From Oceaniglobus roseus (GTDB lineage: Bacteria; Pseudomonadota; Alphaproteobacteria; Rhodobacterales; Rhodobacteraceae), in assembly GCF_002869745.1 (NCBI RefSeq), contig NZ_PNOS01000021.1, positions 1-64,000 of the forward strand: a DNA stretch of 64,000 bases. The letters run 5' to 3'. Positions 1 through 64,000 of this stretch are shown in pieces (the stretch's first letter is position 1; each line of letters begins with the position of its first letter). The notes under the pieces are model-generated. The model ran no database searches and had not been told where the DNA came from. It saw nothing but the letters and a program-made list of their open reading frames with translations. Made by a program: the position numbers and the translations under genes.

Positions 1-435
1 GGCCTCGCGGGCGCCACCGGCGGCGCGGCCGGAGCGAGGAAGATGCAGGGGCTGCTCGACACCACGAAGCCCGTGGCCTCGGAAGCCGAGGCGGGCCTCG
101 TGATCCGCGCCATGGTGATGGCGGCCAAGGCCGACGGCGAGATCGACGCGAACGAGCGCGAGGCGCTGTTCGAGGTGCTGGACGAGACCGACCCTTCCGA
201 CCGCGCCTTCCTGGAGCAGGCCATGGCCGCGCCCGTGGACGTGGAGGCGCTGGCCCGCGACGTGCCCGGCGGCATGGAGGTCGAGATCTACGCCGCCGCC
301 CTGATGGCGATCGACCCCGACAACCGCGCGGAGGCCGAGTTCCTGGACCGCCTCGCCCAGCGGCTGAACGTGTCCCGCGCCCATGTGAACGACATCCACG
401 AGGCCCAGGGCAAGCCGCCGCTCTACACGCTGTAG
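1..435 (+). CDS. DUF533/TerB-like protein, 3' part
   Basis: The reading frame is open from the first base: 14 codons rich in Gly and Ala precede the first ATG at 43, so the gene probably starts before the window. The visible part is a helical, acidic TerB-like domain containing AMVMAAKADGEIDANE, characteristic of DUF533 proteins such as E. coli YebE. Those proteins usually have a glycine-rich, probably membrane-associated N-terminal region, which would be the missing part. The biochemical role is not known. The stop at 433-435 is intact. Confidence 0.8.
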   Translation, partial: GLAGATGGAAGARKMQGLLDTTKPVASEAEAGLVIRAMVMAAKADGEIDANEREALFEVLDETDPSDRAFLEQAMAAPVDVEALARDVPGGMEVEIYAAALMAIDPDNRAEAEFLDRLAQRLNVSRAHVNDIHEAQGKPPLYTL

Positions 436-559
436 GGCGGAACGGGTACCGTCCGGCAGATCGGCGTTGCATCCGGCTGCGCGGTCGGGTCTGAGTGTCT
501 CCGGCAGGGAACAGACAGGACTTGCCGACGGAAGCCGCGACCGCAAAGGACCGGACAGG

Positions 560-1417
560 ATGACCGATTACCGCGTCTACGACGTGTTCACCTCCGAAGC
601 CTTCGGCGGCAACCCGCTCGCGGTCATCACCGACGCGCGGGGGCTGGCGGAGGATCAGCTTCAGAGGATCGCGCGGGAGTTCAATTTCTCCGAGACGACC
701 TTCGTCTTTCCGCCGGAAGACCCCGCGCACACCGCGCGGGTTCGGATCTTCACCCCGACCACGGAGATCCCCTTTGCCGGCCATCCCCTGATCGGCACCG
801 CAACCGCGCTGCACGACCTCGGGCGCGGAAGCGAGCTGGTGCTGGAGGTCGGCGTCGGGCCGATCCCCTGCGCGATCGAGGAGGGCGAGGCGCGCTTCAC
901 CACCAGCCGCCCCCTGGTGGTCGATGCCCACCCGGACCTCGCGGATGTCGCGGCCTGCGGCGGGCTTCTCGCCGGGCAGATCCGCACCGACCGCCACCTG
1001 CCGGTGCAGGCCGGGCTTGGCCTGCCCTTCGTGCTGGCGGAACTGACAGATGCCGATGCCCTGGCCGCCATCTCCCCCGATGCCGAGGCGTTCCGGAGGG
1101 GCGCCGCGGCCTATCCGGCGGAACTGCATTTCGCCGTGCTCTACTACGTCCGCGACGGCGCGGCGGTGAAGGCGCGGATGTTCGCGCCGCTCGACAACAT
1201 CATCGAGGATCCCGCCACCGGCAGCGCCGCCGCCGCCCTTGGCGCCTACCTGACGCAGCTCGAGGGGCAGAGCCTGACCCTGCTGATCGACCAGGGGGTC
1301 GAGATGGGCCGGCCCAGCCGGATCCGCGTCGACACCGAGGTGGTGGACGGGCTTTGCCGCTCTGTCCGCATCTCGGGGCGGGCGGTGAAGGTGATGGAGG
1401 GGCGGCTGACGCTCTGA
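560..1417 (+). CDS. PhzF family isomerase/epimerase
   Basis: A 285-residue protein of the PhzF family, whose members have a diaminopimelate-epimerase-like two-lobed fold. The N-terminal signature [13 protein letters not shown] is present, as is a glutamate at residue 45 in FNFSETTFV, the position of the catalytic acid in PhzF. The C-terminal motif [15 protein letters not shown] is also intact. I chose the ATG at 560 because homology begins there; the frame is open further upstream without protein-like sequence. No phenazine genes are nearby, so the substrate is unknown and this is most likely one of the many uncharacterised housekeeping PhzF-like isomerases. Confidence 0.88.
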
Positions 1418-1513
1418 CGGCGGAGCGCGGCGGATGGCCGGGCAGATTTGGGTGGAGCGGGCGCGCCGTATCCGCTAGACCCTTCGGACACGGAACCTCC
1501 GCCGGAACGCGCC

Positions 1514-1927
1514 ATGGGCGACACCATCATAGACCGCTGCGAGGGCAAGGGCCTGCGCATGACGGAACAGCGGCGCACCATCGCGTCGGTGCTGGAGGAT
1601 TCGGCCGACCACCCCGATGTCGAAGTCCTCTACGCCCGCGCGTCCGAGCGGGATCCGCGCATCTCGCTCGCCACGGTCTACCGCACGGTGAAGCTGTTCG
1701 AGGAGGCGGGCATCCTCGAGAAGCTGGAGTTCGGCGACGGGCGCGCCCGCTACGAGGATGCCGAGCGCGACCACCACGACCACCTGATCGACCTGACCAC
1801 CGGCGCGGTGATCGAGTTCGTCGATCCCGAGATCGAGGCCCTGCAGGAGAAGATCGCGGCGAAGCTCGGCTATGACCTCAAGGGCCACCGGATGGAGCTG
1901 TTCGGCGTGCCGAAGAAGCGCGGCTAG
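1514..1927 (+). CDS. fur: Fur/Mur family metal-responsive repressor
   Basis: A 137-residue Fur-superfamily repressor with an N-terminal winged helix (the segment ISLATVYRTVKLFEEAGI is the recognition region) and a C-terminal metal-binding domain with HHDH at residues 87-90. It lacks the paired CxxC motifs of zinc-structured Fur proteins. In Rhodobacterales such orthologues mostly act as manganese-responsive Mur regulators, though some retain an iron response; the sequence alone does not decide. The start at 1514 gives the usual family N terminus. Its last 4 bases overlap the convergent phosphoesterase gene. Confidence 0.9.
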   Translation: MGDTIIDRCEGKGLRMTEQRRTIASVLEDSADHPDVEVLYARASERDPRISLATVYRTVKLFEEAGILEKLEFGDGRARYEDAERDHHDHLIDLTTGAVIEFVDPEIEALQEKIAAKLGYDLKGHRMELFGVPKKRG

Positions 1928-2723
1928 CCGCCGTTCGCCTGCCAGCCCGCGGGCCCGAGCCGGAAGGCCGCGGCGCGCTGCGGGACATAGTCGCGCCCTT
2001 CCGCATCGGCGACGAAGCGTTCGACCCGCACCATGCCGGATTTCAGCGTCAGCAGGTTGAAATCGTTCTCCTCGCCCCTGACCCGCGTCGACAGGCCGGT
2101 GCCCGCCTGCACCTGGAGCATCGAGTGGCGGTCCGTCACCTCGGCATAGGGCGCGGCGGACCAGCTGTGCAGGTGGCCCGAGAGCACGATGTCGGTGCCG
2201 CAGGAGGCCAGCGCCTCCAGCGCCTCGGCCGAGCCCTTCATCAGCTGCTTGCTTTCCCCGGGCAGGTGTTCCAGCGGATGGTGCACGACGAGGATGCGGA
2301 TGCGGCTCTTGTCGCCCTCGAAACTGGCGCGCACCCTCCGGATGTCGCTCTTGGTGAACCAGCCCCGCTGCCAGTTGAAGCGGTTCACCGTGTTGATGCC
2401 GATGATCATCACCTCGTCGTCGACATGCGCGGGCTCCAGCTCCTGCGCGATCCAGCGGCGATAGCGGCGCCAGGGCGCGACGAGGCGCATGTAGAGGTTG
2501 TCGAGCGGCACGTCGTGATTGCCCGGCACCGACAGCACCGGCGGCGCCAGCATGTCGATGAAGGCGCGTGCCGCCTCGAACTGGCTGTTCCGCGCCCGCT
2601 GGGTCAGATCGCCCGAGATCGCCACCATGTCGGGGGCGAGGTCGTTGATCCGGTGCGCGAGGGCCTTCACCAGCTCGGGACGGTCGCGCCCGAAGTGGAG
2701 GTCGGACAGGTGGACGAGTCGCT

Positions 2724-2727
<4 letters not shown>
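1924..2727 (-). CDS. Calcineurin-like metallophosphoesterase
   Basis: A 267-residue class III cyclic-nucleotide-phosphodiesterase-like metallophosphoesterase. The metal-binding blocks are in order: DLH at 9-11, GDLTQ near 39, GNHD at 69-72, HHPLEH in the middle and GHLHS toward the C terminus. There is no signal peptide, so it is cytoplasmic. Its ATG overlaps the TGA of the upstream lipid-kinase-like gene, so the two are co-transcribed and translationally coupled. The substrate is not evident; CpdA-type cAMP hydrolysis or cleavage of a phospholipid-derived phosphate are both possible. Confidence 0.88.
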
Positions 2728-5073
<2,346 letters not shown>

Positions 5074-5109
5074 GGACCTCGGGCCGACCCTCGGGCGCCG
5101 GGCCGCGAC

Positions 5110-5137
5110 GTAGGATGGGTGATATCACCCATCCTAC
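5110..5137. repeat. 28-bp perfect palindrome, copy 1
   Basis: A perfect 28-base palindrome with half-site GTAGGATGGGTGAT, 37 bases after the enolase stop. An identical copy lies at 5438-5465, and the match extends three bases further left in both copies. In RNA it would form a very strong stem. It may end eno transcription or be a REP-like dispersed element. Confidence 0.85.
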
Positions 5138-5231
5138 CCGGCCCTGGCCCAGGATCGTTCGCACGAACCGACATTGAGGATGCAGTGCGGACACGCGCGG
5201 ACGGCGACGACGGAAGCGACGAGGGAGGAGG

Positions 5232-5381
5232 ATGTGCCGCCTGCCATGCCGTGCCGCCGCTCTGGCGACGCTCCTGCTCCTGGCGGGTTGCGCGGTCGTT
5301 ACCCTGCCCGTGAAGGTCGTGACGACGGCGACGGGCGCGGCGGTCGGCGCGGTGACGCAGGACGCGTTCCGTCCACGCTGA
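5232..5381 (+). CDS. Small lipoprotein (49 aa)
   Basis: A 49-residue open frame preceded by a strong purine-rich ribosome site (GGGAGGAG ending just before the ATG). The protein has a short positive N terminus, a hydrophobic stretch ALATLLLLAGC ending in a lipobox with Cys20, and a short V/A/T/G-rich mature part VVTLPVKVVTTATGAAVGAVT. It resembles the many tiny roseobacter outer-membrane or periplasmic lipoproteins of unknown role (a DUF6726-like identity is possible but unproven). It is bracketed by the two identical palindromes at 5110 and 5438. Confidence 0.65.
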   Translation: MCRLPCRAAALATLLLLAGCAVVTLPVKVVTTATGAAVGAVTQDAFRPR

Positions 5382-5437
5382 GGAGTATCCGCGAGAATGC
5401 GCAGGGTCGTTTGACTGCCCCAAGAGCGTTTCCGGAC

Positions 5438-5465
5438 GTAGGATGGGTGATATCACCCATCCTAC
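5438..5465. repeat. 28-bp perfect palindrome, copy 2
   Basis: Identical to the palindrome at 5110-5137. It lies between the ends of the small lipoprotein gene (plus strand) and the PRC-barrel gene (minus strand), 16 bases beyond the latter's stop, which is a good position for a bidirectional terminator. No T-run follows on either strand. Confidence 0.85.
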
Positions 5466-5480
5466 CGGCGGCGGCAACCG

Positions 5481-6170
5481 TCAGTCTTCCCACATCGTGT
5501 CGTCGACCTTCGGCAGCGCCTTCAGCTGGTCCTCGGACATCCGGGTGAGGAAATAGAGCGCGTTGCCGACACGGACCGAGCGCACTTCCTGCGCGGGCAC
5601 CAGAACCACGGTGCGGCCGATCCCGAGGAAACCGCCGACTTCCACCACCAGCCCTTCCAGCTGGCCGTTCGGGTTCAGCGCCAGGTCCTCGATCTCGCCC
5701 ACGTCCTTCCACTCGGCCGGGACGTCCAGCAGCGGCTCGCCCACGGTCCAGTCGGTGGCGTTGCCGTCGGCGTCCTGCGAGACGTAGACGTTGCCGTCCA
5801 GGAGGCTCGTCGCGCGCACGAGGCCGGAGACCATCGGCGTGTCCGCGCCGGGGCTGGCGGGCGCGGTCGAGGTACCGGCGGCCGGTTCCGTGGTCGCCGC
5901 CTGCGAGCCGGTGGAGGGCGTCGCGCTGTCGCTGCCGGATGCGGTCGCGGAGGTGTCGCCGGTCGCGTTCTGGTCGGCGGTGCCGGTCGCGGAGGAGGTG
6001 TCGCCGGACGCGCTGCCGCTGTCGCCCGCGCTCGGCGGATCGGCCTGGATGGTGGCGGTGGTCTGGTCGTTGACCTGGTCGCCCGTCGAGCTGTCGGTCG
6101 TCTGCTGCGCCCCGGCAGGCAGCGCCACGCAGAGGGCCAGGCCGAGGGCGGCGGGGAAGCGGAATGTCAT
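5481..6170 (-). CDS. Secreted PRC-barrel domain protein with Ser/Thr-rich linker
   Basis: A 229-residue exported protein. A signal peptide (hydrophobic run LGLALCVALPAGAQ, cleavage after AGA about residue 21) is followed by about 90 residues of low-complexity Ser/Thr/Ala/Asp/Gly sequence and a C-terminal PRC-barrel domain (SLLDGNVY, DVGEIEDLALNPNGQLEGLVVEVGG). Rhodobacterales encode many such periplasmic PRC-barrel proteins, whose function is mostly unknown. It is divergent from the glutathione peroxidase gene. Confidence 0.85.
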   Translation of the reverse strand: MTFRFPAALGLALCVALPAGAQQTTDSSTGDQVNDQTTATIQADPPSAGDSGSASGDTSSATGTADQNATGDTSATASGSDSATPSTGSQAATTEPAAGTSTAPASPGADTPMVSGLVRATSLLDGNVYVSQDADGNATDWTVGEPLLDVPAEWKDVGEIEDLALNPNGQLEGLVVEVGGFLGIGRTVVLVPAQEVRSVRVGNALYFLTRMSEDQLKALPKVDDTMWED

Positions 6171-6323
6171 CGCGGTATCCTTTGCAAAGCGTTCGGTTCT
6201 TTGACGTCACAAGCCCGTGACGCGCCCCGCGGTTCCCCGCCCCGCCTTGACTTTTGCCGCCGCGAAACTCCCTTCCGCCCTGTAACGTGCCTGTCCGCGA
6301 TGCCGTTCCCGAAAGGAATTCCG

Positions 6324-6863
6324 ATGCGCGCCCTGCTCTTCGCCCTTGCCCCCGTCTTTGCCGCTTTCGTCGCCGCCCCTGCCCTCGCGGCCAGTCCGGA
6401 CCGCGATGCGCCATTCGTCTCGATCGACGGCGGCACGCTGTCGCTCGCGCAATGGAGCGGGCAGCCGGTGCTCGTGGTCAACACCGCCTCGCGTTGCGGC
6501 TATACCCCGCAGTACGAGGGGCTGCAGACCCTCTACGACACCTACCGCGACAAGGGACTGGTGGTGCTGGCAGTCCCCTCGGACGACTTCAACCAGGAAC
6601 TCGCCACCGCCGAGGAGGTGAAGGACTTCTGCGCGATCAACTACGACCTCACCCTGCCGATGACCGACATCACCCCGGTGAAGGGGGCCAAGGCGCATCC
6701 CTTCTACCAGTGGGTGCGGCAGAACACCGATTTCCAGCCGCGTTGGAACTTCAACAAGGTGCTGGTCGGCCGCGACGGCCGGGTCCTGGCGACCTTCGGG
6801 TCCAACACCGAGCCGATGTCGGCCGAGATGACGCGCCAGGTGGAAGCCGCGCTGAAGGGATGA
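6324..6863 (+). CDS. Exported glutathione peroxidase-family thiol peroxidase
   Basis: A 179-residue protein with an N-terminal signal peptide (LLFALAPVFAAFVAAPALAA) and a glutathione-peroxidase/thioredoxin fold. The peroxidatic site is NTASRCGYTPQY with Cys58 instead of selenocysteine, and the family block WNFNKVLVGRDGRV is present. A second cysteine in EEVKDFCAIN may be the resolving residue, which would make it a thioredoxin-type peroxidase in the periplasm. The ATG at 6324 follows an AAAGGA ribosome site. Its TGA overlaps the ATG of the cupin gene. Confidence 0.9.
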   Translation: MRALLFALAPVFAAFVAAPALAASPDRDAPFVSIDGGTLSLAQWSGQPVLVVNTASRCGYTPQYEGLQTLYDTYRDKGLVVLAVPSDDFNQELATAEEVKDFCAINYDLTLPMTDITPVKGAKAHPFYQWVRQNTDFQPRWNFNKVLVGRDGRVLATFGSNTEPMSAEMTRQVEAALKG

Positions 6864-7279
6864 CCGCGGACGAGATCATCACCCTCCTCGACCTCGCCCC
6901 CCACCCCGAGGGGGGTTGGTACCGCGAGACCTGGAGCGAGGGCGGCACGCCCCGACCTTCCGGAACCTGCATCTACTTCCTGCTGACCGCCGACCAGACC
7001 AGCCACTGGCACCGGGTCGACGCCGCCGAGATCTGGCACTTCCACGCGGGCGACCCGCTTGCCCTGCGCATCGCGGCGGACGAGGCGGGGCCGGCGGAGA
7101 CGCGTCTTCTCGGCCCCGACCTTGCGCGGGGGGAGCGGCCGCAGGTCGTGGTCCCGGCGCACCACTGGCAATCGGCGAGGACCCGGGGCGCCTGGACCCT
7201 CGTCGGGTGCACTGTCTCTCCGGGCTTCCGGTTCGAGGGGTTCGAACTGGCGCCCCGGGGCTTCGACATTCCCGGCTGA
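6860..7279 (+). CDS. DUF985 cupin-fold protein
   Basis: A 139-residue single-domain cupin of the DUF985 family, recognisable by LDLAPHPEGGWYRETW near the N terminus, the SHWHRVDAAEIWHFHAGDP block and the C-terminal GCTVSPGFRFEGFEL. Members form RmlC-like beta barrels; their substrates are unknown. The start codon overlaps the stop of the peroxidase gene by ATGA, so the two proteins are made from one message. Confidence 0.9.
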   Translation: MTADEIITLLDLAPHPEGGWYRETWSEGGTPRPSGTCIYFLLTADQTSHWHRVDAAEIWHFHAGDPLALRIAADEAGPAETRLLGPDLARGERPQVVVPAHHWQSARTRGAWTLVGCTVSPGFRFEGFELAPRGFDIPG

Positions 7280-7285
7280 GCCCGG

Positions 7286-7876
7286 TCAGTCCTGCCGGAT
7301 CGCCTCGAACTCCAGCATGATCTCCACCGCGTCGCCGACGAAGACCGGCAGCGCATAGGTGCTGCCGAAATCGCTGCGGTTGATCGTGGTCCTGGCCGAG
7401 GCGCCGATGGTCTCCTTGCCGTGGCAGCAGGGATAGTCGGCCAGCTGGTTCAGCGTCACCTCCAGCGTCACCGGCCGGCTGACCCCGCGGATCGTCAGCT
7501 CGCCCTCGACCGTGCCGGTGGTGTCCGAGGTCGGCGTGCCGCCGTCGGCGGTGAAGGTGATGTCGGGATTTGCCCCTGCGTCCAGGAAGTCGGCCGAGCG
7601 CACATGCTCGTCCCGCGCGGCATTGAAGGTGTCGACGCTGGCCGCGTCGATCTTCACCGACACGTCGGACAGGGTCTTCGTCTCGGGATCGTAGGTGAAG
7701 CCGCCCTCGACGTCCGCGAAGCGCCCCAGCACCTTGGCGTAACCCGCGTGCATCACGGTGAAGGCCACCACCATGTGCTCGGGGTCGAGCGCATAGCGGG
7801 CGGGTTCGGCGGCGGCGGGCAGCGGCGCGGCCAGCGCGGCGGCAAGGCACAGCGGTGCGGCGAGGTGTCTCTTCAT
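7286..7876 (-). CDS. YceI family periplasmic protein
   Basis: A 196-residue YceI-like protein: signal peptide ending near PAAAEP, then the lipocalin-like beta barrel that binds long isoprenoid-type lipids in characterised homologues. Typical blocks are YALDPEHMVVAFTVMHAG, VSVKIDAASVDT, HVRSADFLDA and LTIRGVSRPVTLEV. A Cys-Cys pair (YPCCHGKE) sits in the loop before the C-terminal strands. It begins 14 bases after the opgH-like gene and is probably in the same transcript. Confidence 0.9.
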   Translation of the reverse strand: MKRHLAAPLCLAAALAAPLPAAAEPARYALDPEHMVVAFTVMHAGYAKVLGRFADVEGGFTYDPETKTLSDVSVKIDAASVDTFNAARDEHVRSADFLDAGANPDITFTADGGTPTSDTTGTVEGELTIRGVSRPVTLEVTLNQLADYPCCHGKETIGASARTTINRSDFGSTYALPVFVGDAVEIMLEFEAIRQD

Positions 7877-7890
7877 GGCGTCTCTCCCTC

Positions 7891-9717
7891 TCAAATGGCG
7901 TTCAGGGCGGGCACCGGCGGGGGCGACGCCGGGTGGCGGTCTTCGGGAATGTCGAACAGGCCCCTGTCGATCGACCAGCGGCTGAGGCCCGGTGCCGTGG
8001 TCAGCACGGCGATCGGGACCGCGAGGAGCAGCGACAGCAGGATCGGCGCGGCAAAGACCATGGCCCAGGGTGCCATGAGGCCGAGCCACAGGGCAAGCGC
8101 GGCGCCCGCCAGCGTCTGCGGCCAGAGCACGCGCGCCGCCTCGCCCCATTCCAGCCGGGCGCGGCTTCGCTGCTGGGCGTCCCAGCCGATGCGCCGCCCG
8201 AAGGCGAGGCCGACCAGGAAGCGGGTCAGCGCGAAGGCGACGATCGGCGCCATCAGCATCGAGACCAGGATCTCGGCAAGCCCGCCCCGGATCCCCTGCC
8301 CGCGCCCGCCATAGGCCGCGGCGCGCGACCGCTCTGCCAGGATCTGCCCGAGGCCCATGAGCTTCGGCATCAGGTTCAGCACCATCAGCGCCGCGAACAG
8401 CCCGAGCGCGGCCCAGAGCGGCGTGCCCTCCACCTGTGCCCCGGACGCTGCCAGCCAGGCGCCGAGGCCGATGAACACCATCCAGGCGGGTGCCGCCAGA
8501 TACATCTGGACGGCGAGATACAGCTGGATCCGGCTGACCGGCTTCAGCCCCGGCATACCCAGAAGCCTCAGGTACTGCATGTTGCCGTTGCACCAGCGCA
8601 GCTCGCGGCGGATGAAGTCGGCCAGGCTCGGCGGGTTCTCCTCGTAGCTCTCGCTCTCTTCGGCCAGCCCCCGCACCTCGTAGCCCGCCCGCCGCATCAT
8701 CGCCGCCTCGAGCTGGTCGTGGCTCAGGATGTCGCCCGAAAGCGGCCCCCGGCCCGGCAGGACCGGCAGCATGCAATGTTCGCGGAAGGGCGCGGTGCGG
8801 ATCAGGACGTTGTGCCCCCAGTTCGGCCCGCAATCCGCCTGCCACCAGGCAGAGCCGAGCGTATAGGAGCGCATCCCGTGGCGCATCCCGAACTGGAAGG
8901 CGCGGGTGAAGAAGGTCTTCGAGGGCATCCCGGCGACGAGGCTTTGCAGCATCCCGAGCTCCGGCGCCGCCTGCATCACCCGCACCAGCCGCAGCACCGT
9001 CGCCGCGCCCATGACGCTGTCGGCGTCGAGCGGCAGTAAGAAGTCGTAGTCGTCGCCGCGCCGCTGCAAGAACTCGGCGATGTTGCCGGCCTTGTAGCCG
9101 CGGTTGTCGCTGCGGCGTCGATAGACGATGCGGCTCGCCGCCGGGCCCGCACGCAGGGCGGCGACGGCCGCCTCCTCGGCCGCGGCCACGGCGGGGCGGT
9201 CGGTGTCGCTCAGGACGTGGAAATCGAAGCACGCGCCCCAGGGCGTCGCCGCCAGCGCCCGCTCCAGCCCGTGAAGGCGACGGAGCGACTCGGCCGGATC
9301 CTCGTTCCGCAGCGGCATGACGATGGCGGTGCGCATCACCACCGGCTCGCTCCCCGCGATCCGCCCCAGCACCGGCGCGACATGGACGGCGGCCCGCGGC
9401 CCGTACCGGCGGTCGAGCGCGAAGCCGATCACGCTGTTCCAGAGCCCGATGGAAAGCCAGGGCAGCGTCACGGAATAGGCCAGCAGCATCGCCCATTCCG
9501 ACGCCATGATCCCCTCGAACGAGAGCAGCCCCAGCATCGCCGCGAACAGGACCGCGCAGGTCGCGACGTTCAGCGCCAGGATCAGGCGACGGCGGCGGGC
9601 GATTTCGGAGGGGGCGGTGTCGGAGGGGGCGGTCGCGGGCACGAACCGCGCGTCCTGCGCCCCGACCCCGTCGAAATCCGCCATCGTGTCGCGGACTTGT
9701 CCTGAACCGTCCGGCAT
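7891..9717 (-). CDS. opgH: Glucans biosynthesis glucosyltransferase (OpgH/MdoH)
   Basis: A 608-residue inner-membrane family-2 glycosyltransferase that polymerises glucose for osmoregulated periplasmic glucans. Two N-terminal transmembrane helices precede the cytoplasmic catalytic domain (VMPLRNEDP, PLDADSVMG as the metal-binding DxD region, SHDQLEAAMMRRAGY, and the RRELRWCNGNMQY block with the RW motif). Several C-terminal membrane helices follow. The ATG at 9717 is preceded by GGGAGGG on the minus strand. The periplasmic partner gene opgG is not next to it, unlike the usual opgGH pair; yceI follows instead. Confidence 0.9.
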   Translation of the reverse strand: MPDGSGQVRDTMADFDGVGAQDARFVPATAPSDTAPSEIARRRRLILALNVATCAVLFAAMLGLLSFEGIMASEWAMLLAYSVTLPWLSIGLWNSVIGFALDRRYGPRAAVHVAPVLGRIAGSEPVVMRTAIVMPLRNEDPAESLRRLHGLERALAATPWGACFDFHVLSDTDRPAVAAAEEAAVAALRAGPAASRIVYRRRSDNRGYKAGNIAEFLQRRGDDYDFLLPLDADSVMGAATVLRLVRVMQAAPELGMLQSLVAGMPSKTFFTRAFQFGMRHGMRSYTLGSAWWQADCGPNWGHNVLIRTAPFREHCMLPVLPGRGPLSGDILSHDQLEAAMMRRAGYEVRGLAEESESYEENPPSLADFIRRELRWCNGNMQYLRLLGMPGLKPVSRIQLYLAVQMYLAAPAWMVFIGLGAWLAASGAQVEGTPLWAALGLFAALMVLNLMPKLMGLGQILAERSRAAAYGGRGQGIRGGLAEILVSMLMAPIVAFALTRFLVGLAFGRRIGWDAQQRSRARLEWGEAARVLWPQTLAGAALALWLGLMAPWAMVFAAPILLSLLLAVPIAVLTTAPGLSRWSIDRGLFDIPEDRHPASPPPVPALNAI

Positions 9718-9840
9718 CGTAACCCTCCCCTGAGTCCGCCCACGATGTGTAGTGCGAAGGCGCCCCGGTCCAATGACATTCCCGTTCTTTTTGTTACCAT
9801 GCGTCAGCTTGCCCACCCCGGCGCGCGGAGGTGCCCAGGA

Positions 9841-10887
9841 ATGAGGCAGAGCGCCACCTTCGCCATCCCGGGGGACATCGACACCCTGACCGGCGGCTAC
9901 ATCTACGAGAAGCAGCTGCTGCTGGCCCTGCGCCGGATCGGCTGGGACGTGACCCACCTGCCCCTGCCCGCAGGCTTCCCCGAACCATCGCCGCAGGATG
10001 TCGCCGCGACCGCCGCCGCCCTCGCCGCCGTGCCTGCGGACCGGCCCCTGATCCTCGACGGCTTCCTGCCCGGCGCCAGCCCGCCCGAGGTTCTGGCGGG
10101 GGTGCGCGCGCCGATGATCTCCGTCACACACCATCCCCTCGCCTACGAGACCGGGCTGGCCCCCGACCGCGCGGCCTGGCTGAAGCGGACCGAGCAGGCG
10201 AACCTCGCCCGCATGTCCCACGTGATCGTGCCGAGCCGGCACACCGCGCAGATGCTGATCGACGATTTCGCCGTGCCCGGGGAGCGGATCACCGTGGCGA
10301 GCCCGGGCATCCTGCGCCCCGCGCGCTCGACCGCGCCGAAGCCGCAGCCGCCGCGGATCCTGTCCGTCGGCCAGCTGGTCCCGCGCAAGGGCCACGACAT
10401 CCTGCTGCGCGCCCTCGCCACGCTGACCGACCTCGACTGGCAGGCCGAGATCGTCGGCGGCGCCACCGATCCCGCCTGCGCCCGCGACCTCGAGCGGCTT
10501 TGCGACGACCTCGGCCTCTCGGACCGCGTCGCCTTCACCGGCAGTCTTTCCCCCGAGACGCTCGCCGCGCGCTATGCCGCTGCCACGCTCTTTGCCCTCG
10601 CCACCCGCTACGAGGGCTACGGCATGGTCTTCGCCGAGGCGCTGGCGGCGGGCCTGCCCATCGTCACCTGCGCCGCGGGCGCCGTGCCCGACACCGTGCC
10701 GGAGGGCACCGGCCTGCTGGTCCCGCCCGACGACGCCGACGCCTTCGCCGAGGCGCTGCGCCGCCTGCTCAGCGATCGCGAAAGCCGCACCGCCTTCGCC
10801 GCCGCGGCCGACGCCGCAGGCCACGCCCTGCCGACATGGGAGGACACCGCCCGCCTCGTCGCGCGCCAGCTCGCCCGCCTCGCCTAG
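9841..10887 (+). CDS. GT4 family glycosyltransferase
   Basis: A 348-residue retaining glycosyltransferase of the GT-B fold. The C-terminal half shows the family-4 pattern: ILSVGQLVPRKGHDILLRAL, DRVAFTGSLSPE and ATRYEGYGMVFAEALAAGLPIVT with the two glutamates that contact the sugar nucleotide. The N-terminal half is the acceptor domain. I prefer the ATG at 9841, which has GGAGGT 8 bases upstream, over an ATG at 9799. Acceptor and sugar donor are unknown. Its stop overlaps that of the convergent permease gene by 4 bases. Confidence 0.88.
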   Translation: MRQSATFAIPGDIDTLTGGYIYEKQLLLALRRIGWDVTHLPLPAGFPEPSPQDVAATAAALAAVPADRPLILDGFLPGASPPEVLAGVRAPMISVTHHPLAYETGLAPDRAAWLKRTEQANLARMSHVIVPSRHTAQMLIDDFAVPGERITVASPGILRPARSTAPKPQPPRILSVGQLVPRKGHDILLRALATLTDLDWQAEIVGGATDPACARDLERLCDDLGLSDRVAFTGSLSPETLAARYAAATLFALATRYEGYGMVFAEALAAGLPIVTCAAGAVPDTVPEGTGLLVPPDDADAFAEALRRLLSDRESRTAFAAAADAAGHALPTWEDTARLVARQLARLA

Positions 10888-12452
10888 CGGCGCAGCTGCT
10901 CGGGCGCGTAGCGGGCGAAGACCGCCCGCTCTGCCAGCGCCACTGCGCCGTGGGCCAGCACCGCGACCAGCGTCAGCACCGCCACCGCGCTCCACAGCAT
11001 GTTGTAGTCGGAGGTGGAGGAGGACAGCGCCATCAGGTTGCCGATCCCCGTGCCCGTCGCCAGCCACTCCGCCACCGTCGCGGCAAGGATCGCCGCGGGC
11101 ACCGTCATCCGCGCCGAGGCGAAGAAGGCCGGAAGCGCCGCGGGCAGCCGGGCATGGACCAGCGTCCGCCAGCGCCCCGCGGCATAGGTCTCGAACACGT
11201 CGATCACCGGGCGCGGCACCAGCCGCAACCCGTGCAGGCAGGCGATCAGCGTCGGGAAGAAGATCATCACCGCGACGATGGTGACGACTCCCGCCGCCCC
11301 CCGCCCGAGCGCCAGCACGATCAGCGGCGCCGTCGTCACGATCGGCACCGCCCGCAGCGTCACCGCCACCGGCAGCACGGCCCCCGCCGCCCGCGGCGCC
11401 AGCACGCAGAGCGCGGCCAGCACGGCCCCGGCCGCGAGCCCCGCGACGTAGCCTGGCCCGGCCATGGCCAGCGTCTGCCCGAGCGCCGCAAACAGCACCT
11501 CCCGGTGCTCTGCCGCCCCCGCCCCGGTGACGAGGAAGGCCCAGACGTCGCCGGGCCGCTTGGCGAAGAAGGCGTTCAGCCCGAAAAGCTCCATCGTGCC
11601 GTGCCAGACCAGCAGCACCGCCGCCGCCAGCGCCAGCCACAGCGCGAAAGTCACCCAAGGCGCCCTCCGCCGCTCGACCACGGGCGCCACCAGCAGCACC
11701 GGGGGCGCACCGGGCCAGAGCAGCCGGCCAAGCCGCCCCGCGCCCTCGTAGGCCAGGATCGACACCGCCGCCGCCAGCGCCGCCAGCGCCCAGGTCGCCT
11801 CCACGTCGAGGCTGCGCATGGCCCTCAACGCCAGCACCCCCACTCCCCGCTCGGCCCCCGTGAACTCGCCGATCATCGCGCCGAGGAACGCCGCGGGCGC
11901 CGCGATCTGGAGCCCCGCCACGAGATAGGGCACCGCCGCCATCCCGCGGACGTGCCGGAGCGCCGCCCATCGGCCCCGCCCGTAGCTGTCGACGAGATCC
12001 AGCCAGACCTGCGGCGCGGCGCGCAGCCCCGCCAGCAGGGGTACGAGGGTGGTGTAGAAGACCCCGAGCGCCGACAGCGTGACCTGCGGCCCGATGCCGG
12101 GTCCGTAGAGCACCCGCAGGATCGGCCCCGTCGCGATCAGCGGCAGGCAGAAGACGGCAAGCGAGAACAGGCGCACCGCACGCTCGGACACCGGCAGCAG
12201 CAGCGCCAGCGCGGCCAGCGCCACGGCGGCGAGGTTGCCGCAGAGATAGCCCAGAAGCGCGCTCTGGAACGTCGCCCACAGCGCCCGGCCCAGGAGCCCG
12301 GCATGCCCGGCCATGTACCCGGCGATCCCGACCGGACCGGCGAGGATGTAGCGCCCGTCCAGCGCCAGCGCCGCGAGTTCCCACATCCCAAGGACAGCAC
12401 AGAGCCAGAGCACCGCCCGCAGCCATCGCCGATCGCGGCGCGCGGGCGTCAT
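10884..12452 (-). CDS. ABC transporter permease with two fused permease domains
   Basis: A 522-residue membrane protein made of two BPD_transp_1 (SsuC/TauC/ThiX-like) permease units in tandem. The first (about residues 1-255) ends in an EAA-type loop region DSYGRGRWAALRHVRG; the second (about 265-522) has the equivalent FETYAAGRWRTLVHARLP followed by GTGIGNLM. Normally one such permease homodimerises, so this fusion supplies both halves of the channel. The ATG overlaps the stop of the ATPase gene (ATGA), forming a three-gene operon with the ATPase and the binding protein. Confidence 0.9.
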   Translation of the reverse strand: MTPARRDRRWLRAVLWLCAVLGMWELAALALDGRYILAGPVGIAGYMAGHAGLLGRALWATFQSALLGYLCGNLAAVALAALALLLPVSERAVRLFSLAVFCLPLIATGPILRVLYGPGIGPQVTLSALGVFYTTLVPLLAGLRAAPQVWLDLVDSYGRGRWAALRHVRGMAAVPYLVAGLQIAAPAAFLGAMIGEFTGAERGVGVLALRAMRSLDVEATWALAALAAAVSILAYEGAGRLGRLLWPGAPPVLLVAPVVERRRAPWVTFALWLALAAAVLLVWHGTMELFGLNAFFAKRPGDVWAFLVTGAGAAEHREVLFAALGQTLAMAGPGYVAGLAAGAVLAALCVLAPRAAGAVLPVAVTLRAVPIVTTAPLIVLALGRGAAGVVTIVAVMIFFPTLIACLHGLRLVPRPVIDVFETYAAGRWRTLVHARLPAALPAFFASARMTVPAAILAATVAEWLATGTGIGNLMALSSSTSDYNMLWSAVAVLTLVAVLAHGAVALAERAVFARYAPEQLRR

Positions 12453-13273
12453 TCCGCCGCCAGACCGCCTTCGCGCCGCGCCTCGCCCTCGGCCAAGGCG
12501 CCCTCTACCGCGCGCACCGCGGCGCGGAAGGCGTCGGCATCCCGCATCGCGCCCTTGCGCGGCCGCGGCAGGTCCACGGCGACGTCGCGGATGACCCGGG
12601 CGGGGCGCGGCGACAGGACCACCACGCGGTCGGCCAGCAGCACCGCCTCGACGACCGAATGCGTGACCAGCAGCACCGTCGCCCGCGCCTCGGCCCAGAT
12701 CGGCGGCAGCTCCAGGTTCAGCCGCCGCCGCGTCAGCTCGTCCACGGCACCGAAGGGCTCGTCCAGCAGCAGCGCCCGCGGCGCCGTGGCAAGGCAGCGC
12801 GCGATCGCCGCCCGCTGCCGCATGCCCCCCGACAGCTCCGCCGGGCGACGCCGCTCGAACCCGGCGAGCCCCACCCGCTCGACCAGCCGGTTCACCAGTT
12901 CGGGATCGGACGGCATCCGCGCCAGCACACGCGCCAGCGCGACGTTGCCCGCAAGCGTCCGCCACGGCAGCAGCGCGTCGTCCTGGAAGGCCACGGCCAG
13001 CTCGCCCCGCTGCCGCCGCGCCTGCGGGCTCTCGCCGCCGAGCGTCACCTCCCCGGCGTCGGCACGCTCCAGCCCCGCCGCGATCCTGAGCAGCGTGGAC
13101 TTGCCGCAGCCCGAAGGCCCGACCAGCGCCACGGTGCTGCCGCCCGGCACGTCCAGGTCAACACCGTCGACCACGGCCACCACCTCGCCCCGCGGCCCCG
13201 CGAAGCGCTTCGATATCCCCGCCAGCCGGAGATCGACCGTCGCACCGTCAGAAGGGGTGTCAGGCCCCGCCAT
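12449..13273 (-). CDS. ABC transporter ATP-binding protein (SsuB/TauB/ThiZ-like)
   Basis: A 274-residue ATPase with all ABC motifs: Walker A GPSGCGKST (52-60), Q-loop in FQDDALLPWRT, signature LSGGMRQR, Walker B LLLDEPFGAVD and the switch histidine in LLVTHS. The closest pattern is that of the nitrate/sulfonate/taurine and pyrimidine-precursor importers. It overlaps the 3' end of the binding-protein gene by 14 bases and the start of the fused permease by 4, so all three are translated from one message. Confidence 0.93.
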   Translation of the reverse strand: MAGPDTPSDGATVDLRLAGISKRFAGPRGEVVAVVDGVDLDVPGGSTVALVGPSGCGKSTLLRIAAGLERADAGEVTLGGESPQARRQRGELAVAFQDDALLPWRTLAGNVALARVLARMPSDPELVNRLVERVGLAGFERRRPAELSGGMRQRAAIARCLATAPRALLLDEPFGAVDELTRRRLNLELPPIWAEARATVLLVTHSVVEAVLLADRVVVLSPRPARVIRDVAVDLPRPRKGAMRDADAFRAAVRAVEGALAEGEARREGGLAAE

Positions 13274-14273
13274 GGACCTCTTCCAGGATCGACCGGTCCC
13301 AGAGGTCCGGGCTCACCTGCCGCCCGAGCAGCGCCAGAGTCTCGACATTGGCCGCCACCGTCTCGTCGGTGAACCAGCCGAAGCCGTTCTGCTCGGTCAG
13401 GTCGGTGAACATCAGCGGCAGCTGCCTCTCGGCCTGGAGCTTCTGGGTCGCAAGGTCCAGCCCCGCGTCGGGGAACATCTTCACCGTCAGTTCCGCGGCG
13501 GCGTCGGTATCGGCGTGGTAATCGGTCCAGCCCATGACCTCGCCCTTCAGCAGCGCCACGAGGTCGGCCCGCCGGTTGGCGATGGAGTCCTCGGTCGCGA
13601 TGTAGGTCTGCGAATGGACCGCATAACCGTGGTCGGCCAGCAGCATCACCACGGGATCGGCCCCCTTCATCGCCATCGCCACCGGAAGATCCGTGGCCCA
13701 GGACAGGAGGCAATCCACCTGCCCGGCCAGCAGAGGGGCGCCGTCGTACTGCGTCGGCACCACCTCGATCCTGCCGATGTCGACGTCGTTCAGGGTGCAC
13801 AGCGCCTCCAGCACCGGCGTGTTCGCCGTCGCCATGCCGATCGACTTGCCCTCCAGGTCCTTCGGCACGTTCACCGGATTGTCCGGCAGCGAGGAGATGG
13901 CGAAGGGGTTCTTCTGCATCGCCACGGCAAGGATCCTGAACGGCGCGCCGTTCTCGACCGCGGCAGCGGTGTAGTCGGCCGCCGAGATCCCCAACAGGGC
14001 GGTGCCCGCCACCACCGGCGGCTCGACCGGCGCGTTCGGCCCGCCAGGCGCCAGCGCCACGTCAAGCCCGAGGTCGGACCAGTAGCCCTTCGACTGCGCG
14101 ATGTAGCTGCCGCCGAACTGCACCGAGTGCAGCCACGAGAGCTGGAAGGTCACCGGCGTCGCCGCCCGCGCCGCGCGCGGCGCGAAGGGCGAGAGGGCAG
14201 CGGCCCCGAGGGCGGCACCCCCCATCTGCAGAAGACGGCGGCGGGGCAGGACGGTCTGCGGCTGGCGTGTCAT
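13260..14273 (-). CDS. NMT1/THI5-like ABC substrate-binding protein, Tat-exported
   Basis: A 337-residue periplasmic binding protein. It starts with a twin-arginine signal (PRRRLLQMGGAALGAAALS, cleavage near AARA) and continues into an NMT1/THI5-like type 2 binding fold (TFQLSWLHSVQFGGSYIAQSK matches the start of this family). Members bind hydroxymethylpyrimidine-like thiamine precursors, or riboflavin, taurine, sulfonate and similar small molecules. I looked for a TPP riboswitch upstream and saw no convincing conserved core, so the substrate stays open. It is the first gene of the transporter operon. Confidence 0.87.
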   Translation of the reverse strand: MTRQPQTVLPRRRLLQMGGAALGAAALSPFAPRAARAATPVTFQLSWLHSVQFGGSYIAQSKGYWSDLGLDVALAPGGPNAPVEPPVVAGTALLGISAADYTAAAVENGAPFRILAVAMQKNPFAISSLPDNPVNVPKDLEGKSIGMATANTPVLEALCTLNDVDIGRIEVVPTQYDGAPLLAGQVDCLLSWATDLPVAMAMKGADPVVMLLADHGYAVHSQTYIATEDSIANRRADLVALLKGEVMGWTDYHADTDAAAELTVKMFPDAGLDLATQKLQAERQLPLMFTDLTEQNGFGWFTDETVAANVETLALLGRQVSPDLWDRSILEEVHGGA

Positions 14274-14424
14274 CGGATCGGCATTCCCTCGGCTCGGACG
14301 CTGCAACCCCGGCGCGACCGCGCCGGTTGCTCCGATCATAGGGCGCCCGCGCCCCAAGGCCATAGACACGCGGACCAGCGTCATACTGCCCCGAGCACGC
14401 CCTTAAGGTCGGAGCGCGCACGCT

Positions 14425-14473
14425 CCCCCATCTTTGCTTCACAAATATCCCGGGGTCCGGGGCAGAGCCCCGG
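14425..14473 (-). repeat. Conserved-loop 3' element, copy 1 (after murD)
   Basis: Read on the minus strand, the murD stop is followed by a hairpin (arms at 14457-14463 and 14467-14473, stem CCGGGGC) and then by CCCC, the conserved segment GGATATTTG-TG-AAGCAAAGATG and GGGGG at 14425-14455. The C-run and G-run could pair and present the conserved A/T-rich segment as a loop. Three further copies lie at 27817, 35528 and 57556, all 3' of minus-strand genes. Confidence 0.75.
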
Positions 14474-14525
14474 TCCCGCACCCTCGACCAACGCAACGCC
14501 GCAGTACCGAAGAAAACCTCGGATC

Positions 14526-15932
14526 CTACCCCGCCCCCACCACCCGCTCAACGGCGGCGACGAAGGCCTCGCCGCGCTTCTCGAAGTTCGGGAACTGGTC
14601 GAAACTCGCCGCCGCGGGCGCCAGCAGCACGGTATCCCCCGGCTGCGCCTCTTCCGCCGCGCGCGCCACGGCGGTGTCGATGTCGCCGCAAAGCTCGTGG
14701 TCGGTGTCGCCGAGCTGCAGCGCGAAGTCCCGCGCCGAATGGCCGATCAGGTAGGCCTTCCGGACCGACCCGAGGAAGGGCGCCAGCGCCGCGATGCCGC
14801 CGTCCTTGCCGAGCCCGCCGGCGATCCAGCGGATGTTGGCGAAGGCTTTCAGCGCCTGCTCGGCACTGTCGACGTTGGTCGCCTTGCTGTCGTTGACGAA
14901 GCGCACGCCGTCCTTCTCGGCCACCAGCTGGCTTCTGTGCGGCAGGCCCGCGAAGCTGGCCAGCGCGGCCTCGATCGTGCGCGGCGACAGGCCCAGCGTG
15001 CGCGCCACGGCATAGGCGGCGCAGGCGTTCTGGTGGTTGTGGGTGCCGGGCAGGCCCTTGATGTCGCGCAAATCCAGGCTCGCCACCTGCCGCCCCTTGC
15101 GCCACTCGGTCAGGAAGCCTTTCCGCGCCTGCACCGACCAGCCGGGCCCCGCCAGCTTCCGCTCGACCGAGATCCGGATCAGCCGGTCGTCCCCCGGCGC
15201 CTCGGCCAGCTGGTTCGCGAGGTACTGGCCTTCGGGCTCGTCCACGCCGATCACCGCCCGGTCCGGCCCGCCCTCGGCGAACAGCCGACGCTTGGCCGCG
15301 AAATAGCCGCCGAGCCCGCCGTGACGGTCCAGGTGGTCGGGGCTGATGTTGGTCAGCACGGCGATGTCGGGCGTCAGCGCGCGGGCGAGGTCGGTCTGGT
15401 AGCTCGACAGCTCCAGCACCACGACGCCCCCCTCCCCCGGCGGCGCGATGTCCAGAACGCCGCGGCCGATGTTGCCGGCCAGCTGGCTCGGCCGGCCGCC
15501 CTCGGTCAGGATGTGGTGGATCAGGGCCGAGGTGGTGGACTTGCCGTTGCTCCCCGTGACGGCCACCACCTTCGGCGGCGTGTCGAACTGGTCCCACTCC
15601 CCGGCGGCGAGCGAGCGGAAGAACAGGCCGATGTCGTTGTCGACGGGCACCCCCGCCTCCCAGGCGCGGGCGATCACCGGGTTCGGCGCGGGATAGAGAT
15701 GCGGGATCCCGGGCGAGACGACCAGGGCCGAGACGCCCTCGAAGGCATTGGCCCGGGTCAGGTCGTGCAGCGTCAGCCCCGCAGCCTCCGCCGCCGCGCG
15801 CGACTCCGCGCTGTCGTCCCAGCAGAGCGCCTCCGCCCCCCCCGCCGCCAGCGCCCGCGCCGTGGCCAGCCCCGAGCGGCCAAGGCCCAGCACGGCGACC
15901 TTCGCACCATCATATCCGCGGACCGGGATCAT
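14526..15932 (-). CDS. murD: UDP-N-acetylmuramoylalanine--D-glutamate ligase
   Basis: A 468-residue Mur ligase that adds D-glutamate to UDP-MurNAc-L-alanine in peptidoglycan synthesis. The N-terminal Rossmann part ([17 protein letters not shown]) binds the UDP substrate, the ATP loop is [16 protein letters not shown], and [14 protein letters not shown] and [17 protein letters not shown] are typical MurD blocks. In most alphaproteobacteria murD sits inside the dcw cluster between mraY and ftsW. Here neither neighbour is a cell-wall gene: the transporter operon lies downstream and a short low-GC gene set lies upstream. Confidence 0.97.
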
Positions 15933-16172
15933 GGATCAGCTCCTCTGCCAGATGCGACGCCATGGCTAGCGCCCTTCGCGGCAAAGGACCAGAGGAGGCG
16001 GGTGTGGGGCGGGGGCGGTTGCCGGAATGGCCGTCGGATAGCCTACCAAGCTGAGGGTCTGCTTGCGGCCCGGAACCGACGTTCAAGCCTAGCGCGATTG
16101 CCGCGGCGAAGAAAGTCAATCCGGAGTTTCCGGCATCTGGCCGGAAACCGGAGCTGCTTGCCGGAGGGCCTT
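15933..16172. other. Intergenic region upstream of murD
   Basis: About 240 bases hold the murD 5' region and run up to a candidate small gene on the plus strand. I see no convincing promoter, RNA gene or repeat. Base composition becomes less GC-rich toward 16,200. Confidence 0.5.
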
Positions 16173-16373
16173 GTGGGGAAGTTCCGCCGAAAGCTTCGGA
16201 AAACCCTGCAACGGCTTGTCGAAAGACCGGCGGTCAGTATAAATGAAAAGACCTCGGCGACCCAAATCGCCGAGGCATTGCTGCTGAAATACGAGGCACA
16301 CCACCACTCACGGACCAGTGCCTTGGGGACGCTACCACGGAGCAGCTTGGACGCCAAGACTTTATCATATTGA
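16173..16373 (+). CDS. Candidate small basic protein (66 aa)
   Basis: A short open frame starting at GTG 16173, five bases after GGAGGG. The product would be 66 residues with a strongly basic amphipathic N terminus (KFRRKLRKTLQRLVERP), a helical middle (ATQIAEALLLKYEAHHH) and a Ser/Thr-rich tail. I do not recognise a family. Support comes from the ribosome site and from its position 59 bases before a winged-helix gene. Against it, a perfect 9-bp hairpin at 16251-16274 lies inside and looks like a minus-strand terminator, so the stretch could instead belong to an antisense RNA. Confidence 0.4.
   Translation: MGKFRRKLRKTLQRLVERPAVSINEKTSATQIAEALLLKYEAHHHSRTSALGTLPRSSLDAKTLSY
16251..16274 (-). 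terminator. Possible minus-strand rho-independent terminator
   Basis: Perfect 9-base arms (CCTCGGCGA and TCGCCGAGG) around a 6-base loop are followed on the minus strand by TCTTTTCATTT. No minus-strand gene is recognisable just before it, so it could end a short untranslated RNA. It lies inside the candidate gene at 16173. Confidence 0.4.
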
Positions 16374-16388
16374 TAATCTGCTCCGTGG
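16335..16388. promoter_or_regulatory. Three-way-junction inverted repeat upstream of the winged-helix gene
   Basis: An outer 11-base perfect inverted repeat (CCACGGAGCAG at 16335-16345 and its complement at 16378-16388) encloses two smaller ones: CTTGG-ACG-CCAAG (16346-16358) and TTATCA-TAT-TGATAA (16362-16376). Folded, this gives a compact three-way junction. The inner A/T-rich palindrome also contains a GATAAT -10-like hexamer (16372-16377), so the element may double as promoter and operator for the gene starting at 16433. Confidence 0.6.
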
Positions 16389-16432
16389 CCGTCTTCCGGG
16401 GTGCGTTGCGCGGCTTGTGAAAAGGACATAGG

Positions 16433-16759
16433 GTGTCTCGCATGGGCACGCTCGGATCAATTTTCGAACTCAGGACAATGCTGAGGGAACTCGAGCGGGA
16501 TATGGGGTTCGACGGTCTGAACCGGACCGAACGGGACGTCATCCTTGCCGCGCACAGCCTCTCCCGCAGGCCGGGTGACATCGTCAGTTCCGATGTCCTG
16601 CGCTCCCATACGCTCCTCGAGCCGGTTGCACAGGCCACGTTCTATCGCGCCGTTGGCAAACTCGTCGGGCTCGGTCTGCTGGTCAGAGCCGAGAATACCA
16701 AGGCCAAGTCCTATGTCCTGCGCAGAGACCTCTTCGACAGCGGTCAGGCCAACCCCTGA
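16433..16759 (+). CDS. Small winged-helix DNA-binding protein
   Basis: A 108-residue protein that looks like a compact winged-helix regulator. Helices in RTMLRELERDMGFDGLNRTERDVILAAHSL are followed by a helix-turn-helix (SDVLRSHTLLEPVAQATFYRAVGKLVGLGLL) and a wing (VRAENTKAKSYVLRRDLF). The pattern is MarR/PadR-like but too short for a full MarR. The start is a GTG preceded by AAAGGA; an ATG three codons later is spaced too far from that site. Codon use is less GC-biased than in the neighbours. It is followed after 73 bases by a membrane-protein gene. Confidence 0.7.
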   Translation: MSRMGTLGSIFELRTMLRELERDMGFDGLNRTERDVILAAHSLSRRPGDIVSSDVLRSHTLLEPVAQATFYRAVGKLVGLGLLVRAENTKAKSYVLRRDLFDSGQANP

Positions 16760-16832
16760 ACAGGCAATCCGCCATCCAGATCGCTTCCGGAGACAGTATG
16801 GAGCTTCGGGCCGAAAACCGGACTTGTTTTCC

Positions 16833-17402
16833 GTGAAATGTCTTCAAAGCTTTCTGATGGTCGTCCTGGCTTATGTTCTCGCGCATGGCCTGACTGCACT
16901 TCTGGTCACGCCGCTGCAGTCGCGGCTGATCCCGGAGATCACGCCATTCGCCAGTCTGGTCTATCTTCCCCACGGCGTTCGCGTTCTGTCGGCGTGGCTC
17001 CTCGGACGGTTTGCATTCTTTCCACTCTTCGCCGGAGCAGTGCTTTCGGAGGCCCTGTTCACGCCCGCCGGCACAATCCATGCGCTGAGCCCGGTGATCC
17101 TGATCTCGGTTGCCGTCGGTGCCTCTTCGGCAGTTCTGGCATTCGGGATCGTGAAGCTGTTGGGGCACGACTTTCTGGCAAGCAGAACGCGTCGCGTACG
17201 TTGGAACAAGTTGCTCATCGTCGGTGTCCTGGCCTCTTTCATCAATTCGCTGGGCCAGTCCTTCACCTTCTCCGGGGTGATCGTGCCGGATCAATCGCTC
17301 GCAGTGCTCGTGACCTACGCCATTGGCGACCTGATCGGGCTTATCGTGACGACACTGGCCCTCATGCTCATTTTCAGATGGATGCGCCTGCGCGCGAAAT
17401 GA
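16833..17402 (+). CDS. Polytopic membrane protein, MASE1-like region possible
   Basis: A 189-residue integral membrane protein with about five or six hydrophobic segments (FLMVVLAYVLAHGLTALLV, FFPLFAGAVLSEALF, VILISVAVGASSAVLAFGIV, LLIVGVLASFINSL, VLVTYAIGDLIGLIVTTLAL). The arrangement with LVYLPHGVRVLSAWLLG and YAIGDLIGLIV recalls MASE1 sensor domains without any attached output domain; this is a weak resemblance. The start is uncertain: GTG 16833 or ATG 16857, neither with a good ribosome site. It probably forms a unit with the winged-helix gene. Confidence 0.65.
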   Translation: MKCLQSFLMVVLAYVLAHGLTALLVTPLQSRLIPEITPFASLVYLPHGVRVLSAWLLGRFAFFPLFAGAVLSEALFTPAGTIHALSPVILISVAVGASSAVLAFGIVKLLGHDFLASRTRRVRWNKLLIVGVLASFINSLGQSFTFSGVIVPDQSLAVLVTYAIGDLIGLIVTTLALMLIFRWMRLRAK

Positions 17403-17576
17403 TTGGCCTCGTTGCCGCGAACGGCCCATCCTCGACCTCGCCGAACGCCGCAGCCAAGGCCCGCTCCCCCTTCCGTCAAATCGCCCTGCACGCCCACCGC
17501 CCCCTCGCCGCCCCCTCCGGCCCTTGCGCGCGCGCGCGGCATCGGAGACAACGGAGGTGGACCAGGAGAGGTGGCG

Positions 17577-18662
17577 ATGGCCCTGCCCGTGCGCGAACAG
17601 ATGAAGTACTGGGGCATCGCCGCGGCGGTGCTTCTTCTGCTTCTGTGGTGGCTCGGCAACGTCATCCTGCCCTTCCTGCTGGGCGGCGGCATCGCCTACA
17701 TGCTCGACCCGCTCGCCGACCGGCTGGAGCGGCTCGGGCTCGGGCGCGCGGCGGCGACGACGGTGATCACGGTGGTCGCGCTGCTGCTCTTCGTGGTGCT
17801 GGCGCTGCTCGTCATCCCCACCCTCGTCTCGCAGGCGGCGGGGCTGATCGAATCCGCGCCGAAGATCGCCGCCAACCTCCAGCGCTTCCTGACCGAACGC
17901 TTCCCCGACCTGGTCGAGGAAGGCTCGACCGTGCGCCGCTCGCTCGCCGGGATCGGCGAGACGATCCAGTCGAAGGGGGGCGAGCTCCTGAACACCGTGC
18001 TGGCCTCGGTCAGCGGGCTCGTCAACATCGTCGTGCTGTTCGTCATCGTCCCCGTCGTCGCCTTCTACCTGCTGCTCGACTGGGACAACATGGTGGCCAA
18101 GGTCGACGCGCTGCTGCCGCGCGACCACGCGCCGACGATCCGCCGCCTCGCCTCCGAGATCGACGACACCCTCGCCGCCTTCGTGCGCGGCCAGGGCACG
18201 GTCTGCCTGATCCTCGGCGTCTACTACGCGGGCGCGCTGATGCTCGCCGGGCTCCAGTTCGGGCTGGTCGTGGGCGCCATCGCGGGCTTCCTGACCTTCA
18301 TTCCCTACGTCGGCGCGCTGGTGGGCGGCGGGCTTGCCATAGGGCTGGCGCTGTTCCAGTTCTGGGGCGATTGGTGGTGGATCCTGCTGGTCTGGGCGAT
18401 CTTCCAGTCCGGCCAGTTCATCGAGGGCAACATCCTGACCCCGAAGCTCGTCGGCGATTCCGTCGGCCTGCACCCGGTCTGGCTGCTCTTCGCGCTCTCG
18501 GCCTTCGGCACGGTCTTCGGCTTCGTAGGGCTGCTGGTGGCGGTGCCGCTGGCGGCGGCGCTTGGCGTGATCGTGCGCTACGGGCTCCAGCAGTACCGGC
18601 ACAGCACGCTCTACCGCGGTGCGACCGAGGATCCCGACGATCCCGACGGCGGGACGATCTGA
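17577..18662 (+). CDS. AI-2E family transporter (PerM-like)
   Basis: A 361-residue multi-span protein of the AI-2E/PerM/YdgG superfamily. It has paired N-terminal helices, a cytoplasmic-side amphipathic region (residues about 90-170) and a C-terminal helical bundle with the conserved FLTFIPYVGALVGGG and EGNILTPKLVGDSVGLHPVW blocks. Substrates are mostly unknown; some relatives are Na+/H+ antiporters or export an autoinducer. The ATG at 17577 has AGGAGAGG upstream. The hda-like gene starts 4 bases after its stop, so they share an operon. Confidence 0.93.
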   Translation: MALPVREQMKYWGIAAAVLLLLLWWLGNVILPFLLGGGIAYMLDPLADRLERLGLGRAAATTVITVVALLLFVVLALLVIPTLVSQAAGLIESAPKIAANLQRFLTERFPDLVEEGSTVRRSLAGIGETIQSKGGELLNTVLASVSGLVNIVVLFVIVPVVAFYLLLDWDNMVAKVDALLPRDHAPTIRRLASEIDDTLAAFVRGQGTVCLILGVYYAGALMLAGLQFGLVVGAIAGFLTFIPYVGALVGGGLAIGLALFQFWGDWWWILLVWAIFQSGQFIEGNILTPKLVGDSVGLHPVWLLFALSAFGTVFGFVGLLVAVPLAAALGVIVRYGLQQYRHSTLYRGATEDPDDPDGGTI

Positions 18663-18666
18663 GCGC

Positions 18667-19350
18667 ATGGCACGGCAGCTCGCCTTCGACCTTCCGACCG
18701 TCACCGCGCTCGGGCGCGAGGATTTCTTCGTGGCGCCCTCCAACACGCTGGCGCTGGCCGCGCTCGACGGCTGGCGCGACTGGCCGCAGAGCAAGCTGGT
18801 GCTCAGCGGCGACGAGGGGTCGGGCAAGACCCACCTCGCCCACGTCTTCGCGGCGGCGACCGGGGCCCGGATCGTCCCGGCCCGCGACCTGGCCGCGGCC
18901 GACATCCCCGACCTCGCCCCCCGTGTCCTCGCGGTCGAGGACGTGCCCGCCATCGCCGGCGATCCGGAGGCCGAGCGGGCGCTGTTCCACCTGCACAACC
19001 TCTGTCTGGCCGAGGGCGGCACGCTGCTGATGACCGGCGCCGGGGCGCCCATGCGCTGGCGCATCGCCCTGCCCGACCTCGCGAGCCGCCTGCAGGGCAC
19101 GCCCATGGTGACGCTGAACGCGCCGGACGACACGCTGCTGGCCGCGGTGATCGCCAAGCTGTTCGCCGACCGCCAGCTTGCGGTCGAGCCGCACGTCATC
19201 TCCTATCTGGTGCTGCGCATCGACCGCTCCTTCGCCGCCGCCCGCGAGGTGGTCACGCAGATCGACGCGCTGTCGCTGGCGGAGAAGCGGCAGATCACCC
19301 GGCCCTTCGCCGCGCGCGTCCTTGACTTGATCGAGCAGGGTACGCTGTGA
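18667..19350 (+). CDS. hda: DnaA regulatory inactivator Hda-like protein
   Basis: A 227-residue DnaA-related AAA+ protein without a DNA-binding domain. The N terminus RQLAFDLP is a sliding-clamp-binding motif of the Hda type, followed by Walker [14 protein letters not shown] and a Walker B-like AVEDVPAI. In alphaproteobacteria HdaA works with DnaN to promote ATP hydrolysis by DnaA and so prevents over-initiation. The gene lies in a row with the AI-2E transporter and ppk1, an order common in Rhodobacterales. Confidence 0.9.
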
Positions 19351-19390
19351 CTGTCATCATACCGTCATCCGGAGCGCCCAGAAGGCAGCC

Positions 19391-21565
19391 ATGAACCTGA
19401 CCGATTTCCTCGAAGCGCCCTTCCCCGACCCCGTTCCCCTCGACGGGGAGGACCTGAGCGGCCCCGCACGCTTCTTCAACCGCGAGCTCAGCTGGCTCCA
19501 GTTCAACTGGCGCGTCCTGGAAGAGGCGGGCAATCCGCGGGTGCCGCTGCTGGAGCGGCTGCGCTTCCTGTCGATCAGCGCGACCAACCTCGACGAGTTC
19601 TACACCGTGCGTGTCGCGGGCCTGCGCGAGCTGGCGCAGGCGGGCAACACCACCCCCGCCGCCGACGGCCGCACCCCGGCCGAGCAGCTGGCGCTGATCA
19701 ACGTCGACGCCCGCCGCCTGATGGAGCGCCAGCAGGCCGCCTATGTCGAGCTGAAGGCGATGCTGGAGCAGGAGAACATCCACCTGCTGACCCGCCACGG
19801 ACTCGACAGGGCCGACCGGGAGTTCCTCGAGGAGGTGTTCCTGGACCAGGTGTTCCCGATCCTGTCGCCGCTGGCCATCGACCCGGCGCACCCGTTCCCG
19901 TTCATCCCGAACACCGGCTATTCGCTGGCGCTCCAGCTCGAACGCACCGCCGACAAGCGCAAGCTGCGCGCGCTCCTGCCGATCCCGCAGCAGATCGACC
20001 GCTTCATCCGCCTCCCCGCCCCGCCGGGCGCGCAACGCTTCCTGCCGCTGGAAGAGCTGCTGCTCCTCAGGATCTCCTCGCTCTATCCGGGCTATGCCGA
20101 GAAGGACAGCTGCACCTTCCGCGTCCTGCGCGACAGCGATCTCGAGGTCGAGGACGAGGCCGAGGACCTGGTGCGCGAGTTCGAGGTGGCGCTGAAACGG
20201 CGTCGGCGGGGCGAGGTGGTGCGCCTGACGATCTCGGCCGGGGCGCCCGCCGCGCTGCGCCGGATCATCATGGACGAACTGCCCGTGCGCGAGGACGAGG
20301 TGGTCGAGATCGACGGCATGATCGGCATGTCGGACCTGAAGGAGCTGGTGCTGGACGAACGCCCCGACCTGCTCTGGCCCTCCTTCACGCCACGGGTGCC
20401 CGAGCGGGTGCAGGACCACGACGGCGACATGTTCGCGGCGATCCGCCAGAAGGACATGCTGCTGCACCACCCCTACGAGACCTTCGACATGGTGATCCGC
20501 TTCCTCGCGCAGGCGGCGAACGATCCCGATGTCGTCGCGATCAAGCAGACCCTCTATCGCACCTCGCGCAACTCGCCCATCGTGCAGGCGCTGTGCGACG
20601 CGGCCGAGCAGGGCAAGTCGGTCACCGCGCTGGTGGAGCTGAAGGCCCGCTTCGACGAGGCCGCCAACATCGCCCAGTCGCGGCGGCTGGAGCGGGCGGG
20701 CGCCCATGTCGTCTACGGCTTCCTGAACTACAAGACCCATGCCAAGATCTCGACCGTGGTGCGGCGCGAGGGCTCGAAGCTCGTCACCTATACCCACTAC
20801 GGCACCGGCAACTATCACCCGATCACCGCCCGCATCTACACCGACCTGTCGCTGTTCACCTGCGACCCCGCCCTCGGGCGCGACGCGACGCGGGTGTTCA
20901 ACTATCTCTCGGGCTATGCCCAGCCCGACACGCTGGAAAACCTCGCGATCTCGCCCCTGACGCTGAAGTCTTCGCTGATCGAGCGCATCGGCCAGGAGGC
21001 GGAGCACGCCAGGAACGGCAAGCCCGCGGCGATCTGGGCGAAGATGAACTCGCTGGTGGACGCCGACGTGATCGACGCGCTCTATGCCGCGTCGCAGGCG
21101 GGGGTGAAGATCAGCCTCGTGGTGCGCGGCATCTGCGGGCTGCGTCCCGGGGTGAAGGGCCTGTCCGAGAACATCCGCGTCAAGTCCATCGTCGGCCGGT
21201 TCCTCGAACACTCGCGCATCGTCTGCTTCGGCAACGGCCATGCGCTGCCCTCGAAGAAGGCGCGGGTCTTCATCTCGTCCGCCGACTGGATGGGACGGAA
21301 CCTGGTGCGCCGGGTCGAGACGCTGGTGGAATGCACCAATCCCACCGTGAAGGCGCAGATCGTGAGCCAGATCATGGCGGCGAACATGGCCGACACGGCG
21401 CAGAGCTGGCTGATCGCCGCCGACGGCACCGCCGCCCGCCTTCCCTTCGAGGGCGAGGGCACGCCGTTCAGCTGCCACCGCTTCTTCATGGAGAACCCCT
21501 CGCTCTCGGGCCGCGGCTCGGCCGGGGCGAGCGACGTGCCGGCCCTGACCCACTCCGAGGACTGA
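19391..21565 (+). CDS. ppk1: Polyphosphate kinase 1
   Basis: A 724-residue PPK1, which reversibly polymerises the gamma-phosphate of ATP into polyphosphate. The N-terminal domain starts with [19 protein letters not shown], the head domain follows, and the two C-terminal phospholipase-D-like domains carry [10 protein letters not shown] with the phosphorylated histidine and the later block [18 protein letters not shown]. The length is normal. In most relatives ppx follows directly; here two unrelated genes intervene before ppx at 23341. Confidence 0.97.
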
Positions 21566-21635
21566 ACCGGCATCCCCCGACCTTGACCCCGCCCGCCCGG
21601 ACCGGGATGCTCGGATGCAAACGGGGGAGAGGGCG

Positions 21636-22628
21636 ATGAAGGCCGTCAGGCTGTTCGGCACCGGGAATCTCGGGTGCGTGGAGGTGGAGCCGCCCGTTCC
21701 GGGGCCAGGCGAGGTGCTGGTCAGGGTCGAGGCCGCGGGCATCTGCGGCACCGACCGTCACCTTTTCAGGGGAGAGTTTCCCTGCACCCCGCCCGTCACC
21801 CTCGGCCACGAGTTCTGCGGCACCGTCACCGCGCTCGGCCCCGGCGCGGGCGGCATCGCGGTCGGCGACCGGATCACCTGCGACCCGAACATCGCCTGCG
21901 GCACCTGCGAACAGTGCGCCCGGGGGCGCGTCAACCTGTGCGAGCGCCTCGTCGCCATCGGCATCCACCGCGACGGCGGTTTCGCCGAGCGGGTGGCGAT
22001 CCCCGCCCACCGCGCCTTCGTCCTGCCCGCGGACCTCGATCCCACTCACGGCGCCATGGCCGAACCGCTGGCCTGCTGCCTGCACGGCATCGACCGCGGC
22101 GCGCCCCGGGCGGGCGAGAGGGTGCTGGTGATGGGTGGCGGGGTGATCGGTCTTCTGTGCCAGCAACTCGCCCGGCTTGCGGGCGCCGACGTCACCGTGC
22201 TTACCCGCAGCGCCGAGAAGCAGACGCTGGCGGAGGCCCTCGGCGGCAGGGTCGCCGGAACGCCCGAGGCGGCGCTGGCGGCCGCGCCGAAGGGTTATGA
22301 CCTGGTGCTGGAATGCGCGGGCGTGCCCGACACCGTCGCCGCCGCGCCGGCGCTGACCCGGAACGGCGGGCGGATCGTGATCCTCGGCGTGCTGCCGCAG
22401 GGCGCGAGGGTGCAACTCGAACCCTTCGACCTCCTGTTCCGCGAGATCGACGTGATGACGAGCTTCCTGAACCCCTTCACCCAGGGCCGGGCCGCCGCGC
22501 TGATCGCCTCGGGCCGCCTCAACCTCGCGCCGCTGGTCAGCCGGACGATCACGCTGGAGGACGCCCCGGCCGCCATCACGAACCCGCCCGCGCGCGGCGA
22601 GATCCGCACGATGATCGTCCCCGCCTGA
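21636..22628 (+). CDS. Zinc-dependent medium-chain alcohol/polyol dehydrogenase
   Basis: A 330-residue MDR-family dehydrogenase. It has the catalytic zinc ligands in GICGTDRHLF and GHEFCG, a structural-zinc loop with four cysteines (CGTCEQCARGRVNLC), and a nucleotide-binding glycine motif VLVMGGGVIGLLCQQLA. The pattern is that of sorbitol, threonine and related polyol dehydrogenases; the substrate is not assignable. A purine-rich GGGGGAGAGGG precedes the ATG at 21636. It separates ppk1 from ppx. Confidence 0.92.
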   Translation: MKAVRLFGTGNLGCVEVEPPVPGPGEVLVRVEAAGICGTDRHLFRGEFPCTPPVTLGHEFCGTVTALGPGAGGIAVGDRITCDPNIACGTCEQCARGRVNLCERLVAIGIHRDGGFAERVAIPAHRAFVLPADLDPTHGAMAEPLACCLHGIDRGAPRAGERVLVMGGGVIGLLCQQLARLAGADVTVLTRSAEKQTLAEALGGRVAGTPEAALAAAPKGYDLVLECAGVPDTVAAAPALTRNGGRIVILGVLPQGARVQLEPFDLLFREIDVMTSFLNPFTQGRAAALIASGRLNLAPLVSRTITLEDAPAAITNPPARGEIRTMIVPA

Positions 22629-22631
22629 CCC

Positions 22632-23183
22632 TCAGGCCGCCGGGAACCCGGTGTCGAGCCCGTCGATGCTCCGGCCGTTCTTCTCGGCCCAGTAGGCGCG
22701 CAGGCCCTCCTCGCCCTTGTTCTCGTGCCAGTTCTCCAGCGACGGCCGCTCGCCTGCGTATTCGAACAGCGGCACGCCGTAGCCGCAGGAGGTCTGCACC
22801 AGGTCGATGTCGAGCCGCACGATCTGCCGCGTGCCCAGCGGCGCCTCGCCGTAATGCGCCGTGATCATCGCGTCGAAGGCATCGGTCCCGACGAACAGCG
22901 AGGTTCCGCGCCCGTACATGCGCAGGATCAGCGGCGGCCCCTCCACGGCGCAAAGCATCAGCGTCAGCCGCCCGTCCGCCCTCAGGTGCGCCGCCGTCTC
23001 CATCCCGCTGCCGGTGCGGTCGAGGTAGATCGCCGTCTTCCCGTCCACGATCCGGAGCGCCGCGCCCTCGCGCGGCGAGATGTTGACCCGCGTGCCGGGC
23101 GCCGCGGAGGCGGCGAAGAAGATCTTCTGCTGCGCGATGAAGGCGCGATGCGCCTCGGTCAGGGCATCGAATTGCTTGGCCAC
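22632..23183 (-). CDS. Pyridoxamine 5'-phosphate oxidase-fold flavoprotein
   Basis: A 183-residue split-barrel flavin-binding protein. Typical are FFAASAAPGTRVNISPREG at the N terminus, DRTGSGMETAAHLRADGRLTLM in the middle and the C-terminal YGVPLFEYAGERPSLENW. It differs from true PdxH and resembles the uncharacterised PNPOx-like family common in Rhodobacterales. The start is GTG 23183 with AGGAG 7 bases upstream. It is transcribed against ppk1 and ppx, which lie either side. Confidence 0.85.
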   Translation of the reverse strand: MAKQFDALTEAHRAFIAQQKIFFAASAAPGTRVNISPREGAALRIVDGKTAIYLDRTGSGMETAAHLRADGRLTLMLCAVEGPPLILRMYGRGTSLFVGTDAFDAMITAHYGEAPLGTRQIVRLDIDLVQTSCGYGVPLFEYAGERPSLENWHENKGEEGLRAYWAEKNGRSIDGLDTGFPAA

Positions 23184-23340
23184 GGCTTTCTCCTGTCGGA
23201 CTCTCTGCGCGCCCACCATGGCAAGGATCGCCGCCCGCCGGAAGGCCCCGGCCACCCCCATGCCGACCCGCTGCATTGACCTCGCCCCCCTCCCGAGTCA
23301 GTGTCCGGGGTGCAATCCGCGACCGCCAGGGGGAATGTCG

Positions 23341-24897
23341 ATGGACGACGGCATGCAGGAACCGGCCGAGGACTGGGGGCCGTTCGGTCGGCCGCTGTTC
23401 AATGACGAGACCCGCCGCGCCCTCAGCCGGGTCGGAGTCGTCGACGTCGGCTCGAACTCCGTCCGCATGGTGGTGTTCGACGGCGCCGCCCGCTCCCCCG
23501 CCTATTTCTTCAACGAGAAGGTGATGGCCGGCCTTGGTGCGGGCTTCACCGAAACCGGCAAGCTGAACCCCGAGGGCCGCCGCCGCGCCATGGCCGCGCT
23601 GAAACGCTTCCGCCGCCTTGCCGAAGACATGGGCGCCATGCCGCTGACCGTCGTCGCCACCGCGGCGATGCGCGAGGCGGCGGACGGCCCCGCCTTCCGG
23701 GCCGAGGTCGAGGCGGAAACCGGCCTCAAGATGTGGGTGGTCGACGGGCGCGAGGAGGCGCGGCTCTCGGCCCAGGGCGTGCTTCTCGGCTGGCCCGGCG
23801 CCTACGGCATGGTCTGCGACATCGGCGGATCATCGATGGAGCTGGCCCAGATCGCCGAGGGCCGCGTCGGCAAGCGCTTCACCTCCGCCCTCGGGCCACT
23901 GCGCCTGCAGGGCATCGAAGGCGGCAAGAAGGCGGTGAAGGCCGAGATCGCGGACACCATCGACCGCCTCGCCACCGAGATGGGGGTGGACCACAAGCGG
24001 ATGTTCCTCGTCGGCGGCTCATGGCGCGCCATCGGGCGGCTCGACATGGAGCGGCGGAAGTACCCGCTGCACGTCCAGCACGAATACCGCATGACCCCGC
24101 AGGGCATCGCCGACACGCTGAAGTACATCGAGGAAACGCCGCTCGACTCCCTACGCGCCATGACCGGCATCGGCGAGGCGCGGATGTCCCTCGTCCCCCT
24201 CGCCGCCATGGTGCTGAAGCAGATGGTGCGCCGCTTCAAGCCGCGCGACATCGCCATCTCCAGCTACGGCATCCGCGAGGGAATGCTCTACGAACAGATG
24301 CCCCGCGCCCTTCGTGAACGCGACCCGCTGATCGAGGCCTGCCGCTTCGCCGAGCAGAAGGACGCCCGTTTCCCGGGCTTCGGCCGCTCGCTCTACAAGT
24401 TCCTGCTGCCGCTGTTCAAGTCCGAGCCGGAAAGCCGTCTCCGGATCATCCGCGCCGCCTGCCTGCTGCACGACGTCAGCTGGCGCGCCCACCCCGACTA
24501 CCGCCACGAGGCCTGCTTCGACAACGCCACCCGCGCCAACCTCGGCGGCCTCACCCATTCCGAGCGGGTGTTCCTCGGCCTCGCGCTGCTCCACCGCTAC
24601 AAGTCCTCGCGCAGCGGCTCGCGCTTCGAGCCGATGATCGAGCTGCTGGACCCGAAGGAGATCGCACAGGCCGAGGTCCTGGGGCGCGCCATGCGCTTCG
24701 GCGCCATGTTCTCGGCCGATCAGCCCGGCTCGCTCGGGGAACTGCGCTGGTTCCCGAAGAAGAAGGTGCTGGAACTCTGGCTGAACGACCACGCCCACGA
24801 CCTGTTCGGCGAAGTCGCCCGCGCCCGGTTCAACAGCCTCGTCAGCGCGCTCGGCGCCCAGAGCGAGATCAAGCGCCAGCGCTTCCGCGCCGCCTGA
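23341..24897 (+). CDS. ppx: Exopolyphosphatase (Ppx/GppA family)
   Basis: A 518-residue Ppx/GppA phosphatase that trims polyphosphate or pppGpp. The ASKHA-type phosphate loops are VGVVDVGSNSVRMVVFDG and VCDIGGSSMELAQI, and the C-terminal helical extension includes the HD-like segment ACLLHDVSWRAHPDYRHEA. I chose ATG 23341, which has AGGGGG 7 bases upstream; an ATG two codons earlier is too close. With ppk1 at 19391 it closes a polyphosphate metabolism locus. Confidence 0.95.
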   Translation: MDDGMQEPAEDWGPFGRPLFNDETRRALSRVGVVDVGSNSVRMVVFDGAARSPAYFFNEKVMAGLGAGFTETGKLNPEGRRRAMAALKRFRRLAEDMGAMPLTVVATAAMREAADGPAFRAEVEAETGLKMWVVDGREEARLSAQGVLLGWPGAYGMVCDIGGSSMELAQIAEGRVGKRFTSALGPLRLQGIEGGKKAVKAEIADTIDRLATEMGVDHKRMFLVGGSWRAIGRLDMERRKYPLHVQHEYRMTPQGIADTLKYIEETPLDSLRAMTGIGEARMSLVPLAAMVLKQMVRRFKPRDIAISSYGIREGMLYEQMPRALRERDPLIEACRFAEQKDARFPGFGRSLYKFLLPLFKSEPESRLRIIRAACLLHDVSWRAHPDYRHEACFDNATRANLGGLTHSERVFLGLALLHRYKSSRSGSRFEPMIELLDPKEIAQAEVLGRAMRFGAMFSADQPGSLGELRWFPKKKVLELWLNDHAHDLFGEVARARFNSLVSALGAQSEIKRQRFRAA

Positions 24898-24944
24898 GAG
24901 CGGGCTGAGACTGGCCTGAGCCTGGCCTCGGATTGGCCCGAGCC

Positions 24945-25283
24945 TCAGAGGTCGATCTCGGGGTTCTCGTCCGGGCTGACGGTGACCTTCGGTTCCTTCC
25001 GCCGCAGCAGGATGTCGCCGTTCTCCAGCACCTCGGGCGCCTCGTAGTTGCTGAGATCGCCGATCGAGACGCCGTTCCACTCGAGGTCGCGAAGCTGCTG
25101 CGCCAGCTCGCGCATCGACGGTCCGAACTCCTCCATCAGCCCCCGAAGGAAGGTCTTCGCCCCCTCGCCCAGCAGGTCCAGCCCCTCGCCCATGCCGCCC
25201 TGGGGCGCATCGTCCTGCGCCGGGGCGGCCAGGGGGGACAGCGCCAGCAGCGCGGCGAGAAGAGGGATCGAAAGGCGTTTCAT
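24945..25283 (-). CDS. Small exported protein of unknown function
   Basis: A 112-residue periplasmic protein: signal peptide (LSIPLLAALLALSPLAAPAQ) and an acidic mature part with GLDLLGEGAKTFLRGLMEEFGPSM, an amphipathic helix, and an ending LENGDILLRRKEPKVTVSP. Similar proteins are common in Rhodobacterales next to ppx, sometimes mislabelled as ATPases; I see no ATP-binding motif. The ATG at 25283 is chosen for the signal peptide. It ends 47 bases from ppx, convergent with it. Confidence 0.75.
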   Translation of the reverse strand: MKRLSIPLLAALLALSPLAAPAQDDAPQGGMGEGLDLLGEGAKTFLRGLMEEFGPSMRELAQQLRDLEWNGVSIGDLSNYEAPEVLENGDILLRRKEPKVTVSPDENPEIDL

Positions 25284-25321
25284 CGCCCGGAGGCTAGCAC
25301 CCGGCCCGACGAGTCGGAAGC

Positions 25322-26326
25322 TCATATGTCGATGTCGAGCGTCACGGGGAAGTGATCCGAAGCGGTCAGCAACGCCTCGCGCAGGGCGCTGTCGCGGAAA
25401 CAGGCCGCGTCCTCGAACGGGTGCCAGATCCGCCAGCGCGGATCGTGCGCCATGAGGTCCGGCGAGACCATGACGTAATCGAGCAGCGCCTGCAGCCACC
25501 GCTCCTCCTCGCGGATCCAGAAGCGCGCCGAGGTCGGCGCCGCCCCGCCGCGCCGCGCGAGGATCGCATGGGCGTGCGGATCGAACAGCCGCGCCGCGCC
25601 GTTCTCCCCCAGCACGATCTCGACCCCTGAGCGGCCGAACAGCTTCTCGTATTCGTCAAGCCCGGGACCGTCGTTGAAATCCCCGAGCACGATCAGCGGC
25701 TCGCCCGCCGCCAGGTGCCGGTCCACCCGCGCGCGAAGCCAGATGCACTGCGCCAGCCCCTTCCTGCGGTTGGCGATCGCGTCGCGCAGCGCCGCCTCGG
25801 GGGTCGGGGCGTCGCGGGGCGCCTTGCTCTTGGCATGGACCCCGATCAGCCGCAGCTCCTTCCCCGCCGCAGAGCGCAGCGCCACCTCCAGCGGCGGCTT
25901 CGACCAGACCACCGCCTCGGGCCGAGCATCGGTGTCGAGGTCCAGCAGGAAGCTCGTGTCGAACCGCGGCACGTCGGGCGCGGCCTGCGGATCGTGCCGC
26001 GCCTCCAGCACGTCGGGATCGTACATCAGCGCGATCTCCTGCTGGGTGTCGTTCGGGAAGCCGATCAGCGCCTTCCTCGCCCGGAGGCGGAAGCGCGCCG
26101 CGAACCGCTCCAGCGCCCGGACGGTCGAGCGGCGCCGCCCGTGGTCCGGCGCCTCGATCACCATCACCGCGTCGGCGTCGAGCGTGGCGAAGACCACGCC
26201 CAGCGCCATCGCCTGCGCCCGCCGGGTCACGTTCCAGCGCGCCGACCAAGCGTTGTCCTCGATCAGCCGGTCATGCCGGTCGAACAGGCTGTCGAACCAC
26301 TCGACGTTGTAGGTCGCGATCCGCAC
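25322..26326 (-). CDS. Endonuclease/exonuclease/phosphatase family protein
   Basis: A 334-residue EEP-superfamily protein. The characteristic pieces are the N-terminal ATYNVEWFDSLF with the metal-coordinating Asn and Glu, LGDFNDGPG in the middle and the terminal ASDHFPVTLDI with the catalytic Asp-His. There is no signal peptide. Members cut phosphodiester bonds in DNA, RNA or phospholipids, so the substrate is undefined. Translation begins at a GTG directly abutting the stop of the DjlA-like gene, which implies coupling. Confidence 0.87.
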   Translation of the reverse strand: MRIATYNVEWFDSLFDRHDRLIEDNAWSARWNVTRRAQAMALGVVFATLDADAVMVIEAPDHGRRRSTVRALERFAARFRLRARKALIGFPNDTQQEIALMYDPDVLEARHDPQAAPDVPRFDTSFLLDLDTDARPEAVVWSKPPLEVALRSAAGKELRLIGVHAKSKAPRDAPTPEAALRDAIANRRKGLAQCIWLRARVDRHLAAGEPLIVLGDFNDGPGLDEYEKLFGRSGVEIVLGENGAARLFDPHAHAILARRGGAAPTSARFWIREEERWLQALLDYVMVSPDLMAHDPRWRIWHPFEDAACFRDSALREALLTASDHFPVTLDIDI

Positions 26327-27016
26327 TCAGCCGGGGTGTCCGCTGCTGATCTCCTCCCAGGCGCGGTTGACCGCGATCAGCCGCTTCTCGGCCAGGCGCA
26401 CCGCCTCCTCCGGCACGCCGCGGGCCAGCATCCGGTCCGGGTGGCTCTCGCGCACCAGCTGCCGCCAGGCCGCCTTCACCTCGTCGAGCGGCGCATCGGG
26501 CGCAACCCCCAGCACGTCCCAGGGATCGGGCCGCGCATCCGGGACGAAACGCGCCCGGACGGCGCGGAACTCCCGCTCGCCCAGCCCGAAGATCCCCGCC
26601 ACCCGCTGCAGGAACTCGTCCTCGGCCGGGTGATAGCGGCCATCGGCCACGGCGATGTGGAACAGCCCCTCGATCAGGTCTGTCAGCGCCGCCCGCCCCG
26701 CGGGATCGCGGAACATCCGGCTGATCCGGCGCGCGTATTCCTCGAACCCTGCCACGTCCTGCCGGGCCAGGTTGAACACCCGCGCGGCGTTCGCCTCCTC
26801 CGCCTCGGGGATGTGGAACACCTCGCGGAAGGCCGTCACCTCGCTGCGCGTCACGGTGCCGTCGGCCTTGGCCATCTTCGCGCCGAGCGCGATCACCGCG
26901 ATGGTGAAGACCACCGAGCGTTCGGGGGGCGCCCGCAGCCTCTCGAACACGGAACTGAGGCCCTCGCCGCTGGCAAGGGCCGAAACCGCGTCCGCTATCC
27001 TGCGCCAGATCGACAT
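26327..27016 (-). CDS. DjlA-like TerB plus J-domain protein
   Basis: A 229-residue protein combining an N-terminal TerB-like helical domain (residues about 35-150, AVIALGAKMAKADGTVTRSE and HIAVADGRYHPAEDEFLQ) with a C-terminal J-domain (DPWDVLGVAPDAP and RESHPDRM with the HPD tripeptide that stimulates Hsp70). This is the soluble portion of the DjlA family; the N-terminal membrane anchor of E. coli DjlA is absent. It is presumably a DnaK co-chaperone. The endonuclease-like gene follows without any spacer. Confidence 0.9.
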   Translation of the reverse strand: MSIWRRIADAVSALASGEGLSSVFERLRAPPERSVVFTIAVIALGAKMAKADGTVTRSEVTAFREVFHIPEAEEANAARVFNLARQDVAGFEEYARRISRMFRDPAGRAALTDLIEGLFHIAVADGRYHPAEDEFLQRVAGIFGLGEREFRAVRARFVPDARPDPWDVLGVAPDAPLDEVKAAWRQLVRESHPDRMLARGVPEEAVRLAEKRLIAVNRAWEEISSGHPG

Positions 27017-27159
27017 GGCCGCCACCCTATCCCGCCCGTCCCCGGCTGTCAGGAGAAAACCGTGCCATGACAACAATCTGTGCGAAGAGTCGCAGCCCGC
27101 CGGACCGGCCCGCCCCCGGCCCGGCACGACCATGCCGCCCGAGGCCCCGGCCACCCGCC

Positions 27160-27771
27160 TCAGTCCAGCACGACGCGCCCCTTCGGCGTGGCGAACCGCG
27201 CGCGAAGCCCCGCCGGTCCGTCGGTGAAGGACACGCCCGCCACATCCCCGAAGACCTCCGCCAGGGCGGAGGCCCGCGGATGGCGCACCTCCAGCCCTTC
27301 CAGCCGACAGCCCGCCTCGGGCAGCCGGGCCGCGGGATGGGCGGCGCCCTCCCACTGGATCAGCGCGGGAGCAAGGTCGTCGAAGGGCAGCACGCCGCGC
27401 GCTGGCACCGCCATGCGCCAGGCCAGGTCGCCCCGCCTCAGCGCCATGATCTCCCCGGTCCCTCGGGGGGCCCGCGCCAGCCCCGCCGCGAGGTCGTCGC
27501 AGCGCAGGATCCAGTTCGTCAGCCGCGGCGGGCCCTCGAACCGGTCGAGGTCGAACCACCGCGGCCGCCCGGGATCCCGCCCGGCGGGATCGACGGCGAT
27601 CACTTCCAGGTAAAGCCCCGGCCCCAGCGACAGCAGCCGGTTGTGCGTGCCCATCGCCTCGTGCACCCCGCCCGGCGCGAGCGTCACGCCGAGGGCCGCC
27701 TCCACGAAGGCCACCCCATCCGCCAGGCTCGCCGCCGACACCGCCAGGTGATCCAGTTCGAACATCCGCAT
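27160..27771 (-). CDS. VOC/glyoxalase-like domain protein
   Basis: A 203-residue protein of the glyoxalase-like VOC type. The first beta-alpha-beta unit begins FELDHLAVSAASLADG with a histidine at the usual metal position, followed by GTHNRLLSLGPGLYLEVIAVDP with a glutamate. The second half is the degenerate domain seen in the large Glyoxalase_3-like family. Function is unknown. Two start codons two codons apart (27771 and 27765) both fit the GGAGAGAGG ribosome site. Confidence 0.85.
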   Translation of the reverse strand: MRMFELDHLAVSAASLADGVAFVEAALGVTLAPGGVHEAMGTHNRLLSLGPGLYLEVIAVDPAGRDPGRPRWFDLDRFEGPPRLTNWILRCDDLAAGLARAPRGTGEIMALRRGDLAWRMAVPARGVLPFDDLAPALIQWEGAAHPAARLPEAGCRLEGLEVRHPRASALAEVFGDVAGVSFTDGPAGLRARFATPKGRVVLD

Positions 27772-27816
27772 CCTCTCTCCGCTCCGCCGGTCCGGAAGGC
27801 ACGACAAGTCCCCCCG

Positions 27817-27883
27817 CCCCCCATCTTTGCTTTCCAAATATCCTCGGGGGGAATTGCCGAAGGCAAGGGGGGCGGAAGCCCCC
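27817..27883 (-). repeat. Conserved-loop 3' element, copy 2 (after the mutase gene)
   Basis: On the minus strand after the mutase stop: hairpin GGGGGC-TTCC-GCCCCC (27868-27883), hairpin TTGCC-TTC-GGCAA (27854-27866), then CCCCCC, GAGGATATTTG-GA-AAGCAAAGAT and GGGGGG (27817-27851). The C6 and G6 runs could pair as a stem around the conserved segment. Same order as the copies at 14425, 35528 and 57556. Confidence 0.75.
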
Positions 27884-27892
27884 TGCGGCGCT

Positions 27893-30013
27893 TCAGCCCC
27901 GCGCCGCCCGGATCAGGTCCAGAACCTCGCGCGCCGCCGCGGGGATGTTGGTGCCGGGCCCGAAGATCGCCTTAACCCCCGCCTCCTTCAGGAAGGCATA
28001 GTCCTGCTGCGGGATCACCCCGCCGCAGACGACCAGGATCTCGCCTGCCCCCGCCGCCTCCAGCGCCTGCACCAGCTTCGGCGCCAGCGTCCGGTGCCCC
28101 GCCGCCTGGGACGAGATGCCGATCACGTGCACGTCGTTGTCCACAGCGTCCTGCGCCGCCTCTTCAGGCGTCTGGAACAGCGGCCCCACGTCGACGTCGA
28201 AGCCGATGTCGGCGAAGGCGGTGGCGATCACCTTCGCCCCCCGGTCGTGGCCGTCCTGGCCCATCTTGACGACCAGCATCCGCGGCCGCCGTCCCTCTTC
28301 CTCGGCGAAGGCTTCCACGTCCTTCTGGATCGCCGCGAATCCCTCGTCGCCCTCGTAGGCCGAGCCGTAGACGCCTGCCAATGTCTTCACCTCCGCCCGG
28401 TGCCGCCCAAAAGCCCGCTCCATCGCCTCCGAGATCTCGCCGACCGTCGCCCGCGCCCGCGCGGCCTCCACCGCCAGCGCCAGCAGGTTGCCGGTGCCCG
28501 ACCGCGCGCCCTCCTCCAGCGCCTTCAGCGCCGCGTCGCAGGCGGCGGCGTCGCGGGTCGCGCGGATCTTCTCCAGCCGCGCCACCTGGGAGGCCCGCAC
28601 GCCCGCGTTGTCGATCACGCGGACGTCGAGGTCGTCCTCCTTCTCCAGCCGGAACCGGTTCACGCCGACGATCACCTCGTCGCCGCGGTCGATCGCCGCC
28701 TGCTTGCGCGCCGCCGCCTCCTCGATCCGGAGCTTCGGCATGCCCGAGGCCACCGCCTTCGTCATCCCGCCCATCTCGTCCACCTCCGCGATCAGCTTCT
28801 CGGCCTCGGCGATCAGGTCCGCCGTCAGCTTCTCGACGTAATACGAGCCTGCCAGCGGATCGACGACCTTGGTCACCCCCGTCTCGTGCTGCAGGATCAG
28901 CTGCGTGTTCCGGGCAATCCGGGCCGAGAAATCCGTCGGCAGGGCAATGGCTTCGTCGAAGGAGTTCGTGTGCAGCGACTGGGTACCGCCCAATACCGCG
29001 CTCATCGCCTCGTAGGCCGTGCGCACGATGTTGTTGTAGGGATCCTGTTCGGCGAGGCTCACCCCCGACGTCTGGCAATGGGTGCGCAGCACCGACGAGC
29101 CCGGCTTCTTCGGCGAAAACTCCTGCATGATCTTGTGCCACAGGAACCGTGCCGCACGAAGCTTCGCCGCCTCCATGAAGAAGTTCATGCCGATGGCGAA
29201 GAAGAACGACAGCCGCCCGGCGAAGTCGTCCACGTCCATGCCGCGCTCCACCGCCGCCTTCACGTATTCCTTGCCGTCTGCGAGGGTGAAGGCCAGCTCC
29301 TGCACGAGGTTCGCGCCGGCCTCCTGCATGTGGTAGCCCGAGATCGAGATCGAGTTGAACCGCGGCATCTCCTTCGCGGTGAATTCAATGATGTCGGCGA
29401 CGATCCGCATGCTCGGCTCGGGCGGATAGATATAGGTGTTCCGGACCATGAACTCCTTCAGGATGTCGTTCTGGATCGTCCCCGACAGGGCCGAGCGGTC
29501 CACCCCCTGCTCCTCACCGGCGACGATGAAGGAGGCCAGCACCGGGATCACCGCGCCGTTCATGGTCATCGACACGGAGATTTCACCCAGCGGGATGCCG
29601 TCGAACAGGATCTTCATGTCCTCGACCGAGTCGATGGCGACCCCCGCCTTGCCCACGTCCCCTTCGACCCGGGGGTGATCGCTGTCGTAGCCGCGGTGCG
29701 TCGCCAGATCGAAGGCGACGGAAACCCCCTGCTGCCCCGCGGCGAGGTTCCGGCGGTAGAAGGCGTTGCTCTCCTCGGCGGTGGAGAAGCCTGCATACTG
29801 GCGGATCGTCCAGGGCCGCCCGGCATACATCGTCGCCTTCGGACCGCGGGTGTAGGGCGGCAGGCCGGGCATGGAGCCGGTGTGCGCGAGCCCTTCCAGC
29901 GCCTCGGGGCCGTGGACCGGCGCCACGGCGATGCCTTCCGCCGTGTGCCAGGTCAGATCCTCCAGCGGCCGCCCCCTGAGCTCCTTCTCCGCCGTCTTCT
30001 TCCAGTCGCTCAT
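27893..30013 (-). CDS. mcm: Methylmalonyl-CoA mutase
   Basis: A 706-residue adenosylcobalamin-dependent mutase that interconverts (R)-methylmalonyl-CoA and succinyl-CoA, the last step of propionyl-CoA assimilation. The N-terminal TIM barrel carries [21 protein letters not shown] and [11 protein letters not shown]; the C-terminal B12 domain has GQDGHDRG, with His589 as lower cobalt ligand, and SSQAAGH. It is the single-polypeptide type. It lies beside pccA and pccB on the same strand, although not in one continuous operon, and is followed by a conserved 3' element. Confidence 0.97.
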
Positions 30014-30133
30014 GCCACTCCCCTTTTCTCGCCGAAGGTCGCCGCGGCGCGGGAACGCAGGCGCGCCCCGCTGCCGCAGAACCCTGTGTTTTCGTGTCCG
30101 TCCGTCCTATATTCTCCGCGAAGAGGAGAGACG

Positions 30134-30637
30134 ATGCGCCCGAAGCTGTTCCCCATGGTCCTTGCGGCCCTCGCCGCCCTGCCCGGCCTTCCCGCCGTCG
30201 CCCAGACCGTGCCCGCGTCCCAGACCCAGGAGAGTGCCGTGGAGGATCCCGTCGCCCGCTGGCAAGCCGACCCGACCACCGAGTTCAGCGGCGCCGAGGT
30301 CGACCTTGCCGCCTTCCAGTGGGTCGCCCGACCGGTGATCGTCTTCGCCAATTCCGACGCCGACCCGGCCTTCCAGGACCAGATGACGCTGCTGCGCGCC
30401 CGCCCCGAGGCGCTGGTCGAGCGCGATATCGTCGTCATAACCGACACCGATCCGGCCAACCCGTCCGAGGTGCGCAGGAAGCTGCGTCCGCGCGGCTTCA
30501 TGCTGGCGCTGCTCGGCAAGGACGGCGATATCAAGCTCAGGAAACCGCTGCCCTGGGACGTGCGCGAGCTGACGCGGGTGATCGACAAGATGCCCATGCG
30601 CCAACGCGAGATGAACCAGCGTCCGTTGCACGACTGA
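30134..30637 (+). CDS. DUF4174 exported protein
   Basis: A 167-residue protein with a signal peptide (MVLAALAALPGLPAVAQ) and a C-terminal thioredoxin-like DUF4174 domain (ARPVIVFANSDADPAFQDQ, FMLALLGKDGDIKLRKPLPW, ELTRVIDKMPMRQREM). Most family members have about this size and unknown function; no redox CxxC pair is present. AGAGGAGAG precedes the ATG. It is divergent from the mutase gene. Confidence 0.87.
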   Translation: MRPKLFPMVLAALAALPGLPAVAQTVPASQTQESAVEDPVARWQADPTTEFSGAEVDLAAFQWVARPVIVFANSDADPAFQDQMTLLRARPEALVERDIVVITDTDPANPSEVRRKLRPRGFMLALLGKDGDIKLRKPLPWDVRELTRVIDKMPMRQREMNQRPLHD

Positions 30638-30649
30638 GCGCGGCCGCGC

Positions 30650-30678
30650 TTGATTCCGCGCCCCCGCGCGCCTATCTT
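30650..30678 (+). promoter_or_regulatory. Sigma-70-like promoter
   Basis: TTGATT (30650-30655) and TATCTT (30673-30678) are separated by exactly 17 bases, a fair match to the housekeeping consensus. It points toward a 21-codon open frame at 30705 that has a good ribosome site. Confidence 0.5.
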
Positions 30679-30704
30679 CAGGGCACGCAAGGAAGGGGTT
30701 TTCC

Positions 30705-30770
30705 ATGTCCGACACGCGCCAGAAACCCGTCCCGATCGCCGGTCAGACAGGCCCGCGCCCGGGATACTGA
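30705..30770 (+). CDS. Candidate 21-residue peptide
   Basis: A 21-codon frame (MSDTRQKPVPIAGQTGPRPG plus Tyr) beginning 5 bases after GGAAGGGGTT and 27 bases after a promoter-like sequence. The peptide is Pro/Gly-rich and hydrophilic, without a signal or membrane segment. It may be a genuine small protein, a regulatory leader, or the surviving 5' end of a deleted gene. No known family comes to mind. Confidence 0.35.
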   Translation: MSDTRQKPVPIAGQTGPRPGY

Positions 30771-30793
30771 TCTGGATACCGAACCGCGACAGG

Positions 30794-31360
30794 TCAGCCA
30801 TCGGCCGGCCCCAGCGACGCCTCTATGCTCTCCACCGCCGCACGGCCCAGCTTCAGGGCCTGGATCTTCATGCTGATGTAGTCGGCATAGATCGCCTCCC
30901 GCCGCTCCGCAGACAGGGCCCGGAACGCCTCCGAGCGCAGGTCGCCGATGATCGCCTCGATGGCGAACAGCTGCGAATAGTACCGCACGACCGGCCGGAT
31001 CACCGGTTCTGGCAGGATGTGGATGTCCGGCAGGATTGCGCGGAACACGGTGTCGTTGCGCTCGGTCGGGACCAGCGGCACGAAGCCTTCGTCGGCGCGC
31101 ATCCGGTCCACCGTGCGGCTCAGGTGATCCGTCAGGTCGAACAGCTCCAGCGCGTCCATGTAGGGCAGGATTTCCGCCGCCAGCGCGCTTTGGACGTCGC
31201 GCATCCGCTCGCGCCTCAGCCGCGACTCCCGCGCCCGCTCCCGCTGGCTGTTGACGAACCAGCCGCCGACGCTGACCGCGGCCCCGATGAAGGCCGCGAT
31301 GATGGCAGGCCCGATCCAGCCCTGCCCGCCCACGGGCTCACTCGAATTCCATGATGACAT
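30794..31360 (-). CDS. Single-span membrane protein of unknown function
   Basis: A 188-residue protein with one N-terminal transmembrane segment (WIGPAIIAAFIGAAVSVGGWFV), a basic stretch SQRERARESRLRRERMRD and a helical cytoplasmic domain (residues 50-185) containing NDTVFRAILPDIHILPEPVI. I do not recognise the family. Its start lies within the last 23 bases of pccA on the same strand, so it is translated from the pccA message. Confidence 0.7.
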   Translation of the reverse strand: MSSWNSSEPVGGQGWIGPAIIAAFIGAAVSVGGWFVNSQRERARESRLRRERMRDVQSALAAEILPYMDALELFDLTDHLSRTVDRMRADEGFVPLVPTERNDTVFRAILPDIHILPEPVIRPVVRYYSQLFAIEAIIGDLRSEAFRALSAERREAIYADYISMKIQALKLGRAAVESIEASLGPADG

Positions 31361-33338
31361 CGTCGACCGCCAGGTTGTCGCCCTCCGCCGCGTTGATCTT
31401 GCTGACGCGGCCCTTCCGCTCGGCCCTGAGGATGTTCTCCATCTTCATCGCCTCGACGGTGCAAAGCGCCTGCCCCTCCTGCACCTCGTCGCCCTCGGCC
31501 ACGTTGACCTTCACGATCAGCCCCGGCATCGGGCAGAGCAGCAGCTTCGACGTGTCCGCCTCGGCCTTCACCGGCATCAGCGCGGCCAGCTCGGCCTGGC
31601 GCGGGCTCATCACCCGCACATCCAGGTCGGCGCCGCGCGTCCGCAGCCGGAATCCCCCGGTGATCTTGCCGACCTTCATCACCAGCGGCGTCCCGTCCAC
31701 GTCGAGCCGCGCCAGCTGGTCCCCCGGCGTCCAGTCCGAGGCGACGCGATGCTCGGCCCCGTCGGCAAAGGCGATCGTCGCCCCCGCCCGGTCCGCCTTC
31801 ACCGTCACCGGGAACTGCACGCCCTGAAGGTCCACCACCCAGTCGCTGCCCACCTTCCGCTCGTGGTTGTCGAGCCGCCCCGAGACCCGCGTGCGCCGGA
31901 TCTCGGCCACCCGGTACATCGCCGCCGCCGCCGCCGCGACGCGCCGCAGCTGGGCCTCCGGCAACTCGACCCCGTTGAACCCCTCCGGGTACTCCTCGGC
32001 GATGAAGGCCGTGGTGATGTCGCCCGAGGTGAACTTCGGATGGTCCATCACCGCCGACAGGAACGGCAGGTTGTGCCCGATCCCCTCGACCTCGAAACTG
32101 TCCAGCGCCACGCGCATCGCCTCGATGGCCGCCGCCCGGTCCGGCCCCCAGGTGCAGAGCTTGGCGATCATCGGGTCGTAGTACATCGAGATCTCGCCGC
32201 CCTCGAACACGCCCGTGTCGTTCCGGACCGCATGATCCGCCTCCGCCACCTCCTCCGGGGGCCGATACCGCGTCAGCCGTCCGATGGAGGGCAGGAACCC
32301 GCGGTACGGATCCTCGGCATAGAGCCTGCTCTCCATCGCCCAGCCGTTGATCCCGATGTCGCCTTGCGTGATCGACAGCGTCTCGCCGTTCGCCACCCGG
32401 ATCATCTGCTCGACCAGGTCGATGCCGGTGATCAGTTCCGTCACCGGATGCTCAACCTGAAGCCGCGTGTTCATCTCCAGAAAGTAGAAGTTGCGCTCCC
32501 CGTCGACAATGAACTCCACCGTCCCGGCCGAGGTGTATCCCACGGCGGAGGCCAGCGCGCAGGCCTGCTCTCCCATCGCCTTGCGCGTCGCCTCGTCGAG
32601 GAACGGCGACGGCGCCTCCTCGATCACCTTCTGGTTCCGCCGCTGGATCGAGCACTCCCGCTCGTTCAGGTAGACCGTGTTGCCATGGGCATCGGCCAGC
32701 ACCTGGATCTCGATGTGCCGGGGCTGGGTCACGAACTTCTCGATGAAGATCCGGTCGTCGCCGAAACTGCTCGCCGCCTCGTTCTTCGAGGACTGGAAGC
32801 CGTCGCGCACCTCGTCTTCCTTCCAGGCGATGCGCATCCCCTTGCCGCCGCCCCCGGCGCTGGCCTTGATCATCACCGGATAGCCGATCTCGCCCGAGAT
32901 CCGCACCGCCTCGTCCGCGTCCGCGATCAGCCCCATGTAGCCGGGCACGGTCGACACCCCGGCCTCCGCCGCCAGCCTCTTCGAGGTGATCTTGTCGCCC
33001 ATCGCCTCGATCGCCTTCGCGGGCGGCCCGATGAACGCAACGTCAGCCTCCGCCAGCGCCTCGGCGAACTTCGGGTTCTCCGACAGGAACCCGTATCCCG
33101 GATGCACCGCCTCGGCCCCCGTCTCGCGGATCGCCGCCATGATCCTGTCGATCACGATGTAGGACCGGTTGGCGGGCGCCGGGCCGATGTGCACCGCCTC
33201 GTCCGCCATCCGCACGTGCAGCGCGTTGCGGTCGGCGTCGGAATAGACGGCCACCGTGGCGATCCCCATGCGCCGCGCGGTCTTGATGACCCGGCAGGCG
33301 ATCTCGCCCCGGTTGGCGATCAGGATCTTCTTGAACAT
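31338..33338 (-). CDS. pccA: Propionyl-CoA carboxylase alpha subunit
   Basis: A 666-residue biotin-dependent acyl-CoA carboxylase alpha subunit. The biotin carboxylase domain (about 1-450) has KILIANRGEIACRVI, the ATP loop KASAGGGGKGMRIA, and FLEMNTRLQVEHPVTE; a BT linker domain follows; the C-terminal carrier domain has AMKMEN with the biotinylated Lys632. Together with PccB it converts propionyl-CoA to methylmalonyl-CoA. pccB lies 2.3 kb upstream on the same strand with five small genes between. The best structural template is the Ruegeria/Roseobacter enzyme. Confidence 0.96.
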   Translation of the reverse strand: MFKKILIANRGEIACRVIKTARRMGIATVAVYSDADRNALHVRMADEAVHIGPAPANRSYIVIDRIMAAIRETGAEAVHPGYGFLSENPKFAEALAEADVAFIGPPAKAIEAMGDKITSKRLAAEAGVSTVPGYMGLIADADEAVRISGEIGYPVMIKASAGGGGKGMRIAWKEDEVRDGFQSSKNEAASSFGDDRIFIEKFVTQPRHIEIQVLADAHGNTVYLNERECSIQRRNQKVIEEAPSPFLDEATRKAMGEQACALASAVGYTSAGTVEFIVDGERNFYFLEMNTRLQVEHPVTELITGIDLVEQMIRVANGETLSITQGDIGINGWAMESRLYAEDPYRGFLPSIGRLTRYRPPEEVAEADHAVRNDTGVFEGGEISMYYDPMIAKLCTWGPDRAAAIEAMRVALDSFEVEGIGHNLPFLSAVMDHPKFTSGDITTAFIAEEYPEGFNGVELPEAQLRRVAAAAAAMYRVAEIRRTRVSGRLDNHERKVGSDWVVDLQGVQFPVTVKADRAGATIAFADGAEHRVASDWTPGDQLARLDVDGTPLVMKVGKITGGFRLRTRGADLDVRVMSPRQAELAALMPVKAEADTSKLLLCPMPGLIVKVNVAEGDEVQEGQALCTVEAMKMENILRAERKGRVSKINAAEGDNLAVDDVIMEFE

Positions 33339-33396
33339 CGGCAGGTCCTTTCCGGCGCCCTTTCGCGGGCGCTCTCGACGGGGGGGCGGAAACGAA

Positions 33397-33431
33397 GAAC
33401 GCCACCCGGGCACGCGGCCCGGATGGCGTTC
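33397..33431 (-). terminator. Terminator between the 69-residue lipoprotein gene and pccA
   Basis: Arms of 15 bases with a single mismatch (33397-33411 and 33417-33431) around a 5-base loop form a strong hairpin, followed on the minus strand by TTCGTTTCC. This should end the small lipoprotein transcript, so pccA would need its own promoter or depend on read-through. Confidence 0.7.
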
Positions 33432-33473
33432 GAAACGACTGCGGTCCGCGGCGCGATGGCCGCGAGGGTCGCG

Positions 33474-33683
33474 TCAGCGGGGGCAGAGCTCCGGCACGAC
33501 ATCGTCGCACAGCGCGCCGCCCGCGGCGCCGATGGCGACAGCGGTGCCGACGTTGTTGTTGGTGAGCGCCGCCGCGGCACCCAGACCGGCACCACCGATC
33601 GCGGCGCGGTTGAGGTCGGCGTTATTCGTGCAACCGGCAAGACCGAGGGCTGCCGCAAAGGCAAGGAAGGCGAGTTTCTGCAT
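33474..33683 (-). CDS. Small lipoprotein with glycine-zipper-like segment (69 aa)
   Basis: A 69-residue lipoprotein: signal FLAFAAALGLAGC with lipobox Cys18, then a Gly/Ala-rich stretch AAIGGAGLGAAAALTNNNVG and AIGAAGGALC that resembles a glycine-zipper membrane segment, and a Cys-containing C-terminal tail (DDVVPELCPR). Similar short lipoproteins are frequent in Rhodobacterales; function unknown. The ATG at 33683 fits. A strong hairpin terminator follows. Confidence 0.75.
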   Translation of the reverse strand: MQKLAFLAFAAALGLAGCTNNADLNRAAIGGAGLGAAAALTNNNVGTAVAIGAAGGALCDDVVPELCPR

Positions 33684-33825
33684 GGGGATGTGCCTGCGTG
33701 ATTGTTATGGGTCGTCGTGACAGCACATAACGGCGCCGCGGGTTCCCCCGCAACGGCAGAATTCTGCCGCGCCGACCCACCGGCGACTCCTTGCCCAAGC
33801 CGCAACCTCCCGTTGAAACGGCAGG

Positions 33826-33860
33826 AAAAAAGCGGCCCGGTCCCGAAGGATCCGAACCGC
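33826..33860 (-). terminator. Rho-independent terminator with UUCG loop
   Basis: On the minus strand, GCGGTTCGGATCC, a TTCG tetraloop and GGACCGGGCCGC are followed by TTTTTT. This is a textbook terminator and probably ends transcription of the gene at 34036-34380, 175 bases earlier. The rest of the 352-base gap (33684-34035) holds the lipoprotein promoter region; I see no gene in it. Confidence 0.75.
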
Positions 33861-34035
33861 CAAGGGGAAGGGTAACGGTATTGACAATGCGAAGCGGCGC
33901 CCGTGCTGCAAGCGCCGCCCCCGCGGGCCACACTGCCCGCACCCGCGGCCCCGGCAAAGCGGGATCTCGACCGGCCCCCATGCCCGGCCGGATCCTGCCG
34001 AACGGGCGCGGCGGGCGGCTGAAAGGCGCCGATCC

Positions 34036-34380
34036 TCACTCGAAGATCTCGGGAAAGCTCGCCGCGGCACGGGCGAAATCCACCCGCAGCAGCGCGTCGT
34101 AATCCTCGGGATCGAAGGGATCCTCGGCCGCCACGACCTCGCGGCCGAACAGCCAGGACAGCCGCCCCGCGTCGAGGTTGCCGCGGGCGAAGGGCTCTTC
34201 CCCGAACTGCTGGCAAAGCGCCAGAAGGAAGCCCGCATCGGCCCGCCGGTCGGCCGCGCGCCGGTCCGGAAACCGCTCGCGCGCGACGAGGGGCGTCGCG
34301 CCCTTCGGGTTTGCGCGGCGGATCGTGAACTGGAAATCGGTGCCCGGAAGGCGGCCGGGAAAGCCGCGGTGCTTGATCAT
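34036..34380 (-). CDS. Conserved hypothetical protein (114 aa)
   Basis: A 114-residue soluble protein without recognised motif. It begins MIKHRGFPGRLPGTDFQFTI, is rich in Arg, Phe and Asp, and ends in DPEDYDALLRVDFARAAASF. GGAGG lies 8 bases before the ATG. Proteins of this kind are seen near pcc genes in the order, which suggests a link to propionate metabolism, but the role is unknown. A terminator follows at 33826. Confidence 0.65.
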   Translation of the reverse strand: MIKHRGFPGRLPGTDFQFTIRRANPKGATPLVARERFPDRRAADRRADAGFLLALCQQFGEEPFARGNLDAGRLSWLFGREVVAAEDPFDPEDYDALLRVDFARAAASFPEIFE

Positions 34381-34449
34381 GGCAATGGCCTCCGGAGGGC
34401 CGCGCCGCGCGGCGGCGGGACGGGCCCGAAGGCCCGCCCCGGGCGTCGA

Positions 34450-34590
34450 TTACTTGTACTTGCCGGTATAGGTCGGCTCGACCGTGAGCGGCGCGGGATC
34501 GGCATAGACGACCTCTTCCTGCTTCTTGGCGCAGGCCGAGGCGACGGCGACGAGACCGAGGCACATGACGATCTTGACGATGTTGGACAT
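34450..34590 (-). CDS. Small lipoprotein (46 aa)
   Basis: A 46-residue frame with AGGAG 6 bases before the ATG at 34590. The product has a hydrophobic N terminus with the lipobox-like VASAC (Cys20), and a short polar mature part KKQEEVVYADPAPLTVEPTY. It fits the group of tiny roseobacter lipoproteins of unknown role. It stands between two other small genes in the pccA-pccB interval. Confidence 0.65.
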   Translation of the reverse strand: MSNIVKIVMCLGLVAVASACAKKQEEVVYADPAPLTVEPTYTGKYK

Positions 34591-34798
34591 CTGTAGCTCC
34601 TGAATGAATTCTGGGCGACAAGGGCTCTGCCTGCCGTCCCGGGGTACGAGGTTCGGGTCTCCGGGGGGAAACCTCGGAAGACATTACCGCAGCCCTTGTT
34701 GGATTGATACGGGGCGCCACGCAAGCAGGTGCGCTGTGGCGCGGCTGCATCATAGGCGGAAAACCGTCCAGCCGAGGGGAGAAAGCCGCATCCCGCCA

Positions 34799-35179
34799 TC
34801 AGAAGGCCTCCCAGATGCAGGCGCCGTCCCCGGGCTCGTAGGCCTCGAAGAACTGCACCGCCTCGGGGGTGATCTCGCCGAAGACGACGGGCCGGTCCGA
34901 GACCGAGACGATGACGCGCGCGGGCCGCGGCCCGATCTCCGCCAGCCGCGGCAGCACGTAGCTCTCGCAGAGGAAGGCCATGTCCTTCTCCGCCACCTCG
35001 AAGGGCACACCGGCCGCGATCTCGGGCGCGATGAAGCGGAACCGGTAGGTCAGCCCGGTGCCCGGCGCGCCGCGCACGATGTCGTGGAACGTCACCGCCA
35101 TGCCCGAAGGCACGGGCACCGCCGGAACCACCTCGCCCGCCGCGCCCTGCGCCGCGAGGCACAGCGCAAGCGTCGCGAT
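34799..35179 (-). CDS. DUF6497-like small exported protein, start unclear
   Basis: The frame encodes about 126 residues: a hydrophobic export signal IATLALCLAAQGAAG, then a mature part with VTFHDIVRGAPGTGLTYRFRF, the cysteine-containing FLCESYVLPRLAEIG and the ending AYEPGDGACIWEAF. The pattern recalls DUF6497-type proteins of Rhodobacterales. No ATG, GTG or TTG sits at the start of the signal sequence; the natural start would be an ATC or CTG overlapping the TGA of the preceding Rho_N gene. An internal ATG at 35101 or GTG at 35131 would remove the signal. Confidence 0.6.
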   Translation of the reverse strand: MATLALCLAAQGAAGEVVPAVPVPSGMAVTFHDIVRGAPGTGLTYRFRFIAPEIAAGVPFEVAEKDMAFLCESYVLPRLAEIGPRPARVIVSVSDRPVVFGEITPEAVQFFEAYEPGDGACIWEAF

Positions 35180-35442
35180 CAGCCGTTGCGCAAGGCCGCG
35201 ATCAGCTCGTCCTTGTCCATGTCCGAGCGCCCCTCGATGTCGAGCTCCTGCGCCCGCTCGTAGAGCTCGTCCTTCGTCCACTCCTCGTAAGCCGGCGCCT
35301 TGCCGCCCTTCTTCGAGGGATGCTGCCGATCCGAGGCCTGGGCGTTGGCGATCGCCGCAGCCTTCTGCTTGCTCGCCCCCTCGTCGCGCAGCGCCTCGTA
35401 GGTGTCGTCGTCCTTGACGCTCGGTCCGTGATCCTTGGTCAT
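35179..35442 (-). CDS. Rho_N/DUF7218-type small protein
   Basis: An 87-residue hydrophilic protein. The N-terminal half (DHGPSVKDDDTYEALRDEGASKQKAAAIANA) matches the DUF7218 type and the C-terminal half (YEEWTKDELYERAQELDIEG and DKDELIAALRNG) is a Rho_N/SAP-like helix-extension-helix that may bind nucleic acid. AAGGAGA precedes the ATG at 35442. It is widespread as a single small gene; its role is not established. The next gene begins at or within its stop codon. Confidence 0.8.
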   Translation of the reverse strand: MTKDHGPSVKDDDTYEALRDEGASKQKAAAIANAQASDRQHPSKKGGKAPAYEEWTKDELYERAQELDIEGRSDMDKDELIAALRNG

Positions 35443-35527
35443 CGCAATCTCCTTCGCGCCCAAAACCGCCACCGGAACCGAAGGTTCCCCCGGCCAGGGA
35501 GAGGACGGCGCGCAGGATCCCCCCACA

Positions 35528-35583
35528 CCCCCCATCTTTGCTTTCCAAATATCCTCGGGAGCGCGAGGGCAGACAGCCCTCGC
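35528..35583 (-). repeat. Conserved-loop 3' element, copy 3 (after pccB)
   Basis: On the minus strand after the pccB stop: hairpin GCGAGGGC-TGTCT-GCCCTCGC (35563-35583), then CCC, GAGGATATTTG-GA-AAGCAAAGAT and GGGGGG (35528-35559). The flanking C/G pairing is only 3 bp here, the weakest of the four copies, but the 23-base segment is identical to that in copy 2. Confidence 0.75.
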
Positions 35584-35630
35584 ATCGCGCTTGCGCGATA
35601 CCGGCGCGGAACCGTTCCGCAGGCGCCACG

Positions 35631-37163
35631 TCAGAGCGGGATGTTGTCATGCTTCTTCCACGGGTTGCTCAGCCGCTTGCCCCGGAGCGACGCGAAGGCC
35701 CGGCAGAGCCGCTTCCGCGTCGAATGCGGCAGGATCACCTCGTCGATGAACCCCCGCTCTGCCGCCTTGAACGGGTTGGCGAAGTTCCTCTCGTATTCCG
35801 CCGTGCGCGCCGCGATCTTCTCGGGCTCGCCCAGCTCGCTGCGGTACAGGATCTCGGTCGCCCCCTTGGCCCCCATCACCGCGATCTCCGCCGTCGGCCA
35901 GGCGTAGTTCAGATCGCCGCGCAGATGCTTCGAGCTCATCACGTCATAGGCCCCGCCATAGGCCTTGCGGGTGATCACCGTCACCTTCGGCACCGTCGCC
36001 TCGCCGTAGGCGAACAGCAGCTTCGCGCCGTGCTTGATGACGCCGCCCAGCTCCTGCCCGGTCCCGGGCAGGAAGCCCGGCACGTCTACCAGCGTCAGAA
36101 GGGGAATCTCGAACGCGTCGCAGAACCGCACGAACCGCGCCGCCTTGCGGGAGGAATCGATGTCGAGGCACCCCGCCAGCACCATCGGCTGGTTCGCCAC
36201 CACCCCGACGGTGGACCCCTCCAGCCGGATGAAGCCGGTCAGGATGTTCTTCGCGAACTCCGCCTGGATCTCGTAGAAGTCCCCCTCGTCGGCGAGCTTA
36301 ACGATCAGCTCCTTCATGTCGTAGGGCGTGTTCGCGTTGTCGGGGATCAGCGTGTCGAGGCTCGGCTCGATCCGCCCCGGATCGTCGAAGAAGGGCCGCA
36401 CCGGCGGCTTCGCGCGGTTGTTCGCGGGCAGGAAATCGACCAGCCGCCGGACCTCGGTCAGGGCCACCACGTCGTTCTCGAAGGCCCCGTCGGCGACCGA
36501 GCTCTTGCGGGTGTGGGTCGCGGCGCCCCCCAGCTCCTCGGCCGTCACGACCTCGTTGGTCACGGTCTTCACCACGTCGGGGCCGGTGACGAACATGTAG
36601 CTCGACTCGCGGACCATGAAGATGAAGTCGGTCATCGCCGGAGAATACACCGCGCCCCCCGCGCAGGGCCCCATGATGACGCTGATCTGCGGCACCACGC
36701 CCGACGCCAGCACGTTCCTCTGGAACACCTCGGCATAACCGGCAAGCGAGGCGACGCCTTCCTGGATCCGCGCGCCGCCGGAATCGTTCAGCCCGATCAC
36801 CGGCGCGCCGTTCTGCATCGCCATGTCCATGACCTTGCAGATCTTCTGCGCATGGGTCTCGGACAGCGAGCCGCCGAGCACCGTGAAGTCCTGGCTGAAC
36901 ACATAGACCTGCCGCCCGTTGATCGTGCCCCAGCCGGTCACCACGCCGTCGCCCGCGACCTTGTTCTCGGCCATGCCGAAATCCGTCGCCCGGTGGGTGA
37001 CGAACATGTCGAACTCCTCGAAGCTGTCGGCGTCGAGCAGCAGCTCGATCCGCTCGCGTGCCGTCAGCTTGCCCTTGGCGTGCTGCGCGTCGATCCGCTT
37101 CTGCCCGCCGCCAAGCCGCGCCTCGGCGCGCCGCCCCTCGAGCTGCTCCAGAATGTCCTTCAT
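35631..37163 (-). CDS. pccB: Propionyl-CoA carboxylase beta subunit
   Basis: A 510-residue carboxyltransferase subunit that moves CO2 from carboxybiotin to propionyl-CoA. The crotonase-like halves show [25 protein letters not shown] and [18 protein letters not shown] in the N domain and [21 protein letters not shown] and [14 protein letters not shown] in the C domain. The ATG at 37163 is the family start. TTTGCAAA repeats 75-114 bases upstream fit control by the PccR product of the nearby pccR gene. Confidence 0.97.
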
Positions 37164-37237
37164 CGCCCGGGCCCCTTTCGCTGTGCCTGACCCTTCATAA
37201 GCCAAGGCGCCACAACCGGAAAGCGGCATCGGGAATA

Positions 37238-37277
37238 TTTGCAAATCGCTTTGCAGCGCGTCGTTTCAAATTGCAAA
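37238..37277. promoter_or_regulatory. PccR-type operator upstream of pccB
   Basis: TTTGCAAA (37238-37245), four bases, then TTTGCAGC (37250-37257) reproduces the TTTGCAAA-N4-TTTGCAAA pattern reported for the Rhodobacter sphaeroides propionyl-CoA-responsive regulator PccR. A third near-match ATTGCAAA is at 37270-37277. The site lies 75 bases before the pccB start and 76 bases before the interrupted DUF486 gene on the other strand. Confidence 0.8.
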
Positions 37278-37352
37278 ACCAACACCCCTCGCCTTCCCTG
37301 CCGCCCTTCGCTAGCACGGGGAGGCAAGCCCTTCCCACATCCGGTGCGCCCC

Positions 37353-37697
37353 ATGCAGATCCCCGCCCCCGTCGCCACCATCGGCCTTTTGCTGATGTCC
37401 AATGTCTTCATGACCTTCGCCTGGTACGGCCACCTCAAGTTCAAGGCCGCGCCCCTTGCCCTGGTCGTCGTCGTCAGCTGGGGGATCGCCTTCTTCGAAT
37501 ACGCCCTCCAGGTGCCCGCCAACCGCATCGGCTAAGGCCACTTCACCGCGACCCAGCTGAAGACGATCCAGGAGGTCATCACCCTGACCGTCTTCGTCGC
37601 CTTCTCCACGCTATACCTTGGGGAATCCCTGCGCTGGACCCACCTCGTCGGCTTCGCGCTGATCGCCCTCGGCGCGTGGTTCATCTTCGCGGAATAG
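37353..37697 (+). pseudogene. DUF486 small membrane protein with an in-frame stop
   Basis: The frame encodes a DUF486 (DMT-like) four-helix membrane protein. The first 60 residues (ATIGLLLMSNVFMTFAWYG, VVVVSWGIAFFEYALQVPANRIG) are normal, then TAA at 37533-37535 interrupts, and the same frame continues with the rest of the family (GHFTATQLKTIQEVITLTVF ... LGAWFIFAE) to the natural TAG at 37695-37697. No frameshift is needed. Relatives usually have an aromatic or His codon there, so a single substitution such as TAC to TAA explains it. Confidence 0.85.
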
Positions 37698-37751
37698 CCG
37701 CGCGCAAAGGACAGGCTGGACGAGTCGCGGGCGGCAGTCTAATTCCGCTCC

Positions 37752-38969
37752 ATGACCGACAAGATTGCCGTACGATTTCTCGACCGTACCACGCCCCCGC
37801 ACATCTCGACCCTGATCCTGCTCGCGGGCATCTCGGCGCTGGCGATGAACATGTTCCTGCCCTCGCTGCCGGGGATGACCGCCTATTTCGGCACCGACTA
37901 CGCCACCATGCAGCTGTCGGTCGCCTTCTACCTTGCCGGCAACGCGGTGCTGCAACTGTTCATCGGTCCCGTCTCCGACCGCTACGGCCGCCGCCCGGTG
38001 ATCCTGTTCGGCGGCGCCGTCTTCATCGCCGCCTCGCTCGCCTGCATCTTCGCCCCCACCGTCGAGATCTTCCTCGCGCTGCGGGTCGTGCAGGCCATCG
38101 TCATCTCGGGCCTCGTCCTCAGCCGCGCGGTGGTGCGCGACATGTTCCCCCAGGACCAGGCCGCCTCGATGATCGGCTACGTCACCATGGGCATGGCCGT
38201 CGCGCCGATGATCGCCCCCGCCGTCGGCGGCGCGCTCGACGCGCTCTACGGCTGGAAGGCGACCTTCCTGGTCCTCGCCCTGCTCGGCATCCTTGTGCAG
38301 GTCATCGTCTGGCGGGACCTCGGCGAGACCGCCGTCAGCCGCGCGGGCAGCTTCGCCGACCAGCTGCGCGAATACCCCGAGCTCCTTGGCTCGCGTCGCT
38401 TCTGGGGCTACTGCCTGTCGGCCGCCTTCACCTCGGGCGCCTTCTTCGCCTACCTCGGCGGCGCGCCCTATGTCGGAACCGAGGTCTACGGCATGTCGCC
38501 CTCCACCCTCGGGCTGTTCTTCGGCGCGCCCGCCATCGGCTACATGGCCGGGAACTTCATCACCGGCCGCTACTCGGTGCGTTTCGGGATCAACGCGATG
38601 ATCGTCTGGGGCTCGTCGCTTTCGGCCTTCGGGCTGATGACCTCGCTGCTGATCGCGCTTCTCGGCCTCAGCGGGCCCTTCACCTTCTTCGGCTTCATGA
38701 TCTTCGTCGGTCTCGGCAACGGCATGGTGCTGCCGAACGCCACCTCCGGCATGCTCTCCGTCCGCCCGCGCCTCGCCGGTTCGGCCTCGGGCCTCGGCGG
38801 CGCGATCATGATCGGCGGCGGGGCCGCGCTGTCGGTGCTGGCGGGCCACCTGCTGACCGCGGGGACCGGCGCCGCGCCGCTCCTGTGGCTGATGTCGATC
38901 ACCTCGGCCCTCTCCATGGTCAGCGCGCTTTACACCGTGCGCCGCGACCGGGCGATGACCGCCGCCTGA
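37752..38969 (+). CDS. Bcr/CflA-type MFS multidrug transporter
   Basis: A 405-residue 12-helix major facilitator protein. The signature blocks are LPSLPGMTAYFGTDYATMQL, the loop 2-3 motif GPVSDRYGRRPVILFG, and LRVVQAIVISGLVLSRAVVRD typical of Bcr/CflA efflux pumps. Substrates in this family include sulfonamides, bicyclomycin and cysteine. The gene stands alone 55 bases after the interrupted DUF486 gene and just before pccR. Confidence 0.92.
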   Translation: MTDKIAVRFLDRTTPPHISTLILLAGISALAMNMFLPSLPGMTAYFGTDYATMQLSVAFYLAGNAVLQLFIGPVSDRYGRRPVILFGGAVFIAASLACIFAPTVEIFLALRVVQAIVISGLVLSRAVVRDMFPQDQAASMIGYVTMGMAVAPMIAPAVGGALDALYGWKATFLVLALLGILVQVIVWRDLGETAVSRAGSFADQLREYPELLGSRRFWGYCLSAAFTSGAFFAYLGGAPYVGTEVYGMSPSTLGLFFGAPAIGYMAGNFITGRYSVRFGINAMIVWGSSLSAFGLMTSLLIALLGLSGPFTFFGFMIFVGLGNGMVLPNATSGMLSVRPRLAGSASGLGGAIMIGGGAALSVLAGHLLTAGTGAAPLLWLMSITSALSMVSALYTVRRDRAMTAA

Positions 38970-38994
38970 GCCTGCGCGGACTTGCGCGGCGAAG

Positions 38995-39022
38995 TTTGCA
39001 AAGCTAGCCTCGCGCCTGCAAA
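38995..39022. promoter_or_regulatory. PccR-type motif upstream of pccR
   Basis: A perfect TTTGCAAA at 38995-39002 and a partial CCTGCAAA at 39015-39022 lie directly before the GTG start of pccR (39035). The spacing of 12 bases differs from the N4 arrangement at pccB, so this may be a weaker autoregulatory site. Confidence 0.6.
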
Positions 39023-39034
39023 CCGGGGGGCATC

Positions 39035-40420
39035 GTGGCGCAGCAGAAACTCTACGCGGGCCAGAAGCTGCGCGAGATCCGCACCCGCCTCGCCCTGACC
39101 CAGAAGGCCTTTGCCGAGAAGCTGCAGGTCTCCCTGCCCTACCTGAACCAGATGGAGAACAACCACCGTCCGGTCTCGACCGGCGTCGTGCTCTCGCTGG
39201 CGTCCGAATTCGGCTACGATGTCACCGAGCTGTCGAGCGGCGACAGCGAACGGCTGGTCTCGGACATGCGCGAGGCGCTGGCCGATTCGCTCTTCGGCGA
39301 CGAGGCGCCGCCGCTCGCCGACCTGCGCCTCGCCGCGTCCAACGCCCCGGGCCTCGTCCGCGCCTTCCTCGAACTCCACCGCAGCTACCGCCAGAGCCAC
39401 GAACGCCTCGCGATCCTGGACGAAGCCCTCGGGCGCGACGGCGGCACCGTGCAGCCCAGCCCATGGGAGGAGGTGCGGGACTTCTTTCACTACAGCGACA
39501 ATTACATCGACACCGTCGATCGTGACGCCGAGAAACTTGCACGAACCGCGCAATCGAACCCTGTCGCGCTGCTCGAATCCCATGGCGTCGCCGTGACGCT
39601 CGAGGACACCGACCTGATCCGCCGGTTCGATCCCGCGGCGCGACGGCTGATCCTCTCGCGCCGTGCCCCGCCCGAAACGCGGGCGTTCCAGATGCTGCAC
39701 CAGCTGGCGCTGCTGACCCGCAACGACCTGTTCGAGGAGATCCTCGCCCGCGCCCGCTTCCACTCGCCCGAAAGCCACGCCATCGCCAAGCTCGGCCTCG
39801 CCAACTACTTCGCCGGCGCGGCGCTCATGCCCTACACGGCGTTCCTCGAAAGGGCGGCCGAGATGCGCCACGACCTCGAACGCCTGGCCGACCGCTTCGG
39901 CGCCAGCATCGAGCAGGTGGCCCACCGCCTTTCGACCCTGCAACGGCCCGGCGCCAAGGGCATCCCCTTCTTCTTCGTCCGCGTCGATCCCGCGGGCACG
40001 ATCACCAAGCGGCACTCGGCCACGCAGCTCCAGTTCGCGCGCTTCGGCGGGGCCTGCCCGCTCTGGAACGTCCACCGCGCCTTCGAGACGCCGGGACGCT
40101 TCCTGCGCCAGCTGGCCGAGACGCCGGACGGCCTGCGCTACCTCTCCCTCGCCCGCGACGTCAGCAAGTCCGGCGGCGCCTTCGACGCCCCCACCCGCCG
40201 CTTCGCCATCGCACTCGGCTGCGAGGTGAAGCATGCAGGCCAGCTGGTCTACGGCGACGGGCTCGACCTCGGCAATCCCGCGGCGTTCGAGCCCATCGGG
40301 ATCTCCTGCCGCATCTGCGAACGCCGCCACTGCCACCAGCGCGCCGTGCCGCCGCTGGAGCGCCGCCTCTCCATCGACCCGAACCGCCGCGGCGCGCTGC
40401 CCTACACGGTCGAGGGCTGA
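39035..40420 (+). CDS. pccR: Short-chain acyl-CoA-responsive transcriptional regulator PccR
   Basis: A 461-residue ScfR-family regulator. It has an XRE-type helix-turn-helix (residues about 8-65, KLREIRTRLALTQKAFAEKL), an IrrE/DUF955-like middle lacking an obvious HExxH protease motif, and the C-terminal DUF2083-type segment CRICERRHCHQRAVPPLERR. In Rhodobacter sphaeroides PccR senses propionyl-CoA and controls pcc gene expression through TTTGCAAA sites. Such sites are present here upstream of pccB and of this gene. The start is a GTG after GGGGGG. Confidence 0.9.
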   Translation: MAQQKLYAGQKLREIRTRLALTQKAFAEKLQVSLPYLNQMENNHRPVSTGVVLSLASEFGYDVTELSSGDSERLVSDMREALADSLFGDEAPPLADLRLAASNAPGLVRAFLELHRSYRQSHERLAILDEALGRDGGTVQPSPWEEVRDFFHYSDNYIDTVDRDAEKLARTAQSNPVALLESHGVAVTLEDTDLIRRFDPAARRLILSRRAPPETRAFQMLHQLALLTRNDLFEEILARARFHSPESHAIAKLGLANYFAGAALMPYTAFLERAAEMRHDLERLADRFGASIEQVAHRLSTLQRPGAKGIPFFFVRVDPAGTITKRHSATQLQFARFGGACPLWNVHRAFETPGRFLRQLAETPDGLRYLSLARDVSKSGGAFDAPTRRFAIALGCEVKHAGQLVYGDGLDLGNPAAFEPIGISCRICERRHCHQRAVPPLERRLSIDPNRRGALPYTVEG

Positions 40421-40511
40421 GCGCGGGCACCTATACCGAAGTCGGAAACCGCGGCGCTTTACCGCACGGCACATCGGCGCTACTCCTTCGCCAGAAGCAG
40501 GGAGAAAGCCC

Positions 40512-40955
40512 ATGGAACTCAGCGGCAACCGCATCATCAAGGCCGACCGTCAGACGGTCTGGCAGCACCTGAACGATCCCGAGACGCTGAAGGCCTGCAT
40601 CCCGGGCTGCGAAGAGCTGACCGGCTCGCCCGAGGAAGGCTTCGAGGCCACGGTGAAGCAGAAGATCGGCCCCGTGAAGGCGACCTTCAGGGGCGTGGTG
40701 CAACTGGTGAACGTCAACGCCCCCGAAAGCTACCGGATCGAGGGCGAGGGCAAGGGCGGCGTCGCGGGCTTCGCCAAGGGCGGCGCGAACGTGGCGCTGG
40801 CCGAGGTCGAGGAAGGCACCGAGCTGTCCTATGTCGCCGACGTCGCCGTGGGCGGCAAGCTGGCCCAGCTCGGCAACCGCCTGATCGACGGCGTGGCGCG
40901 GCGGCTCTCGGACGAGTTCTTCACCCGGTTCAAGGACAGGGTCGAGGCGGGCTGA
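40512..40955 (+). CDS. CoxG-type SRPBCC protein
   Basis: A 147-residue START/SRPBCC-fold protein of the CO dehydrogenase subunit G type (MELSGNRIIKADRQTVWQHL, DPETLKACIPGCEELTG, GEGKGGVAGFAKGGANVALA, DEFFTRFKDRVEA). CoxG proteins bind membranes or help mature molybdenum hydroxylases, but no cox or xanthine-dehydrogenase genes are nearby, so this is a stand-alone member. AGGGAGAAAG precedes the ATG. The repeat block begins 30 bases after its stop. Confidence 0.9.
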   Translation: MELSGNRIIKADRQTVWQHLNDPETLKACIPGCEELTGSPEEGFEATVKQKIGPVKATFRGVVQLVNVNAPESYRIEGEGKGGVAGFAKGGANVALAEVEEGTELSYVADVAVGGKLAQLGNRLIDGVARRLSDEFFTRFKDRVEAG

Positions 40956-40984
40956 GGGCGCACGGGCTTCAGCCATCCCCAGCT

Positions 40985-41054
40985 CAGACCGCGGGGCAGA
41001 CCCGGCGAGACATTTCGGGAGAAGTACCAGGATTTTCCCAAACTCCGCGGTCTG
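40985..41054. repeat. Inverted repeat at the left of the repeat block
   Basis: CAGACCGCGG (40985-40994) and its exact complement (41045-41054) enclose 50 bases that include CCCAAACTCCGC, the terminal motif of the 80-bp direct repeats further right. Confidence 0.7.
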
Positions 41055-41083
41055 CTGCCAACGAACACCACCGCCTCGCCCCC

Positions 41084-41163
41084 GGGGCGTTCGGGGGCTG
41101 CCCGGCGTTGCCGCCGGGCGCGACATCTCCGCGGGTGGGCGCGGAGTTTCCCAAACTCCGCTT
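41084..41163. repeat. 80-bp direct repeat, copy A
   Basis: This 80-base unit recurs 192 bases later (41276-41355) with three mismatches. Each unit holds two perfect hairpins: CCCGGCG-TTGC-CGCCGGG (41101-41118) and GCGGAGTTT-CCC-AAACTCCGC (41141-41161). No protein-like frame crosses it. Confidence 0.85.
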
Positions 41164-41205
41164 GGTGTCGCGCATCCTGATGACAACCGCTCCGCTCCGC
41201 ACATA

Positions 41206-41295
41206 GGGCAGCCCCCGACCGCGGGCGGGGGAGAAGCCCCCGCCCGTCGTGCCGGAGGCACGCCTTCGGCGTGACGGGGCGGTCGGGGGCTGCCC
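41206..41295. repeat. 16-bp inverted repeat enclosing internal hairpins
   Basis: GGGCAGCCCCCGACCG (41206-41221) and its perfect complement (41280-41295) enclose a 10-bp hairpin (41222-41246, stem CGGGCGGGGG), a 5-bp hairpin (41249-41261, GTGCC-GGA-GGCAC) and an overlapping ACGCC-TTC-GGCGT (41260-41272). The right arm overlaps copy B of the 80-bp repeat. As RNA or extruded DNA it would be a branched structure. Confidence 0.8.
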
Positions 41296-41355
41296 GGCGT
41301 TGCCGCCGGGCGCGACGTCTCCGCGGGTGCGCGCGGAGTTTCCCAAACTCCGCTT
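41276..41355. repeat. 80-bp direct repeat, copy B
   Basis: Second copy of the unit at 41084-41163, 77 of 80 bases identical. It includes the same two hairpins, the second at 41333-41353. With the inverted repeat at 41206-41295 it fills the 484-base gap between the CoxG-like gene and the DUF3329-like gene. Confidence 0.85.
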
Positions 41356-41439
41356 TCCTCAAACATCTGACGGCAGCCGCCCAAGTCCGCCCATGGGGCG
41401 GCCCGCGGCCCGGGCCCCGGCTTCGGCCGATCGACGCGA

Positions 41440-41640
41440 CTAGGTTTCGTCCGGGTCCTTCGGATCGAAAACCACGAAGAACTGGTGCACCAGCCACAGC
41501 CCCGTGCCGCCGAACAGCGCCGCCCAGAGCCAGGCACCCTGGCTGACCTCCACCAGCGCCCAGAGCAGGCAGACGGCCACCGTGACGACCCGCCGCCAGA
41601 GCGGGATGAAGAACGGCAGCTGCACGTCGAAGAACTTCAT
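41440..41640 (-). CDS. Small two-helix membrane protein, DUF3329-like
   Basis: A 66-residue protein with MKFFDVQLPFFIPLWRRV at the N terminus, two hydrophobic segments (VVTVAVCLLWALVEV and LWAALFGGTGLWLVHQFFVVF) and an acidic tail DPKDPDET. It matches my recollection of DUF3329-type proteins of Rhodobacterales. Its ATG overlaps the TGA of the hemerythrin gene (TGATG), so translation is coupled. Confidence 0.75.
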   Translation of the reverse strand: MKFFDVQLPFFIPLWRRVVTVAVCLLWALVEVSQGAWLWAALFGGTGLWLVHQFFVVFDPKDPDET

Positions 41641-42206
41641 CACCCGAGCCCGTGCTTCAGGATCACCGGCACGATCAGGTCCTCCTCGTCCTCCAGATGC
41701 CGGTCGAGGAAGGCCGAGAAGCCCGCAAGCTGCGCCCGCAGCGCCCCCGCCGGATCCTGCCCCTTGCCCTCGGGCAGGGCGCGCAGCACCGCCTCCGTCC
41801 CGCGCGCGAGGTCGTGGATATGCCCGTCGAGCGCGTGGTGATCGGCATCGAGGATCTCGAACCCGCGCTCCAGCCGCGGCTCGATCAGCCGCATCTGCGG
41901 GAAATAGTGGTGGTCCTCGATGTGGTGATGCTCGTGCAGCTGGTTCAGAAGGAAGGCGGCGTAGCGCTGTGTCTCGCGACCATAGGCCATCGCCTCGGCC
42001 TCGCCCGAGAGGAACCCCTCGGTCCCCGCCTGAAGACGGCCCAGCAGCTCGCGGAACATCAGGTGCCGCTCCATCCAGAAGCGCGTCAGCCCGTCGAACT
42101 TCGGATGCGACTCCCAGGTCGCGCGCGGCATGCTGTCGGCCAGCACGCGCAGCGCGTCCGGCAACCCCTTGCGCTGCTCCAGCGCGATGTCGGTGTTCTC
42201 TGTCAT
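41640..42206 (-). CDS. Hemerythrin domain-containing protein
   Basis: A 188-residue four-helix protein with the di-iron ligand pattern of hemerythrin-like proteins: His in SHPKFDGLTRFWMERHLMF, the cluster LHEHHHIEDHHYFPQM, DADHHALDGHIHDLA and the terminal DRHLEDEEDLIVPVI. Such proteins bind O2 or iron, or protect against NO; which applies is not evident. The two-helix membrane protein gene overlaps its end, suggesting that they work together at the membrane. Confidence 0.9.
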   Translation of the reverse strand: MTENTDIALEQRKGLPDALRVLADSMPRATWESHPKFDGLTRFWMERHLMFRELLGRLQAGTEGFLSGEAEAMAYGRETQRYAAFLLNQLHEHHHIEDHHYFPQMRLIEPRLERGFEILDADHHALDGHIHDLARGTEAVLRALPEGKGQDPAGALRAQLAGFSAFLDRHLEDEEDLIVPVILKHGLG

Positions 42207-42245
42207 GCCCTGTCAGCTAGGCGTTCCGGGGCGCCGCGTCCAGCC

Positions 42246-43904
42246 TCAGCGCTGCGCCGTGGCCCAGGCGGGGTTGATCCAGGGCTGCACGTTCTCGGCC
42301 GGCAGCGGCGTTTTCCCGAGGATGTGGTCCGAGGCCTTCTCGCCCACCATGATCGACGGCGCGTTGAGGTTGCCGTTGGTGATCCGCGGAAAGACCGAGC
42401 TGTCGGCCAGGCGCAGGCCGTCGACCCCGATCACCCGGCACTCGGGGTCGACCACCGTGCCCGGATCGTCGCGCCGCCCCATCCGCGCCGTGCCGCAGGG
42501 GTGATAGGCGCTCTCGGCGTGCTCGGCGATGAAGGCATCGATCTCCGCGTCGCTCTGCACCTGCGGCCCCGGCTGGATCTCGCCGTCGGCATAGGGCGCG
42601 AAGGCCGCCTGCGAAAAGATCTCGCGCGTCAGGCGGATGCAGGTGCGGAACTCCTCCCAGTCGCGGTCCTCGCTCATGTAGTTGAAGCGGATCTCCGGCG
42701 CCGCCTTCGCGTCGCCCGAGCGCAGCCGCACCGTCCCCCGCGAGGTCGATCGCATGGGCCCCACATGGGCCTGGAACCCATGCCCCTGCGCGGCGGCGCG
42801 CCCGTCGTAGCGCACGGCGATCGGCAGGAAGTGGTACTGGATGTCCGGGTACTCGATCCCCGCGGCCGAGCGGACGAAGGCCGCGCTCTCGAACTGGTTG
42901 CTCGCCCCCGGCCCGGTGCCGAGAGTCAGCCACCGCGCGCCCACATAGGCCTTGCCGACGAGGTTCCAGTAGCGGAACAGCGACACCGGCAGCTTCGACT
43001 TCATCTGGACATAGACTTCGAGGTGGTCCTGGAGGTTGCCGCCCACGCCAGGGCGGTCGGCGACCACGTCGATCCCGTGCTCGGCCAGATGCTTTGCGGG
43101 CCCGATGCCCGAAAGCATCAAGAGCTTCGGCGAGTTGATCGAGGAGGCGGCGACGATCACCTCGCGCCGCGCGCCGATGACCTCCGGGCGTCCGCGCCGC
43201 AGGACGCGCACGCCCGTCGCGCGCCCCTCGGAAATCTCGATCCGCTCCGCCAGCCCGTTGACCAGCGTGCAGTTCGGACGCTTCAGCGCGGGGCGCAGAT
43301 AGGCGTTGGCGGCCGACCACCGCCGCCCCCGCCAGATCGTCGCGTCCATCGGCCCGAAGCCTTCCTGCTTCTCGCCGTTGTAATCCCCCGTCGCCTCGTA
43401 TCCCGCCTGCACCCCGGCGGCGACGAAGGCCCGCACCAGCGGATTGTCCCTCAGCCCTCGCGACACGTGCAGCGGCCCGTCGGTGCCCCGCCAGGTCGGA
43501 TCGCCGCCGTGCCCGCCGTCGTGCCAGTGCTCCATCCGCTTGAAGTAGGGCAGCACGTCGGCGAACCCCCAGCCCGACGCCCCCATATCGGCCCAGGTGT
43601 CGTAGTCGCGCGCGTGGCCGCGGACATAGACCATGCCGTTGATCGAGGACGACCCCCCCACCACCTTGCCGCGCGGCGTCGCGAGGCGGCGGTTGTTGAG
43701 CCGCGGTTCGGGTTCGCTGCGGTAGCCCCAGTCGTAGCGCGGCATGTTCATCGGGAAGGACAGCGCGCCGGGCATCTGGATGAACGGCCCGAAGTCGCTG
43801 CCCCCGTGCTCGATCACGATGACCGAGGCGCCCGCCTCCGACAGGCGATAGGCCATGGCGCAGCCCGCGCTGCCCGCGCCGACGATGACGAAATCGGCCT
43901 CCAT
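42246..43904 (-). CDS. betA: Choline dehydrogenase
   Basis: A 552-residue FAD-dependent GMC oxidoreductase that oxidises choline to betaine aldehyde. The FAD loop is [20 protein letters not shown], followed by [20 protein letters not shown], and the active-site region at the C terminus is [11 protein letters not shown], with later [18 protein letters not shown]. It starts 1 base after the betB stop and is the last gene of the betI-betC-betB-betA operon. Confidence 0.95.
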
Positions 43905-43905
43905 C

Positions 43906-45360
43906 TCAGAACGGCGCCTCCACCGGGCCCATCCCGACATAGACGGACTTCATCTGGCTGTAGTGGTTGATGGCGAGCTTCGAGTTCTCGCGCCCCACGC
44001 CCGACAGCTTCATGCCCCCGAACGGCGCCTCCACGGGCGCAAGATTGTAGCTGTTGATGTAGCAGGTCCCGGCCTCGAACCCCTTCACCATCCGGTGGGC
44101 GCGGGCGAGGTCCTTCGTGAACACTCCCGCCGCCAGCCCGAAGGGCGTGTCGTTCGCACGCGCCAGCACCTCGTCCTCGGTGTCGAAGTCCAGCACCGAC
44201 AGGACGGGGCCGAAGATCTCGTCGGTCGCGATGGTCATGCTGTCGGTCACAGCTGTGAACACCGTCGGCTCAAGGAAGAACCCAGGACGGTCCACGCGCT
44301 TGCCGCCATGGGCCAGCGTCGCGCCCTCCTCGATGCCCTTGGCGATGAAGCCCTCGACGATCTTCAGCTGCCGCTCGCTGACCATCGGCCCGTAGGTCGT
44401 GGCCGGGTCCAGCGGATCGCCCATGACGACGCCCTTCAACCGCTCGACCAGCCGCGCGACGAAGGCCTCGCGGATCGTCCGCTCCACGAACACCCGTGTG
44501 CCGTTCGAACAGACCTGCCCCGTGGAATAGAAGTTGCCGAGGATCGCGCCCGACACCGCATCCTCGATGTCGGCGTCGGCGAAGATCACCAGCGGCGACT
44601 TGCCGCCCAGCTCCATCGTGACGTGCTTCATGTCCGCCGCCGCCGCCGCGTAGATCTTGCGCCCCGTCGGCACCGACCCCGTCAGCGACACCTTCGCGAC
44701 CCGCGGGTCCGACACCAGCGCCGCCCCCACGTCGCCCATCCCCTGCACCACGTTGTAGACGCCCGACGGCGCCCCCGCCTCGGTCAGGATCTCGGCCACC
44801 TTCAGCGCCGAGAGCGGCGTCGTCTCGGACGGCTTGAACACCATCGTGTTGCCGCAGGCGAGCGCCGGGGCGCCCTTCCAGCAGGCGATCTGCGTCGGGT
44901 AGTTCCAGGCGCCGATGCCCACGCACAGGCCCAGCGGCTCGCGGATCGTATAGACCCAGTCATCCCCGAGCTGGATGTGCTCGCCGGTCAGCGAGCCCGC
45001 GAGGCCGCCGAAATACTCCAGCGCATCGGCGCCCGAGGTCGCGTCGGCCACCGACGTCTCGGAATAGGGCTTGCCGGTGTCCAGCGTCTCCAGCACCGAC
45101 AGGTCGTGGTTCCGCTCCCGCAGGATGTCCGCCGCGCGGCGCAGGATGCGGCCCCTCTGGGTGCCGGTCATCGCCGCCCATTCCGCCTTCGCGCGGGTGG
45201 CCGAGGCAAGCGCCTGCTCGACGATGGCGGGGGTGGCGGCGTGAAGCCGGGCGATCACCTCGCCGGTCGCGGCATAGGTGCAGTCGATCGGCGCGCCGGC
45301 GGTGTCCTCGACATATCGTCCGTCGATGAAATGGCTGGCTGGGGGTTGGGCGTTGGGCAT
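43906..45360 (-). CDS. betB: Betaine aldehyde dehydrogenase
   Basis: A 484-residue NAD(P)-dependent aldehyde dehydrogenase making glycine betaine. Present are [20 protein letters not shown] with the catalytic Asn, [13 protein letters not shown] with the general-base Glu, and [16 protein letters not shown] with the nucleophilic Cys. I chose the ATG at 45360; a TTG six codons upstream is possible, and neither has a strong ribosome site. It follows betC after 27 bases. Confidence 0.96.
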
Positions 45361-45387
45361 TTTCGGGTATTTCTGCAAGGAAGGGGG

Positions 45388-46896
45388 TCAGTCACCGCGG
45401 GGCACGCGGGCCACGGCTTCGACGGTGTTCAGGTCCATGTGGTTCCGCATGTACCGCTCGGAGGCCTTCTGGAGCGGCTGGAAGTCCCAAGGGTAATATC
45501 CGCCTTGGCGCAGCGCCTCGTAGACGACCCAGCGGCGGGCCTGGCTGGCGCGCACCTCGGCGTCGAAGGCTTCCAGATCCCAGCGGGCGGCGGCGGTGAC
45601 GCGGAAGCGCTCCAGCACCTCCGCGGCGGCCGGATCCTCCCAGAGGTTGTTCAGCTCGTGGGGGTCGGCCTCGAGGTCGAACAGCTGTTCGGGGTCGAGC
45701 GCGCAGTTGGTGTATTTCCACCGGCCCTGCCGCAAGGCGACCAGCGGCGAATAGGACGCCTCGGCCGCATACTCCATCGCCACGGGTTGCGTCCGCTCGG
45801 CCCCCTTCGCCACCGGCACCAGCGACTGGCCGTCGGTCCAGTCCATCACCTCGGCCATGTCGACGCCCGCAAGCTCGCAGAGCGTCGGGCAGACGTCGAG
45901 CGTCGACACGGGCGCGTCGATCCGCTGCGCAGAAAGCCCCGGCGCGGCGATCATCAGCGGCACCCGGGCGGAGCCTTCGAAGAAGTTCATCTTGAACCAG
46001 AGGCCCCGCTCGCCCAGCATGTCGCCGTGGTCGGAGACGAACAGCACGATCGCCTCCTGCCCTGTACCAGCCAGCGCCTCCATCATCTGCCCGATCTTGT
46101 CGTCAAGGTACGAGATGTTGGCGAAATAGGCGCGGCGCGCGGTGCGGATGTGCTCCTCGCGGATGTCGTAGCTCTTCCAGTCGTTGGCGTCGAAGATGCG
46201 CTGGGCGTGGGGGTCGTGTTCTTCGTAGGGGAAGGCGGACACCTCGGGCAGCAGGTGTTCGCAGTCCTCGTAGAGATCCCAGTACTTCTTCCGCGCCACG
46301 TAGGGATCGTGGGGATGGGTGAAGCTCGCACATAGCAGCCAGGGCCGCGGATCCTTGCCGCGCCCGAGGTCGTAGATCCGCTGCACCGCGAAATGCGCCA
46401 CCTCGTCGTCGTATTCCATCTGGTTGGTGATCTCGGCCACGCCCGCCCCGGTGACCGAGGCCATGTTGTGATACCACCAGTCGATCCGCTCGCCGGGCTT
46501 CCTGTAATCCGGGGTCCAGCCGAAATCCGCCGGGTAGATGTCGGTCGTCAGCCGCTCTTCGAAGCCGTGAAGCTGGTCGGGGCCGACGAAATGCATCTTG
46601 CCGGAGAGGCAGGTGAGATAGCCCGCGCGGCGCAGGTGGTGCGCGAAGGTCGGGATGTCCGAGCGGAACTCGGCCGCGTTGTCGTAGACACCGGTGCGCG
46701 AGGGCAGCTGCCCCGACATGAAGCTCGCCCGCCCCGGCGCGCAGAGCGGCGAGGCGGTGTAGCTGTTGGCGAAGCGGACCGAGCGGGCGGCGAGCGCCTT
46801 CAGGTTCGGCGCGTGCAGCCAGTCGGCGGGACCGTCGGGAAACAGCGTCCCGTTCAGCTGGTCCACCATCACGATCAGGATGTTCGGCTTGGTCAT
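45388..46896 (-). CDS. betC: Choline-sulfatase
   Basis: A 502-residue type I sulfatase that releases choline from choline-O-sulfate. The formylglycine motif CAPGR is at residues 52-56, the N-terminal metal site is NILIVMVDQL, and FVSDHGDMLGERGLWFKMNFFEGS supplies the second metal-binding half. The C-terminal extension ending in YYPWDFQPLQKASERYMRNHMDL is characteristic of BetC. Its ATG overlaps the betI stop (ATGA). Confidence 0.96.
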   Translation of the reverse strand: MTKPNILIVMVDQLNGTLFPDGPADWLHAPNLKALAARSVRFANSYTASPLCAPGRASFMSGQLPSRTGVYDNAAEFRSDIPTFAHHLRRAGYLTCLSGKMHFVGPDQLHGFEERLTTDIYPADFGWTPDYRKPGERIDWWYHNMASVTGAGVAEITNQMEYDDEVAHFAVQRIYDLGRGKDPRPWLLCASFTHPHDPYVARKKYWDLYEDCEHLLPEVSAFPYEEHDPHAQRIFDANDWKSYDIREEHIRTARRAYFANISYLDDKIGQMMEALAGTGQEAIVLFVSDHGDMLGERGLWFKMNFFEGSARVPLMIAAPGLSAQRIDAPVSTLDVCPTLCELAGVDMAEVMDWTDGQSLVPVAKGAERTQPVAMEYAAEASYSPLVALRQGRWKYTNCALDPEQLFDLEADPHELNNLWEDPAAAEVLERFRVTAAARWDLEAFDAEVRASQARRWVVYEALRQGGYYPWDFQPLQKASERYMRNHMDLNTVEAVARVPRGD

Positions 46897-47468
46897 TCGT
46901 TCGCCTCCAGCAACCGGTCCATGACGTCGAGCACCTGCGCTGCCGCCTCGGCCCCCGACAGCCCGCCGCCAAGCGCCGCGCGAATGTAGAGCCCGTCAAT
47001 CAGCGCGCCCAAGAGGTCCGCGACGCGCACCGGCTCCGCGGCGAGCGGGCGCAGCGCATGGGTCAGGTTCGAGCGCAGCCGCCGCTGGTAGACCGACAGC
47101 AGCCGCCCCGCCTCGGGCACCGTCTGGGCCTGGACGTAGAAGGTCAGCCAGGCGTTCACCACCTCGCCGCGGAAGTTGCCCGCCTCGAAGCTGGCCCGCA
47201 CGATCCGCTCCAGCCGGTCGCGCGGGTGCTTGGCCCCGGTCAGGGCGGCGCGCACCGCGCGTCCGTAGTCGCGCAGGATGTGGCGCATGGCGGCGAGGAA
47301 GATCTGGTCCTTGCCGCCGAAGTAATGGTGTGCCAGCGCGCTCGACATGCCCGCACGGCGCGCGATCTGGCCCACGGTCACGTCGAGCGAGCCGGTGCGC
47401 CCGATCTCGGCGATCGTGGCTTTGACCAGGGCGTCCCGCCTGATAGGTTCCATCCCGAGTTTGGGCAT
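46893..47468 (-). CDS. betI: Choline-responsive TetR repressor BetI
   Basis: A 191-residue TetR-family repressor. The N-terminal helix-turn-helix is ATIAEIGRTGSLDVTVGQIARRAGMSSALAHHYFGGKDQ; the C-terminal ligand domain includes NAWLTFYVQAQTVPEAGRLLSVYQRRLRSNL, a BetI hallmark. The start MPKLGMEPIRRDALV is the family start. It leads the bet operon and is divergent from choX; a 14-bp palindrome between them is the probable operator for both. Confidence 0.94.
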   Translation of the reverse strand: MPKLGMEPIRRDALVKATIAEIGRTGSLDVTVGQIARRAGMSSALAHHYFGGKDQIFLAAMRHILRDYGRAVRAALTGAKHPRDRLERIVRASFEAGNFRGEVVNAWLTFYVQAQTVPEAGRLLSVYQRRLRSNLTHALRPLAAEPVRVADLLGALIDGLYIRAALGGGLSGAEAAAQVLDVMDRLLEANE

Positions 47469-47511
47469 GTGCGTCCTCCGTGCGTGCCAAGGCTTTCCTA
47501 GCCGGTCCTGA

Positions 47512-47525
47512 ATTGACCGGTCAAT
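47512..47525. promoter_or_regulatory. BetI operator
   Basis: The perfect 14-base palindrome ATTGACCGGTCAAT lies 44 bases before betI and 21 bases before choX. It resembles the ATTGA-centred palindromes bound by BetI in proteobacteria, so one site could repress both the bet operon and choX until choline is present. Confidence 0.75.
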
Positions 47526-47545
47526 CAAGAAAAGGACACCCGCCC

Positions 47546-48472
47546 ATGCTGATGAAGACCACCCTCTCCGCCCTGGCCGTCGCAGCGACCGCCACGGCCG
47601 CCTTCGCCGAATGCGACAGCGTCACCTTCGCCGACGTCGGCTGGACCGACATCACGGCGACCACCGCCGCCACCACCGTGGTGCTGGAGGCGCTTGGCTA
47701 TTCCACCGACGTGAAGGTGCTGTCGGTGCCCGTGACCTATACCTCGATGGCGGCCGGAGACATCGACGTGTTCCTCGGCAACTGGATGCCGACCATGGAG
47801 GCCGACCTCGCCCCCTACCGCGAGGCGGGCACGGTCGAGACGGTGCGCGCGAACCTCGAGGGCGCGAAATACACCCTGGCCGTGAACGAGGCCGGCGCGA
47901 AGGCGGGGATCGACAGCTTCGACGACATCGCGGCGCAGAAGGAGGCGCTCGACGGCAAGATCTACGGCATCGAGCCCGGCAACGACGGCAACCGCCTGAT
48001 CCTCGACATGATCGACCAGGACGCCTTCGGGCTCAAGGGCTTCGAGGTGGTCGAATCCTCCGAGCAGGGGATGCTGGCCCAGGTCGCCCGCGCCAACCGC
48101 AAGGACGAGCCGGTGGTCTTCCTCGGCTGGGAACCGCACCCGATGAACGCCGCCTTCAAGATGCAGTACCTGACCGGCGGCGACGACTTCTTCGGCCCGA
48201 ACCTCGGCGGCGCGACCGTCTATACCAACGTGCGTGCGGGCTTCACCAAGGAATGCCCGAACGTCGGGCAGCTGCTGAAGAACCTCGCCTTCTCGCTGGA
48301 GATGGAGAACGAGATCATGGGCGGCATCCTGAACGACGGCAAGGCGCCCCGCGTCGCCGCGATGGACTGGCTGAAGGGCCATCCGGGCGTGCTGGGCGGC
48401 TGGCTGCAGGGCGTGACGACGAAGGACGGCAAGCCCGCCGAGGCCGCGGTGCGCGGCGAACTGGGGCTCTGA
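47546..48472 (+). CDS. choX: Choline ABC transporter substrate-binding protein
   Basis: A 308-residue periplasmic binding protein of the OpuAC/ProX class. After a signal peptide (TLSALAVAATATAAFA) the mature protein starts CDSVTFADVGWTDITATTAAT, the ChoX hallmark, and continues with DVFLGNWMPTME and VFLGWEPHPMN, whose Trp residues form the choline cage. AAGGA lies 9 bases before the ATG. The permease and ATPase genes are not next: thpR and a metallo-hydrolase gene intervene. Confidence 0.95.
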   Translation: MLMKTTLSALAVAATATAAFAECDSVTFADVGWTDITATTAATTVVLEALGYSTDVKVLSVPVTYTSMAAGDIDVFLGNWMPTMEADLAPYREAGTVETVRANLEGAKYTLAVNEAGAKAGIDSFDDIAAQKEALDGKIYGIEPGNDGNRLILDMIDQDAFGLKGFEVVESSEQGMLAQVARANRKDEPVVFLGWEPHPMNAAFKMQYLTGGDDFFGPNLGGATVYTNVRAGFTKECPNVGQLLKNLAFSLEMENEIMGGILNDGKAPRVAAMDWLKGHPGVLGGWLQGVTTKDGKPAEAAVRGELGL

Positions 48473-48482
48473 GGCCCGAGCG

Positions 48483-49037
48483 ATGCGGGCGTTCCTGGCC
48501 CTCGACCTGCCCGACGACCCGGCGGATCAGGCGGAACGCCTGCAATCGCGGCTGACCGTCGGCCGGCATGTTCCGGCCGACGACCTGCACCTGACGATGG
48601 TGTTCCTCGGGGATGCCACGGCCGAGCAACTGGAAGAGCTGCACCAGCGCGTCGAGATGATGGCCTGGCCGCCGCTGTCGCTCAGGATCGCCGGCGCCGA
48701 CGTGTTCGGCGGTGCGCAGCCGCGGGCGCTGTTCCTGCGGGTCGACCCCGACCCGGTGCTGACCGGCTTCCAGAAGAAGCTCGAAACCTTCGCGCGGCAG
48801 GCGGGCATCGCCCTGCCCCATCGCCGGTTCGTGCCGCACGTGACGCTGGCGCGGTTCAACCCGCCCCTGGGCGAGGTCGAGGCGGCGAAGATCGGCCGCT
48901 TCCTGCAGGCGCACGGCGACTGGACGCTGCCGCCCTTCGCGCCCGAGGCGCTGACCCTCTACCGTTCGCACCTGAGGCCCGAGGGCCCGCTCTACGAGGT
49001 CCTGTCGCGATATGGGCCGCTGCCGATGGCGTACTAG
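48483..49037 (+). CDS. thpR: RNA 2',3'-cyclic phosphodiesterase (2H family)
   Basis: A 184-residue 2H phosphoesterase with the two catalytic tetrapeptides HLTM (in DDLHLTMVFLGD) and HVTL (in FVPHVTLARF). Homologues hydrolyse RNA 2',3'-cyclic phosphates or act as ligases in vitro. It starts 10 bases after choX on the same strand, so it would share the choline-induced transcript although no functional link to choline uptake is known. Confidence 0.92.
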   Translation: MRAFLALDLPDDPADQAERLQSRLTVGRHVPADDLHLTMVFLGDATAEQLEELHQRVEMMAWPPLSLRIAGADVFGGAQPRALFLRVDPDPVLTGFQKKLETFARQAGIALPHRRFVPHVTLARFNPPLGEVEAAKIGRFLQAHGDWTLPPFAPEALTLYRSHLRPEGPLYEVLSRYGPLPMAY

Positions 49038-49074
49038 GACCGTCGGGGTTCGGTGCGCATCGCCTTGGGTGTCT

Positions 49075-49096
49075 GGCCCGGCGGCACCGCCGGGCC
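49075..49096. terminator. Hairpin between convergent thpR and hydrolase genes
   Basis: GGCCCGGCG (49075-49083), a GCAC loop and CGCCGGGCC (49088-49096) form a perfect 9-bp stem between two convergent genes. No T-run follows, so it is a stem-loop of terminator position rather than a canonical terminator. Confidence 0.45.
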
Positions 49097-49146
49097 GCGC
49101 CCGTCCGCGGCTCCGCACAGAGCGGGAAGCCCGCCCCGCGCAGCCC

Positions 49147-49920
49147 TCACGCAGGCGCCGTGTCCCCGTACCACGCGCCGAACTTCACCTCGGTCTCCGC
49201 GTCCGTCTCGCCCAGCAGCCGGGCGAACTCCTCGGGATCGCTGTCGCGGTAGTGGTAGGGATAGACGAAGGTCGGCGCGAACTCGGCCACCGCGTCGGCC
49301 GCCTGGGTCACGTCCATGGTGTAGGGCAGGTTCATCGGCACGAAGGCGAGGTCGATGTCGGTCAGCGCCCGCATCTCCGGCGTGCCCTCGGTGTCGCCCG
49401 CGATATAGACCCGCATCCCGTCGATGGTCAGGATATAGCCGTTGTCGCGCCCCTCGGGGTGATACTTCTGCCGGTCCTCGGTGATGTTGTAGGCGGGGAT
49501 CGCCTCGATGGAATATCCCAAGGCCTCGGTCGACTCGCCGTTGGCCAGCTTCTCGGCCTTCGCCTGCAGCGCCTCGGGCAGCATGTCGTAGACGGCGGGG
49601 TTCGTCACCAGCCGCGTCTCGGCCGCCATGATCCCCTCCAGCGTCGGGACGTCGTAGTGATCGCCGTGCTCGTGGGTGATGAGGATCAGGTCGGGCTTCG
49701 GCAGGTCGGCATAGGCCTCGGCCCCGCCCACCGGATCGTTGTAGATCACGCCGTTCGGCGTCTCCATCACGAACGAGGCGTGGTCCACGGGATGCACGGC
49801 GATCTCGCCGCTGGCGGTCTTGAACATGTCGCCTCCGGAATGGGCCGCGGCATGGGCGGCGTAGGGCAGGACGGTGATGGCGGCGGTGCCGGTGGCCAGG
49901 AAGCTGCGTCGCGTGTACAT
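49147..49920 (-). CDS. Tat-exported metallo-beta-lactamase-fold hydrolase
   Basis: A 257-residue protein with a twin-arginine signal (YTRRSFLATGTAAITV) and an MBL fold of the UlaG-like beta-lactamase_3 type: VDHASFVMETPNG, the metal motif THEHGDHYD, GYILTIDGMRVYIAGDTEG and the final PYHYRDSD. Substrate unknown. It is transcribed against the cho genes and splits choX-thpR from choW-choV. GAGGAG precedes the ATG. Confidence 0.88.
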   Translation of the reverse strand: MYTRRSFLATGTAAITVLPYAAHAAAHSGGDMFKTASGEIAVHPVDHASFVMETPNGVIYNDPVGGAEAYADLPKPDLILITHEHGDHYDVPTLEGIMAAETRLVTNPAVYDMLPEALQAKAEKLANGESTEALGYSIEAIPAYNITEDRQKYHPEGRDNGYILTIDGMRVYIAGDTEGTPEMRALTDIDLAFVPMNLPYTMDVTQAADAVAEFAPTFVYPYHYRDSDPEEFARLLGETDAETEVKFGAWYGDTAPA

Positions 49921-50069
49921 CGTGTCTCCTCGGGTTGTGGCGTTGCGGCAGACCTAGCGCCGCTTCCCCCAACGTCACCCCGCCACGACGCACAAGGCTT
50001 CACATCCCCGTCAGACGGGGCCATGGTGCAGCCGAAGCAGCAGGAAGGCCCCAAGCCCATGAGCGCCCG

Positions 50070-50903
50070 ATGAACTGGCTGACCGAACACAAGATCCCCG
50101 TGGGCGCGACAGCGCGCACCGTCTTCGACTGGCTCCAGGTGAATGCCGCCTTCTTCTTCGACACCCTGTCCGACTGGCTGGAACGGGTGATCGACGGGAT
50201 GCTCTGGGCCTTCCAGGGTCCGCCGCCGCTGGTCGTGGTGGCGCTGTTCGTCGGCCTCACCTGGCTTCTGCAGCGCGACTGGAAGACCTGCCTGCTGGTC
50301 GCGCTCGGCTTCCTGTTCATCCTGAACCAGGGCTACTGGGAGGAGACGACGGAAAGCCTGACGCTGGTGCTGTCGGCCTGCATCGTCTGCATGGGCATCG
50401 GCGTGCCCGTCGGCATCGCCGCCGCCCACCGCCCGAAGCTCTATGCCGCGATGCGCCCCGTCCTCGACCTGATGCAGACGCTCCCGACCTTCGTCTACCT
50501 GATCCCGGCCATCGTCTTCTTCGGCATCGGCATGGTTCCGGGCCTGATCGCCACCGTGATCTTCGTGCTGCCCGCGCCGATCCGCCTGACCCACCTCGGC
50601 GTCTCCTCGACGCCCACGCCGCTTCTCGAGGCGGCCGAGGCGTTCGGGGCCACCGGGCGCCAGCTGCTCTGGAAGGTGGAACTGCCCTACGCCGTGCCGC
50701 AGATCATGGCGGGGCTGAACCAGACGATCATGCTCTCGCTCTCCATGGTGGTCATCGCGGCGCTGGTCGGGGCGGACGGCCTGGGCGTGCCGGTGGTGCG
50801 GGCGCTGAACCAGGTGAACACGGCGCTCGGATTCGAGTCGGGCTTCGTGATCGTCGTCGTCGCCATCATGCTCGACCGGATGCTGCGGGTGAGGCGGAAA
50901 TGA
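50070..50903 (+). CDS. choW: Choline ABC transporter permease
   Basis: A 277-residue inner-membrane permease of the OpuAB/ProW class with six or more helices. Typical blocks are NQGYWEETTESLTLVLSAC, MRPVLDLMQTLPTFVYLIPA and the EAA loop EAAEAFGATGRQLLWKVELP, then NQTIMLSLSMVVIAALVGA. The ATG at 50070 gives the family start MNWLTEHKIPVG. Its end overlaps choV by ATGA. It has its own 149-base upstream region, unlike the usual choXWV chain. Confidence 0.94.
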   Translation: MNWLTEHKIPVGATARTVFDWLQVNAAFFFDTLSDWLERVIDGMLWAFQGPPPLVVVALFVGLTWLLQRDWKTCLLVALGFLFILNQGYWEETTESLTLVLSACIVCMGIGVPVGIAAAHRPKLYAAMRPVLDLMQTLPTFVYLIPAIVFFGIGMVPGLIATVIFVLPAPIRLTHLGVSSTPTPLLEAAEAFGATGRQLLWKVELPYAVPQIMAGLNQTIMLSLSMVVIAALVGADGLGVPVVRALNQVNTALGFESGFVIVVVAIMLDRMLRVRRK

Positions 50904-51940
50904 AGGACACCACCGCCACCCCCGCCGTCGTCTTCGACAACGTCAGCATCGTCTTCGGCGACAGCCCCGAAGAGGCGCTGCCGCTGATGGACGAGGGGCG
51001 GAAGCGTCCCGAGATCCAGGAGCGGACAGGACAGGTCCTCGGCGTCCACGACTGCACCCTCTCGGTGGCCGAGGGCGAGATCCTCGTCCTCATGGGCCTC
51101 TCCGGCTCGGGCAAGTCCACGCTGCTCCGGGCCGTGAACGGGCTGAACCCCGTCTGCCGGGGCGAGGTGCGGGTGAACTACAAGGGCGAGATGACCTCCG
51201 TCACCCACGCCGACGCGAAGACGCTGAGGAAGCTGCGCCTCACCCAGATCGGCATGGTGTTTCAGCAGTTCGGCCTCCTGCCCTGGCGGACGGTGCGCGA
51301 GAACGTGGCGCTCGGGCTTGAACTCGGCGGGATGGGCAAGGCCGAGCGACGCGCCCAGGCGGACGAGCAGCTGGCCCTCGTCGGCCTTTCCGACTGGGCC
51401 GACCGCAAGGTGTCGGACCTTTCGGGGGGCATGCAGCAGCGCGTGGGCCTTGCCCGCGCCTTCGCCACCAAGGCCCCGGTCCTGCTGATGGACGAGCCCT
51501 TCTCGGCCCTCGACCCGCTGATCCGCACGCGCCTGCAGGACGAGCTTCTAGACCTCCAGCAGAAGCTGAACCGCACCATCGTCTTCGTCTCCCACGACCT
51601 CGACGAGGCGTTCAAGATCGGCAACCGCATCGCGATCATGGAAGGTGGCAGGATCGTCCAGTGCGGCACCCCCCGCGACATCTTCCAGAACCCCGCGAAC
51701 GACTACGTGGCCGAGTTCGTAGCCCACATGAACCCCCTCGGCGTCCTGACCGCCCGCGACGTGATGGAGACGGGCAGCGCCGACACCCACCGCACCACCA
51801 CGGCGGAAACCCCCATCGCCGAGATCCTGCCGCTCTTCCGCTCGGACCAGTCGCCCATCGCGGTCACGGACGGCGGCCGCACCATCGGCCGCATCACCCC
51901 CGCCTCGCTGTTCACCCGGCTTTCGGACCCCGCCGACTGA
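50900..51940 (+). CDS. choV: Choline ABC transporter ATP-binding protein
   Basis: A 346-residue ATPase of the OpuAA/ProV class. It has Walker A GLSGSGKST, Q-loop FQQFGLLPWRT, signature DLSGGMQQR, Walker B VLLMDEPFSALD and switch SHDLDEAF. A C-terminal regulatory part resembling half a CBS pair (ARDVMETG, SPIAVTDGGRTIGRITPASLF) follows. The N-terminal segment FGDSPEEALPLMDEGRKRPE before the ABC domain is typical of ChoV. Coupled to choW. Confidence 0.95.
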   Translation: MKDTTATPAVVFDNVSIVFGDSPEEALPLMDEGRKRPEIQERTGQVLGVHDCTLSVAEGEILVLMGLSGSGKSTLLRAVNGLNPVCRGEVRVNYKGEMTSVTHADAKTLRKLRLTQIGMVFQQFGLLPWRTVRENVALGLELGGMGKAERRAQADEQLALVGLSDWADRKVSDLSGGMQQRVGLARAFATKAPVLLMDEPFSALDPLIRTRLQDELLDLQQKLNRTIVFVSHDLDEAFKIGNRIAIMEGGRIVQCGTPRDIFQNPANDYVAEFVAHMNPLGVLTARDVMETGSADTHRTTTAETPIAEILPLFRSDQSPIAVTDGGRTIGRITPASLFTRLSDPAD

Positions 51941-52024
51941 ACGGACGACGGGGTCAAGGGCCCCTTCCCGGCCAAGCAGCCGTCGGGACCGACCCAGGCT
52001 TTCCGCGCCACGAAACGGCCGCGC

Positions 52025-52060
52025 TTGACACGTGGATATCGTATCGATACTTCCCGATAT
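52025..52060 (+). promoter_or_regulatory. ars promoter with overlapping ArsR operator
   Basis: A consensus -35 TTGACA is at 52025-52030. A/T-rich sequence follows, with -10 candidates GATACT (52046-52051) or TACTTC (52048-52053). The inverted repeat ATATCG (52036-52041) and CGATAT (52055-52060) spans the -10 region and abuts the arsR ATG at 52061. No ribosome site is visible, and a transcript starting 7 bases after the -10 would be leaderless. Confidence 0.6.
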
Positions 52061-52408
52061 ATGGATAACAGACTAGCCCTCGAGGCCTTCGCCGCCCTCA
52101 GCCAGTCGACCCGGCTCGATGTGTTCCGCCTGCTCATCAAGGCGGGCGACAATGGCATGTCGGCCGGCGAGATCGGCGAGACCCTGGGCGTGCGCCAGAA
52201 CACGATGTCGGCGAACCTGGCCGTCCTCGTTCGCGCTGGCCTGATCCGCAACCTGCGGGAAGGCCGCAGCATCCGTTATTTCGCCGACATGGACGGCGTG
52301 CGCGGCCTGCTGGCCTTCCTGATGGAGGATTGCTGCGCCGGCCGGCCCGAGCTGTGCCAGCCCGTCCTCGACCAGATCGCCTGCTGCGAACACGGGACAT
52401 CGCAATGA
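52061..52408 (+). CDS. arsR: ArsR family arsenite-responsive repressor
   Basis: A 115-residue winged-helix repressor. The helix-turn-helix is [30 protein letters not shown] and the wing [15 protein letters not shown]. The usual alpha-3 CVCD site is absent. Instead the C terminus has Cys91, Cys92, Cys99, Cys108 and Cys109, like the C-terminal As(III) site of the Acidithiobacillus ArsR type. The ATG immediately follows an operator-like repeat. Its stop overlaps the acr3 start (ATGA). Confidence 0.92.
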
Positions 52409-53472
52409 CCGACACCTCCCTTCCCCCCGCGGCGGGTCTCGGCACCTTCGAGCGCTGGCTCTCCGTCTGGGTGGCGCTTGCCATCGGCGCGGGACTTCTG
52501 CTGGGCAACCTGTTCCCCGGCTTCTTCGGCACCCTCGCGGCGCTCGAGATCGCCTCCGTCAACCTGCCCGTGGCGGTCCTGATCTGGGCGATGGTCTATC
52601 CGATGATGGTCGGCGTCGATTTCGGCGCGCTGTCCCGTGTCGGGGACAAGCCGAAGGGCCTCGTGGTGACCCTGGTGGTGAACTGGCTCGTCAAGCCCTT
52701 CACGATGGCGGCCCTGGGCGTTCTGTTCTTCAACCACGTCTTCGCCGGGCTGATCCCGCCAAAGGATGCGCAGGCCTACCTGGCGGGGGTGATCCTGCTG
52801 GGCGCGGCGCCCTGCACGGCGATGGTGTTCGTCTGGTCGAACCTGACGCGCGGAGATCCGACCTACACGCTGGTGCAGGTCAGCGTGAACGACGTGGTCA
52901 TGGTCTTCGCCTTCGCACCGATCGTCGCCTTCCTTCTTGGCGTGACGGATATCGTGGTGCCCTGGGACACGCTGCTGCTGTCGGTCGGCCTCTATGTCAT
53001 GCTCCCGCTGCTCGCCGGCTACCTGACACGCCGAAGCCTTGTCGCCAGGGACGGCCCAGCCGGGGTGGACGCCTTCAAGAGCCGCGTGCAGCCGTTCTCG
53101 ATCCTCGGACTGCTCGTGACGGTCGTGCTGCTCTTCGGGTTCCAGGGCGAGGTCATCCTCGACCGGCCGCTCGTCATCGCGCTGATCGCGGTGCCGCTGC
53201 TGATCCAGTCCTACGGCATCTTCTTCCTGGCCTACGGCGCGGCGCGGGCCTGGCGCATCCCGTTCAACGTCGCCGCCCCCTGCGCCCTGATCGGTACGTC
53301 GAACTTCTTCGAACTCGCCGTGGCCGTCGCCATCAGCCTGTTCGGGCTCGGCTCGGGCGCGGCGTTGGCGACGGTCGTCGGCGTCCTCGTCGAGGTGCCG
53401 GTGATGCTGTCCCTCGTCGCCTTCGCCAACCGGACCAGGCACTGGTTCCCGGCAGAGGACGCCGTTCGATGA
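52405..53472 (+). CDS. acr3: Acr3-type arsenite efflux permease
   Basis: A 355-residue ten-helix arsenite exporter of the Acr3/BASS type rather than the ArsB type. Diagnostic are the [24 protein letters not shown] block with the essential cysteine, [18 protein letters not shown], and [27 protein letters not shown] near the C terminus. It exports As(III) and probably Sb(III) across the inner membrane. Both ends overlap neighbours by ATGA, so the ars genes are strictly co-translated. Confidence 0.96.
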
Positions 53473-53891
53473 GCATCGTCATCCACCACAACCCGGACTG
53501 CGGCACCTCGCGCAACGTGCTCGCCATCATCGAGGCGGCGGGCGAGACGCCGGTGGTCATCGAGTACCTGCGGACGGGCTGGACCCGGCCGCAGCTCCTC
53601 GCCCTGTTCGCCGCCGCCGGCCTGACGCCCCGCACGGCGCTGCGCACGACGAAATCCCCGGCACGGGACTTGGGCCTGCTCGATTCCTCCGTCAGCGACG
53701 AGACGATCCTCGCCGCGATGCTGGAGCATCCGGTCCTGGTCAACCGTCCGATCGTCTGCTCTCCGAAAGGCGTGCGCCTCTGCCGCCCGAGCGAGACGGT
53801 GCTCGACCTTCTCGACACCCTGCCGCCGGGCCCCCTGGCGAAGGAGGATGGCACGCCGCTCATCGACGCGGAAGGAAACCGCGTTGGCTGA
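53469..53891 (+). CDS. arsC: Arsenate reductase (glutaredoxin-dependent)
   Basis: A 140-residue ArsC of the E. coli plasmid type with the catalytic [10 protein letters not shown] (Cys11) and the downstream [16 protein letters not shown] containing the arginines that hold arsenate. It reduces As(V) to As(III) for export by Acr3, using glutathione and glutaredoxin. Its start overlaps acr3 by 4 bases and its end overlaps arsH by 8 bases. Confidence 0.96.
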
Positions 53892-54594
53892 TACCCCGAA
53901 CCTCGACGAACGCCACTTCCAGCCGATCGACCCGCAGCGGCTCCTGCCGGCGGAGCGGGCGACCCACGCCCCCCGCATCCTGCTGCTCTACGGCTCGCTG
54001 CGCGAACGCTCCTTCAGCCGGCTGATGACCGAGGAAGCCGCCCGCATCCTGACCCGTTTCGGAGCCGAGACCCGGACCTTCCGTCCCTCGGGCCTGCCCC
54101 TGCCCGACGACGTGGGTGCCGATCACCCGAAGGTGCAGGAACTGCGCGATCTCGTCACCTGGTCCGAAGGCATGGTCTGGTGCTCGCCCGAGCGGCACGG
54201 CGCGATGACCGGGATCATGAAGACCCAGATCGACTGGATACCGCTCTCGCTCGGAGGGGTGCGGCCGACCCAGGGCAAGACGCTGGCCGTCATGCAGGTC
54301 AGCGGCGGGTCGCAAAGCTTCAACGCCGTGAACCAGTTGCGCATCCTCGGCCGATGGATGCGGCTGCTGACCATTCCGAACCAGTCCTCCACGCCGAAGG
54401 CGTTCCTGGAGTTCGACGAGGCGGGCCGGATGAGGCCGTCGCCGTTCTACGACCGCATGGTCGACGTCATGGAAGAGTTGATGAAGTTCACCATCCTCAC
54501 CCGCGACAGCACGCCCTGCCTTCTGGACCGCTACAGCGAGCGGAAGGAGAGCGCGGCCGAGCTGTCCGCGCGCGTGAACCAGAAGGCGATCTGA
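53884..54594 (+). CDS. arsH: ArsH NADPH-dependent FMN reductase
   Basis: A 236-residue flavodoxin-like ArsH. The FMN phosphate loop is [15 protein letters not shown] and further blocks are [43 protein letters not shown] and the terminal [13 protein letters not shown]. ArsH oxidises trivalent organoarsenicals and reduces flavins or quinones. Translation likely starts at TTG 53884, with GGAAGGA upstream, overlapping the arsC end. It closes the ars operon. Confidence 0.94.
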
Positions 54595-54697
54595 CCGGCG
54601 GTCCGACCTCCTTTCCGGGCGACTGGGGAGGTCGGAAAGCGCTGGAAGCGGACCTCGTCACCGGGCCGGGTCTCCCGGCAGGCCCGACAGAGGCGCG

Positions 54698-56257
54698 TCA
54701 TCCGTCGTCCCCTCTCCGGTACCGCGCCGCGGCATGCCGCCCGAAGCTCTGCAGGCTCTGGCGCAGCCCCTGCACCGTGTCCACCGCCTCGCGCCCCAGG
54801 CTCTTCGCCCCCCGGGCCAGCCGGTTGCGGTTCCGCTGCACGCCCATGCCCTCCAGGAACCGGCTCGCCACCGCGCGCCTCAGCGCCTCGACGTTCCAGG
54901 GATCGGGCCCCAGCGCCACCGGGGTCGCCGCGGCGATGCCGACCTCGCCCGAGATCGCGTTCATCGCATCGCCGATCCGCCCCTGCACCTCCTCGGGCAT
55001 CCGGTGCTCGGGCCAGGGCCAGCCCTCCCCCGCCAGCCGGTCGCAGAAGGTCGCGACGCCGACGATGGGCGGCACCCGCCGGTCGGGCAGGTCGCGGAAG
55101 GCGGTGCGCACCGCGTCGATGGCCGCCCGGTCGGCTTCCCGCGCGGGGCGATGCACCGGCAGCGCCCAGACCAGGATATCGCAGCGCTTCGCCTCGGCAA
55201 GCGTCGCCTCCAGACTCGCCCGGCTGCCGTCGAGCCCCGGCAGGTCCACCAGCACGCAGTCCATGCCCAGCACCTCGCCCTCGTGGGCCGTGGCGCGGTC
55301 GGTCACGGGGGGCATGTCCGTCTCGGCCGCCTCCCGCCCCAGCAGCGCGTTGACCAGCGTCGACTTCCCCGCGCTGACCTGCCCCGCCACCGCGATCCGC
55401 AGCGGCATGTCCGGCTCGGCCAGCCGCCGCCGGTCGAGCGCGGTGTCCTCGATGATGCTCTCCAGCAGCTCGGTGTCCGACATCCGGAGCCGCCCCGAGT
55501 AAAGCTCCGCCGCCGCCCGCGCCAGTTCTTCGAACAGCATCCGCTGGCCGATCGCCTGCACCTCCCCGCTCAGCACCTTCGAATTGCCGCTGGTGACGAG
55601 GTCCAGCATCTCCCGCGCCAGGGCTAGGGGCAGCCCCCCGGTCAGCCGGAAGATCCGGTAGGCCCCGTGGCCATAGCTGTAGAGCTGCTTCGCCCGGTCC
55701 TGGTTCTTCCAGAGCCAGAACAGCGTCTTGACCGAGATCCGGTCAGAGATCGAGATGTAGCGCCGCAGATCGTCGCGCAGCCGCGCCGAGACCCGGTGCA
55801 CCAGCAGCAGCGCCTCGGGCACGGTGAAGTCCAGCGGCAGCTTCCCCGCCGCGCCCGAGGCCCTCGCGACCTCCGTCACCACCTCCAGCGCGAAACCCTG
55901 CATCTGCTCGGGCGGCATCGGCTCGCGCAGCCGCCGCGCGATCAGCGCCTGACCGGCGGCGAAGGCCCGCCGCTCGCCCTCGGTCCAGTCCGCCCCGGCC
56001 TCCACATGGGTCTCCTCCGGCGCCTCCTCCTCCTCCGGCGCCGCCCCCCGGCGGGCCAGCCAGCGCGGCAGGTGCAGGGCAAGGAAGGCGGCGGCGAAGA
56101 TCGCCGCGCTGGCCAGCACGTAGATCATCAGCATCCCGTGCTCGCTCAGCCACAGGAAGCCCAGCAGCGTGCTGAGGCCGAGGGTCAGGACATAGGGCGC
56201 CAGCCGCACCACGATGCGCCACTGCCACAGGTAATACCTCAGCCGCCTAGCGATCAC
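54698..56257 (-). CDS. Membrane-anchored dynamin-like/Era-like GTPase
   Basis: A 519-residue protein. Two N-terminal membrane segments (LAPYVLTLGLSTLLGFLWL and MLMIYVLASAAIFAAAFLAL) and an acidic linker are followed by a helical region (100-280), a GTPase domain with P-loop GQVSAGKST (292-300) and switch DLPGLDG (about 338-344), and a basic C-terminal tail RNRNRLARGAKSLGREAV. The G4 region is not a canonical NKxD. The GTG start overlaps the end of the preceding GTPase gene by 11 bases. Function unknown. Confidence 0.8.
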   Translation of the reverse strand: MIARRLRYYLWQWRIVVRLAPYVLTLGLSTLLGFLWLSEHGMLMIYVLASAAIFAAAFLALHLPRWLARRGAAPEEEEAPEETHVEAGADWTEGERRAFAAGQALIARRLREPMPPEQMQGFALEVVTEVARASGAAGKLPLDFTVPEALLLVHRVSARLRDDLRRYISISDRISVKTLFWLWKNQDRAKQLYSYGHGAYRIFRLTGGLPLALAREMLDLVTSGNSKVLSGEVQAIGQRMLFEELARAAAELYSGRLRMSDTELLESIIEDTALDRRRLAEPDMPLRIAVAGQVSAGKSTLVNALLGREAAETDMPPVTDRATAHEGEVLGMDCVLVDLPGLDGSRASLEATLAEAKRCDILVWALPVHRPAREADRAAIDAVRTAFRDLPDRRVPPIVGVATFCDRLAGEGWPWPEHRMPEEVQGRIGDAMNAISGEVGIAAATPVALGPDPWNVEALRRAVASRFLEGMGVQRNRNRLARGAKSLGREAVDTVQGLRQSLQSFGRHAAARYRRGDDG

Positions 56258-57371
56258 GCTTCCACGCCCCCTCCAGAGCCTCCCGGAACGTCGCCTGCAG
56301 GTCCGCCTTCGACGGCGTCCCCCCGACCGACAGCGTATGCAGATACCGCGCCGCCGTCCGCCCCAGCGCATAGGTGGCGGCGAAGGTGAAGGCGCCCGCC
56401 GCCACCGCCCCCGCCGTCTGTCCGTAGCCCGGGATCAATTTGCCCCCCTGGCGCAGCAGCAGGCTGCCGAGGAACCGCCCCCCGACCCCGAGGCCGAGCA
56501 GCGTGACGAAGTTCCGCGCCAAGGCCAGCGTCACCGGCACGCCGTAGTGATCGCCGAGCTTCTTCAGCAGCGTGAACTGCACGCCGGTGGACGAGAACAG
56601 CCCCACCACCGGGAAGGCGTCCGAGCCGCCGGCGATCCCGGAATAGAACAGCACCGTGCCCCGCACCGCGGCGAAGGCCTGCGCCTCGGCATCGTCCGCC
56701 GCCTCCTGCTGCAGGGCCAGCCCGGCGTTCGGAAGGGTGACGACCAGCGCCTCGCGCAGCGCCGCCATCTCGTCCGGCGCGGGCTGCCCGTCCCTCGGCA
56801 GGCCGATCACCACCTCCGGCAGATCCCGCCCCGCGGCGCGGGCGAAGCGCGACGCCGCCGCCGCGCGCGCCCGGCCCCGCGCGGCCGGATCCGCCACCAG
56901 GTCGGCCCCGGTATGCACAAGCAGCACCTCCATCGCCGGACGCCGTCGCAGCACCTCGCCAAGCGCCTCGGCCACCTCGCCCTGCGCCGGATCGTCGAGC
57001 CGCGCGACGACGATGACGGCATGGCTGTGCCCCTCGCAGGCGGCAAGATCTTCGCGCGGATCGTATCCCGCCTCGCCGAGGCCCCGGGTGTCGAGAAACC
57101 GTACCAGCGGCGCCGCGGCAGGGAAGTCGAAGCGCCGCGAGGTGCGGGTGCAGGAGGCGTAGCCGTTGCCGACCTCGATCTCGTCGAGCCCCGTCAGCGC
57201 CCGGATCAGCGAGCTCTTCCCGGCGCCCGTGCGCCCCAGCAGCCAGACGACGGGCACGTCCCGCTGCGCCAGGGCCGCGGGATCGACACCGGATCCGGCA
57301 CCGGCAGGGCCGCCCGCGCCCGCCGCGGCGGGCCGGGGCCGTTCGAGAATGCGGTCGCGCCAGCTGCGCAT
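56247..57371 (-). CDS. GTPase with C-terminal DUF697 (YcjF-like) domain
   Basis: A 374-residue protein: an N-terminal GTPase (P-loop GRTGAGKSS at 46-54, switch FLDTRGLGE, a degenerate G4 VHTGADL) and a C-terminal hydrophobic DUF697 domain ([53 protein letters not shown]) like that of YcjF. DUF697 GTPases are membrane-associated stress proteins of unclear role. The second, differently arranged GTPase overlaps its end, so the pair may form a hetero-complex. Confidence 0.85.
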
Positions 57372-57555
57372 GTCCTGTCGCCTCCCGCTGCGGCGGTCGT
57401 CGGCCGCGCCCCGGACGGGGTTGCGGGCCCTCGCACCCTCAAACCCCGCCCGCGCCCCATGTTCCCCGAATTCCGCCGCCCGCACAATCCATCCCGGCGC
57501 AGACGCCCGGCCCGAGCCCGACCGCCCGAGGCAAGGCAGGGCCGCTGCCCCCGCA

Positions 57556-57622
57556 CCCCCCCATCTTTGCTTCACAAATATCCTCAGGGGGAGGCGCGCA
57601 GCGCCGGGGGCAGAATGCCCCC
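57556..57622 (-). repeat. Conserved-loop 3' element, copy 4 (after eamA)
   Basis: On the minus strand after the eamA stop: hairpin GGGGGCA-TTC-TGCCCCC (57606-57622), hairpin GGCGC-TGC-GCGCC (57593-57605), then CCCCC, TGAGGATATTTG-TG-AAGCAAAGAT and GGGGGGG (57556-57591). The conserved segment has the TG variant seen in copy 1. Confidence 0.75.
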
Positions 57623-57649
57623 TCCCCGCCTGCCGCCCGCGCACCGCCC

Positions 57650-58558
57650 TCAGTGTTGCTCGACAACCCCCGGCGTCACCCGGCGCCGCAGCACCGCCTC
57701 GCGCCAGGTGATGAAGGTCACCGAGCCGAGGATCACCACGCCGCCCAGCACCACCCAGCCGTCCACCGGCTCGCCGAAGGCCAGCGCCCCGAGGCTCGTG
57801 GCCCAGACGAGTTGCAGGAAGGTCACGGGCTGGGTCACGGTCATCGGCGCCGCGCGGAAGGCCAGCGTCATGGTGAAATGGCCCCCGGTGGCGAGACAGG
57901 CCACGAGGAACAGCCAGCAGAGTTCCGGCACCGTCGGCGTCACCCAGACGGCGGCCGCGAAGGGGGCGAGGCCGACGGTGACGGTGATCGACAGCATCGC
58001 GACCACCACCACCGGCGCCACCCGGTCGGCCATCACCTTGGCGATCAGGTAGGAGGCGGCGAACAGCACCGCGGTGCCGAGCATGGCGATGTGCCCCGGC
58101 GACACCTCGCGCACCCCGGGCCGCAGGATCAGGAGCGCCCCCACGAGCGCGCAGCCCACCGCCGCGATCCGCCGGAGCGCCAGCCGCTCGCCGAGGAACA
58201 GCGCGGCGCCGAGGGTGATGTAGACCGGCGAGAGATAGTTCATCGCCGTCACCTCGGCGAGCGGGATCCGCGTCATCGCGAAGAACCACAGGATCACGCC
58301 CAGCGTGTGCACTCCGCCCCGCAGCGCGAACAGCCCGAGGTCGCGGCGCCCGAGCCGCGCCGCGCGCAGACCCTTCAGCATCGGCACGAGGAAGACGAGC
58401 CCGAGGAAATAGCGCAGGAAGGCCGACTCGGCCGGGGGCACCCTGCCGCCCAGGTGCTTGACCACCGCCGTCACGCCGACGAACAGGAGCCCCGTGACCA
58501 GCATCCAGCCGACGCCCGCCACGGGCCGCGGCGCGGGCTTCGCGACGGCATCCGTCAC
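57650..58558 (-). CDS. EamA/DMT family transporter
   Basis: A 302-residue ten-helix drug/metabolite transporter with two EamA repeats. The first repeat ends in AEVTAMNYLSPVYITLGAALFLGERL, the second in VTFLQLVWATSLGALAFGEPVDGWVVLGG. Substrate not assignable. The start is GTG 58558, overlapping the LysE-type gene stop (GTGA), so two exporters are translated in tandem. A conserved 3' element follows the stop. Confidence 0.9.
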   Translation of the reverse strand: MTDAVAKPAPRPVAGVGWMLVTGLLFVGVTAVVKHLGGRVPPAESAFLRYFLGLVFLVPMLKGLRAARLGRRDLGLFALRGGVHTLGVILWFFAMTRIPLAEVTAMNYLSPVYITLGAALFLGERLALRRIAAVGCALVGALLILRPGVREVSPGHIAMLGTAVLFAASYLIAKVMADRVAPVVVVAMLSITVTVGLAPFAAAVWVTPTVPELCWLFLVACLATGGHFTMTLAFRAAPMTVTQPVTFLQLVWATSLGALAFGEPVDGWVVLGGVVILGSVTFITWREAVLRRRVTPGVVEQH

Positions 58559-59151
58559 GACAGCACCAGCGAGGCCGCGATGGCCCACATCACGCAGCCC
58601 ACGACGCCGTCCAGCACCCGCCAGGCCAGGGGCCGCGCGAAGAGCGGGGCGAGCAGCCGCGCGCCGTAGCCGAGCGCGAAGAAGAACACGAACGAGGCCG
58701 TGACAGCGCCAAGCCCGAACCGCAGCCCCTCCCACTGGGCCGAGACCGCGCCGAGCAGCACCACCGTGTCGAGATAGACATGGGGGTTCAGCCAGGTCAG
58801 CGCCAGGCAGGTCGCCAGCACCGCGGCCAGCGTTCCGCCGCTCCGCGCCTCCGCCTCCAGCGCGCCGCCGCCGCGCCAGGCCGCGCGGAAGGCGAGCGCG
58901 CCGTAGACCAGCAGGAACGCCGCCCCGCCCCAGCGCATCACCGGCTCGATCCAGGGCGCCGCCTTCACCAGCGCGCCGAAGCCCGCGACGCCGGCGGCGA
59001 TCAGCACCGCGTCGGACAGCGCGCAGGTCAGGCAGACGGCGAAGACATGGGCGCGCCGCAGCCCCTGGCGCAGCACGAAGGCATTCTGCGCGCCGATGGC
59101 AAGGATCAGGGAAAGGCCCAGGCCGAAGCCGGCGGCGAAAGACGGGTTCAT
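58555..59151 (-). CDS. LysE/ArgO family amino-acid exporter
   Basis: A 198-residue six-helix exporter. The family signature GLSLILAIGAQNAFVLRQGLRR is at the N terminus and LTWLNPHVYLDTVVLLGAVSAQ in the middle; this matches LysE/ArgO, which export basic amino acids (lysine, arginine), rather than RhtB. No LysR-type regulator (LysG/ArgP) is adjacent. Followed by the EamA exporter gene with a 4-base overlap. Confidence 0.92.
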   Translation of the reverse strand: MNPSFAAGFGLGLSLILAIGAQNAFVLRQGLRRAHVFAVCLTCALSDAVLIAAGVAGFGALVKAAPWIEPVMRWGGAAFLLVYGALAFRAAWRGGGALEAEARSGGTLAAVLATCLALTWLNPHVYLDTVVLLGAVSAQWEGLRFGLGAVTASFVFFFALGYGARLLAPLFARPLAWRVLDGVVGCVMWAIAASLVLS

Positions 59152-59294
59152 GCCCGAGGCCTAGCCGCGCCGGGCGGGCAGGTCCAGACGCCTCGCGCGT
59201 CTTCGTCATACAAACCCGTTGCCGATGGCAGGCTTGCCGCAGGGCGCCGACCACCCCATCTTGAGGCGGCACAGCAGGCCGGAAAGGACATGCC

Positions 59295-59567
59295 ATGGCC
59301 GGAGGATGGACCCGCGACGGCGCGGTGAACGAACAGGTCGAAGCCTCGATCGCGGAAGAGCTGGAACGGATGCAGGCCCGCCGTCGCGCGGCGGGCGAAA
59401 GCCGCACCCACTGCCTCGACTGCGAGGAACCGATTCCCGAGGCGCGCCGCGCCGCGATCCCGGGCGTCACGCTCTGCATCGACTGCCAGCAGGAGCGCGA
59501 CGGCCGCCCGGCGCTACGCCAGTCCGCCTTCAACCGCCGCGGCTCGAAGGACAGCCAGCTGAAGTGA
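59295..59567 (+). CDS. DksA/TraR C4-type zinc-finger protein
   Basis: A 90-residue protein with an N-terminal helix (NEQVEASIAEELERMQARRR) and a C4 zinc finger THCLDCEEPIPEARRAAIPGV-TLCIDCQ of the DksA/TraR type. It is the short YbiI-like form, lacking the long DksA coiled coil with its two acidic tip residues, so a role at RNA polymerase is uncertain. GGAAAGGA precedes the ATG. Confidence 0.88.
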   Translation: MAGGWTRDGAVNEQVEASIAEELERMQARRRAAGESRTHCLDCEEPIPEARRAAIPGVTLCIDCQQERDGRPALRQSAFNRRGSKDSQLK

Positions 59568-59712
59568 TCCCGCGGAAGGCGGCGCCGGGGACTTGCCCCA
59601 AGGGCGTGGTTGCCACACGCCTGTGATGTGATACCGTCAAGACGGACTCCGGCGATGCTGCCGCATCGGCCCGCCATCCGCCGTACGGTGGTCCACAGCA
59701 CGGGGGAACCCC

Positions 59713-60723
59713 ATGTCGATCAAGGAACCGGACTACGCCCTCGTCTTCCGCAGCCTGCCGGCGCCCTGCCTCGTGCTGGACCAGGAGATGCGGATCGTCA
59801 CCGCGACCGAGGCCTATCTCCAGACCGTCGACCGCAGCCTCTCCGACCTCGTCGGCCGCTACGTCTTCGACGCCTTCCCCGAGGAGGGCGAGCGGCAGGA
59901 CCGCTTCCACCGCGCCTTCCGCCGCGCGCTCGACGGCGAGGAGAACACGCTGGTCGAGGTGCCGTTCTCGATCCCGGCGAACGGGCCCGACGGGCCGGTC
60001 ATGCGCGAGGTCTGGTGGACCTGCCGCCACACCCCGGTGATCGAGGCCGACGGGCGCATCGACTACATGATCCAGAACGCGATGGACGTGACCGCGCAGG
60101 TCCAGGCGCAGCGGCTGAAGAACGCCATCGCGGACGAGTTGCAGCACCGCGTCGGCAACCTGTTCAGCCTCGTCTCCGTCATCGCCCGGCGCACGGCCGC
60201 CAATGCCACCGACCTTGCCGATTTCGCCAGCCGGTTCGAGGCGCGGGTGCAGGCCCTGTCGCGCACCCATGCCCACCTGACCGGCAGCAACTGGGACCGC
60301 ATGACAATCGACACCATCGTCACGCGCCAGCTCGACGATTACGCCGCGATGGCGCGCGGCAACATCACCCTCGAGGGCGAGCGGGTGGAACTCTCCGCCG
60401 CCGAGGCCCAGGCGCTGACCCTCGCGATCCACGAGCTTGCGACCAATTCGGTGAAATACGGGGCGTTGCAGACCGAGGACGGGCGGATCGTCGTCAACTG
60501 GGCCAACAGCGGGCGGTCGGGCTATGACATCGAGTGGCGCGAGATCGGAATCCCGGACGGCGAGCGCAAGGCGCGCAGCGGCTTCGGCTCGATGATCCTC
60601 GACACCATCGTGCCGACGCAGCTCCAGGGCTCGGCCGAGCGCAACTTCGACGGCCCGACCCTGCGCTACCGCCTCTCCGTCCCCGAGCGTCGGCCGGTGC
60701 GCGGCGCGGACGGAGCGAGATAG
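59713..60723 (+). CDS. PAS domain HWE-family sensor histidine kinase
   Basis: A 336-residue soluble kinase. The PAS domain (about 8-130, starting YALVFRSLPAPCLVLDQEMRIV) precedes an HWE/HisKA_2-type kinase core: H-box ELQHRVGNLFSLV with His145, N-box HELATNSVKYGAL (240-252), the W of WREIG and the G-box GFGSMIL. There is no membrane segment, so it senses an intracellular signal, as in general-stress-response kinases. No response regulator is adjacent; it is convergent with ruvB. Confidence 0.88.
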   Translation: MSIKEPDYALVFRSLPAPCLVLDQEMRIVTATEAYLQTVDRSLSDLVGRYVFDAFPEEGERQDRFHRAFRRALDGEENTLVEVPFSIPANGPDGPVMREVWWTCRHTPVIEADGRIDYMIQNAMDVTAQVQAQRLKNAIADELQHRVGNLFSLVSVIARRTAANATDLADFASRFEARVQALSRTHAHLTGSNWDRMTIDTIVTRQLDDYAAMARGNITLEGERVELSAAEAQALTLAIHELATNSVKYGALQTEDGRIVVNWANSGRSGYDIEWREIGIPDGERKARSGFGSMILDTIVPTQLQGSAERNFDGPTLRYRLSVPERRPVRGADGAR

Positions 60724-60748
60724 GGGCGCACCGCCGGCCGCCTTCGCG

Positions 60749-61792
60749 CTATTTCCCGAACAGGTCCCCCTGCCCCGGCCCCTTCGGCATCGGCAGCCCG
60801 AGGTGCTGCCAGGCCTTCTGGGCCAGCATCCGGCCCCGGGGCGTCCTCTGGATCAGGCCCTGCTGGAGCAGGAACGGCTCGATCACCTCCTCCAGCGCAT
60901 CGCGGGACTCCGACAGCGCCGCCGACATCGTCTCGACCCCCACGGGCCCGCCCTGGTAGGCCTCGGCGATCAGCGAGAGATACCGCCGGTCCGCGCTGTC
61001 GAGGCCGAGGTGATCGACCCCGAGCCGGGAGAGCGCCGAATCCGCGATCTCCCGCGTCAGGGTGCCGTCGCCCTCGACCAGCGCGAAGTCGACCACGCGG
61101 CGCAGGAGCCGCCCGGCGATCCGGGGCGTGCCCCGCGCGCGCCGCGCGATCTCGCGCGCCCCGTCCGGCGCGGCCCGGATCCCGAGCATGCGCGCGCCCC
61201 GCGCCACGATCTCGTGCAACTCCTCGACGGTATAGAACTGGAGCCTGACCGGGATCCCGAACCGGTCCCTGAGCGGCGTCGTCAGCAGCCCGAGCCGGGT
61301 GGTGGCGCCGACCAGCGTGAACGGCTGCAACTCGATCCGGACGGTGCGCGCCGCCGGCCCCTCGCCGATGACGAGGTCCAGTTCGAAGTCCTCGAGCGCG
61401 GGGTACAGCACCTCCTCGACCACCGGGTTCAGGCGGTGGATCTCGTCGATGAACAGCACGTCGCGGGCTTCGAGGTTGGTCAGGATCGCCGCAAGGTCGC
61501 CGGGCCGCGCCAGAACGGGCCCCGAGGTCATGCGGAAGTTCACCCCCAACTCGCGCGCCATGATCTGCGCAAGCGTCGTCTTGCCAAGGCCGGGCGGCCC
61601 GTGGAACAGCGCGTGGTCCATCGCCTGCCCGCGCATCTTCGCGCTTTCGATGAAGACCCGGAGGTTCGACCGTGCCTCTGCCTGGCCGATGAACTCTTCC
61701 AGCGACTGCGGGCGCAGGGCACGGTCGGCGTCCTCGGGGAGCTTCTCGGGGCGCAGCGTGGGATCGGGGGCGTCTGTCATGGATTCGGCCAT
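60749..61792 (-). CDS. ruvB: Holliday junction branch-migration helicase subunit
   Basis: A 347-residue AAA+ motor that drives branch migration with RuvA. Present are [12 protein letters not shown], Walker [13 protein letters not shown], Walker B FIDEIHRL, sensor 1 [18 protein letters not shown] and the C-terminal winged helix with [12 protein letters not shown]. It is the last gene of a ruvC-ruvA-ruvB row, 49 bases after ruvA. The start could also be the ATG four codons later. Confidence 0.98.
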
Positions 61793-61841
61793 GTGCCGGT
61801 CATACGCGGATCGGTGGCGAAAGATACAGTCCGCACCGCCC

Positions 61842-62510
61842 TCACTCCTTCGGCGCCAGCAGCTTCAGCGCGGCGCGGATCAGTGCCGGGGTGGCGGCGT
61901 CCGGGGCGTCGCGCGCCGCTTCCGCCACCGCGCCCGCGGCCTCGCCGGGCGCGTATCCGAGGTTCGCCAGCGCCGACATCGCCTCGGCCTGCGCGGCGCC
62001 GTTTCCGGCCGCCGCCTTGCGCGGCGCGGCGCGCTTCGGTGTGTCGGCGGTGTCGACGACCTCGGCCTCGCCGGTGTCGCCCGGCGCATCCGACACCATC
62101 GCCATGAGCGCCGGCGCCTTGTTCTTCAGCTCCATCACCACCCGCTGCGCGATCTTCGGCCCGACGCCCGGCGCCGCCTTGACCGCGTTCCAGTCGCCAA
62201 GCGCGATCGCCCGCCCCACGCCCTCGGCCCCCAGCACGCCCAGAATGGCCATCGAGGCCTTCGCGCCGATGCCCTGCACGCTCATCAGCAGCCGGTGCCA
62301 CTCCTTCTCCAGCAGCGTCGGGAAGCCGAAGAGCTGGAGCAGGTCCTCGCGCACGAGGAGGTCCGTGTAGAGCGACGCGAACTCGCCCGTCTTCGGCAGG
62401 GACATCAACGTGCGGTCCGAGACGTGGACGATATAGCCGACCCCGTTTACGTCGATCAGGACGTGGTCGCTTCCGCGATAGCCTATGCGCCCCGACAGCC
62501 GCCCGATCAT
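61842..62510 (-). CDS. ruvA: Holliday junction branch-migration subunit RuvA
   Basis: A 222-residue junction-binding protein. The N-terminal OB fold ([20 protein letters not shown]), the helix-hairpin-helix pair ([20 protein letters not shown] and [20 protein letters not shown]) and the C-terminal RuvB-binding domain ([21 protein letters not shown]) are all present, with an alanine-rich linker between. Its ATG overlaps the ruvC stop (ATGA). Confidence 0.97.
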
Positions 62511-63013
62511 CGCGCCGCCGCCACCGCCTGCGCCAGCCGCCCCGCGGTCTGGCAGTGGAAGGCGTGGCAGATCGCCACCGCCAGCGCATCCGCGGCGTCG
62601 GCGCCCGCGATCTCGACCCCGGGGAGCTGCATCCTCACCATGTGATCCACCTGCCGCTTCTCCGCATGTCCCACGCCCACCACGCATTTCTTGACGGTGT
62701 TGGGCGCGTATTCCCCCACCGCGATCCCCGCCCGCGCGGGCACCAGCAGGGCGATCCCCCGCGCCTGGCCCAGCTTCAGCGTGCCCGCGCCGTCCTTGTT
62801 GACGAAGGTCTTCTCCACCGCCGCCGTATCGGGACGATAGCGCGCGAAGACGGACGAAAGCTGGTCGAACAGGTCCAGCAGACGCGGCGCCAGATCCTCG
62901 CCCCCGAGGCTGGTGCAATGGCCGTTCGCAACGTGGGACAGCCGCCCGCCGTCCGAATCGATGACACCCCAGCCGAGGGTCCGAAGCCCCGGGTCGATCC
63001 CCAAAACGCGCAT
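62507..63013 (-). CDS. ruvC: Holliday junction resolvase RuvC
   Basis: A 168-residue RNase H-fold endonuclease that cuts Holliday junctions. The acidic catalytic residues lie in [26 protein letters not shown] and the C-terminal [14 protein letters not shown]. It leads the ruvCAB row. I looked for a GAAC-N7-GAAC SOS box upstream and did not find a convincing one. Confidence 0.97.
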
Positions 63014-63162
63014 CCCTGATCCTGCTCATGTTGCTTTTCGGACACGGGTAGCACGAAACGCGAACACCTGCCAGACGCAACTGCGGCGCCCCGGCGCGCG
63101 GGATTGCGACCGCGACCCTTCGGCAACGCCCGATTGCGCCAGATCCAGGCCAGAAAACGACA

Positions 63163-63243
63163 TTGCCGACGCGGAATTTTCGTCATATTTACAGATGATT
63201 AAGAGCGGTCGGAGCAATGTCGCAAACGCATGGGTGCCATGCG
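63163..63243 (+). promoter_or_regulatory. Promoter and structured leader of the DUF1127 gene
   Basis: TTGCCG (63163-63168) and TATTTA (63186-63191) are 17 bases apart and start a leader of about 130 bases before the ATG at 63326. Early in it lies a perfect 7-bp hairpin CGCATGG-GTG-CCATGCG (63227-63243) followed by ATTTTG. The remaining bases of the 312-base gap back to ruvC show no gene. Confidence 0.5.
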
Positions 63244-63325
63244 ATTTTGCATCTGGTGCGATGGCTTTCCGATGGCTAGGTGCGGCGTCGAAACCGAAAC
63301 GTCAAACCCCTGAAAGACTACCGAA

Positions 63326-63517
63326 ATGGCCGCCTCGACCTCCGCCCGCCCCGTCACCGTCACCGCCAATGCCGGCGTCTCCAGCCTGATCCAGCGCACC
63401 CTCGCCGCCGTGATCGCGTGGAACGACAGCCGCGTCACCCGCAAGTCGCTCGGCCGTCTGACCGACCGCGAGCTTGACGATATCGGCCTGGTGCGCGGCG
63501 ACATCGAAAACATCTGA
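63326..63517 (+). CDS. DUF1127 (YjiS-like) small protein
   Basis: A 63-residue protein with the C-terminal arginine-rich DUF1127 motif (LGRLTDRELDDIGLVRGDI) after a short N-terminal part LIQRTLAAVIAWNDSR. In Rhodobacter and Agrobacterium such proteins bind RNA or influence RNA turnover and phosphate or carbon metabolism; the Rhodobacter example CcaF1 is linked to small RNAs. A terminator follows 20 bases after the stop. Confidence 0.92.
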   Translation: MAASTSARPVTVTANAGVSSLIQRTLAAVIAWNDSRVTRKSLGRLTDRELDDIGLVRGDIENI

Positions 63518-63537
63518 TCCCCTCGGCGGGACCGGCG

Positions 63538-63572
63538 AAAGGCCGTTGCGCGACCGGCGCGGCGGCCTTTTT
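63538..63572 (+). terminator. Terminator of the DUF1127 gene
   Basis: AAAGGCCG (63538-63545) pairs with CGGCCTTT (63563-63570) and the stem is followed by T residues (five Ts at 63568-63572). The first arm begins with the 13-base sequence AAAGGCCGTTGCG that recurs at 63621. Confidence 0.75.
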
Positions 63573-63621
63573 GCTGTCCGCGCCTGCGCCCCGCCCGCCA
63601 TGGAGCGGGCCGGAACGACAA

Positions 63622-63652
63622 AAGGCCGTTGCGTGATCAGCGCAACGGCCTT
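63622..63652. terminator. Terminator for the right-edge membrane-protein gene
   Basis: AAGGCCGTTGCG and its exact complement (63622-63633 and 63641-63652) around a 7-base loop. On the minus strand the stem is followed by TTGTCGTTCC, so it ends the gene at 63691 and faces the DUF1127 terminator. Confidence 0.75.
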
Positions 63653-63690
63653 CACCGTCTTGTCGGAGGGAAACGTCCGATCGGGAAACG

Positions 63691-64000
63691 TCAGCGCATC
63701 AGCGCCCCGAGCCCGGAGGCAAGCTGCCGGGTGAGAGGATCGGCCTGCATCACGAAGGCACCGACCCGTTCCACCGCCGAGCCGTCGCGCAGCGCGTTGA
63801 CCCGCTCCTGATAGGCGAGGTTTCCGGCCGACGCCAGCATGATCGATTTCATGGTGAACAGGACGGCGAGGACGATCAGGATGCCCTTCAGCGCGTCGAA
63901 GGAGGGCGCCCGACGACGCGGCCGGACCGTCATCAGCCCGTCGGGACCGATGTGGACGTCTGCCGAACGCGCCACCAGGCGGTTGTTGCGGATAATCCTG
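63691..64000 (-). CDS. Single-span membrane protein, 5' end possibly outside
   Basis: The frame has its stop at 63691-63693 and stays open to the right end of the window. The first in-window start is GTG 63975 (94 residues), but the upstream codons RIIRNNRL continue without a stop, so translation may begin outside. The protein has a basic segment TVRPRRRAPSFDALKG, one membrane helix ILIVLAVLFTMKSIMLASAG and a short helical tail. It is a small uncharacterised protein. Confidence 0.65.
   Translation of the reverse strand, partial: RIIRNNRLVARSADVHIGPDGLMTVRPRRRAPSFDALKGILIVLAVLFTMKSIMLASAGNLAYQERVNALRDGSAVERVGAFVMQADPLTRQLASGLGALMR

Follow-up and report, generated by a model that had tools for sequence, protein, structure and literature searches.

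The BIMEs of enterobacteria are mosaic, tandem arrangements of palindromic modules that lie behind genes and bind gyrase, IHF or Pol I. In Alphaproteobacteria, the CGTC-tagged REPs are described, in the portions of the source considered here, as located behind genes, devoid of a dedicated transposase and with intragenic copies that include one in R. conorii dnaE (Di Nocera et al. 2013, PMC3733652). The same portions report CGTC families in all alphaproteobacterial orders, and a Rhodobacterales family may thus be among its figures; in the main text, to the same extent, none of the six names that we looked for is present (PMC3733652). In Rickettsia, palindromic elements (RPE) are described, in the parts of the papers used here, as in-frame palindromes within proteins (PMC10969869, PMC2229807). 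A literature search, judged by titles and abstract beginnings, returned no description of the element reported here. It was found at positions 40985-41355 of a window from Oceaniglobus roseus (the window being the whole stretch of 64,000 nucleotides that was analysed; the species is hereafter the host). Our interpretation, to which we give a probability of about three in four, is that one full copy and two partial ones of a new non-autonomous, REP/RPE-like palindromic element of Rhodobacteraceae make up this block as a tandem cluster.

Two convergent genes separated by a 484-bp gap enclose the block, which takes up most of that gap (Table 1), and the minus-strand genes beyond the small flanking ORF are a hemerythrin-domain gene followed by genes for a GMC oxidoreductase, an aldehyde dehydrogenase and a choline-sulfatase-like protein. 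Its backbone is a pair of direct repeats (41083-41163 and 41275-41355) spaced by 192 nt; an earlier note on this DNA had seen the repeats and their spacing, and its 80 bp with 77 identities are corrected here to 81 nt with 78. Each repeat carries the two perfect hairpins that had been announced, GCCCGGCG-TTGC-CGCCGGGC and the palindrome GCGGAGTTT-CCC-AAACTCCGC (in full, GCGGAGTTTCCCAAACTCCGC). The inverted repeat first given as perfect over 16 bp is indeed perfect and extends to 17 bp, and, as proposed, it encloses hairpins (two of them) and overlaps the second direct repeat through its right arm. The 10-bp inverted repeat CAGACCGCGG at the left (40985-40994 and 41045-41054), equally recognised before, surrounds a degraded third right-end copy (41001-41048), and identity among the three right-end copies is 71-73%. 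The view that the block is non-coding holds as well, the 120-aa minus-strand ORF spanning it having no match in a Pfam search. These repeats exceed chance, because RNA folding of 40985-41360 (z = -5.9, 0 of 100 shuffles as good), DNA folding of 41192-41360 (z = -6.4, 0 of 200 shuffles as good) and 50 genome-wide matches at E <= 0.001 all stand out. RNAalifold also returns an alternative pairing, AGCGCCC with GGGCGCT, in place of the outer stem, and both folds are kept as possible.

Table 1. Features of the block and its surroundings (positions in the window)
Feature	Position	Strand	Remark
Left 10-bp inverted repeat and degraded third right-end module	40985..41054	.	sequence repeats
Copy A: right half of element and terminal palindrome (first direct repeat)	41083..41163	+	weak R1 match 41051-41124, E 8.9e-4
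Copy A hairpin 3, GCCCGGCG-TTGC-CGCCGGGC	41100..41119	+	
Copy A terminal palindrome, GCGGAGTTT-CCC-AAACTCCGC	41141..41161	.	
Copy B: complete core element, two-hairpin form	41205..41316	+	R1 match 64.3 bits, E 9.9e-10
Outer 17-bp stem, left arm	41206..41222	+	
Hairpin 1, GGGCGGGGG-AGAAG-CCCCCGCCC	41223..41245	+	
Hairpin 2, optional module	41245..41276	+	in a subset of copies
Outer 17-bp stem, right arm	41279..41295	+	
Copy B hairpin 3	41292..41311	+	GCCC common to hairpin 3 and outer-stem right arm
Host-lineage extension	41312..41332	+	host-genome consensus GAGACATCTCCGCGGGTG
Copy B terminal palindrome	41333..41353	.	17-nt pattern host-only among 25 genomes
Flanking gene, CoxG-like	40512..40955	+	
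Flanking convergent small ORF	41440..41643	-	then hemerythrin-domain gene 41640-42206 (-)
Degenerate second element copy, between convergent genes	49071..49147	-	371-nt query E 2.1e-4; R1 E 0.026

With the 371-nt block as query, the 4.41-Mb host genome yielded at least 50 matches at E <= 0.001, a lower bound for the copy number, as 40 of 136 host candidates were scored in that search. When the last hairpin serves as anchor, the matches in the fetched host loci fall at 42 places, one of which is the reverse reading of another, leaving at least 41 copies; by a purpose-written gene caller and as judged by the anchor base, all 41 lie outside called genes. The host unit comprises, from left to right, a left piece CCGCTCCGCACAAA, the outer stem, hairpin 1, hairpin 2 where present, hairpin 3 and GAGACATCTCCGCGGGTG; some copies carry the terminal palindrome in addition. 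The element has a modular build, an outer stem with one or two hairpins inside it being followed by an 8-bp hairpin, and is dispersed at many unrelated sites. The count of copies that the earlier note had proposed thus gives at least 41 in the host, with further copies in relatives, and contradicts what that note had named as refuting its view, a unit unique to this site and without conserved structure. Besides, a 1.4-kb host gap without called genes (L055:664-2080), partly A+T-rich, adjoins a copy and is possibly acquired DNA. In seven loci (L057, L060, L083, L095, L115, L126 and L147), the left part differs and, by eye, an inner stem of the GGAGGGCG...CGCCCTCC type seems to enclose tens of unrelated bases, possibly a long-loop form.

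A DNA search gave matches, some of them weak, in 14 of 41 genomes, host included, all belonging to the host's family. The core spans about 85 nt, and a covariance model of it (R1, built from the 58-copy alignment A1) matches 35 of 61 family genomes, host included, with at least 23 matches in the host, the most of any genome; at most 74 candidates were scored per genome, so that these counts are minima. Among 56 genomes outside the family, a single one matches R1, weakly (E 4.8e-4). An exact-core scan of species genomes returned 71 copies in 70 stretches of named records, titled as Rhodobacteraceae, Rhodobacterales or Paracoccaceae, as genera that we take to belong to these groups, or as alphaproteobacterial MAGs. 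These 71 named copies were found by an exact 3' core, and a list of 65 copies required a near-exact left start as well; A1 retains 58 of the 65, seven being omitted for odd length or a broken left half, and its conservation in the 3' arm and in columns 1-7 is partly by construction, because these parts were required in the search. Plasmids of Leisingera, Phaeobacter, Pseudosulfitobacter and others match the element wholly or partly. A phage origin was rejected, positions 41192-41355 having no match in 50,697 phage records. A widespread palindromic repeat family is thereby added for a large group of mostly marine bacteria.

The 41 host copies lie between convergent genes in 22 cases, between tandem genes in 18 (10 on the strand of the genes, 8 opposite) and between divergent genes in one. 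According to a purpose-written gene caller applied to 164 kb of the host, window included, convergent gaps represent 17 of 110 background gaps and 7 of the 51 that reach 100 bp, and 17 of these 51 are divergent. Among the 71 named copies, 47 are tandem, 7 convergent and 1 divergent, while 12 fall within a called ORF and 4 at an edge. The corresponding numbers are 35, 15, 4, 6 and 1 for 61 further copies, which were our choice among the R1 matches listed, mostly better-scoring ones, with at least one also in the named set (the L316 region is L093). The named copies avoid divergent gaps (p 0.0003), an effect that is not significant in the 61-copy sample (4/54, p 0.21). The element is mostly intergenic and, in the host as well as among the named copies, seldom lies between divergent genes; it can also sit in frame within proteins.

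The position of the host copies could mean that they are bidirectional devices for transcript 3' ends, whose hairpins at converging gene ends stop RNA polymerase or protect both mRNAs and which are kept and copied for that role. We regard this explanation as possible, if doubtful. The 22 convergent copies of 41 exceed the background of 7 gaps in 51, and some copies occupy the same site across genera. The host-specific terminal palindrome points the same way: in the fetched host loci, its slightly wider form makes up 18 perfect dyads spread over 15 gaps (12 convergent, 3 tandem), and three gaps (L030, L045 and L050) have arms changed on both sides that give the compensated dyads GGAATTTCCCAAATTCC and GGAGTTCCCCGAACTCC. 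Another hairpin repeat, of the GAGGATATTT or GAGGATAGTTT type, in the orthologous gap of two same-genus genomes would also suit such a role. However, the stretch 40900-41500 contains no terminator-like site with a T-tract, so that an intrinsic terminator was rejected, and outside the host there is no enrichment of convergent gaps, either for the named copies (7/55, p 0.65) or in the second sample (15/54, p 0.56). In addition, in-frame copies within proteins cannot be terminators, and mobile elements that avoid promoters yield much of the same pattern.

The palindrome itself has a 17-nt pattern, GGAGTTTNNNAAACTCC, present at 14 exact sites in the host versus none for the reversed control; an exact search found no site in 24 other genomes, five of the same genus. 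With its perfect dyad symmetry around a 3-bp centre, GGAGTTTNNNAAACTCC is a candidate dimer site, and the block might be a sequence-specific protein-binding locus that acts as a roadblock or recruits a nucleoid protein or gyrase, in the manner described for BIMEs. We consider this unlikely, as the compensated arm variation in three gaps favours a hairpin over a fixed site. A further scenario, speculative and of low probability in our estimate, is that the host lineage has added GGAGTTTNNNAAACTCC to a selfish element, that this dyad ends transcripts in both directions without a T-tract (as a hairpin or as a roadblock), and that the element is now spreading it to convergent-gene junctions, i.e. 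a mobile bidirectional 3'-end signal in the making. As the palindrome is specific to the host and sits where genes converge, a two-way role at 3' ends can be tested directly.

The earlier note had also raised the option of a structured RNA, for instance a strand-specific Y-shaped molecule with alternative hairpin pairing that works as an sRNA or cis-regulator. Such a molecule would agree with the RNA folding score of the block (z -5.9), with a G-C/C-G swap (34/23) at one pair, and with imperfect stem pairs in which G-T far outnumbers A-C (44 versus 2 in the outer stem, 49 versus 7 in the inner one), an excess that could reflect selection on one strand as RNA, in a sampling that favoured a fixed 3' arm and 5' start. 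Strand tells against it: of the tandem copies in all three sets, 45 have the same orientation as the genes and 55 the opposite one (p 0.37), which amounts to no preference. Moreover, only 1 of 17 pairs is changed on both sides in RNAalifold, and the plus-minus folding difference equals that of mononucleotide shuffles, so that folding energy was discarded as evidence for a strand. A search of window positions 38900-43900 against Rfam gave no family above the gathering score, and the same search of eight other element loci gave two tRNAs only. In view of the strand counts and of the missing Rfam family, this option is not favoured, and we hold it to be very unlikely.

Turning back to a dispersed palindromic element, sites shared between copies bear on the age of the insertions. 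Both flanks are in common with another copy for 21 of the 71 named copies (8 groups, often across genera), and at least one same-side flank for 26 (9 groups); once the both-flank groups are merged, at least 58 distinct sites remain. Since 21 of 71 copies share both flanks, many insertions are old, either inherited or kept. Long retention at common sites could alternatively mean selection. The flank-sharing groups (that of L102, L120, L132 and L135, and seven other groups) correspond to the same site in different genera or species and would be useful for dating insertions or testing selection. A site-by-site comparison of two plasmids of Leisingera aquaemixtae showed the element retained by both at three sites, and replaced gap DNA or remnants at two others, but no clean empty site with an insertion boundary. 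At one of the three retained sites, one plasmid has a 25-nt deletion between AGCGCCC repeats; this deletion and the QueE copy reduced to its 3' part in a second Roseovarius (see below) show decay of the element. In the syntenic gap of three same-genus genomes, which measures about 90 bp, about 105 bp and nearly nil, the block is absent and R1 finds no match, two further same-genus genomes being without downstream synteny in the fetched stretch. In the gaps of about 90 and 105 bp lies the other hairpin repeat mentioned above, ending in GAGGATATTT or GAGGATAGTTT.

A second repeat family was noticed on the side. It consists of GC-rich hairpins followed by CCCCGAGGATATTTGGAAAGCAAAGATGG or near variants and is found in the window at about 14450, 27846, 35557 and 57585 (minus), as well as in L070 and L073. 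The sequence CCCCGAGGATATTT occurs 20 times in the host, 24 times in genome G003, 8 times in G004, once in G005 and not in G001 or G002. This family fills the orthologous gap in G003, and a one-base variant is present there in G004.

The in-frame copies offer another perspective on where the element is tolerated. Out of the 12 named copies in called ORFs, five were accepted as being in frame in a recognisable protein: L099, L146 (NnrD/E), L144, L130 (QueE) and L148 (DnaE). The NnrD/E copies represent one site and the QueE copies another, as their flanks are shared. A copy in a GIY-YIG protein (L127) is doubtful because L096, which has both flanks in common with it, is not called inside a gene, and six others (L085, L092, L113, L145, L139 and L082) were rejected, as they look like start-site, spurious-ORF or truncated cases. 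In the second sample, one of six called-ORF copies was accepted (L287, acetate kinase). In NnrD/NnrE of a Pseudophaeobacter MAG and of a Maritimibacter, the element separates the YjeF_N domain from the Carb_kinase domain and lies in a linker that varies in other species. For QueE, the whole element is present in a Roseovarius MAG, its 3' part only in R. autotrophicus, and none in four orthologs; in the alignment with the solved enzyme 5tgs, 36 residues (146-181) stand against 6. The predicted QueE model, of low overall confidence (mean pLDDT 65, 2 sequences), gives pLDDT < 50 to the element-coded residues 151-182 and to other short stretches too. The DnaE of strain CCMM004 accommodates two elements in opposite orientation, with 99 residues (388-486) opposite 4 of 5fku, which we take to be the E. 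coli DnaE enzyme. Finally, the acetate kinase copy is in frame, and its element-coded stretch aligns over a variable region without large net insertion.

In-frame inserts in conserved enzymes, including the alpha subunit of DNA polymerase III, are thereby seen outside Rickettsia, and one and the same protein occurs naturally both with the insert and without it, which allows the neutrality of the element to be tested. In the acetate kinase copy (L287:1402-1486), GGGC/GCCC/GGGC is jointly changed to GGAC/GTCC/GGAC, so that the outer stem and hairpin 3 both stay paired; these two folds, which have an arm in common, may exchange with each other. Other in-frame inserts (L256, L257 and L258) were observed in three genomes at one NnrD site, around residue 364 of the query, with different-looking repeats such as CPPPPTPPHKGEG...LPLPLVGRGQGRG, and inserts may be tolerated particularly often in NnrD.

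The transposase family searched, Y1_Tnp (PF01797), has no match in the host genome and is absent from 13 of the 14 genomes with DNA matches, the remaining one having five partial matches; in the control, PF01797 matched 5 of 14 genomes. A search for a RAYT-type transposase gene, as the earlier note had advised, thus found none in the host and partial matches in one of 14 matching genomes. A REPIN mobilised by RAYT in the strict sense would account for REP-like inverted pairs that are intergenic and clustered, but it is largely refuted by these results and by the 71 named copies, which lack CTAC close to their right end, and we see it as extremely improbable. Flanking direct repeats of 65 copies are no better than the control, and a MITE with target-site duplication was rejected on the same ground. 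The absence of target duplications fits a single-strand mechanism, without proving one. Since neither target duplications above the control nor a clean empty site were found, transposition is deduced from dispersal alone. The REP/BIME-like mobile unit suggested at the outset is accordingly upheld for architecture, copy number and position, and not for RAYT.

We propose that, in the past, a trans-acting enzyme that worked on a folded single strand spread the copies and left no target duplication. The copies would persist where insertion is harmless, i.e. behind genes and in protein linkers or loops, some probably long enough to become common to several genera, and would decay by deletion between internal repeats. 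In this host, the family has gained an additional terminal palindrome. Where transcripts converge, hairpins at their 3' ends can arise in both of them and might obstruct exonucleases or readthrough, presumably as a side effect and not as the reason for the existence of the element.

How does the element compare with the known palindromic repeats? Like the REPINs associated with RAYTs, in the portions of the source considered here (Bertels and Rainey 2011, PMC3116915), it forms inverted palindromic pairs that are dispersed, intergenic and clustered, but no RAYT was found and the right end has no GTAG tag; neither the 71 named copies nor 32 host copies show this tag (CTAC on the other strand) in the vicinity of their right end. 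Like the CGTC REPs, as far as they are described in the portions of the source considered, the element is palindromic, with the same 8-bp stem and 4-nt loop in hairpin 3, occurs mostly in convergent or unidirectional gaps, has no dedicated transposase by the PF01797 search and has intragenic copies. It differs from them, with the same restriction on the source, by a CGTC-type right-end tag that is patchy and not conserved, by the absence of an A-T stem start and by its longer, compound structure. Hairpin 3 (8 bp, 4 nt) falls within the 8-9 bp stem and 4-5 nt loop of CGTC REPs, whereas GCCCGGCG/CGCCGGGC does not have A-T pairs at stem positions one and two. Right-end tags, a few bases from the stem where present, are GACG in 11%, GACA in 4% and GAGG in 6% of the 71 named copies; among 32 host sequences, these values are 9%, 47% and 6%, respectively.

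The likeness to RPE, compared by description and within the parts of the sources used, resides in palindromes of about 100-150 bp that are intergenic and also in frame inside conserved proteins; the differences are the Rhodobacteraceae hosts and the intergenic location of most copies (none of the 41 in the host is intragenic). As in RPE-like elements, some copies are inserted in frame into conserved proteins where this is tolerated, with none of the host's 41 copies among the cases. With BIMEs, likened by description, the element has in common the mosaic tandem arrangement of palindromic modules behind genes. In the broad REP-like sense, many palindromic copies located mainly at convergent or tandem genes were found (at least 41 in the host, 71 named and 61 further ones). 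Because the right end has no GTAG, the CGTC-type tag is patchy, the stem does not start with A-T pairs and the structure is longer and compound, we file the element as a new family of this broad REP-like kind, set apart from CGTC REPs and REPINs by their descriptions.
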